NCBI GenBank assembly: GCA_025355855.1
Contig: JANXYU010000006.1
Span: 1-32,447, forward strand
DNA from: Actinomycetota bacterium
Lineage (GTDB): Bacteria; Actinomycetota; JAHEXW01
Direction of reading: 5' to 3'
Length of the DNA: 32,447 bases
Shown here: one piece after another, positions 1 to 32,447 of the stretch
Position numbering within the stretch: the stretch's first letter is position 1
Layout of the letters: each line of letters begins with the position of its first letter
Notes under the pieces: model-generated
Told to the model about the DNA's origin: nothing
Database searches by the model: none
What the model saw: the letters and a program-made list of their open reading frames with translations, nothing else
Translations under genes and position numbers: made by a program

Positions 1-661
1 TTAACCACTTGCCGGGCCCGTGCCCTTCGCTTTGCCAAGCCAATCGCCATTCGGCCGTGCCCGCGGCCTCGGCTGTTTGCTCGACCGTGGCACGAACTTG
101 ATCGGCGTACGGATCCCCGGAGTCGATCAAGTCCTGCGGCACGCTGTGGGCGGTAAATAGCACGGGCGCATCCGGCGCCTCTATTTGCGCGCTTATCAAG
201 GCGTCGGCGAGACCGGCTATTAATTGAGATTCTTCGTTCCAGGCTTCTATCCGCGCTACCGGCGCTTTATTGCCGCGCGTCGTCAAGGATTCTTCCGCCG
301 CTTTTAGGTATTCGCCAGAGCTCACGCCGCAGAAATATGGTGTCAGGCACACAAGAATTATGCGGTCGGGTTGGTCCGCTAAAGCGGCCGCGACAGCGCC
401 ATCCACGCTTGGCTCCCAAAACCTCATGCCTAGGTATACCTTTATATCTTGATTAACATGCTTGAGGCTCTTTTCTAAAAGAATAGATTGGGCGCGGGCC
501 GTCGCGCAAAAAGGAGAAACACCGCCGATCAAGGTGTATTTAGCGACGCTTGCCGCGAGCCTGTCAGGAGAGACCCGCCGACCGGCTACGCGTTCGACAA
601 AGGGTCCGACATCCGCCAGTTTTTCGGGACTTCCGAAGCCAATAAGTATGACCGCAATCAT
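1..661 (-). CDS. hemH: Ferrochelatase (HemH/CpfC), 3' end cut by window edge
   Basis: This gene inserts Fe2+ into a porphyrin at the end of haem synthesis. Reading from an ATG at 661 the frame stays open to base 1, giving 220 codons with no stop, so the C-terminal third lies outside the window. The protein begins MIAVILIGFGSP, as ferrochelatases do, and has the early YTLIGGVSPF segment and the catalytic-site FTAHSVPQ motif with His near residue 172. It starts 33 bases after the hemE stop on the same strand, so the two are probably co-transcribed. The substrate could be protoporphyrin IX or, as in many Gram-positive bacteria, coproporphyrin III; the visible part does not decide this. Confidence 0.9.
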   Translation of the reverse strand, partial: MIAVILIGFGSPEKLADVGPFVERVAGRRVSPDRLAASVAKYTLIGGVSPFCATARAQSILLEKSLKHVNQDIKVYLGMRFWEPSVDGAVAAALADQPDRIILVCLTPYFCGVSSGEYLKAAEESLTTRGNKAPVARIEAWNEESQLIAGLADALISAQIEAPDAPVLFTAHSVPQDLIDSGDPYADQVRATVEQTAEAAGTAEWRLAWQSEGHGPGKWL

Positions 662-694
662 ATAATACCTTTTTGTAATATTGTAGGCGTATAA

Positions 695-1735
695 CTACTT
701 GGTGCTCATTCGGTGAACGCAGTCGACAAAGAATTTCGCGTTCTCCACCGGCGTTTCCGGCAGTATTCCGTGACCCAGGTTAAAGATGTGGCCCGGCGTT
801 CCCGCCGCCCTCTCCAGGATGTCGGTAACGCGTTTCTCGATCTCGTCTTGTCCGCCCAAAAGAACGATCGGGTCAAGGTTTCCTTGAATCCCCTTAGACG
901 GACCGATCACCGTCCAGGCGTCGTCGAGATCGACGCGCCAATCCACGCCGATTACGTCGCCCCCGGCCGCGGCGACATCAAAAAGGAAATTGCCGGCGCC
1001 ATTGGCAAAATGAATAACCGGAACGCCCAGGCCGGATAGAGCGTCAAGAACCTTCTTGCTATATGGAGCGACGCGGGTCCGATAGTCGTAGGGGCTAACG
1101 CTCGAAGCCCAGGACTCAAACATCTGAATCGCTTGCGCGCCCGCTTCCACCTGCGCTTTCAGATAAACAATGACGACGTCGGCGAGAAGGTTCAGGAGCC
1201 GGTCGTAGAGCGCCGGTTCCTTGTACATCATAGTCTTGATGTGGGTGTAATTGCGTGACCCGCCGCCTTCGACAATATAGCTTGCCAGGGTATATGGCGC
1301 GCCCGAAAAGCCTATAAGAGGAACCCGGCCGGCCAATTCGCCGCGCAAGATGCGGATGGCGTCATAAACAAAACCGACTTCCTCGGGGTCGATTACGTGT
1401 AGATTGCCGAGGTCGGCCTCAGTACGGATGGGTTTGTCAATCACCGGTCCGCGGCCCTCGGTGAACTCGATGCCAACACCCATTGCTTCGACTGGCACCA
1501 AAATGTCGGAAAACAAGATCGCGGCGTCAACGCCGATGCCGTTGACAGGCTGCAGTGTTACCTCGACGGCCAACTCCGGTGTCTTGCACATCTCCCAGAA
1601 TGAATGCTTGGCGCGCAAAGCGCGATAGGCTGGCATGTAGCGGCCGGCCTGTCGCATGATCCAAACCGGCACCGTGGGGACCGGTTGGCGGCGGCAGGCT
1701 AGCAAAAATAAGGAATCTGACATATCAGCCAACAT
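695..1735 (-). CDS. hemE: Uroporphyrinogen III decarboxylase
   Basis: The enzyme decarboxylates the four acetate side chains of uroporphyrinogen III to give coproporphyrinogen III in the cytoplasm. The 346-residue product has the usual family length and both signatures: WIMRQAGRYMPAYR near the N-terminus and GFSGAPYTLASYIVEGG around residue 140-160, plus a conserved FSDI(L) stretch near residue 80. The ATG at 1735 is favoured because a GGAGGT ribosome binding site lies 8 bases upstream; a second Met four codons in would also be possible. It is followed by hemH. The start region is divergent from the pilin-like gene. Confidence 0.97.
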   Translation of the reverse strand: MLADMSDSLFLLACRRQPVPTVPVWIMRQAGRYMPAYRALRAKHSFWEMCKTPELAVEVTLQPVNGIGVDAAILFSDILVPVEAMGVGIEFTEGRGPVIDKPIRTEADLGNLHVIDPEEVGFVYDAIRILRGELAGRVPLIGFSGAPYTLASYIVEGGGSRNYTHIKTMMYKEPALYDRLLNLLADVVIVYLKAQVEAGAQAIQMFESWASSVSPYDYRTRVAPYSKKVLDALSGLGVPVIHFANGAGNFLFDVAAAGGDVIGVDWRVDLDDAWTVIGPSKGIQGNLDPIVLLGGQDEIEKRVTDILERAAGTPGHIFNLGHGILPETPVENAKFFVDCVHRMSTK

Positions 1736-1781
1736 AGGGCTTTACCTCCGATATTCGCGTGAGTTTTCGTAGCGGATTAAC

Positions 1782-1812
1782 TTGTAGATTTTATCACATT
1801 TTTTGCTATGAT
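1782..1812 (+). promoter_or_regulatory. Possible promoter for the pilin-like gene; leaderless arrangement
   Basis: A TTGTAG element at 1782-1787 and a good -10 element TATGAT at 1807-1812 are separated by 19 bases. Transcription starting 6-8 bases after the -10 would begin at or next to the GTG at 1819. No ribosome binding site precedes that GTG, so the mRNA may be leaderless. Inferred from sequence only. Confidence 0.4.
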
Positions 1813-1818
1813 GGCTTT

Positions 1819-2211
1819 GTGAACATACGAAACGAGGACGGCTATACCCTACTAGAGCTGATGGTGGTTATTCTTATCGTCGGGATTTTGGTTTCATTGG
1901 CGATGGTCACCTACGCGGGCGTCCAAAACAGCGGATACGATACCGAAGCGAAAGCGAACCTGCATAACGGGGTCACGGCCGCCAAAGCCTATTTTACGAC
2001 CAACGAGTCGTCATTCGCGGGATTGGACGCGGCCACGATGGCGCTCGAGGTACCGGGAATCAACTTTCGGAACGGCGACAACCCGGCCGACACCGACACG
2101 GTTTACCTTTCCGGCGTTTCCGCTTCCGGGTACACCTTGCGAGTCTTAAGCCAGAGCGGGACTGTTTATACCGCGATCGGCAACAATTTATCCGTTACTA
2201 CCAGCGATTGA
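1819..2211 (+). CDS. Type IV pilin-like protein (prepilin N-methylation signal)
   Basis: A 130-residue protein with a class III prepilin signal: a short charged leader (VNIRNED), Gly at -1, then YTLLELMVVILIVGILVSLAMV, with the conserved Glu at +5 of the mature chain and a ~20-residue hydrophobic helix. The rest is a small soluble domain rich in Gly, Ser, Thr and Asp. It would be cut by a PilD-type peptidase and assembled into a pilus or pseudopilus. The frame opens at a GTG at 1759, but the GTG at 1819 gives a normal 8-residue leader and lies directly after a -10 element. No assembly ATPase, platform protein or peptidase is present in this window. A minor pilin or type II secretion pseudopilin is equally possible. 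Confidence 0.8.
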   Translation: MNIRNEDGYTLLELMVVILIVGILVSLAMVTYAGVQNSGYDTEAKANLHNGVTAAKAYFTTNESSFAGLDAATMALEVPGINFRNGDNPADTDTVYLSGVSASGYTLRVLSQSGTVYTAIGNNLSVTTSD

Positions 2212-2229
2212 TCGTCTAGCTTCTATGCT

Positions 2230-3189
2230 CTAGATCCAGTCACGTTTGCGGAACCAAACCACCATCGCCACCGCAATAACGGCAAACGAAGCCATGACTA
2301 TCCAGAACCCTAATAAGGTTTCCTTGCCCGGCCACGCGAAATTCATCCCGAAAATCCCCGTTATAAAAGTCAGAGGCATCATAATGGTCGCGATAATTGT
2401 CAGCTGTTTCATTATTGAGTTTAGATTATTGGAGATTGTGGCTTGATATATTTGCATCGCTCCGCTCGTCACGTCACGCAAGGTATCGATCAAGTCGATG
2501 ACGCGGACCATGTGGTCGTAGAGATCCTCAAAATACGGACGACTTTCCTTCTCTAAGTACGGCACAGTCCGGCGAAGCAGCGAGTTTACTACCTCTCGTT
2601 CCGGTGCCGTGACTTTACGCAGCTGCAGCATCTCGCGCTTCATCTTGAAGATATTTTTGACATCTGACGGCTTTGGCTTGTCAAACATCACGTCCTCAAT
2701 TTGATCGACCCGATTTGACAACGCGTCAACAGCCAAGAAATAGTCGTCGACAGCGGCATCCAAGATGTTATAGAGAAGAATGCCCAAACCTTGACCCATG
2801 ACATCCGCCTGGGATTGGGCGTCTTGCCAAACTTGTTCTAACGCCGACGCAGGCTTGCTGTGAACGGTAACCAGGAAGCCCTGCCCGAATAGGCAAGTAA
2901 AGCGAATCGGCGCGCCCTCGCCTTTCTTGCCCAGGCTGTACCAGTTCAAAAAGCTTACCTTGGCTTCGCTAACCAATTTTGGAAGTGACCGCTCCGCGGT
3001 AAGCTCGCGTACCATAATTGGTGAAAGCTTAAATGTATCGGTAAGATACGCAAGGTCGTCGTCGGTCAGGACGGTCATGTCCAACCACACTAGGTGGCCG
3101 GCGGTGATCTCATTGGCTGCGCTTGGACGGTCGATTACCACAGCCGCGCCTTGCTTCTTGGAATTATAGCTAACGGTTCGGCTGGCCAT
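2230..3189 (-). CDS. corA: CorA-family Mg2+/Co2+ channel
   Basis: A 319-residue CorA-type divalent cation channel. It has a long soluble N-terminal domain and two C-terminal membrane helices (roughly residues 255-280 and 290-312). The signature GMN tripeptide sits in FITGIFGMNFAWPG at the end of the first helix, and the C-terminus is the usual basic tail (WFRKRDWI). The ATG at 3189 has a strong GGGAGGAG ribosome binding site 4 bases upstream. The gene ends 18 bases after the convergent pilin-like gene and is divergent from the glycosyltransferase gene. No riboswitch-like leader is apparent in the short 95-base upstream gap. Confidence 0.95.
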   Translation of the reverse strand: MASRTVSYNSKKQGAAVVIDRPSAANEITAGHLVWLDMTVLTDDDLAYLTDTFKLSPIMVRELTAERSLPKLVSEAKVSFLNWYSLGKKGEGAPIRFTCLFGQGFLVTVHSKPASALEQVWQDAQSQADVMGQGLGILLYNILDAAVDDYFLAVDALSNRVDQIEDVMFDKPKPSDVKNIFKMKREMLQLRKVTAPEREVVNSLLRRTVPYLEKESRPYFEDLYDHMVRVIDLIDTLRDVTSGAMQIYQATISNNLNSIMKQLTIIATIMMPLTFITGIFGMNFAWPGKETLLGFWIVMASFAVIAVAMVVWFRKRDWI

Positions 3190-3284
3190 GTGCTCCTCCC
3201 GTCTTCGCGCTCAAGACTTCTGTCTCCTGGCATTGAGTATAGCCGATTGCCTGTCGCTTAGCCCATACTTTAGACTGGTAACCT

Positions 3285-4625
3285 ATGGACAAGAAAAAGT
3301 ATTTTCGCTGGACATTGACCGCGCTGGGCGCCGCTTCCGCTGTTTTGTACGCGGCAGCGCTAAGATTACCTGACTGGCGGGCCGATACCCCTACCTTTTT
3401 GCTCATCTTCGCGGCTCTATACTTTTTTGCATTAGCGGCCTGGCTAGTGGCCAGACGCGCGCATGACGACCGTCGCGTCGCTGCGATCATTATAGTAGCC
3501 GCTACTATATTCCGCCTGCTGATCTGCGTATCGCCGCCCACCTTATCTGATGATATCTTTCGGTATGTCTATGACGGGCGTCTTCAGTTGGCCGGCATCA
3601 GTCCGTACACCTATGCTCCTAATAATCCCCACCTGTCCAAGGTCCGTGACTCGGCGGGTTACGCGAACATGGGCGACAATCGCAACACGCTGGCTGTTTA
3701 CCAGCCGGTGTCACAAGTGTTATTCGCGGCCGCGGCAGCCGCTGGCGGTGACCAAGCCGTTTACGTTATCAAGGGAGCTTTGGTTCTATTCGACTTAGGC
3801 ACCGTTCTTCTGATCTTAGGCATCCTGCGACAACTGAGACGACCGCCTGGGCTGGCGATACTCTACGCCTGGAGTCCGTTAGTCGTTTTCGAGATCGCCG
3901 GCAGCGGACACATCGACGGCCTGGCCATCTTCTTCGGGATTGCGGGGGTCTATGTGATTCTGAGAGGGCGACGGCTTACCGGCGGCGCGCTGGCCGGGCT
4001 GGCGGTCGCGACAAAACTATTACCGGCCTCGCTCATTCCCGCACTTAACCGCCGACCCTGGGATTGGCGACCGGCCTTGACGGCGGTCGGCGCTATCTTC
4101 GTCACCTACGCGCCTTACCTAGTATGGGGCGGTTCGCCTCTGCCCTTCAACAATGCGAGCGGCGGCTTGGCATTCAATCAAGGTCTAAAAACCGCACTGA
4201 TCTGGCTTGTTGGCGGTCCGGGTCGCGCGGCTGACAATGTTTTCGCGGTTCTTAGCGGCGGGCTATTGCTGGGCGCCGGGATTTATTTTTGGAGCCGCCG
4301 TAAGAGCGCTGCGGGCGTCGTTCGAGCCGCTTTCTGGCTGACGGGCTTGCTGATAATCCTACTGCCTTATACTGTTCCCTGGTATTTGGTATTGTGGCTG
4401 CCGTTCGTCGCCTTGGAAGAGTCGGCTGCGGGAGTCTATTTGGCGGGAGCCGTCATGCTGTCCTACTTGTTCTACACCGTCCAGCCGTGGGGGCTGGCCG
4501 GCTGGGTCCAACCTTTGGAATTCATCCCGTTCTTCATATTGTTGGTGTGGGACTACCGGCGACTGTCTCCCGGCCGGCTAGACCTCGAGACGTCCGTCAA
4601 CAATGCTGAACTTGATCCGGCGTAG
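3285..4625 (+). CDS. Integral membrane GT-C glycosyltransferase (GT87/DUF2029-like)
   Basis: A 446-residue protein with about ten hydrophobic helices, matching polyprenol-phosphate-sugar-dependent GT-C enzymes of the mannosyltransferase type. After helices 1-3 comes an extracytoplasmic loop with a catalytic-type acidic pair in SDDIFRYVYDGRLQLAGISP, followed by a conserved YQPVSQ and later AWSPLVVFEIAGSGHIDG, typical of the family. It probably transfers a sugar to a lipid or cell-envelope glycan outside the membrane; donor and acceptor cannot be told. The ATG at 3285 has no clear ribosome binding site. Its last 48 bases overlap the convergent Rieske gene. Confidence 0.8.
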   Translation: MDKKKYFRWTLTALGAASAVLYAAALRLPDWRADTPTFLLIFAALYFFALAAWLVARRAHDDRRVAAIIIVAATIFRLLICVSPPTLSDDIFRYVYDGRLQLAGISPYTYAPNNPHLSKVRDSAGYANMGDNRNTLAVYQPVSQVLFAAAAAAGGDQAVYVIKGALVLFDLGTVLLILGILRQLRRPPGLAILYAWSPLVVFEIAGSGHIDGLAIFFGIAGVYVILRGRRLTGGALAGLAVATKLLPASLIPALNRRPWDWRPALTAVGAIFVTYAPYLVWGGSPLPFNNASGGLAFNQGLKTALIWLVGGPGRAADNVFAVLSGGLLLGAGIYFWSRRKSAAGVVRAAFWLTGLLIILLPYTVPWYLVLWLPFVALEESAAGVYLAGAVMLSYLFYTVQPWGLAGWVQPLEFIPFFILLVWDYRRLSPGRLDLETSVNNAELDPA

Positions 4626-4853
4626 CGGCGCTTCGGCTGGACCGACCATGACACTGCCGTCGTTATGATACCGGGAACCATGACACGGACAGTCCCAGGT
4701 TGCCGCGCTCGCATTCCATTCCGTCTGGCAACCCATGTGAGTGCAGGTATTGTCCATGACTATCAAACTGCCGCCGTCGTTATATACGGCCACATTTTTT
4801 GACCCCGCGACGCCGGTTCTACCTTGCCCCGCGGCTAAATTCGAGATATCCAA
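4578..4853 (-). CDS. Small Rieske [2Fe-2S] protein
   Basis: A 91-residue stand-alone Rieske domain. The two cluster-binding boxes are complete: C-T-H-M-G-C at 37-42 and C-P-C-H-G-S at 55-60, so the ligands are Cys37, His39, Cys55 and His58, with the Cys42-Cys57 pair expected to form the disulfide of high-potential Rieske proteins. The second box followed by SRYHNDGSVMVGPA resembles the C-terminal Rieske domains fused to FAD oxidoreductases. It starts at a TTG, with a GGAGGA ribosome binding site 7 bases upstream lying inside the preceding FAD gene; the two genes overlap by 35 bases and are probably translationally coupled. No signal peptide or membrane anchor is visible, so it is probably cytoplasmic. 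Confidence 0.9.
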   Translation of the reverse strand: MDISNLAAGQGRTGVAGSKNVAVYNDGGSLIVMDNTCTHMGCQTEWNASAATWDCPCHGSRYHNDGSVMVGPAEAPLRRIKFSIVDGRLEV

Positions 4854-5343
4854 ATCCGTATCCTCCGTCCGCGGCGATGCCGGGAATCATGCGCGGTTTT
4901 GAACCCGTTGCCAACACTATGTTGCGGCCCTGCAGCAAAATCTCCGTCCCCGCCATAATATCCCTGACAGTGACCACGCCAAACTCGCGTATTGCGCCTA
5001 AACCCTGAAAATAGTCGACCTTGTTTTCATTGACGAGGGCTCTCAAGTCTGCGGCCAGACGCTCGACGATCGCGTCTTTCCTGTCCACAATGGCCGGGAG
5101 CGAAGTCTTGGGCCGGCCGACCGATAGACCAAACTGGTCCGCTGTTTGAACGGTTGCTACAGTTCGGGCGCAGGCCTCCAGCGCTTTGTAGGGCACGCAG
5201 CCCCCATACGGGCAGACCCCGCCGAGCTTGAAAACTTCAACCAAGGCTACCTTTAGGCCCAGTTGCGCAGCCCGGAACGCGGCCGAATAGCCGCCTGGAC
5301 CGCCGCCTATTATCACAGCGTCATAAACGATATCCGTCGGCAA
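4819..5343 (-). CDS. Truncated FAD-dependent disulfide reductase (N-terminal FAD half only)
   Basis: The 174-residue product matches only the first part of dihydrolipoamide dehydrogenase/mercuric reductase-type enzymes. It has the dinucleotide-binding DAVIIGGGPGGYSAA near the N-terminus, the redox-active CX4C in GGVCPYGGCVPYKAL, and the ATGSKP motif near its end. It then stops, so the NAD(P)H-binding, central and dimerisation domains (normally ~300 more residues) are missing. The frame is open from 5418, but a TTG at 5343 with AAAGGAG 5 bases upstream is the natural start and clears the upstream stop by 10 bases. It overlaps the Rieske gene, which may supply a replacement electron-transfer partner. 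It could be a decayed gene or a genuine small flavoprotein. Confidence 0.75.
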   Translation of the reverse strand: MPTDIVYDAVIIGGGPGGYSAAFRAAQLGLKVALVEVFKLGGVCPYGGCVPYKALEACARTVATVQTADQFGLSVGRPKTSLPAIVDRKDAIVERLAADLRALVNENKVDYFQGLGAIREFGVVTVRDIMAGTEILLQGRNIVLATGSKPRMIPGIAADGGYGFGYLEFSRGAR

Positions 5344-5353
5344 TCGAACTCCT

Positions 5354-6565
5354 TTAGAGTCGGCTGACACGGTAGACGGCGCCCGCTTTGTCATCTGAAA
5401 TGTACAGCGCGCCATCACCGCCCTGCACGATCGCGACCGGTCGGCCGACCGCTCCGCCCGCCGTCAGCCAGCCTGTTATGAAATCCTGGGGGGCGGCCGG
5501 TGTTTCGGCTGTGGCGCCGGCCATAACAAACCGAATGACTTTATAGCCCGTCGGAACGCTTCGGTTCCAGGAACCGTGCAGGGTAACGAATAGATTGTTG
5601 GCATACCCCGGACCGAACCCGTTACCGGTATAAAACATAAGGCCAAGGGGCGCAGAATGGGCTTGGATCTGGATTACGGGTGGCAGTGACGCAAAGGCGC
5701 GAGCGGCGTCCCCGTACGCCGGGTCAGCGACCTTATCGCCGTAAGCATAAGGCCAGCCGTAATTTCCGCCGTTTTGGATAATGTTGATTTCGTCTGGAGG
5801 GAGATCGTCGCCCAAATTGTCCCTGCCGTTGTCGGCGCCCCATAATTGGCCGGTCACCGGGTGCCAAGTAAGTCCGACGCTGTTGCGCAAGCCATTGGCG
5901 AAAACAACCATGTTGGAGCCATCGTCGTTGAACCGCAGCACCGCCGCCCGACGCGGGTCGCTCTCAACGTCGAGGTTACTCGAAGAGCCAACCGAGACGT
6001 ACATTTTTCCATCGGCCCCAAACGTCACTGTCCTGGTGAAATGCTCGCCGCCTGCCGGCAGATCGGCCAGCCTCTCCGCCGCCCCCACAGCCGGAGGGCC
6101 GGTAGGATTCGGCGCGTATACATATCGGCTGATCTTATCTGTCTCGGCCACATACAGGTAGCCACGATGAAAGGCGAGACCGGACGGCTGATTTAGTCCC
6201 GTCAACAGAACATGTACACCGTCAGATTGACCATTCCCGTCGCGGTCCGGCAACGAGGCGACCTGGCCGTCGCCGGTAAGTGTGACTGTTAAGACGCCTC
6301 CGGGATCGAAAGCAAGTTGCCGCGCGTTTCCGATATTCGACGCGTAAGTCTGAATTCTAAAGCCGTCGGGCAAGATCAATGGCAAACCGGTTTCGTTGAC
6401 AGCGGGCTTCACGGAGCGCGGCGGCGATTTCTTAGGAACCGCTTGCAGAACGACCGGCGCCAAGGCAGGTCTAAGTCCAGGCCAGACCCGAAAATAGAAA
6501 TACGCTGCTGCCGCCAACAACACGACCGCGACAGCTATTGACCCGACTAATAGTGACCGGCGCAT
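5354..6565 (-). CDS. Membrane-anchored PQQ-type glucose/sorbosone dehydrogenase-like beta-propeller
   Basis: A 403-residue protein with one N-terminal membrane helix (about 8-26) followed by an extracytoplasmic six-bladed propeller of the soluble glucose dehydrogenase/sorbosone dehydrogenase family. Family features are visible: LPDGFRIQTYASNIGNARQLAF, GLNQPSGLAFHRGYLYVAET, the GLRNSVGLTWHPVTGQLWGADNG segment, INIIQNGGNYGWPY and VTLHGSWNRS. Such proteins oxidise sugars with PQQ and calcium, but many members are of unknown activity and no PQQ synthesis genes are present here. The ATG at 6565 has an AAGGAGG site 8 bases upstream. It sits 13 bases after the radical SAM gene and 10 before the FAD gene, in one operon. 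Confidence 0.85.
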   Translation of the reverse strand: MRRSLLVGSIAVAVVLLAAAAYFYFRVWPGLRPALAPVVLQAVPKKSPPRSVKPAVNETGLPLILPDGFRIQTYASNIGNARQLAFDPGGVLTVTLTGDGQVASLPDRDGNGQSDGVHVLLTGLNQPSGLAFHRGYLYVAETDKISRYVYAPNPTGPPAVGAAERLADLPAGGEHFTRTVTFGADGKMYVSVGSSSNLDVESDPRRAAVLRFNDDGSNMVVFANGLRNSVGLTWHPVTGQLWGADNGRDNLGDDLPPDEINIIQNGGNYGWPYAYGDKVADPAYGDAARAFASLPPVIQIQAHSAPLGLMFYTGNGFGPGYANNLFVTLHGSWNRSVPTGYKVIRFVMAGATAETPAAPQDFITGWLTAGGAVGRPVAIVQGGDGALYISDDKAGAVYRVSRL

Positions 6566-6578
6566 CTCGCAAGCCTCC

Positions 6579-7919
6579 TTAGCGTATTAGCTTCAGTAAA
6601 CCGTCCGAGAGACGTCGAACCGACGGCTCGAGACGCGCGAACCGGTTGGAACTAAGCAATCCGTGCTGGCTTAGGCCCTTACCCATGGCCAACTTTAACT
6701 TGACGATGGAAAAGTCACCTTTGTATAGCAGTGAATGACTCCGCGGCGACGTCCAAGCGCCAGCCAGCAGCCGATCCTTTACCTTGTCGTACAGGTCCGT
6801 GCCAGGTAACGGATAGGGCACTGTATAGGACAAATAGTCGAGCGGTAATCTTGATGACACATTGACCGTTCTGGTAAGCGACTCATTCGTTTCACCTGGA
6901 TATCCTAGGATGAAAAACGCGCCCGTTTTAAGACCATGCCGGCCGGCCAGTTCTATGGCCGCTTTGCCTTCGGCGAACGTTGCCTGCTTCTTCATTGTTC
7001 GCAGAATCCTGTCGTCTCCGGATTCCAGTCCGAAAAACAAGCGGGCACAACCCGCGTCTCGCATGGCGTCCAGGACCTCTCCATTGACACCGTCAACCCG
7101 ACTTAAGCATTCCCATGAAAGATTTAGTCCCCGATCGATCATGCCCTGGCAGATAGCGATGGTCCGTTTGTCGTCGATAGTGAAACAGTCGTCTCCCATC
7201 CACACCCGATCATACCCGCGGCGAGCAATCTCTTCCAACTCGTCAAGGACGTTCTCCGCCGAGCGCTTCTTGACGGCGCTGCCGAAAACCGGCTTACTAC
7301 AAAAACCACATGTATATGGGCATCCCCGAGTGGTCATCATGGAGGTCACAGTATATCCATATTCCCTTTTCCAGTATTTCTTATAGCCCTCGTCGTCGAA
7401 CAAGTCGCGCGCGGGAAACGCGAGCCCGTCTAGATTGTCAATTCGTTTCCGGCGTGCCGTTTTCTTTATATCGCCGCCGGCGCCGTAAGCGATCCCGCTG
7501 ACTTTTAGCGGGTCGCCCTCGCCTCTTATTACAGCCTTGGCCAGCTCCACAATAGTCTGCTCCCCTTCACCGATGGCGGCCAAATCAAAGACGCCCAGGA
7601 ATTTGCCCGGGTCAGCGGACGGATAAGGGCCGCCAGTGATCATCAGGTCACAGTCCTCGCGCAGTTCTCGTCCTAACGACAGAGCTGTCTGCTCCATTGT
7701 CATCATGCAATAGAATCCGAGAATCGTTGGTCTTAGTTCACGAATCCGCGTCAAGACCGCGCGCCGCGTGGTGTAGCTACCATCGACGATAGCGACCGAG
7801 AAGCCTTCCTTACGCAGTGCGGCAGCCAGGTACCCTAGACCGAGAGGCGGATATTTGAATATCGACCGGTCTTTTGACTCTTTGAAGAAGTACGGATAAA
7901 CCAAGACAACGTCGGTCAT
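6579..7919 (-). CDS. B12-binding domain radical SAM protein
   Basis: A 446-residue class B-type radical SAM protein. Residues ~1-140 form a cobalamin-binding Rossmann-like domain (PPLGLGYLAAALRKEG, ITGGPYPS, IGEGEQTI). The radical SAM core starts at TTRGCPYTCGFC, giving the [4Fe-4S]/SAM motif CX3CX2C at Cys200, Cys204 and Cys207, followed by conserved segments ending in FFGLESGDDRIL and FFILGYPGET. No DXHXXG motif is seen, as in many members that bind B12 base-off. Such enzymes methylate or rearrange unactivated carbons of lipids, cofactors or natural products; the substrate cannot be inferred. Its start overlaps the upstream gene by four bases (ATGA). Confidence 0.92.
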   Translation of the reverse strand: MTDVVLVYPYFFKESKDRSIFKYPPLGLGYLAAALRKEGFSVAIVDGSYTTRRAVLTRIRELRPTILGFYCMMTMEQTALSLGRELREDCDLMITGGPYPSADPGKFLGVFDLAAIGEGEQTIVELAKAVIRGEGDPLKVSGIAYGAGGDIKKTARRKRIDNLDGLAFPARDLFDDEGYKKYWKREYGYTVTSMMTTRGCPYTCGFCSKPVFGSAVKKRSAENVLDELEEIARRGYDRVWMGDDCFTIDDKRTIAICQGMIDRGLNLSWECLSRVDGVNGEVLDAMRDAGCARLFFGLESGDDRILRTMKKQATFAEGKAAIELAGRHGLKTGAFFILGYPGETNESLTRTVNVSSRLPLDYLSYTVPYPLPGTDLYDKVKDRLLAGAWTSPRSHSLLYKGDFSIVKLKLAMGKGLSQHGLLSSNRFARLEPSVRRLSDGLLKLIR

Positions 7920-8746
7920 GCGCTTAACTCCTTTGGCCGGTCAACTGGGCCGCCGATTTCGACGCGATAAGAGAATTTATCGCTGCTCCATCGGCTTAGA
8001 TCAAATTCTATGCCAGACCAAGATAGTTGGCTATCGACAACCTCTCGGCCGCGGAACATCACGGCTCCTTCCCGAGCCGGCACGTTGAACCAGTTGTCGC
8101 CTGTCTCGCTTGCAAATCCAGCGGACTCGGCTGCCACCTTTGACCAGCCACTTCTATGTTCCCTTGACGCTATCCGGCCGTTTTCCCTATAGATCGGGAA
8201 GGCCCGGCCGCCTTGTTCGTTTAGAATGTAAACGCGATCCCGTCGCGACAGATGCTTGAGCCCGCTTAGATCGACCTTGACCTCCACCGAATCGTCCGCC
8301 AGGGCATACTCCACCGCCACTTCGGCTCGCGACGGAGCCGGGTCGAAGCCGATCTGCGGTGTCAGATTACCGGTCGCGTGTTTAGCCAACAGCCAGCGCT
8401 GTGCCCAGGGCAACCCTTTGTACACCAGACCCTTTGTCTCCAGCCATATATACGGCAGGACGCCGGCTCTGTCAGAATTGCCGACGCGCTGGACAGCGTC
8501 CAGCCGAAATAGCTTTCTAACAACATTTCCTTCATCTGAGACCACGGTGACCGGCGCCGTAAACGAAAGATACGTCCGCCAGCGGGAAACAATAACGGGC
8601 ACACCGAAGCCTACGCCTTCTTCGGAAAGGTCAGAAGTACCCGCGAACATGCAGACACCTTTAGCCAGTCCGGCGGTCAATCCTTCGCCTGGGGAGTCGT
8701 GGTGGGGAAAACGTAAAGAGGCCGGCACGTGGTGATCATCAATCAT
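7916..8746 (-). CDS. Uncharacterised 276-residue protein, first gene of the radical SAM operon
   Basis: I do not recognise this family. The protein has no membrane segment or signal peptide, and its many alternating hydrophobic/polar stretches, Trp and Gly suggest a beta-rich fold. Notable segments are the N-terminal SLRFPHHDSPGEGLT, VIVSRWRTYLSF, LPYIWLETKG near residue 100 and a C-terminal WSGIEFDLSRWSSDKFSYRVEIGG. The ATG at 8746 has an AAAGGA site about 9 bases upstream. It overlaps the radical SAM gene by ATGA, so the two proteins are almost certainly made together and probably act on the same substrate. Carotenoid-hydratase-like lipocalin folds were considered, but there is no firm motif. 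Confidence 0.75.
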   Translation of the reverse strand: MIDDHHVPASLRFPHHDSPGEGLTAGLAKGVCMFAGTSDLSEEGVGFGVPVIVSRWRTYLSFTAPVTVVSDEGNVVRKLFRLDAVQRVGNSDRAGVLPYIWLETKGLVYKGLPWAQRWLLAKHATGNLTPQIGFDPAPSRAEVAVEYALADDSVEVKVDLSGLKHLSRRDRVYILNEQGGRAFPIYRENGRIASREHRSGWSKVAAESAGFASETGDNWFNVPAREGAVMFRGREVVDSQLSWSGIEFDLSRWSSDKFSYRVEIGGPVDRPKELSA

Positions 8747-8793
8747 TCAGACCGTCCTTTAGATTCCGCGAGCTTGGAAAATCCGCGGGCATA

Positions 8794-8823
8794 TTGACTG
8801 TGTTTGAACTCAATGGTAATACT
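8794..8823 (+). promoter_or_regulatory. Candidate promoter of the cbb3 oxidase operon
   Basis: A TTGACT -35 element at 8794-8799 is followed after 18 bases by AATACT at 8818-8823 (a 17-base spacing gives TAATAC). The spacer contains the dyad TTGA-AC-TCAA at 8804-8813. An Fnr-type control would fit oxidase biology, but the half-site spacing does not match the Fnr consensus (TTGAT-N4-ATCAA), so the regulator is unknown. Confidence 0.45.
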
Positions 8824-8894
8824 ATGGACAAGACGTTTCAATCTTCCACTAAGCACGACACCTCACGACTCCACCCGCATGATGCATTTCTACC

Positions 8895-8936
8895 GCGCCG
8901 GTCGGCGCTTTTTGCTTCACCGTTCGGTTACCCGAA
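8895..8936 (+). promoter_or_regulatory. Two small hairpins in the ccoN leader, the first terminator-like
   Basis: GCGCC at 8895-8899 pairs with GGCGC at 8904-8908 around a GGTC loop, directly followed by five T (8909-8913), the layout of a short intrinsic terminator or attenuator. A second perfect hairpin, TTCGG (8923-8927)/CCGAA (8932-8936), ends at the start of the presumed ribosome binding region, 9 bases before the ATG at 8946. Attenuation or translational control is an inference. Confidence 0.45.
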
Positions 8937-8945
8937 AGGGGCGAG

Positions 8946-10337
8946 ATGAGAGAGGATAGCGCTAGTCGTAACTTCATGGTTACAGCGTCAGTTTGGCTTG
9001 TATTCGGCGTGTTAATGGGCCTGACGCTGGCAATCGAATTTGTTTTTCCCGATCTTTTTAAAGGCACGTCCTGGCTGGTTTTTAGCCGTCTGAGGCAAGC
9101 GCACGTCAATACCGTGATGTTTGCCTGGCTGTCAGGCGGGATGATGGGCTTGATGCTATATATCGTTCCGCGTTTGACCGCGCGACGGCTTTATAGCGAG
9201 CTACTGGGCAACATCTGTGTAGTCCTTTGGAATATTGCTTTGATATGGGGAGTAATCGCTCTATTGGTCGGTCAAAGCCAAGGTCGAGAGTACGCGGAAC
9301 TGATATTTCCCGTCGACGTCGGCATCATGCTGGTCCTGCTCCTTAACATGTTTAACGTCTATATGACCATTGCCAAAAGAGTCGAGAAGAAACTGTACGT
9401 CTCTCTTTGGTATATTACCGGAACCGTTATCTGGATGCCGATGCTCTATTTCATCGGCAATGTCATGTGGCACCCGGCCACTGGGGGTTTGACCGGGATC
9501 AACGATTCGATCTTTAACTGGTTTTATGGTCATAACGTTCTTGGTCTGTGGTTCACGACAGGGTTACTCGCCGTGGCTTACTATATCGTCCCGCGTGAAA
9601 CCCATACGCCTATTTATAGCCACCTGGTTTCTCTGTTCGGCTTCTGGGGCATAGCTTTTTTCTATACCGGCGTCGGCGGTCATCACCTGTTATGGGCGCC
9701 GATACCTTATTGGGTCAAGACGATCGCGGTGGGCGATAGCATCGGCATGATTATTCCTGTCGCCGCCATTATGCTCAATTTCGGCATGACAATGCGGGGC
9801 AACTGGAACCGATTTTCCTCGAGTATTCCGCTGCGTTATGTTTTTACGGGAATCGTGGCTTATGTCATCGTTTCTTTCCAGGGTTCTCATGAAGCATTGC
9901 GCGCCATGAACGAGCTGACGCACTTCACCCAATATGTCGGCGGGCACGCTCATTTGTCGCTGCTCTTTTTCGCCGCCTCGATCGTCATCGGCGGGATGTA
10001 TTACGCCATTCCGCGCATCTGCAAGTGTGAACTTTACAGTGACGGCATTGCAAACACACAATACGCCATCTATGTCGTGGGCTTTACGTTTCTATTTTTG
10101 GGCTTCTTGCTGACAGGAATCGTGCAAGGTACCGATTGGGTTCACGTCGGCCTGCCGGTTTGGACGGTACTCCCCGGTCTTCGCCCCTTTATGGCGTTGC
10201 GGGTTGTCGGGGGCGCCTTGCTGGTGATTAGCTTCATCATGTTTACGTATAACATTTTGGCAACAGTAATAAAGAGCCGTCCTATTCAAGGTCCGGGCGC
10301 CCTGGTCCCCTCCGAACAAGAAAGGAGGCCACGCTAA
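8946..10337 (+). CDS. ccoN: cbb3-type cytochrome c oxidase subunit I (CcoN)
   Basis: The catalytic haem-copper subunit, 463 residues with about 12 membrane helices, reducing O2 to water and pumping protons. The metal-ligand histidines are in place: RLRQAHVN (low-spin haem, helix 2), NWFYGHNVLG and GVGGHHLLW (CuB ligands), and GGHAHLSLLFF (high-spin b3 and second low-spin haem ligand). The short N-terminus and lack of extra helices fit CcoN rather than A-type oxidases. The start has an AAAGG-type site about 8 bases upstream and lies behind two leader hairpins. The stop codon is directly followed by the ATG of the cytochrome c subunit, so the two are co-translated. cbb3 enzymes usually have high O2 affinity, suiting microaerobic life. 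Confidence 0.96.
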   Translation: MREDSASRNFMVTASVWLVFGVLMGLTLAIEFVFPDLFKGTSWLVFSRLRQAHVNTVMFAWLSGGMMGLMLYIVPRLTARRLYSELLGNICVVLWNIALIWGVIALLVGQSQGREYAELIFPVDVGIMLVLLLNMFNVYMTIAKRVEKKLYVSLWYITGTVIWMPMLYFIGNVMWHPATGGLTGINDSIFNWFYGHNVLGLWFTTGLLAVAYYIVPRETHTPIYSHLVSLFGFWGIAFFYTGVGGHHLLWAPIPYWVKTIAVGDSIGMIIPVAAIMLNFGMTMRGNWNRFSSSIPLRYVFTGIVAYVIVSFQGSHEALRAMNELTHFTQYVGGHAHLSLLFFAASIVIGGMYYAIPRICKCELYSDGIANTQYAIYVVGFTFLFLGFLLTGIVQGTDWVHVGLPVWTVLPGLRPFMALRVVGGALLVISFIMFTYNILATVIKSRPIQGPGALVPSEQERRPR

Positions 10338-12359
10338 ATGAGAATCACATTTCGCGTTATTCTGGTTGGCGCAGTAGCCGTCTTTCTCGCCGTAGTAACG
10401 GTAGTCGCGTTCGTGCCTGCGCTGATCTGGAAGCCGGCCAGGACGGTTGTCGCTCACCCGTATACGGCGCAACAGGAACATGGTCGCGAGTTGTTTTATA
10501 AAAATGGCTGCCTTTATTGCCACTCGCAATACGTGCGCGACGACGATACCGGTGATGGAAATAAGGTTTCGGCCGGAGGCGATTACGTTTTCGATAACCC
10601 GATGACGCTGGGGTCTGAAAGAACCGGCCCGGACCTCACTTATATCGGTCGCAAACGAGGTGAGGCCTGGGACATCGCTCATTACAAAGACCCCCGCCGC
10701 TTGTCACCGTTATCCATCATGCCTAGCTTTAAGTTTCTGTCCGAGCAGGAGCTGAAGGATTTGACCGCGTATATCTTCAACCTGGGTAACCGAGTGGCGA
10801 TGGAGCGGATGATAATCCCGCCTATCACATATAAATACAGAACGACGTCTTTAGCAATCCCCACGATGACCTTGACTGATCCAGACGCCGCGCCCCAGGG
10901 CTGGGAAGCCTGGAACGCGGCCGGGCTGCAGGAAGGCAAGCTTCTATACGTAGAGCGCTGCCTGACTTGCCATGGCTGCGCCGGCAACGGCCAGGGAACG
11001 TACGCCGGCACCCTGGTCGTCACCCCGGCCAACTTTAAAGATCAACCGATCCGGTCCATGCCGGACGACCAATGGTACTGGCATGTATCCGAAGGCATTC
11101 AGGGAACTGTCATGCCGACCTGGAAGACAACATTGTCAGTTAAACAACGCTGGCATGTTATCCGTTACGTCCAGCAGATCTTCGCTTGGCCGCATGAAAG
11201 AGACCCCATCGAGGGCCGCCCACCCGGGTCGTACGCGAATCTGACCAATCCAGTCAAACTAACGGTGGACGAGCTGGAGCGTGTCAAGAGTATTTGGACG
11301 CGCGAATGCCTGCCGTGCCACGCAGCGGCGGGTTCGGGAGACGGCGCTTACGGGGACAAATTGGAGCCCCTGCCGTCCGATTTCCGCGACAAAGGCCATT
11401 ACGGGACGTTGGATAACCCTATCTACACAGATTCCGATTACTTTTGGCGAATAAGTGAGGGCTTGCCCTGGGCCGCGATGCCGGCCTGGAAATCGCAATA
11501 TTCCACTACCGACCGATGGGGGCTGGTACATTACATAAGGGTCAACTTTACCCAAACGGAGGCACGACCCGAGCGCCCTCGTCCTAATGATCAGGTCTAT
11601 CCTTCTTTCTACCTGGCTCAAAAAACATTCCCTGCGGCTTCATTCGCCCGCGGCCAGCGTATCTATATCAATGACTGCGCCAATTGTCACGGCCTAAGCG
11701 GCGAGGGCGAGGGCTGGGATGGCGCCTACTTGGATGTTTTGCCGGCCGATTTCACATACGGGAAAGCTAAAGAAACCGACCCGTCTAAGCTCTACGCGAT
11801 GACAGTCTTCGGTGTTCAGAATTCAGCTATGCCTAGCTGGTCGGAGCAGTTGCCGGATGAGCAGTTATGGGACGTAGTCACATACATTAACAAGGCTTTT
11901 CAAAACGGCGGCGGCGTCAAGAAGAGTCAGTTCAACTCGGGCAAGATCGCCGCGACCACCATTACGCTTAGCGAGGCGGATTGGACGAAAGAAGGCCACG
12001 TGATTTCAGCCGACAACGGTGCCGCCGTATACGCGAACTATTGCGCGCTGTGCCACGGAACCACAGGTAATGGGAACGGTTACAGCGGCGGCTTCCTGCC
12101 CGGCGGCCCCCCGGCAGCCTTCAATCCAGCGATGACCCAACAGTACGCTTTCTGGCGGATCTGGTACGGAGTGCCAAACTCCGTGATGCCGCCCTTCTAC
12201 CTGATGCTCGCCGAATCTGATATTTGGGATGTCGTTACCTACTCGATCGGCGTGGCGAATGGTACGCCCGTCGGGAACGCCGCCAACGCCCCGACCCAAC
12301 CCGTTTACGGGGCGTTGCCGACTGGCACTCTGCCGATAGGTTTAGGAGGCGGTCGCTGA
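10338..12359 (+). CDS. ccoO: CcoO fused to four additional cytochrome c domains (pentahaem)
   Basis: A 673-residue membrane-anchored c-type cytochrome. Residues ~5-31 form the anchor; residues ~40-155 are a recognisable CcoO domain (CLYCHSQYVR at 58, then SERTGPDLTYIG and a SIMPSF Met ligand). Four further monohaem class I domains follow, with CXXCH at 208 (CLTCH), 324 (CLPCH), 447 (CANCH) and 569 (CALCH), each followed ~50-60 residues later by a Met-Pro axial ligand (TVMPTW, AAMPAW, SAMPSW, SVMPPF). Normal CcoO is a ~200-residue monohaem protein and CcoP a dihaem one, so this chain appears to combine and exceed both electron-entry roles. It begins one base after ccoN; the terminal TGATG overlaps ccoS. 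Confidence 0.95.
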   Translation: MRITFRVILVGAVAVFLAVVTVVAFVPALIWKPARTVVAHPYTAQQEHGRELFYKNGCLYCHSQYVRDDDTGDGNKVSAGGDYVFDNPMTLGSERTGPDLTYIGRKRGEAWDIAHYKDPRRLSPLSIMPSFKFLSEQELKDLTAYIFNLGNRVAMERMIIPPITYKYRTTSLAIPTMTLTDPDAAPQGWEAWNAAGLQEGKLLYVERCLTCHGCAGNGQGTYAGTLVVTPANFKDQPIRSMPDDQWYWHVSEGIQGTVMPTWKTTLSVKQRWHVIRYVQQIFAWPHERDPIEGRPPGSYANLTNPVKLTVDELERVKSIWTRECLPCHAAAGSGDGAYGDKLEPLPSDFRDKGHYGTLDNPIYTDSDYFWRISEGLPWAAMPAWKSQYSTTDRWGLVHYIRVNFTQTEARPERPRPNDQVYPSFYLAQKTFPAASFARGQRIYINDCANCHGLSGEGEGWDGAYLDVLPADFTYGKAKETDPSKLYAMTVFGVQNSAMPSWSEQLPDEQLWDVVTYINKAFQNGGGVKKSQFNSGKIAATTITLSEADWTKEGHVISADNGAAVYANYCALCHGTTGNGNGYSGGFLPGGPPAAFNPAMTQQYAFWRIWYGVPNSVMPPFYLMLAESDIWDVVTYSIGVANGTPVGNAANAPTQPVYGALPTGTLPIGLGGGR

Positions 12360-12580
12360 TGGCTATCGGGGTTTGGCTATTTATTGGCTGGATGGCGCTA
12401 GTCGCGATAACGGCTCTGGCCATGTTCGTTTGGGGACTGGAACGCGGGCAGTTCCGTAATTTAGAGGAGCCGGCTCGCCGCATGTTGCGCGATGACGACA
12501 CCCCTGCGCCCAGGCCTGAAACGAAGGCCGAAGACAAGAAACACGAAACAAACCGAAGAGGTGAGACGCGTGACCGATAA
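12359..12580 (+). CDS. ccoS: CcoS-like cbb3 oxidase maturation protein
   Basis: A 73-residue protein with one N-terminal helix and the CcoS-type segment WGLERGQFRNLEEPARRMLRDDD after it, in which the (S/R)GQFxDLexPaxriLxDD pattern is typical of the family. CcoS is needed for cofactor insertion into cbb3 oxidases. The ATG overlaps the previous stop as TGATG and has an AGGAGG site about 12 bases upstream. The C-terminal tail is long, charged and low-complexity (Glu, Lys, Arg, Thr). An upstream in-frame start at 12224 would lie fully inside the cytochrome gene and is not credible. Confidence 0.85.
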   Translation: MAIGVWLFIGWMALVAITALAMFVWGLERGQFRNLEEPARRMLRDDDTPAPRPETKAEDKKHETNRRGETRDR

Positions 12581-12875
12581 TGTAACGGAAGTGTGGCTCG
12601 AACTCGGCTGGATTCTCGGCGGCATATTTACCCTGTTGTTGGGATTGATGATTCTGGCCTACCACCACAAGCTAAGGAGGCCTTCAGGCAGCAGCGGCCA
12701 CCGTGCCGGCGATGAGACCATGGAGCACGAAGTTGTTCGGCCAGACGGGTATATTGATTCTTTTGCGAGGCAGATATCAGAGGGCGGCGGCAGTTTGCCT
12801 CTCTTTTTTAAGATCTCCGTCGGACTGGCTTTTTTATGGTGGTTATTCTATCTGATCTTGTTCTGGAAAATGTAG
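12570..12875 (+). CDS. Two-helix membrane protein resembling a haem-less CcoP anchor
   Basis: A 101-residue protein starting at GTG 12570 with an AGAGGTGA site just upstream; the frame is open to 12492 but that would bury it in ccoS. It has helix 1 at ~10-33, a polar loop with HEVVRPDGYIDSFARQ, and a C-terminal helix FKISVGLAFLWWLFYLILFW. The order helix-short acidic loop-aromatic helix recalls the N-terminal membrane part of CcoP, where an xDGIxExDNPLPxWW segment precedes the second helix, but no CXXCH is present. It overlaps ccoS by 11 bases. A structural role in the oxidase, with its haem domains taken over by the fused CcoO, is an inference; CcoQ-like function is the alternative. Confidence 0.65.
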   Translation: MTDNVTEVWLELGWILGGIFTLLLGLMILAYHHKLRRPSGSSGHRAGDETMEHEVVRPDGYIDSFARQISEGGGSLPLFFKISVGLAFLWWLFYLILFWKM

Positions 12876-12885
12876 GGGATACAAT

Positions 12886-13206
12886 ATGGCTTACGTCTAT
12901 CAGGTTAGTTTCGACATCAAACCGGACCAGTTGACCGACCTCGAAATCGGATCGGCATTGGAGGCGGCTCTCTCGTCCTTACGCGCTCTTTTGCCTGACC
13001 AATCCGGCTACGACAGCTCCCGCGCCATGCACTCCATAGACCGGGACAATACGACGCACATCATATTTCAGTCAGTCTGGAACGATTGGGACGAGTTCCA
13101 AGACCACATCAAATCGGCTATTTCTGAAGAAAGAGTGATTAAGGAATTCAAGCCCCATTTGTCGGTCGATAACCTCACAACGCACCAGTTCGAAGAGGTC
13201 GATTAG
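12886..13206 (+). CDS. Small ABM-like (dimeric alpha/beta barrel) protein
   Basis: A 106-residue soluble protein. The pattern of N-terminal strand (YVYQVSFDIK), helix with LSSLRALLPDQSGYDSSRAM, strand with THIIFQSVWNDWDEFQDH and a C-terminal helix is that of the ferredoxin-like ABM/monooxygenase or stress-response barrel fold. Catalytic residues cannot be assigned. It lies 10 bases after the cbb3 membrane protein and 3 bases before the copper-type ATPase, so it is part of the oxidase operon; a haem- or oxygen-related role would fit but is unproven. Confidence 0.6.
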   Translation: MAYVYQVSFDIKPDQLTDLEIGSALEAALSSLRALLPDQSGYDSSRAMHSIDRDNTTHIIFQSVWNDWDEFQDHIKSAISEERVIKEFKPHLSVDNLTTHQFEEVD

Positions 13207-13209
13207 GCG

Positions 13210-15606
13210 ATGGCCCGCAAAAGCGGGACATCCTCGGATCGGCCTCGCTGCGCACTCTGCGGCCACCTCATTTCCGGCGATCCGATTATAAAGAACATCG
13301 GTGGAAAATCGGTTTCTTTTGATTCCAAGGACCACGCCCGCATCTATAAGACCGCCTACGATAGCGGTCTTCTCGATGAGATATTGACGATGCCACCGCG
13401 CCAAAAAAGCAGTGCCATCTCCAGCTTGCAAAAGAAATCCACGGTCAATTTTGCTGTTGGCGGTTTGTATTGTGAAGGCTGCGCCACCACAGCCGAATCA
13501 GTTCTCAAAGCAACGCCCGGAGTCTCCGACGCCGCCGTCAGTTACGGGGCCGCACAGGGCCGAATCGAATATGACCCTGATCAGACCAACCCAGAAGAAT
13601 TGATGCATAAGATGCACGCGCTAGGTTACCACACCCATATGCCCGCCATCGACGAAGGCGAGGCCGCCGCTCGGGCACGAACGGAGAGCATACTCATTAA
13701 GCTCATTGTCGCTATCGCCTTCGGCATGCAAATCGAAATCCTCTATCTTACGAACCTGTATCCATATTACGCTCAGGGCACTTTTGGCACTCCGGCCGTC
13801 AAAGGCATCGAAACAATCGTTTTGTTCCTTAGCCTCCCTGTCTTTTTTTATAGCGGCAGCATTTTTTTAAGAGGCGCGTGGGAAGAACTAAAAGCCAGAA
13901 CCGTGAACATGAACACGTTGGTTGGCATCGGAATCACAGCGTCATTCGGGTATAGCGTTTATATGACTCTATTTGGCCGCGGCCCAGTGTTTTTTGATTC
14001 GACCGTTCTGATCATCACGTTTGTGTCCATCGGCCGTTATTTGGAATCAATCGGGGGTGATGACGCACGCCGCGCGGTACGGTCCTTGCTTGACATCAAT
14101 CCCCGGACAGCCAAGGTCCTGCATGCCGGCAGCCCTATGGAGATGCCGGTGGCAACACTCAAGCCGGGAGACGTGGTCCTGGTCGACTTCGGTGATTTGA
14201 TACCGGCCGATGCGACCGTTACAGAGGGCGACGCTCTGGTGAATGAATCCCTGGTAACGGGTGAATCAACGCCGGTTCCAAAAACAAAGGGCGACGCTGT
14301 TCTCGCCGGATCGGCAGTCTCGTCCGGTAACATTACGGCGCGCGTCGATAAACCGTTTGACGACAGCCGGCTGGCGGAAATGCGAGAAGTCGTCAAACAC
14401 ACCTTGATGACCAAACCGCCGCTGCAGCTCCTGGCTGATCGGGCCGCTGCTTGGTTGACATACGCCATTCTTGGCGTCTCTGCTCTGACCTTTGCGGGGT
14501 GGCTGGCGACCGGTCATTCGCTCGGCGCTGGAATTCTCGCCGGAGTCGCCGTCTTGGTAGTCGCTTGCCCGTGCGCTCTTGGCATCGCGACCCCGTTGGC
14601 GATTACAGTTGCTCTCGGCCGCGCTGTTGGCGCCGGCGTGGCCGTGCGTAATCCTAACGCGCTGGAAACCGCCGGCCGGATCGACCATATGGTGTTTGAC
14701 AAAACAGGCACCCTGACCATCGGAAAGCCGACGGTGACCAGCGTTCGCCCGGCTCATAGCCAGACATCACGCGATAAATTCATCTGTCTGGCCGCAGCAG
14801 TAGAACAGTTCTCCGCTCATCCCGTCGGTCAAGCGATTGCTGCGGCCTGCTCGCACCCTCCGGCGGCGCATGCTTTCACTGCCTTAGCGGGCGTGGGGGG
14901 CCGAGCGGTGTTGGCTGACGGCACCACAATTACCGTGGGCGCGCAACATCTAGTGCCTGCCGCTGATCTTTCGCCTTTGGCCGCGCAAGCCGACCAGGAG
15001 CGCGCCTCAGGCGCCAGCGTCGTTTGGGTTCAAGCAGATGAATCAGTGATGGGTTACATCGTTTTATCTGACCCGGTCGACCCGCAAGCCGGCCAGACAA
15101 TCAAGGATCTTGCCCTTGCCGGAATCGATTCGGAGATACTCAGCGGAGACTCGGCCGCTACCGTCCAATCGTTAGCCAAAAAAGTAAGTATTTCCGATTA
15201 TACGGGGACTTTATCTCCCGAGGCGAAGGCAGCGATTATCAAAGAAAGACAGCAAGCAAATCAAAAGGTAGGCATGGTCGGTGACGGGGCCAACGATGCT
15301 CCGGCTCTGGCTCAAGCCGACGTCAGCTTTACGGTCGCGTCCGGCACCACGATTGCCGGCGAGACTTCGGACATATTGCTTGTTCGAGATGATCTCCGCC
15401 TCGCCGCTTGGTTCATCAGGCTCAGCCGGGCAACCGACGGTGTTATTAAACAGAATCTTGGCTGGGCGATGGTTTACAACTCTGTTGCGGTCCCATTAGC
15501 GGCGTTTGGAATAATCAGACCAGCCATCGCCGCGATCGCCATGGCGGCCAGCAGTCTGATTGTTGTCATGAATTCATTGAGGTTGAAACGACTGAGGTTG
15601 GGCTAG
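13210..15606 (+). CDS. P1B-type copper-transporting ATPase, CcoI/CopA-like
   Basis: A 798-residue P1B ATPase. Order: an N-terminal Cys motif CALCG (14-18) followed by a short TRASH/YHS-like segment; an HMA domain with CEGC at 88-91; TGES at 350; CPC at 453-455 in the sixth core helix; DKTGT with phosphorylated Asp497; an HPVGQAI segment; and GDGANDAP around 691. The last two helices carry YN (MVYNSVAVP) and MAASS, the fingerprint of Cu+-selective P1B-1 pumps. The position at the end of the cbb3 operon suggests a CcoI/FixI role, exporting Cu+ for assembly of the oxidase CuB centre rather than simple detoxification. It starts 3 bases after the ABM-like gene. Confidence 0.93.
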   Translation: MARKSGTSSDRPRCALCGHLISGDPIIKNIGGKSVSFDSKDHARIYKTAYDSGLLDEILTMPPRQKSSAISSLQKKSTVNFAVGGLYCEGCATTAESVLKATPGVSDAAVSYGAAQGRIEYDPDQTNPEELMHKMHALGYHTHMPAIDEGEAAARARTESILIKLIVAIAFGMQIEILYLTNLYPYYAQGTFGTPAVKGIETIVLFLSLPVFFYSGSIFLRGAWEELKARTVNMNTLVGIGITASFGYSVYMTLFGRGPVFFDSTVLIITFVSIGRYLESIGGDDARRAVRSLLDINPRTAKVLHAGSPMEMPVATLKPGDVVLVDFGDLIPADATVTEGDALVNESLVTGESTPVPKTKGDAVLAGSAVSSGNITARVDKPFDDSRLAEMREVVKHTLMTKPPLQLLADRAAAWLTYAILGVSALTFAGWLATGHSLGAGILAGVAVLVVACPCALGIATPLAITVALGRAVGAGVAVRNPNALETAGRIDHMVFDKTGTLTIGKPTVTSVRPAHSQTSRDKFICLAAAVEQFSAHPVGQAIAAACSHPPAAHAFTALAGVGGRAVLADGTTITVGAQHLVPAADLSPLAAQADQERASGASVVWVQADESVMGYIVLSDPVDPQAGQTIKDLALAGIDSEILSGDSAATVQSLAKKVSISDYTGTLSPEAKAAIIKERQQANQKVGMVGDGANDAPALAQADVSFTVASGTTIAGETSDILLVRDDLRLAAWFIRLSRATDGVIKQNLGWAMVYNSVAVPLAAFGIIRPAIAAIAMAASSLIVVMNSLRLKRLRLG

Positions 15607-15617
15607 CTTTAACGCGC

Positions 15618-15923
15618 CTAGGGCAGTATCCGAACGTGAAAGAGATACGCGCCCAGAGCGATTGTGGCGTGGGCAAGACCGATGTAGAAAATCAACATTC
15701 CGTTACGACGGTGCCATTTAAAATCTATCGGCAGCCACTTCTTGGCGACAGAGACTTGGAAATTGACTAACACTAAGAGCAGGATACCCAGATAGGCATA
15801 GATAGCCAGGCCCGATACGCTGGGTATTCCAAACGTCGCAATCAAGACTGCCACGATTATTACTAGAAGTAGTCCCGCAATTACGTGAGTCGGTATTCCC
15901 AATACTTTAGGCCGAATCGCCAT
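15618..15923 (-). CDS. Small three-helix membrane protein
   Basis: A 101-residue protein with three predicted membrane segments (~12-33, ~36-58, ~75-97). Between helices 2 and 3 is a conserved-looking FKWHRRNGMLIFY, followed by LAHATIALGAYLFH; the paired His residues could in principle bind haem as in small cytochrome b-type proteins, but I do not recognise the family. The ATG at 15923 has a GGGGAGA site 3 bases upstream. It converges on the P1B ATPase with an 11-base gap and no visible terminator between them. Confidence 0.7.
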   Translation of the reverse strand: MAIRPKVLGIPTHVIAGLLLVIIVAVLIATFGIPSVSGLAIYAYLGILLLVLVNFQVSVAKKWLPIDFKWHRRNGMLIFYIGLAHATIALGAYLFHVRILP

Positions 15924-15959
15924 CTTCTCCCCTTTTCGTCCGCCTAACCCCTACTTATA

Positions 15960-15983
15960 TAGAAAGATTAATAGAAAGATTAA
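15960..15983. repeat. Perfect 12-bp tandem direct repeat
   Basis: TAGAAAGATTAA occurs twice back to back (15960-15971 and 15972-15983) in the 290-base gap between the divergent three-helix protein gene and the second P1B ATPase unit. The placement suggests tandem binding sites for a regulator; chance duplication is possible. Confidence 0.7.
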
Positions 15984-16066
15984 CCATCTAGCGACCTTAT
16001 CTCAAGTTTCCCATTCCCTTAACCGATAGTTATAGTAACAAGCCAGCGCCTAAAAAGGACACAAAC

Positions 16067-16201
16067 ATGGTTCGCCAACTGCACCGGACATACTACAGAA
16101 ACAAAAAACGAGTCAGGGATATGAGGTACGCTCTTGTGCTTTCCCTGGCGGTTTTTGTCTTCTCCCCCGGTTGGGTCTATATTCAGGGCTGGCATTTCTA
16201 G
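16067..16201 (+). CDS. Possible 44-residue single-span protein upstream of the CSC-type ATPase
   Basis: An ATG at 16067 with a well-placed AAAGGA site (about 7 bases away) opens a 44-codon frame ending in TAG at 16199-16201. The product has a very basic N-terminus (QLHRTYYRNKKRVRDMR) and one hydrophobic segment (YALVLSLAVFVFSPGWVYI), so it would insert as a small inner membrane protein. The stop lies 13 bases before the ATG of the P1B ATPase, whose own ribosome binding site is weak, which would fit translational coupling. Small membrane partners of P1B ATPases are known (mycobacterial PacL proteins), but I see no sequence match. It may not be expressed. Confidence 0.4.
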   Translation: MVRQLHRTYYRNKKRVRDMRYALVLSLAVFVFSPGWVYIQGWHF

Positions 16202-16214
16202 ATATACTGACAGT

Positions 16215-18164
16215 ATGTCTGAACCCCATGACGACCACCACAATCACGATTTCGGTTTAGCTTGCGACGACTGCGCGGGCCCTGTTGACGATGACACGAT
16301 CGCTCTGGCGTGGTACCGTCAGCCAAAGATCGTTCTCCTGGCCGTCGCGGCCTTGCTTACGGCTGTCGGCTTTCTCGCAGCGATTGTCGCGCCGGGATGG
16401 CCGGCTACCGCAGTATTCCTCGCGGCCGTTCTTTGCGGCGGTTACTACCCGGCTTTGGCGGCTTGGGAGTCTCTTCTAAACCTCACGCTTACAATTAATA
16501 GCCTGCTGGTCGCCGCGACCGCCGGCGCGATTGCGCTGAATCTGTGGGGCGAAGCAGCGACTCTGGTCGTTGTCTTCTCACTGGGCGGCATACTGGAGAC
16601 GTTCGCGGTCGACCGAGCGCGCAATTCTCTGGAAGAGCTGATACGCTTGGCGCCGCCAACCGCGCGCGTCATTCGTCAGGGCGTAGAGAATGTCGTGCCC
16701 GTCGCCCTGGTCAAAATGGGCGAATTCATCTTGGTTAAGCCAGGCGACCAGATCCCCCTGGACGGTACGGTATCGGCGGGGTTGTCCACGGTGAATCAAG
16801 CTACAATCACAGGCGAATCGATTCCGGCTTTCAAAAAACCCGGGGACGGCGTCTACGCGGGCACCGTTAACCTCAACGGCTCGTTGGAAGTAAAGGTTAC
16901 GGCACGGGCTCGCGACACAACGTTAGCTAAGATCATCCACGCCGTCGAGGAGCATCAAGCCCGCAAATCCTCATACCAGAGATTCAGCGAGCGGTTCGGC
17001 GCCATCTATACCCCGGCCTTATTTGGAGTCGCGTTAGGAGTCATGCTACTACCGCCACTAATGGGCGGGCCCTGGCGAGATTGGTTCTACCGAGGACTGG
17101 TCGTCCTGGTCGTTTCTTGTTCCTGCGGCATCGCTTTATCGGTCCCTGTCGCGATCGTCGCGGCAATCGCCCGAGCCGCTCGGCAAGGCGTTCTCATCAA
17201 AGGAGGCGCCTATGTTGAGCTGCTCGGACGGATCAAGATTATCGTCTTTGACAAAACCGGTACCCTGACGTATGGCGATCCGGCGGTTGTCGACATTCTG
17301 ACCTTTGGAGATTTTTCAGAAAACAAGGTGCTCGAAGTGGCGGCGGCGGTTGAACGTAAGAGCGGACATCCTTTGGCAAGCGCCGTGATCACCGCAGCGG
17401 AAGCCCGCAAACTGCCGAAACGGCGTGTGTTGGATTTCCGGGCCCTCCCGGGGCTGGGCGCCTACGGTCGGATCGGCCGTAACATTTACCATGTCGGGAA
17501 CCTCAAGTTGATTACGGCACATGATATCGTTACGGCGGAAGCCTCTCTGGGCGCCGCCGCGCTGGAAGCCGAGGGCAAATCACTCGTTTACGTAACCGAA
17601 AATGACCAGCTGGTCGGTTTGATTGCCATCGCCGACACGGTTCGCGAGACAGCCGCGGCCGCGCTCGCCGATCTCAAGCGATCCGGTATGCAGCGCTTAA
17701 TAATGCTGACCGGCGATAACGTTACTACCGCCTCAGCTATCGCCGCCCAGGTGGGCATAGACGAATATCGGGCGGATCTATTGCCAGAAGCAAAAGCAGC
17801 GGTCGTGGTGGCTCTGCAGGAGGAGTTTGGCCGGGCCGCCATGGTTGGAGACGGTATAAACGACACCCCGGCGCTGGCCGCCGCATCAGTAGGAGTTGCC
17901 ATGGGCGCGGCCGGCTCAGGCATAGCTGTTGAGACGGGAGACATCGTCCTGATGGCCGATGATCTCAGCAATCTGGCTTTCGCGGTACGCTTAAGCCGAC
18001 GAACCCGACGGATAATCGGCTTCAACATCGGAGCCGCTTTGACGATTGTATTAGTTCTCGTAACTCTGGCATTGCTGGGGCGGGTCCAATTGGTGCCGGG
18101 ACTTTTCATCAACGAAATGGGCGCCTTCCTGATAATCTTGAACAGCGTCAGGCTGCTGCGCTAA
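16215..18164 (+). CDS. P1B-type metal ATPase with CSC transmembrane motif and His-rich N-terminus
   Basis: A 649-residue heavy-metal ATPase. The N-terminus is metal-binding in character: HDDHHNHD at 5-12 and CDDC at 17-20, with no HMA domain. Core motifs are intact: TGES, phosphorylation site DKTGTLT at Asp346, HPLA, and MVGDGINDTPALA. In the sixth core helix the expected CPC reads CSC (302-304, VVSCSCGIALSVPVA), and the last helix carries NEMGAFLIILNSVRLL, with Glu where Zn/Cd pumps have Asp in DxG; the penultimate helix lacks the Lys of Zn pumps. The metal is therefore uncertain (Zn, Mn, Fe or Co rather than Cu). The start at 16215 is chosen over upstream in-frame 16134 because it gives the His-rich beginning and avoids the small ORF. 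Confidence 0.9.
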   Translation: MSEPHDDHHNHDFGLACDDCAGPVDDDTIALAWYRQPKIVLLAVAALLTAVGFLAAIVAPGWPATAVFLAAVLCGGYYPALAAWESLLNLTLTINSLLVAATAGAIALNLWGEAATLVVVFSLGGILETFAVDRARNSLEELIRLAPPTARVIRQGVENVVPVALVKMGEFILVKPGDQIPLDGTVSAGLSTVNQATITGESIPAFKKPGDGVYAGTVNLNGSLEVKVTARARDTTLAKIIHAVEEHQARKSSYQRFSERFGAIYTPALFGVALGVMLLPPLMGGPWRDWFYRGLVVLVVSCSCGIALSVPVAIVAAIARAARQGVLIKGGAYVELLGRIKIIVFDKTGTLTYGDPAVVDILTFGDFSENKVLEVAAAVERKSGHPLASAVITAAEARKLPKRRVLDFRALPGLGAYGRIGRNIYHVGNLKLITAHDIVTAEASLGAAALEAEGKSLVYVTENDQLVGLIAIADTVRETAAAALADLKRSGMQRLIMLTGDNVTTASAIAAQVGIDEYRADLLPEAKAAVVVALQEEFGRAAMVGDGINDTPALAAASVGVAMGAAGSGIAVETGDIVLMADDLSNLAFAVRLSRRTRRIIGFNIGAALTIVLVLVTLALLGRVQLVPGLFINEMGAFLIILNSVRLLR

Positions 18165-18233
18165 ACCAGGGTTTTCACTAATTTACTTACCCTTTACCTA
18201 GTGCTACGCTCTTTTCGTTAAAGACCTATAAAT

Positions 18234-18251
18234 ATCGGCTTGTTTGCCGAT
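18234..18251 (+). promoter_or_regulatory. Inverted repeat in the superoxide dismutase leader
   Basis: ATCGGC (18234-18239) and GCCGAT (18246-18251) form a perfect 6-bp dyad around TTGTTT, 15 bases before the start codon and next to the GGGAGGA ribosome binding site. A TATAAAT-like -10 region lies just upstream. It could be an operator for a metal or redox regulator or an mRNA hairpin. Confidence 0.4.
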
Positions 18252-18266
18252 GACTAGGGAGGAAAC

Positions 18267-18860
18267 ATGCGTGCTGTAACCGTAAAACCCCTAAAGTATG
18301 AGGAACTCCCGGGGCTCTCAGCGAAGCTTCTAAGCGAGCATCACGACGTTCTCTACGCCGGCTATGTAAAGAAAATGCTTGAGATTCAAGACAAACTCGA
18401 GACAGTCGACGAAGCGACCGCGAACGCAACATATAGCGAGATCGGCGAACTAAAACGGGAAGAAACATTTGCGGCCAACGGTGTTCGTCTTCATGAAGCG
18501 TATTTCGCCGGTTTGGGCGGCGACGGCGTACCGAATGGGGCCATTTTAAAACTTATCGAGCGTGATTGCGGCGGCTTTGACGCCTGGAAGAGCCATATGA
18601 CAGCCAGCGGGATGGCCGCCCGCGGTTGGGTTATCGCCGCCTACGATCCGCTACTGGAGCGTTTGGTAACCTACAGCTGCGACGCCCACAATCTCGGTTG
18701 CGTCTGGGACGCGATACCTCTGGTCGTTCTAGACGTCTACGAGCATGCCTACTATTTAGACTACGCTACAGCGCGTAAGGCGTACATCGAGGCGTGGCTG
18801 AAGAACGTTGATTTCGCCTACGCTAACAACCTGATCGCCGCGCGAGGGATTCCCTCCTAG
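18267..18860 (+). CDS. Iron/manganese superoxide dismutase, divergent type
   Basis: A 197-residue SodA/SodB-family enzyme converting superoxide to O2 and H2O2. The four metal ligands are His25, His76 (RLHEAYF), Asp156 and His160 in the signature DVYEHAYYLDY. It departs from common sequences: the usual KHH after the first ligand is VLY, the aromatic FYW after the second ligand is AYF, and the outer-sphere pair seems to be Gly72 with His141 in place of the Gln that hydrogen-bonds metal-bound water. Metal preference cannot be read from this. A GGGAGGA site precedes the ATG. The ZIP transporter gene starts 14 bases downstream, linking the enzyme with divalent metal uptake. No signal peptide: cytoplasmic. 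Confidence 0.92.
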   Translation: MRAVTVKPLKYEELPGLSAKLLSEHHDVLYAGYVKKMLEIQDKLETVDEATANATYSEIGELKREETFAANGVRLHEAYFAGLGGDGVPNGAILKLIERDCGGFDAWKSHMTASGMAARGWVIAAYDPLLERLVTYSCDAHNLGCVWDAIPLVVLDVYEHAYYLDYATARKAYIEAWLKNVDFAYANNLIAARGIPS

Positions 18861-18874
18861 ATGCAAGTCAGCCA

Positions 18875-19597
18875 ATGAGCCTTACCGGTGTTGTAATATT
18901 CAGCCTCGTTGTCGGCATGTCGACGATGGGAGGCGTCTTATTAGTCAAGTTCTTCAGTGCGTGGACTAAACGCAACTCATTGCTGATGATAAGTTTCGCC
19001 GGCGGCGTGCTGGTTACAACCGCCTTTCTCGAACTACTGCCGGAAGCGGCCGCGAAGAGCTCAAGTTGGGCGGCAGCAACTTTGGCCGGAGTTCTTCTAC
19101 TCTTCACCGTAGAACATTTCATGGCCATCCATGAATGTCAGGAACTCGAATGCGATATTCACAACATCGGTACGGTCACGGCTTTGGGCATTGGTATTCA
19201 CTCATTTATCGACGGCGTTGTGATTGGGACAGGCTTTGAGGCGAGCCCTGTGCTGGGCATAATCGCCGCGCTGGCGGTCATCGTGCATGAGTTACCGGAG
19301 GGGGCTTTTACGTACGGCCTATTGATTGCCAACGGTCAACCGGCCCGCAAGTCCCTGTTAATCGGCTGGGCGGTCGCGTTAGCCACGCCCATCGGCACGG
19401 TTCTGACCTTTATGTTATTGAGAGGCGTGGGTCCTTCAATCATCGGCCTGATGCTGGCTTTTTCCGCCGGCACTTTCATTTATGTCGGCACGGCCGATCT
19501 CCTGCCGCAGATCCACCGCCGCCCTAACCTGTCGCTACTTTTAGTTATGCTGACGGGCGTGGCGTTCGTTGTCTTGTTGGGCTATATCTTTAAATAA
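18875..19597 (+). CDS. ZIP-family divalent metal transporter
   Basis: A 240-residue GufA/ZIP-type importer with about eight membrane helices. The signature helices IV and V are present: GIGIHSFIDGVVIG and VIVHELPEGAFTYG, whose His, Asp and Glu residues form the binuclear metal site. The loop before helix IV (MAIHECQELECDIHN) is rich in Cys, His and acidic residues and may sense or gather metal. Substrate could be Zn, Fe or Mn; co-transcription with superoxide dismutase makes Fe or Mn supply attractive, but that is an inference. The ribosome binding site is weak. The ferredoxin gene follows after 17 bases. Confidence 0.92.
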   Translation: MSLTGVVIFSLVVGMSTMGGVLLVKFFSAWTKRNSLLMISFAGGVLVTTAFLELLPEAAAKSSSWAAATLAGVLLLFTVEHFMAIHECQELECDIHNIGTVTALGIGIHSFIDGVVIGTGFEASPVLGIIAALAVIVHELPEGAFTYGLLIANGQPARKSLLIGWAVALATPIGTVLTFMLLRGVGPSIIGLMLAFSAGTFIYVGTADLLPQIHRRPNLSLLLVMLTGVAFVVLLGYIFK

Positions 19598-19614
19598 CCG
19601 TCTTAGGAGGCACA

Positions 19615-19806
19615 ATGAAAGTGAGAGTCGATCCGGATCTTTGCATTGGTGACGGCAGCTGCGCTGAGACGTGTCCGGAAGTCTTTGAGATGCGAGATGA
19701 CGGACTGGCCCACGTGAAGAAGGACGCGGACTTTGCGGTCTGCGGCGAACGCTTGACTGAAGCAGTGGAAAATTGCCCTGTAGGGGCCATAATTTTCGAC
19801 GAATAA
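19615..19806 (+). CDS. Single-cluster ferredoxin with Asp in place of the second cluster Cys
   Basis: A 63-residue ferredoxin with an AGGAGG site just upstream. The first box reads C-I-G-D-G-S-C (10-16): the expected second Cys is Asp13. Likely cluster ligands are Cys10, Asp13, Cys16 and Cys54 (ENCPVGAI), while Cys20 and Cys43 are placed to form the structural disulfide known from Pyrococcus furiosus ferredoxin, which has the same CIGD pattern and length class. Such proteins hold a [4Fe-4S] cluster with one Asp ligand that easily converts to [3Fe-4S]. It follows the ZIP gene; its redox partner is unknown. Confidence 0.93.
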   Translation: MKVRVDPDLCIGDGSCAETCPEVFEMRDDGLAHVKKDADFAVCGERLTEAVENCPVGAIIFDE

Positions 19807-19928
19807 GACAATATGAAGGCCACCGCATAAAGATTGTGATATTTTTCTATTGCGCTCACAGCCTGGCAGCGATACCATATAGATAGTTATTAGATTATTC
19901 GCATTTGAGACAAAAGAGGCCGCCACCA

Positions 19929-20261
19929 ATGGACAAGAACTATTACTGCTTGCATTCTGAAATCTGCAAAACGCTTGCCAACCCGAAGCGCCAAGAGATC
20001 ATGGACAATCTTCGCGACAAAGAAATGACCGTCAGCCAATTGATTGAGGCGACGGGCGTACCGCAAGCCAACCTGAGCCAGCATTTGGCCATTCTGCGCA
20101 CCAAAGGTGTGCTCGAGACCAGACGCCAGGGCGCGAATGTCTATTACCGACTGGCGAATCACAAGATCATCGAGGCTTTTGATCTCATCGGCGAGGTCAT
20201 GAAAGAACAACAGATCAAGACGGGCGACATGATCAATACCGCGACCAAGACACCGGCCTAG
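19929..20261 (+). CDS. ArsR-family transcriptional regulator
   Basis: A 110-residue winged-helix regulator. The core is clear: EICKTLANPKRQEIMDNL, the recognition helix region VPQANLSQHLAILRTKGVL, and the wing ETRRQGANVYYRLAN. It has Cys residues at YYCLHSEIC near the N-terminus that could sense a metal, sulfide or polysulfide; the CxC-type box of ArsR/SmtB alpha-3 helix is absent. The ATG at 19929 is preferred over an in-frame TTG at 19905 because of spacing to AGAGG. It precedes the DsrE-like and TusA genes by 37 bases and is likely to control this sulfur module. The 122-base gap before it holds AT-rich sequence but no confident promoter. Confidence 0.92.
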   Translation: MDKNYYCLHSEICKTLANPKRQEIMDNLRDKEMTVSQLIEATGVPQANLSQHLAILRTKGVLETRRQGANVYYRLANHKIIEAFDLIGEVMKEQQIKTGDMINTATKTPA

Positions 20262-20298
20262 AGCCCAAGCGTAACAAGCCAAGGAGGCGAACACAGTC

Positions 20299-20781
20299 AT
20301 GGCGAGAGAATTAAACAAGAAAGCGGCAATGGTCGTTATGAGCGGCGACTTCGATAAGCTGTTCGGAGCGTTCATCATTGCGACCAGCGCCGCCGCTCAG
20401 GGCAACGAAGTTACCATGTTCTTTACTTTTTGGGGCCTTCGCGCCCTAAAAAAGAAGGTACCTACTGGCAAGAGCCTGTTCGGACGCATGGTCGGCATGA
20501 TGTACGGCGGAGACATCAACCGGGCGACGCCTAGCAAATTCAGTTTCTTCGGCATGGGCCGTTGGATGTTTAAGAAAATGATGAAGAACAAGAACGTCTC
20601 TTCCCTACCCGACCTGAGGCAATTGGCAATCGATCTCGGCGTTAAACTGTATGCCTGCCAAATGAGCATGGACGTCATGGAGATACCGCGAGAAGCTATG
20701 ATCGACGAGGTCGAGGCGTGTGTCGGAGGCGGTTTCTTTGTTGAGCAAGCCGCCAACGCCGATTTTACGCTATTCATTTAA
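20299..20781 (+). CDS. DsrE2-like sulfurtransferase family protein
   Basis: A 160-residue DsrE/F/H-superfamily protein of the DsrE2 type, often annotated as peroxiredoxin-family. The start KKAAMVVMSGDFDKLFGAFIIATSAAAQGNEVTMFFTFWGL is typical, and conserved Cys120 (LYACQMSMDVM) is the likely persulfide carrier, with a second Cys141 in VEACVGGGFF. A Met/Phe/Lys-rich hydrophobic insert (GMGRWMFKKMMKNK) may contact membrane. DsrE2 proteins pass sulfane sulfur to or from TusA, whose gene follows directly. The start has an AAGGAGG site. Part of the ArsR-DsrE2-TusA-cytochrome b-HdrD cluster. Confidence 0.9.
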   Translation: MARELNKKAAMVVMSGDFDKLFGAFIIATSAAAQGNEVTMFFTFWGLRALKKKVPTGKSLFGRMVGMMYGGDINRATPSKFSFFGMGRWMFKKMMKNKNVSSLPDLRQLAIDLGVKLYACQMSMDVMEIPREAMIDEVEACVGGGFFVEQAANADFTLFI

Positions 20782-20813
20782 CTGTCCTTACCACAGAAGA
20801 GAAAGGGAGAACG

Positions 20814-21053
20814 ATGGACGATATCAAGGTAGATTTGGAACTGGATCTTAAAGGACTTCTCTGCCCCCTACCGATGGTCAGGGTCAGCCAAAACATCAGC
20901 AAGGTCCCGGTCGGCGGCGTTATCCGCGCAACGGCCACGGACCCTGGCAGTTTGGCAGACATCCCCTCATGGGCGCGCAGCACCGGCAATGAGATCATCA
21001 AACAGGAGCAAGAGGGCTCAAACCTGATTTATTACATTAAGCGCATCAAGTAG
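20814..21053 (+). CDS. tusA: TusA-family sulfur carrier protein
   Basis: A 79-residue TusA/SirA-like protein with the CPxP signature at Cys17 (KGLLCPLPMVRV), where a persulfide is carried, followed by the usual strand-helix-strand with ATDPGSLADIPSWARSTGNE. TusA delivers sulfur within the cytoplasm for tRNA thiolation, molybdenum cofactor or dissimilatory sulfur metabolism. Its placement beside a DsrE2 protein and a Hdr/DsrMK-like membrane complex favours the dissimilatory or thiol-redox role. It ends 6 bases before the cytochrome b gene. Confidence 0.95.
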   Translation: MDDIKVDLELDLKGLLCPLPMVRVSQNISKVPVGGVIRATATDPGSLADIPSWARSTGNEIIKQEQEGSNLIYYIKRIK

Positions 21054-21059
21054 CCTTAG

Positions 21060-21779
21060 ATGAATTGGTTTCAGTATGTTTTCGCCGGTTGGTTCGTCTA
21101 TATCGCGCTACTTGTCTTTATTGGCGGACTGATCTGGCAGGTCGTTAAGTGGCGCCGCGTCGCTAAGTCGAGAATCATTATGGGCATGTTCCCCAAGCCG
21201 GCTAACCTTGGCGCCAGATTCGCAAAGATGCTTAAAGACACGTTCTTCTTTCCCTGGGTGCTTGACTACAGCAAAAGCATCTGGCTGTTCGCGGGGGCGT
21301 TTCACCTGGCCGGACTGCTGATGTTTGTCGGGCACTTGCGGCTTATTCACGAATTCACCCCGCTGGTCTCGTGGCTTGGCGCGAACGGCATGGACCAATT
21401 CGCGTTCCTTACGGGCGGCGCCTTCGGGATCGTGTTAACAGTCGCGCTCATCTATCTATTGCTTCGCCGGTTCGGGACTCCCTACAAAGACCTTTCCGTA
21501 CCCGAGGATTATTTGTTGCTGATTCTCCTCTTACTGATTGTCACCATGGGTAATCATCTGCGTTTCTTCGGCACGGTACACGTAACCGATTACCGGGACT
21601 ACGTAATGAGTTTGCTCGCTTTCAAGCCGGCCTTCAATGCGGCAATACTGTCCTCGAACGTGCCATGGTCGCTAACGACTCACGTCATGCTGGCGTGCGC
21701 ATTCCTTATCTACTTCCCGTTCTCCAAGCTCGTCCATTCCATCGGCGCTTTCGCGTCTAACTTGGTTAGGAGTGAATGA
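21060..21779 (+). CDS. Membrane cytochrome b, NarI/DsrM/HdrE-like
   Basis: A 239-residue integral membrane protein with about five or six helices. Likely haem b ligands are the histidines in FHLAGLLMFVGHLRLIH, MGNHLRFFG and LTTHVMLACAFLIYFPFSKLVHSIG, the pattern of the NarI gamma subunit superfamily that also contains DsrM and HdrE. It would exchange electrons with menaquinone and pass them to the [4Fe-4S] protein encoded next. It starts 6 bases after tusA with no strong ribosome binding site, so translation is probably coupled. The stop is followed by the HdrD-like ATG after one base. Confidence 0.88.
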   Translation: MNWFQYVFAGWFVYIALLVFIGGLIWQVVKWRRVAKSRIIMGMFPKPANLGARFAKMLKDTFFFPWVLDYSKSIWLFAGAFHLAGLLMFVGHLRLIHEFTPLVSWLGANGMDQFAFLTGGAFGIVLTVALIYLLLRRFGTPYKDLSVPEDYLLLILLLLIVTMGNHLRFFGTVHVTDYRDYVMSLLAFKPAFNAAILSSNVPWSLTTHVMLACAFLIYFPFSKLVHSIGAFASNLVRSE

Positions 21780-21780
21780 C

Positions 21781-23058
21781 ATGACTCCTCAGGCCAACGC
21801 GAGGGCGGAACTTCTCGAGCTGATCAATAGCAAAATGAACCGCACCCTAAAGTACTACCTAGATACTTGCGTTCGCTGTGCCATCTGCAAGGACGCTTGT
21901 CACCAATACGTCGCTACGGGCGATGTACTATACCTTCCCGCTTACCGGGCGGAACTGATTCGGCGCATTTACAAGAAATACATGACCGGATCCGGGCGGC
22001 TTATGCCCAAACTATTCGAAGGGCGCGATCCGGAAGACGACGTTTTACTGGACGAGCTATACAAGACAACCTATGCCTGTACCAGCTGCCGCCGCTGCAT
22101 GTTTTGGTGCCCGTTCTCCATTGACACCTCGTGGGTGCTGGCAGTGGCCAAAGCACTGCTCCTGGCGACGGGCCGCGGCTCGGAAATCCTGACTCAGCTG
22201 GCCGATTCCGCCATTGATAAGGGCAAGAACATCGATCTTTATACCGGTGTCATTCGCGAGGTCTTGAAAGGCTCCGAGGAAGAAATGCGGCGGGTTGTTC
22301 AGGATCCGAACGCTGGTTTCGTTTATGACAAAAAGGGCGCCGACGTTCTCTATGTCGCTTTGGCAGGCACTCATACCATTCTGCCGGCCGCAATCATCTT
22401 CCATGAAGCCGGCGAGGACTGGACCTTATCATCCTTTGAGGGCAGCAATTACGGCTACTTCTTGGGCGACACGGTCAAGGCTAAGGAAATCGCTCAGCGA
22501 ATCGTCGATGAGGCGAAGAATTTGGGTGTAAAGGAGATCGTAATGAGCGAGTGCGGCCACGCCCACCGCGTCATGCGAGATTTCTATCGCATGTGGGCGA
22601 AAGAGGAGTTGCCGGCTCCGATGGTCAGCGTCCTAAGCAAAGTCGATGGCTACATCAAGGACGGGCGAATCACCGTGACTCCCGGTAAAATCACCGAGCC
22701 TGTCACTTATCATGACCCTTGCCAGATCGGCCGCAACTTCGGACTTTTTGAAGAACCGCGAAATATCATCCGCGCGACCTGTTCCGATTTCCGCGACATG
22801 ACACCGAACAGGCAAAAACAGTGGTGTTGCGGCGGTGGCGGAGGCTTGGTGGCCGAGACGGAATTCGATGACGTCCGCCTGAAAAGCGGCCGCCTAAAGG
22901 CCGACCAAATCAAAGCGACCGGCGCCAGCATCTTGGTTACCCCATGCGAGAACTGCCGACTCCAGATAGAGTCCTTAAACGACGAATATAACCTAGATAT
23001 CGAGGTCTCCGCTGTCTTAGACCTGGTCGTCAAGGCGTTGGTCACGAAATCCACCTAG
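21781..23058 (+). CDS. HdrD/DsrK-like iron-sulfur protein with CCG domains
   Basis: A 425-residue soluble protein. Two [4Fe-4S] motifs open it: CX2CX2CX3C at 30-40 (CVRCAICKDAC) and at 100-110 (CTSCRRCMFWC). Two CCG-type domains follow: SECGHAHRVM, YHDPCQIGR and WCCGGGGG (349-350), then TPCENCRLQ. These bind the noncubane cluster pair used by heterodisulfide reductase HdrB/D, or one in DsrK. With the cytochrome b it would form a quinone-linked thiol/disulfide or sulfur-carrier oxidoreductase. The ATG at 21781 with AGGAG eight bases upstream is favoured over GTG at 21772. Substrate is unknown; TusA- or DsrE-bound persulfide is a candidate from context. Confidence 0.9.
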   Translation: MTPQANARAELLELINSKMNRTLKYYLDTCVRCAICKDACHQYVATGDVLYLPAYRAELIRRIYKKYMTGSGRLMPKLFEGRDPEDDVLLDELYKTTYACTSCRRCMFWCPFSIDTSWVLAVAKALLLATGRGSEILTQLADSAIDKGKNIDLYTGVIREVLKGSEEEMRRVVQDPNAGFVYDKKGADVLYVALAGTHTILPAAIIFHEAGEDWTLSSFEGSNYGYFLGDTVKAKEIAQRIVDEAKNLGVKEIVMSECGHAHRVMRDFYRMWAKEELPAPMVSVLSKVDGYIKDGRITVTPGKITEPVTYHDPCQIGRNFGLFEEPRNIIRATCSDFRDMTPNRQKQWCCGGGGGLVAETEFDDVRLKSGRLKADQIKATGASILVTPCENCRLQIESLNDEYNLDIEVSAVLDLVVKALVTKST

Positions 23059-23075
23059 CTCTTCCCCGCTTTGTA

Positions 23076-23104
23076 TTGACGTACAGAACGAGCCCTATTA
23101 CACT
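23076..23104 (+). promoter_or_regulatory. Candidate sigma-70-type promoter of the ABC transporter-menA operon
   Basis: TTGACG at 23076-23081 and TACACT at 23099-23104 are separated by the ideal 17 bases. Transcription would begin around 23111, directly at the palindrome described next. It is well placed for the lipoprotein gene at 23165. Confidence 0.6.
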
Positions 23105-23111
23105 TGTTAAG

Positions 23112-23125
23112 TGAGCGATTGCTCA
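23112..23125 (+). promoter_or_regulatory. Palindromic operator candidate TGAGC-GATT-GCTCA
   Basis: A perfect 5-bp dyad (TGAGC 23112-23116, GCTCA 23121-23125) around GATT lies at about +1 to +15 of the predicted transcript, the classic position for a repressor site. No regulator gene is adjacent on this operon; the nearest is the ArsR-family gene about 3 kb upstream. Confidence 0.5.
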
Positions 23126-23164
23126 TTTATACTTTCAGGACCCTTCAATCTTTTAGGGAGCGAA

Positions 23165-24142
23165 ATGGTTAAACGTTTCATAGTCACGATTATCGCGGGG
23201 ATAACAATCGTCGGAGGAACTGCGGGCTGTCAAACTGCCAAACCAGAAACGGTTAAGCCGGTCCCGATCAAAACGGCGACCATCCGCGTCGGTACGCTGC
23301 CCGTCGAAGACGGCTTGCCTATCTTTGTCGCCGCCAAGAACGGTTACTTTAAAAAGAATCACCTTAACGTCGAGATAGTCAATTTCCAGTCAGCCCTGGA
23401 GTGTGATGCCGCTTTTCAAGCCGGCCAGATAGACGGCTTCATGGGAGACATTCTTGGCGCCGCTCTGCTCGACAACGCCGGTAATGACGTCTCCATCGTG
23501 ACGACTGTGCTGGGCGCTACCGCTAAGGAAGGTCGGTTTGCCATTGTCGCCGCGCCGAATTCCGGCATCACAACCGTCGATCAACTTAAAAACGTGCCGA
23601 TCGCGACCGCCAGCAATACGGTCATCGATTATATGATCCATCAGTCGCTCAAAGACAAGGGCTTCACGCCGGCCGAGATTCAGACAATCGAGGTCAAGAA
23701 ACTGCCGGTCCGGATGCAGATGCTGTTAGCCGGCCAGATCAAGGCGGCCGGGCTGCCTAACTTGATGGTCGTGCTAGCCGAAAAGCAGGGCGGTAAGATA
23801 ATCGTTGACGACACGAAAGCCGAGAACCTCAGCCAAACGGTGATCTTATTCAAAACCTCGTTCATTAAAGGTGATAAGTCCGCCATCGGCCGCTTCTTGA
23901 CATCTTTGAACCAGGCTGCCGCCGCCATCAACAAGGCTCCGAAGGCCTATACAGCCTTACTGGTCGAGAAAGCCAACCTGCCGGCGGGTCTGGCCCAGAC
24001 GTTTCAAGTGAGTCACTATCCGCAGGCCGGCTTGCCGGCGCCAAAAGACGTCAACCGTTTGCTAAACTGGATGAAAAGCAATCACACGATTAAGGACGAT
24101 ATCACCTATTCACGATTGACCATGGAGGTCAAACCCAAGTAG
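23165..24142 (+). CDS. ABC transporter substrate-binding lipoprotein (NitT/TauT, NMT1/ThiY-like)
   Basis: A 325-residue periplasmic-type binding protein. The start at ATG 23165 has an AGGGAG site and gives a basic, hydrophobic signal (VKRFIVTIIAGITIVGG) ending in a TAGC lipobox, so it is probably lipid-anchored. The mature part is a type II binding fold of the NMT1/SsuA/ThiY class: IRVGTLPVEDGLPIFVAAKNGYFKK, then FQAGQIDGFMGD, VDQLKNVPIATASNTVIDYM and MQMLLAGQIKAAGLPN. Substrates of this class include aliphatic sulfonates, nitrate, pyrimidine thiamine precursors and aromatic acids. It is joined to an ATPase, a permease and menA, which suggests an aromatic or quinone-related substrate, but this is inference. 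A start at 23111 would overlap the operator. Confidence 0.88.
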   Translation: MVKRFIVTIIAGITIVGGTAGCQTAKPETVKPVPIKTATIRVGTLPVEDGLPIFVAAKNGYFKKNHLNVEIVNFQSALECDAAFQAGQIDGFMGDILGAALLDNAGNDVSIVTTVLGATAKEGRFAIVAAPNSGITTVDQLKNVPIATASNTVIDYMIHQSLKDKGFTPAEIQTIEVKKLPVRMQMLLAGQIKAAGLPNLMVVLAEKQGGKIIVDDTKAENLSQTVILFKTSFIKGDKSAIGRFLTSLNQAAAAINKAPKAYTALLVEKANLPAGLAQTFQVSHYPQAGLPAPKDVNRLLNWMKSNHTIKDDITYSRLTMEVKPK

Positions 24143-24907
24143 ATGGATCGAGTCAAAGTTACCGATCTAAACGTTGAGTATCTGACCGGCGGGGACGCTA
24201 TGGCTGCCCTCGCCGGTCTGTCGTTTTCCGCCGAGCCCGGCGAGATTGTGGCCGTCATCGGCCCGTCCGGTTCCGGCAAGAGCACCCTTGTCTACTGTTT
24301 GGCCGGATTGCTGCCCCCGACCGGCGGCACGATCGAGATCAACGGTCAACGCTTGACCCGAGTTCGACCGGAGACCGCGGTCATTCTGCAGGACTACGGT
24401 TTGATTCCGTGGAAAACAGTCGCGGCGAACGCCGCCTTGGGACTTAAGCTGCGCGGCGAACCGGCCGGCCGAATCGCGGCCGACACCGAAAGCAGTTTGC
24501 GCAGCTTCGGGCTTTGGGACGTTCGGCGGCACTACCCCGCCCAGATCAGCGGCGGCCAGCGCCAACGCGTCGCCATCGCACGCGCTTTATCGCTCAACCC
24601 TTCTCTGCTGCTGATGGACGAACCCTTCAGTTCACTGGACGCTTTGACGCGGGAAAGCCTGCAAAACGTTTTCCTGGACATTTGGCGGCGCGACCATCTG
24701 ACGACCTTTCTTGTCACGCACAGTATCGAAGAAGCGGCGTTTCTGGGCCACAAGATCATGGTCTTGAGCGAGCGCCCCGCTAGAATCTTGGAGATCATCG
24801 ATAATCCGCGCCAGGGCGACGAGACCTTCCGGTCCAGCCCCGAATTCTTGCAAGTCTGCTCTCGTTTGCGCCAAGCGTTAAGGCAGGCGAGCAGCGATGT
24901 TGCGTAA
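24143..24907 (+). CDS. ABC transporter ATP-binding protein (NitT/TauT type)
   Basis: A 254-residue ATPase energising the import system. Walker A GPSGSGKST is near residue 46, the Q-loop is in ILQDYGLIPWKTV, the signature reads ISGGQRQRVAIARAL, and Walker B is LLLMDEPFSSLD followed by the H-loop in LVTHSIEEAA. The sequence closely follows SsuB/TauB-like subunits. The ATG begins immediately after the stop codon of the binding protein and the gene overlaps the permease gene by 11 bases, so all are translated together. Confidence 0.95.
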   Translation: MDRVKVTDLNVEYLTGGDAMAALAGLSFSAEPGEIVAVIGPSGSGKSTLVYCLAGLLPPTGGTIEINGQRLTRVRPETAVILQDYGLIPWKTVAANAALGLKLRGEPAGRIAADTESSLRSFGLWDVRRHYPAQISGGQRQRVAIARALSLNPSLLLMDEPFSSLDALTRESLQNVFLDIWRRDHLTTFLVTHSIEEAAFLGHKIMVLSERPARILEIIDNPRQGDETFRSSPEFLQVCSRLRQALRQASSDVA

Positions 24908-25634
24908 GGTCGCTCGCTACGGCTTGGCTATCGTGGTCTTTCTTGCTGTTTGGGCGATCGGCGCCGCCGTTTTGCGCACGCCAGCTCTGCCCGACCCATG
25001 GACCGTTATATCGCAGCCGGCGCTACTGTTCAATAAGCCGATGGCCGGCGATTTCGCGGTTAGCCTCTACCGTATCGTCACCGCGATTGCCTTGGGGAAC
25101 GTCCTGGCCCTCCCGCTTGGCCTCGTGATTGGGCAAACGCCAAGCCTGGACAGGTACGCGGCGCCGCTGATCTTCTTGACCTATCCGATCCCTAAGATTG
25201 TCTTCCTGCCCATCTTCATGGTTTTGTTGGGATTGGGCGACGCTAGCAAGATCGTCTTGATTGCCGTCGTTATTTTCTTCCAGATCCTGGTGACGGCCCG
25301 TGACGCCGCCCGGGCCGTTCCCGAACAATCGATTATGTCGCTGCGCTCATTGGGGGCCGGCCGAGCCCAGATATACCGGCATGTCATCTTTCCGGCCAGC
25401 CTGCCCGGCGTGTTCACGGCTCTGCGGATCAGCGTCGGCACCGCCATCGCCGTTTTGTTCTTGGCGGAATCGTTCGCCAGCCAAAACGGTCTGGGCTACG
25501 CGATTATAAACGCCTGGAGCGGCATGAATTACCCGCGCATGTTCGCGGCCATTCTGGCATTGGCGGTCTTGGGCGTGCTCCTCTATGAGGCCCTAGAACT
25601 GGCTGAAAGATGGGCCTGCCCGTGGACTCGCTGA
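24897..25634 (+). CDS. ABC transporter permease (NitT/TauT type)
   Basis: A 245-residue inner membrane permease with about six helices. The EAA-loop that docks to the ATPase is SLGAGRAQIYRHVIFPASLPGVFTALRIS. The N-terminal helix is followed by the usual ALPDPWTVI segment of SsuC/TauC-like proteins. It overlaps both neighbours (11 bases with the ATPase, 25 with menA). The C-terminus is short and ends in WACPWTR, where the overlap with menA lies. Confidence 0.94.
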   Translation: MLRKVARYGLAIVVFLAVWAIGAAVLRTPALPDPWTVISQPALLFNKPMAGDFAVSLYRIVTAIALGNVLALPLGLVIGQTPSLDRYAAPLIFLTYPIPKIVFLPIFMVLLGLGDASKIVLIAVVIFFQILVTARDAARAVPEQSIMSLRSLGAGRAQIYRHVIFPASLPGVFTALRISVGTAIAVLFLAESFASQNGLGYAIINAWSGMNYPRMFAAILALAVLGVLLYEALELAERWACPWTR

Positions 25635-26533
25635 CCGCCGCGCCTGCCAACTGGCGCGTCTGGTGGCTGGCCATCCGGCCGAAAACGTTGCCGGCCGCCG
25701 CTGCGGGAGTCATTATGGGCGGCGTCCTGGCTTGGAGCGAAGGCCATTGGTCGACTATGCTGTGGCTGATTGCTTTGTCCATCGCCTGTCTGCTGCAGAT
25801 TGCCAGTAACCTCGCCAACGACGTCTACGACGCTGAGCGAGGCACCGACACCGCCGACCGGAAAGGCCCCACCAGAGTGACTCAATCCGGCCTGCTCTCG
25901 GCCCGCGCGGTCAAGATAGGGATGACCGCGACGCTGGTGGTCGCTTTGGGGCTCGGATTGTACCTTACCTATCGGCGCGGGTGGATCGTCTTGGCTGTCG
26001 GGCTGGCGGCTATGGCGGCAGCCGTGCTCTATACAGGCGGCCCCTTCCCTTACGGGTATCACGGCCTGGGCGATCTTTTCGTGTACCTTTTCTTCGGCCA
26101 GGCGGCGGTGACCGGCACCTACTTTGTCATGGCAGGCCGAACGACCCCTCTGGCCTGGATAATGGCCATTCCGCCGGGACTGATCATTACCGCGCTACTG
26201 GTCGTTAATAACTTGAGAGACATCGACGAAGACAAGGCGGCCGGCAAGAAGACCTTAACGGTACGGATTGGCCCGTTATGGACGAAGATCGAATACTGGC
26301 TTTGTCTAACAATCGCTTTCCTGGTTCCGCCGGCCCTTATTGTAGCCGGCTACCTGCCGCTTCCGACCCTGACTTACCTTCTGGCCGCGCCCTTAGCCAT
26401 TCAAGTCTCCCGGGGAATCGCGGTTAAGAGCGGGCCGGCATTGAACGCCGCCTTAGCAATGACCGCGCGTCTGGCGTTCTTCTACAGCCTCTTCTTCGCC
26501 GCCGGCTTGCTGGCTGCCGGCCTGCTCAAATAA
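25610..26533 (+). CDS. menA: 1,4-dihydroxy-2-naphthoate polyprenyltransferase (MenA)
   Basis: A 307-residue UbiA-superfamily enzyme that prenylates DHNA to demethylmenaquinone in the membrane. Both Asp-rich motifs are present: NLANDVYDAERGTDTADRKGP (first, NDxxD) and VNNLRDIDEDKAAGKKTL (second), with the MenA-type IRPKTLPAAAAGV N-terminus and about eight helices. The ATG at 25610 overlaps the permease by 25 bases; a GTG at 25622 is an alternative. No other menaquinone genes are in the window. It ends just before a strong terminator, so it is the last gene of the ABC operon. Confidence 0.94.
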   Translation: MGLPVDSLTAAPANWRVWWLAIRPKTLPAAAAGVIMGGVLAWSEGHWSTMLWLIALSIACLLQIASNLANDVYDAERGTDTADRKGPTRVTQSGLLSARAVKIGMTATLVVALGLGLYLTYRRGWIVLAVGLAAMAAAVLYTGGPFPYGYHGLGDLFVYLFFGQAAVTGTYFVMAGRTTPLAWIMAIPPGLIITALLVVNNLRDIDEDKAAGKKTLTVRIGPLWTKIEYWLCLTIAFLVPPALIVAGYLPLPTLTYLLAAPLAIQVSRGIAVKSGPALNAALAMTARLAFFYSLFFAAGLLAAGLLK

Positions 26534-26536
26534 TAA

Positions 26537-26572
26537 GGGGGAGCTTTGATACCCGGATATCAAAGCTCCCCC
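26537..26572. terminator. Strong bidirectional hairpin terminator between menA and the OFA gene
   Basis: A perfect 15-bp stem, GGGGGAGCTTTGATA (26537-26551) with its complement at 26558-26572, encloses the loop CCCGGA. It starts 3 bases after the menA stop. On the minus strand the stem is followed by TTATTATTT, a usable U-rich tract for the convergent MFS transcript; on the plus strand the tail is only moderately T-rich. Confidence 0.85.
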
Positions 26573-26627
26573 ATTATGTCTTGATCGTGGATTTACTTGT
26601 TACTTTATATATTCTACGTTTTATGCC

Positions 26628-27983
26628 TTAACCCTCAGGCGCCAACTCCGCTTCTTCCAAAGTCGTCATATCGACCGTTTTTGGGGCCCGAACTGCCATC
26701 GTCATCGCCGCGGCCGCGACGCAGAGGCCGGCGGCTAACGCGTAAGCGCTATTATACGACTTCGTGGCGTCAAATATGGACGCAGCCGTCTGCGCTCCAA
26801 AAACTCCGCCAACACCCCAAGCGGTGAAGACAAGCCCGTAGTTGACGCCCATGTTCTTGACGCCGAAGTAATCGCCGACCGTGGCCGGGAACAGAGTCAA
26901 GTTGGCCCCATAGTTAAAGCCGACGCCAAAGGCCCCGATGACCAGCATAACCTGGCTGGCGCTCAACCAAAGAACGCCCATGAACAGAGCCTGCGATATG
27001 AAGAAGACCATCATCGTCATGGTCCGTCCTATCTTGTCCGAGACCAAACCGGCAACGATACGCCCGCTGGCATTACCGATTGCCAAAATGGCTACCAGGA
27101 TAAAGCCGAGAGCGGCCTGATCCGCCGGCAGCTGTGCCTTGGCGATCTTCGCCATGTGTCCAATGATCATAAGACCCGCGAACGCGACAAACGCGTACAT
27201 CACCCATAGTGCATAGAACTGCCAGGTCTTAATCATTTCGTGCCAGTCATACTCTCTTTTCCCCGCGACCGGAGCTTTGCTCGATTTCACTTTTGTGCTG
27301 GTGTCTGCCGGCACCTCGTATTCTTTCGGCGGGTTGTTCAAGAACTGAGAGACGATTACCGTGACGACCAGGAACGCGATGCCTAGAATCATGAATGTCT
27401 TGTTGACGCCCAAGGCAAGACCGGCGATCTGCGTGAATTTCAGATCGACCTTCGCTCCCAGCAGATACGTCGTCAATGGAGAGATATAGACTGACGCCAA
27501 ACCAAAGCCGGCGACGACTATACCCGTGATCATGCCTTTCTTGGTCGGATTAAACCATTTTACCGCCGCCGGCGTGGCCGAGGCGTATCCCAGACCGATA
27601 CCGGTCCCGCCCAAGATACCGAAGCCCACAACCATAAGGGCAATAGTGCCCTTAGGCGCGAAGCTAGCCACGATTAGACCCAGACCGATCAAAGCGCCAC
27701 CAATTGTCGCCACGATCCTGGGCCCGAATTTGTCCTGGGCGCGGCCTGCAAAAACCATTACGACGGCGAAGACGCCGAGCGCCACAGAATAGGGCAGTGA
27801 CGCCTGTGCGGCCGTCAATCCCCAAGTAGTGGCGCTTACTGCTCCCGTCGTGGGATCGACTTTCGGGGCCGAAATATAGGCCGCGATAACGCTCCAGGAA
27901 TACAGGACGCCGAGACATAGATTTATCGCCACTCCTGAAGCAACGACCAACCAACCTTTGTTTCTAGTGACTTCCGCACTCAT
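26628..27983 (-). CDS. MFS transporter of the oxalate/formate antiporter (OFA) family
   Basis: A 451-residue 12-helix major facilitator. The OFA family signature is clear: KGWLVVASGVAINLCLGVLYSWSV at the start, GLGYASATPAAVKWFNPTKKGMITG in the cytoplasmic loop region, and VSDKIGRTMTMM later. A long hydrophilic loop (~200-245, PPKEYEVPADTSTKVKSSK) separates the halves. Substrates of OFA proteins include oxalate/formate and other small carboxylates; the Arg/Lys pair of true OxlT cannot be confirmed here. The ATG at 27983 has a perfect GAAGGAGGT site. It is preceded by a 450-base gap and stands alone as a transcription unit. Confidence 0.9.
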   Translation of the reverse strand: MSAEVTRNKGWLVVASGVAINLCLGVLYSWSVIAAYISAPKVDPTTGAVSATTWGLTAAQASLPYSVALGVFAVVMVFAGRAQDKFGPRIVATIGGALIGLGLIVASFAPKGTIALMVVGFGILGGTGIGLGYASATPAAVKWFNPTKKGMITGIVVAGFGLASVYISPLTTYLLGAKVDLKFTQIAGLALGVNKTFMILGIAFLVVTVIVSQFLNNPPKEYEVPADTSTKVKSSKAPVAGKREYDWHEMIKTWQFYALWVMYAFVAFAGLMIIGHMAKIAKAQLPADQAALGFILVAILAIGNASGRIVAGLVSDKIGRTMTMMVFFISQALFMGVLWLSASQVMLVIGAFGVGFNYGANLTLFPATVGDYFGVKNMGVNYGLVFTAWGVGGVFGAQTAASIFDATKSYNSAYALAAGLCVAAAAMTMAVRAPKTVDMTTLEEAELAPEG

Positions 27984-28433
27984 AAGATCTACCTCCTTCT
28001 AAGACGTTTGCGTTGATATTACCTTTCTCGAATAACCCGGGTGAACTGGCTATAGATATACCTATTCTTTTGCGCTCCTCCTTTCCTTGGAAATTGTGTA
28101 CGCGCTTTAGCTCGCGCCCGCGTCAAGCCCTGGCTACGATAGCAATGACATTTGTGGGATACATATCACGCCGCGGCCGGCAACGGCATCGATGGGGTCA
28201 GATTGATCATGGGCGAGCGTTAGCGGCTTCGACAGAGACAGCCTGGACATGAACTCGTAATCGCAACACAGTACTTGATTCATGCTAACCACCAATAAGT
28301 GAGCGGTTCTTGTAGCAGGTGTTACTTATTCCTACGATTATGAACGTGGCGAACACGAAATGCAAGAAGTTTTTTACATTTCTTTCTGAGCTGTGCACGG
28401 GCCGCTTTACAAGCGCCATTATTGGCTTAACGG
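27984..28433. other. Long non-coding gap upstream of the OFA transporter gene
   Basis: No convincing gene was found in these 450 bases; a 79-codon plus-strand frame here has no ribosome binding site or recognisable protein. Small dyads occur: CGCTT/AAGCG at 28403-28415 (after the nadE stop, possibly a weak terminator) and GAAATG/CATTTC at 28357-28382. On the minus strand an AAAGGAGGAG sequence (near 28075-28084) looks like a ribosome binding site but no start codon follows at proper distance. The leader of the transporter may be long. Confidence 0.5.
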
Positions 28434-30062
28434 CTACTTGTTCCGGCGGTACCCGTTAGTAATCGGTAGGCGGCGATCCTTACCGAAAGCCTTGGCGGTA
28501 ATCTTGATGCCGGGCGGCGCCTGGCGGCGTTTATATTCGTTGCGGTCGATTAAGCGGGTGACATTGTCTACCGTGGCGCGAGGGTAACCCAACGCCTCGA
28601 TCTCATCCGGGCTAAGGTCTTGTTCGACATAGGCGTTGATTATCGGGTCAAGGATGTCGTAAGGCGGCAACGAGTCAGTATCCTTCTGGTCGGGACGAAG
28701 TTCGGCCGTTGGCGCCTTATTGATGACGTTGGCCGGCATTACGGGAGACACGGCGTTCCGAAAGTCGGCGAGTTTATAGACAAGGGTCTTCGGGACGTCC
28801 TTAATGACCTCGAAGCCCCCCGCCATGTCACCGTACAAAGTCGCGTACCCTACAGCCATTTCACTTTTGTTTCCCGTGGCCAAGACTATCCAATGAAATT
28901 TGTTTGCCAGGGCCATAAGCATTGTGCCTCTGATGCGCGCCTGGAGATTCTCTTCGGCCACATTAAAAGGCAGCGTACCGAAATAGGGGCGAAGCGTAGC
29001 CAGATAAGTTTCGAACACGTTATCTATATCAATAACTTTAAACTCTATTTTGAGCAGCGCAGCAGTCTCGGCGGCGTCTTCCCGACTGTCTTCGCTGGAA
29101 AATCGAGTCGGCATATAGACGGCCTTGACGTTGTCCGCGCCCACCGCGTCGACGGCTATGGCCGCTGCCAGCGCTGAATCGATCCCGCCGCTCATCCCCA
29201 GGACCGCCGTCGTGAACCCGTTTTTACTCATGTAGTCACGCGTTCCAAGAACCAGAGCGGCGTACACCTCAGCAGCTTCGCCCAAGGGCGTTGCGGGAGC
29301 GGTGATCGCCTCACCCGAGCCGGTAGACGCATCTATGTCGAAGACAAGCATGTCCTCCTTAAACTGCAGCCCTTGCGTCAGCACGCTGCCGTCCGGCCGC
29401 ACTACGATACTCTGGCCGTCAAAGACTAGCTCATCCTGTCCGCCGACTAGATTCACATAGGCCAACCAGTCGCCTGTCTCAATCGCCCGATCGCGCAACA
29501 TCAGCTCTCGCTCTCGTCCCTTCGCCATATGATATGGCGAAGCGTTAATGTTCAGAATCAGTTCGGCGCCTTGCTTGGCCGCTTTCCAGGCCGGCCCCTT
29601 GTCTTCCCAAATATCTTGACAGATGGTGATACCAATCTTCGTTCCATTGACTGTGAAGACGCCGCTGTCCTGCCCCGGCGCGAAGTAACGCTGCTCGTCA
29701 AAGACGCCGTAATTAGGCAAAGCCACCTTGCGATAGATATGTTTTATCTGCCCCCCGTGCAGCACCGCGGCGGAGTTGTATATCTTGCCGTCTTCCCCGG
29801 CTTCGGGGAAACCGACAACCGCGTAGATGTCACCCGTAGCCGAGGCTAAATCATGCAGCGCGGCCTGGCTGTCAAACAAAAATTGTGGCTGGTGGAGGAG
29901 GTCTTCCGGCGGATATCCGCAAATGGTCAGTTCTGGAAACACGGCAATATCAGCGCCGCTTTCGGCGGCGGCGGCGCAATGGACGAGGATGCGGGCGGCG
30001 TTGCCTTTCAGGTCGCCAACAACCGTATTAATCTGACACAAGGCGACTCGTAATAGCGCCAT
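28434..30062 (-). CDS. nadE: Glutamine-dependent NAD+ synthetase
   Basis: A 542-residue two-domain enzyme making NAD+ from deamido-NAD+, ATP and glutamine. Residues ~1-250 are a nitrilase-like glutaminase with the Glu-Lys-Cys triad visible in VFPELTICGYP, YRKVALPNYGVFDE and ITICQDIWED. Residues ~260-542 are the ATP-pyrophosphatase synthetase with the P-loop GMSGGIDSALAAA, followed by MPTRFSSEDS and the GNKSEMAVGYATLYGDMAGGF loop. Length and domain order match bacterial NadE of the glutamine type. The ATG starts 3 bases after the methyltransferase stop with no clear ribosome binding site, suggesting coupling. Confidence 0.97.
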   Translation of the reverse strand: MALLRVALCQINTVVGDLKGNAARILVHCAAAAESGADIAVFPELTICGYPPEDLLHQPQFLFDSQAALHDLASATGDIYAVVGFPEAGEDGKIYNSAAVLHGGQIKHIYRKVALPNYGVFDEQRYFAPGQDSGVFTVNGTKIGITICQDIWEDKGPAWKAAKQGAELILNINASPYHMAKGRERELMLRDRAIETGDWLAYVNLVGGQDELVFDGQSIVVRPDGSVLTQGLQFKEDMLVFDIDASTGSGEAITAPATPLGEAAEVYAALVLGTRDYMSKNGFTTAVLGMSGGIDSALAAAIAVDAVGADNVKAVYMPTRFSSEDSREDAAETAALLKIEFKVIDIDNVFETYLATLRPYFGTLPFNVAEENLQARIRGTMLMALANKFHWIVLATGNKSEMAVGYATLYGDMAGGFEVIKDVPKTLVYKLADFRNAVSPVMPANVINKAPTAELRPDQKDTDSLPPYDILDPIINAYVEQDLSPDEIEALGYPRATVDNVTRLIDRNEYKRRQAPPGIKITAKAFGKDRRLPITNGYRRNK

Positions 30063-30065
30063 GAT

Positions 30066-30629
30066 CTAAGTAAATACCGCTGTGTAGTGATATGGATAAA
30101 GGTCCGGCTGGTCAACCAGGCGGAAGCCGGCAAACACGATTGTCTCGATCGCCTCCGCTTGGGGGATTCGCTCAGCTAGGGGCGGACCGACTGGGGTTTC
30201 TTCCGCCTTCCAATCGACTATTACCAGACGACCGTTCGGTTTTATCAGGCGACGTAATTCCCAGCCCAGGACGCCCGCATCTGTTATCTCGTGCCAAACG
30301 TTTGCTATCAGGACAATGTCCGCCACCGCGTCGGACAAAGCGATTGTGGCTCCATCCGTAGCCAGTTCGGTAATGTTGGCTTGTCCCTGATCCGCCGCCT
30401 TGGCAGCCAAAAGATCGCGCATTCGCGGGCTGACGTCAACACCGATAACAGAACCACCCGAAAGTTTCTTGGCCAAAGGTAAGGCGAAGAACCCGGTGCC
30501 GGAGCCGACGTCGATGACTGTTTCGTCACCGCGCAACGTCAACCATTCAATCAAAAGGGCTGGATCTTCCCATTTGTACCGTTCCGGGTCGTCCAACCGG
30601 GCGTGGTGCTCAGGATTAAAGCGATGCAA
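30066..30629 (-). CDS. Class I SAM-dependent methyltransferase
   Basis: A 187-residue Rossmann-fold methyltransferase. Motif I is VIDVGSGTGFFALPLAKKL, the acidic ribose-binding residue follows in VIGVDVSPRM, and later motifs are IVLIANVWHEI and LRRLIKPNGRLVIVDWK. The start is a TTG at 30629 with a GGAGG site about 5 bases away. It overlaps the metallo-beta-lactamase gene by 14 bases and precedes nadE by 3, so the three form an operon. The UbiE/Methyltransf_11 class covers many substrates and the target is not known. Confidence 0.88.
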   Translation of the reverse strand: MHRFNPEHHARLDDPERYKWEDPALLIEWLTLRGDETVIDVGSGTGFFALPLAKKLSGGSVIGVDVSPRMRDLLAAKAADQGQANITELATDGATIALSDAVADIVLIANVWHEITDAGVLGWELRRLIKPNGRLVIVDWKAEETPVGPPLAERIPQAEAIETIVFAGFRLVDQPDLYPYHYTAVFT

Positions 30630-31482
30630 TCGTCCTCCAATAACCCGCGTAGTCTCGTACGTAGAACTCTATCATTTGCCGCTCCAGCAAGCAGCCCAAA
30701 AATCCCTTGACTGTTGTGACGCTTAACCAGTACTGAGCTGGGTTTTCCTTGAGATTGAGCAGGCCCGAGACTCGAGCGATTATCTCTTCGGTCGTCCGCG
30801 GTTGCTTCAACTCCCTCAAGACGAGCGCTTCTATGGCTTCGATACGCTCTACATGATGTTGAATATCCAAAACGCTGTCCGTCTTGTCGACCGGGTATCC
30901 ATGCGCCGGCACCAACCAATCAAAGTCCAAACCTTGAATAAGTTCCAGCGAGCTCTTGACGAGGCCGACATCGATTGCGTAAGGCAATGGATGTTTTTGC
31001 CAAAGTTCCCTTATATATAGGGCGTCACCGGTGAACAAAACACCGTCGGCAGTCAGCATTCCGGCGTGCCCGAGCGTGTGACCGCTCAACGGGATGACCT
31101 GTATACCGGGTCCGCTCCACTCATCCAAGTAGCCGTCTACAAAGCAGCCCTCGCCCCGGAACAGCTTTGTGACCATTTCGTCGGACGGTTTAGCCCAGCT
31201 GAACATTCCGCGTATATTGACCTCGGGGTTCTCCACCAAGGCTACCTCTTCGCGAGGAGCAATGATCCTGGAACCGGCGCGCCGCATAGAGGCGGCGCAA
31301 GCGAAATGGTCGGCGTGGCCGTGCGTAATGAGAATCTCCTCGACCGGCAGTCCCGTATAGACCACCTCATCGGGACCGGTATCGATCAACCGGCCTTTAT
31401 AGAAACCAGAGTTGGTGAGTCCGGGGAAATAATAGGTATCTCTGGCAAGAAGTACCTTGCTTTTGACGGGCGAGTTTTGCAT
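30616..31482 (-). CDS. Metallo-beta-lactamase-fold hydrolase
   Basis: A 288-residue protein. The metal-binding motif HGHADHF is in ILITHGHADHFACAASM near residue 54, with further ligands in LSGHTLGHAGM, FTGDALY and LVPAHGYPV, giving the usual binuclear site. The C-terminal ~80 residues (IEALVLRELKQPRTTEEIIARV...) look like a small winged-helix-type extension, as in LACTB2-like members. Possible activities are thioester or phosphodiester hydrolysis. The ATG at 31482 has only a weak site upstream. Confidence 0.9.
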   Translation of the reverse strand: MQNSPVKSKVLLARDTYYFPGLTNSGFYKGRLIDTGPDEVVYTGLPVEEILITHGHADHFACAASMRRAGSRIIAPREEVALVENPEVNIRGMFSWAKPSDEMVTKLFRGEGCFVDGYLDEWSGPGIQVIPLSGHTLGHAGMLTADGVLFTGDALYIRELWQKHPLPYAIDVGLVKSSLELIQGLDFDWLVPAHGYPVDKTDSVLDIQHHVERIEAIEALVLRELKQPRTTEEIIARVSGLLNLKENPAQYWLSVTTVKGFLGCLLERQMIEFYVRDYAGYWRTIASL

Positions 31483-31535
31483 GAACTTATCTTAGCACAA
31501 GGCCGGATGCGCTTATCCCAGGCAGATGACAAGAA

Positions 31536-31570
31536 AAAACGCGAGACGCATAAATTACGTCTCGCGTTTT
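31536..31570. terminator. Intrinsic terminator after the CX3CH-repeat gene
   Basis: A 13-bp perfect stem, AAAACGCGAGACG (31536-31548) with CGTCTCGCGTTTT (31558-31570), encloses a 9-base loop. Both sides carry A/T runs, so on the minus strand it ends in a T6 tract typical of Rho-independent terminators. It lies 29 bases past the stop of the repeat-protein gene and just before the metallo-beta-lactamase start. Confidence 0.85.
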
Positions 31571-31599
31571 CGAGAAAAACCCTGACGTGCCGAGTGCGT

Positions 31600-32447
31600 C
31601 TAAACAAACACCGATCCCGTTAGACCCGCCAGGGATAAGGTGACCACAGGGTGCCCTTTAGGTAAGGGCAAGCTGCGTTGTCCATGACAACCAGCGCTGC
31701 ACAGAGTCGTCGGCGGCGGAGTTACAACCGGCGGCGGTGTTGGTGTCGGCGTGGGTGTCGGTGTCGGCGTTACGCCCGGAACCGCCGGATGGCCGGCCGG
31801 CAGCGGTAGGCTGCGCGGTACGTGGCAACCGGCGCTGCACGACGCCGGTGTCGGCGTTGGCGTTGGTGTCGGAGTTGGCGTCGGCACAGGTGTTCCTCCT
31901 ACGCTCGGGTGACCTGCCGGCAACGGTAAGCTGCGCGGCACGTGACAAGAAGCGCTGCATGACGCAGCCGGCGGCGGAGTCGATCCCCCGCCCCCGCCCG
32001 CCGGGGGTGCAACCGCTCCATACGGATGTCCCGGACCAGGTACGGCGTTGCGAGCCGCGTGACAGCCGGCGCTGCAATACGACGTTCCCGAACCGATACC
32101 GCCTGCCGCAGCCAAAGCGCCGTACGGATGCCCCGGACCGGGAGTCGCGCTTCGCGCTTCGTGACAACCGAAACTGCAATAACCGCCGCTGCCCTCACGC
32201 CTGGCACAGCCCCGTACGGATGTCCCGGACCCGGTGTTCCGGCCCTAAGCGCGTGGCAGCCGGCGCTGCAATAGGTGCCGAACGCCAGGCTGCCCCTTGA
32301 CGTGATCGCCGAGATACTGATATGCCAACCCGGCGGATCGTTCAGGGGCATTTTCGTGTGGCATTTAAGACACAAGCCCGCCGCCCGCGCGGTTTCAAGC
32401 GCGGACAACTGACCGCCCTTGGTGCGGGTATAGTATGTAAGGTCAGC
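31600..32447 (-). CDS. CX3CH-repeat (putative multihaem) protein, partial and frameshifted
   Basis: The frame enters from the right edge, so the N-terminus is outside the window. It contains one canonical CXXCH (CLKCHTK, about 32358-32372) and CSAGCHALRAGTPGPGHP, then loses frame. A second frame resumes the same repeat (CSFGCHEARSATPGPGHP) and runs to TAG at 31600-31602. Joined, there are six units of CS(A/F)(G/S)CHxxRxxxPxxGHP: three end in GPGHPYG, three in LPxGHP, the latter separated by Pro-Thr linkers. Each unit has a CX3CH and a second His about 13-15 residues later, as expected for bis-His haem c, although CX3CH is not the standard CXXCH. The frames meet between 32176 and 32244; one missing base would explain it. 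Either sequencing error or real gene damage. Confidence 0.7.
31736..31771 (-). repeat. Hexanucleotide-type repeat coding a Pro-Thr linker (first)
   Basis: Degenerate ggtgtc/ggcgtg units on the plus strand encode a (PT)n linker on the minus strand between the last two CX3CH units. Third positions vary, so selection on the protein repeat rather than recent slippage is likely. Confidence 0.7.
31846..31894 (-). repeat. Hexanucleotide-type repeat coding a Pro-Thr linker (second)
   Basis: A second run of ggtgtc/ggcgtt-like units encodes PVPTPTPTPTPTPT in front of a CX3CH unit on the minus strand. The unequal lengths of the two linkers show repeat expansion or contraction at this locus. Confidence 0.7.

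Follow-up and report, generated by a model that had tools for sequence, protein, structure and literature searches.

The closest described precedents for haem attachment at CX3CH come from cytochromes in which such a site occurs singly. In MmcA, a heptahaem cytochrome of Methanosarcina acetivorans, mass spectrometry located haem on CXXXCH and CXXXXCH (+615.17 Da per peptide), five of the seven sites being canonical and one CX3CH (PMC11024163). The Ccm machine of Methanosarcina has a CcmE with a CXXXY motif and lacks CcmH (PMC9084895). In the ImcH/CymA-type quinol oxidases, which are likewise multihaem cytochromes, a single CX3CH located beside a membrane helix and among CX2CH sites is counted as a haem site (PMC6295460).

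The machinery of attachment also varies. System I attaches haem to 12-residue CXXCH peptides, and in the E. coli system altered Cys spacing leads to aberrant products with extra sulfur (PMC3601427). System I* is a variant in which Cys replaces the haem-binding His of CcmE, most commonly as CPSKY, and in which CcmH is often absent and not obligatory; it has been reviewed for delta-Proteobacteria, Chloroflexi, Firmicutes and archaea (PMC3601427).

Two kinds of repeat family bear comparison with the protein described here. Paired_CXXCH_1 (PF09699, TIGR01905) resembles it through a weak, sub-cut-off match at the first site, but leaves the six modules unmatched, and the second CXXCH of the family is absent. 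PF09698 and TIGR01904, which describe Geobacter CxxxxCH...CXXCH repeat proteins, share with it tandem repeats of non-canonical Cys spacing and export; they differ in a spacing of four and in the pairing with CXXCH, and Pfam scans gave no such match here. Below we describe an actinobacterial protein with six CX3CH modules in tandem, which is probably an exported multihaem cytochrome.

RESULTS

Six CX3CH modules are encoded at the end of a contig

The window (the whole stretch analysed, 32,447 nucleotides) is one complete contig out of the 35 in a draft genome (1.34 Mb, 91% complete) from a groundwater actinobacterial lineage. Near the contig end, the original prediction had placed six CX3CH-x9-GHP modules and one CXXCH (CLKCH), with a Cys spacing of three in every repeat. 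Both the count and the spacing (six of six modules) were confirmed, on the minus strand, and mononucleotide shuffles of the stretch contained a mean of 0 such motifs compared to the 6 observed. The common motif proposed for all six, CS(A/F)(G/S)CHxxRxxxPxxGHP, holds for the Cys and His spacing, but its Pro position is matched in just three modules. Modules 1 to 3 have the form CSxGCHxxRxxxPGPGHPYG, and modules 4 to 6 the form CSA(G/S)CHxxRSLPLPxGHP. An invariant Gly-His-Pro after each CX3CH had also been proposed; G, H, and P are kept in all 12 modules of the two species of the genus, over which the invariant columns are C, S, C, H, R, G, H, and P. The coordinates are collected in Table 1.

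Table 1. Positions of the CX3CH-repeat gene, its modules and flanking elements in the window, and of two cytochrome-related loci elsewhere in the genome
Feature	Position	Strand	Remark
CX3CH-repeat protein gene	31600..32447	-	5' end lost at contig end; orthologue intact
Stop codon	31602-31600	-	
Site 1, canonical CXXCH (CLKCH)	32358..32372	-	followed by GWH, candidate distal His
Module 1, CSAGCHALRAGTPGPGHP	32217..32270	-	
Module 2, CSFGCHEARSATPGPGHP	32125..32178	-	
Module 3, CSAGCHAARNAVPGPGHP	32023..32076	-	
Module 4, CSASCHVPRSLPLPAGHP	31906..31959	-	
Module 5, CSAGCHVPRSLPLPAGHP	31786..31839	-	
Module 6, CSAGCHGQRSLPLPKGHP	31648..31701	-	
Pro-Thr linker, modules 4/5	31840..31905	-	
Longer linker, modules 5/6	31702-31785	-	
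One-base deletion relative to congener	32195..32196	-	between modules 1 and 2
Intrinsic-terminator-like inverted repeat, CGCGAGACG...CGTCTCGCG, then T-run	31539..31575	-	directly 3' of stop codon
Ccm cluster, System I* kind	G000:C8:4299-11212		adjoins NapC/NirT-like hexahaem cytochrome and haem biosynthesis genes
Giant putative surface multihaem protein	G000:C8:34571-56116		7,182 codons; orthologue on G001:C9, 7,162 codons

The downstream neighbours of the gene encode a metallo-beta-lactamase-fold protein, a methyltransferase, and NAD synthase, and the other flank, seen in the congener, carries a CvpA-family gene and a HAD gene. These are housekeeping genes, and no other cytochrome gene is adjacent; together with the terminator-like repeat at the 3' side, housekeeping neighbours on both sides suggest that the CX3CH-repeat gene stands alone.

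Owing to the contig end, about 44 N-terminal residues are absent from the window, and relative to the congener the copy has a one-base deletion, at about 32195/32196, that puts CLKCH and module 1 in one frame and modules 2 to 6 in another. The window's own gene might therefore be a fresh pseudogene with a real frameshift, from which only site 1 and module 1 would be made, a question that we kept separate from the function of the intact protein. We regard this as rather unlikely, since the frame after the deletion contains no stop codon, modules 2 to 6 bear the signature of purifying selection (dN 0.04, dS 1.8), the congener gene is intact, and the deletion sits right at a contig terminus of a 35-contig draft assembly, in which single-base errors occur. 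Programmed frameshifting was rejected because the congener has a single continuous frame.

The window also encodes several respiratory and metal-related proteins. At 8946-12359 (plus strand), a haem-copper oxidase subunit I is followed by a 673-amino-acid fused protein that joins a FixO/CcoO-like domain to further cytochrome c domains, with five CXXCH in all, and is an unusual oxidase subunit. Two metal P-type ATPase genes lie directly 3' of the oxidase genes and are followed by genes for superoxide dismutase and a ZIP transporter (13210-18164, plus strand). Farther along, genes for a nitrate-reductase-gamma-like subunit and a CCG/4Fe-4S protein form an HdrE/HdrD- or DsrMK-like pair (21060-23058, plus strand), with a DsrE-like gene (20299-20781) nearby.

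The intact orthologue has the residues for seven bis-His sites

In the congener, the orthologue (L008:10291-11247, minus strand) is intact, with CLKCH and all six modules in one continuous frame of 312 amino acids that begins at an ATG with GGAGG upstream. A basic N-terminus is followed by the hydrophobic stretch TIGLLVIIMIAAIVTFAG (a 19-residue helix of mean hydropathy 2.24), by site 1, CLKCHKQMPLNDPPGWH, and then by the six modules, the first three of type CSxGCHAARxxTPGPGHPYG and the last three of type CSA(G/S)CHxxRSLPLPxGHP. Gly/Ala or Pro/Thr linkers, whose lengths are not equal in the two species, separate the modules, the last of which lies near the C-terminus. The full N-terminus, where the original prediction had proposed to look for a signal, has a putative export helix: the basic n-region and hydrophobic helix predict an exported protein.

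All 14 Cys of the orthologue lie inside the seven CX2-3CH motifs (7 × 2). Its 15 His comprise 7 in these motifs, 7 at distal positions, and 1 at residue 3, and the distal His is offset by +12 at site 1 and by +11 in all six modules. Each site accordingly has one candidate distal axial ligand by prediction, with no spare His except the N-terminal one. This composition, two Cys and two His for each of the seven sites, is what seven bis-His haem c groups would require. The protein contains no Glu and 3 Asp (pI 9.8), and structure prediction without an alignment gave a mean pLDDT of 39, with only the N-terminal helix predicted confidently (high pLDDT).

The modules are conserved as protein

When the modules of the two species were compared, 57 of about 81 synonymous sites differed, as opposed to 12 of about 243 nonsynonymous sites. 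For the six modules this corresponds to a dS of ∼2.1, which is near saturation, and a dN of ∼0.05; at dS ∼2 versus dN ∼0.05, conservation of the protein is strong. The linkers vary more at nonsynonymous sites (dN 0.16) than the modules do (0.05). Most codons of the invariant residues C, S, C, H, R, G, H, and P vary, and within one gene modules of the same type differ mainly at synonymous sites. On these substitution patterns, the repeats are old and maintained at the protein level, not a recent expansion of DNA.

The repeat family appears confined to one genus

The full CX3CH-repeat protein was present in two of the three genomes of the class. Across 397 genomes of the phylum, the CX3CH-x9-GHP DNA pattern occurred six times in each of two species of the genus and elsewhere as three isolated single matches only, and the module profile, whose search within the phylum had been suggested at the outset, gave no repeated matches outside the genus of the window. 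Weak single-module profile matches in 18 other genomes were partial single stretches without repeats and were judged to be chance. A match in G049 was rejected because it was antisense and low-complexity and lay over amino-acid biosynthesis genes.

A wider scan of 84,980 species genomes used one strict pattern covering modules 1 to 3 only, and the congener (JAHEXW010000014.1, Actinomycetes bacterium isolate nzgw113) was the one genome in which this type occurred repeatedly. In the other 42 of its 43 stretches the motif stood alone, in many cases with an internal stop codon or within a very short frame, and these were discarded. No relative of the protein was found in plasmid, phage, and viral collections. 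As far as the searched collections go, the family thus appears private to one genus, for which our literature search found no publications.

Searches of Pfam, NCBIfam, PHROG, and PDB sequences gave no match above cut-off for the protein; the PDB search yielded no homologue with demonstrated haem, and no zinc-binding family in Pfam matched the modules. Doubled-CXXCH models scored 10 to 14 bits, over site 1 only, and Paired_CXXCH_1 missed its cut-offs (PF09699/TIGR01905; 13.6 bits versus 20.6, and 10.4 versus 25.2).

The genome is rich in cytochromes and encodes a Ccm set

CXXCH matched the DNA of the genome 255 times, compared to 73 times for the reversed control, and contig C8 holds 13 multi-CXXCH frames with 103 CXXCH sites within 80 kb. 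Judged by these counts, the genome is that of a multihaem specialist. CX3CH is not enriched beyond the CX3CH-repeat gene (77 matches genome-wide versus 64 in the control).

C8 also carries ccmE, ccmF, ccmB, ccmC, and an ABC ATPase gene in the ccmA position, so that a maturation system is encoded in the genome, as expected for the multihaem class. The CcmE (Pfam CcmE, 4e-25) contains CPSKY, in the context ...VTKCPSKYENQ..., and no match to CcmH (PF03918) was obtained in the 91%-complete assembly; ResB was also sought in the genome and not found. With CPSKY in CcmE and CcmH not found, the predicted set is System I*-like. It differs from the reviewed examples (PMC3601427) in its host, a genus whose congener record is filed as "Actinomycetes bacterium."

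A frame of 7,182 amino acids in the same genome, rich in CXXCH, contains one CX3CH (CAGVCH...CVTCHHPH) that is kept in both species and whose neighbours are CXXCH sites. This giant frame has extracellular-type repeat domains, with ten CXXCH and the one CX3CH near its C-terminal end. In the multihaem frame beside it, a canonical CXXCH is followed by an x9-GHP tail (CYKCHSVDYYGPGKGHP) in both species. Two further multihaem proteins (G000:C8:18966-20024 and 28845-30362) each have one CX4CH of the form CxxxNCH (CGDPNCH and CYQANCH).

DISCUSSION

The reading that best explains these observations is that the protein is probably an exported c-type cytochrome with seven bis-His sites and non-canonical attachment at CX3CH. 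The chain holds several CXnCH motifs, as multihaem cytochromes do (one CXXCH and six CX3CH), and each of the seven would bind one haem c through two thioether bonds. The proximal ligand would be the His of CX2-3CH, and the distal ligand the single His 11 to 12 residues farther on, within GHP in the modules and GWH at site 1. Linkers of Pro, Thr, and Gly would connect the haem modules, giving a flexible and highly basic chain, presumably of extended shape. The protein would be exported, either anchored in the membrane or secreted. Weighing against this reading are the absence of family and PDB matches above cut-off, the aberrant products that altered Cys spacing gives in the E. coli system (PMC3601427), the housekeeping neighbours of the gene, the absence of CX3CH enrichment in the rest of the genome, and an uninformative structure prediction.

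Attachment would fall to the System I*-type Ccm that the genome itself encodes, as a variant of this system attaches haem to CX3CH in Methanosarcina MmcA. System I requires little apart from the motif and works on 12-residue peptides (PMC3601427), which makes short modules along a flexible chain plausible as substrates. The likeness to MmcA extends to the seven sites, CXXXCH included, and to maturation with a CcmE-Cys and without CcmH; the archaeal protein differs in that neither tandem modules nor GHP tails are described for it (PMC11024163). The original prediction had set CX3CH apart from known cytochromes, which is too broad for a single site, as MmcA and ImcH (PMC11024163 and PMC6295460) provide precedents, but a repeated series of CX3CH is reported for neither. 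Its alternative of a multihaem or metal-binding protein now leans to the first, which the genomic context supports well through the Ccm genes, the abundance of cytochromes, and the CX3CH kept in the giant multihaem frame, with haem binding itself inferred from the motifs and a metal site kept as the rival.

That main rival takes the CX3CH-x10-H modules to be Cys2His2 sites for Zn, Cu, or Ni in an exported chain that buffers or senses metals, CLKCH providing a further site. It accounts for the ligand count equally well, since exactly two Cys and two His per module suit a tetrahedral metal site as well as they suit haem, but overall we consider it unlikely. Ligation of one tetrahedral metal by adjacent Cys and His would be unusual. 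The absence of CX3CH enrichment elsewhere in the genome is in its favour, but CLKCH has the classic form of a haem motif, of which this genome contains about a hundred, and the x9-GHP tail also trails a canonical CXXCH in a multihaem frame. Metal handling might be suggested by the ZIP transporter and by the pair of P-type ATPases encoded in the window, one of which contains a heavy-metal domain; however, these transporters are 12 to 19 kb away, and the ATPase genes come just after the oxidase genes and could serve the copper supply of the oxidase. It is very improbable that the modules are structural or wall-spacer repeats stapled by CX3C disulfides and devoid of cofactor, since this would suit the low-complexity Pro/Thr/Gly/Ala linkers, the pI, the absence of Glu, and the lack of a confident fold but would leave unexplained the His after the second Cys and the GHP His, both invariant in 12 of 12 modules.

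Returning to the cytochrome reading, we propose for the protein the likely role of a cell-surface electron shuttle, which would pass electrons between the organism's many multihaem cytochromes and its membrane respiratory chains, including the cytochrome oxidase encoded in the same window. A more specific form of the model resembles beads on a string: six autonomous CX3CH-x9-GHP haem modules of about 20 residues, each with its own axial ligands, would be joined by disordered Pro/Thr linkers, and System I* would use CX3CH as a regular substrate. We regard this form as possible, though somewhat doubtful. If it is true, the cytochrome would have an architecture that dispenses with a packed fold.

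If the haems are present, this would be, to our knowledge, the first cytochrome built mainly from CX3CH sites in minimal bis-ligand modules. Haem counting based on CXXCH would classify it as a one-haem protein and overlook six of the seven. It would also bring within experimental reach the long-standing question of why the maturation of cytochromes demands CXXCH, and that of whether a System I* with CcmE-Cys relaxes this rule, offering a clean system for the tolerance of the haem-attachment machinery toward non-standard sites. Being so short, the modules could be used as peptide substrates and as units from which flexible, haem-bearing wires are assembled.
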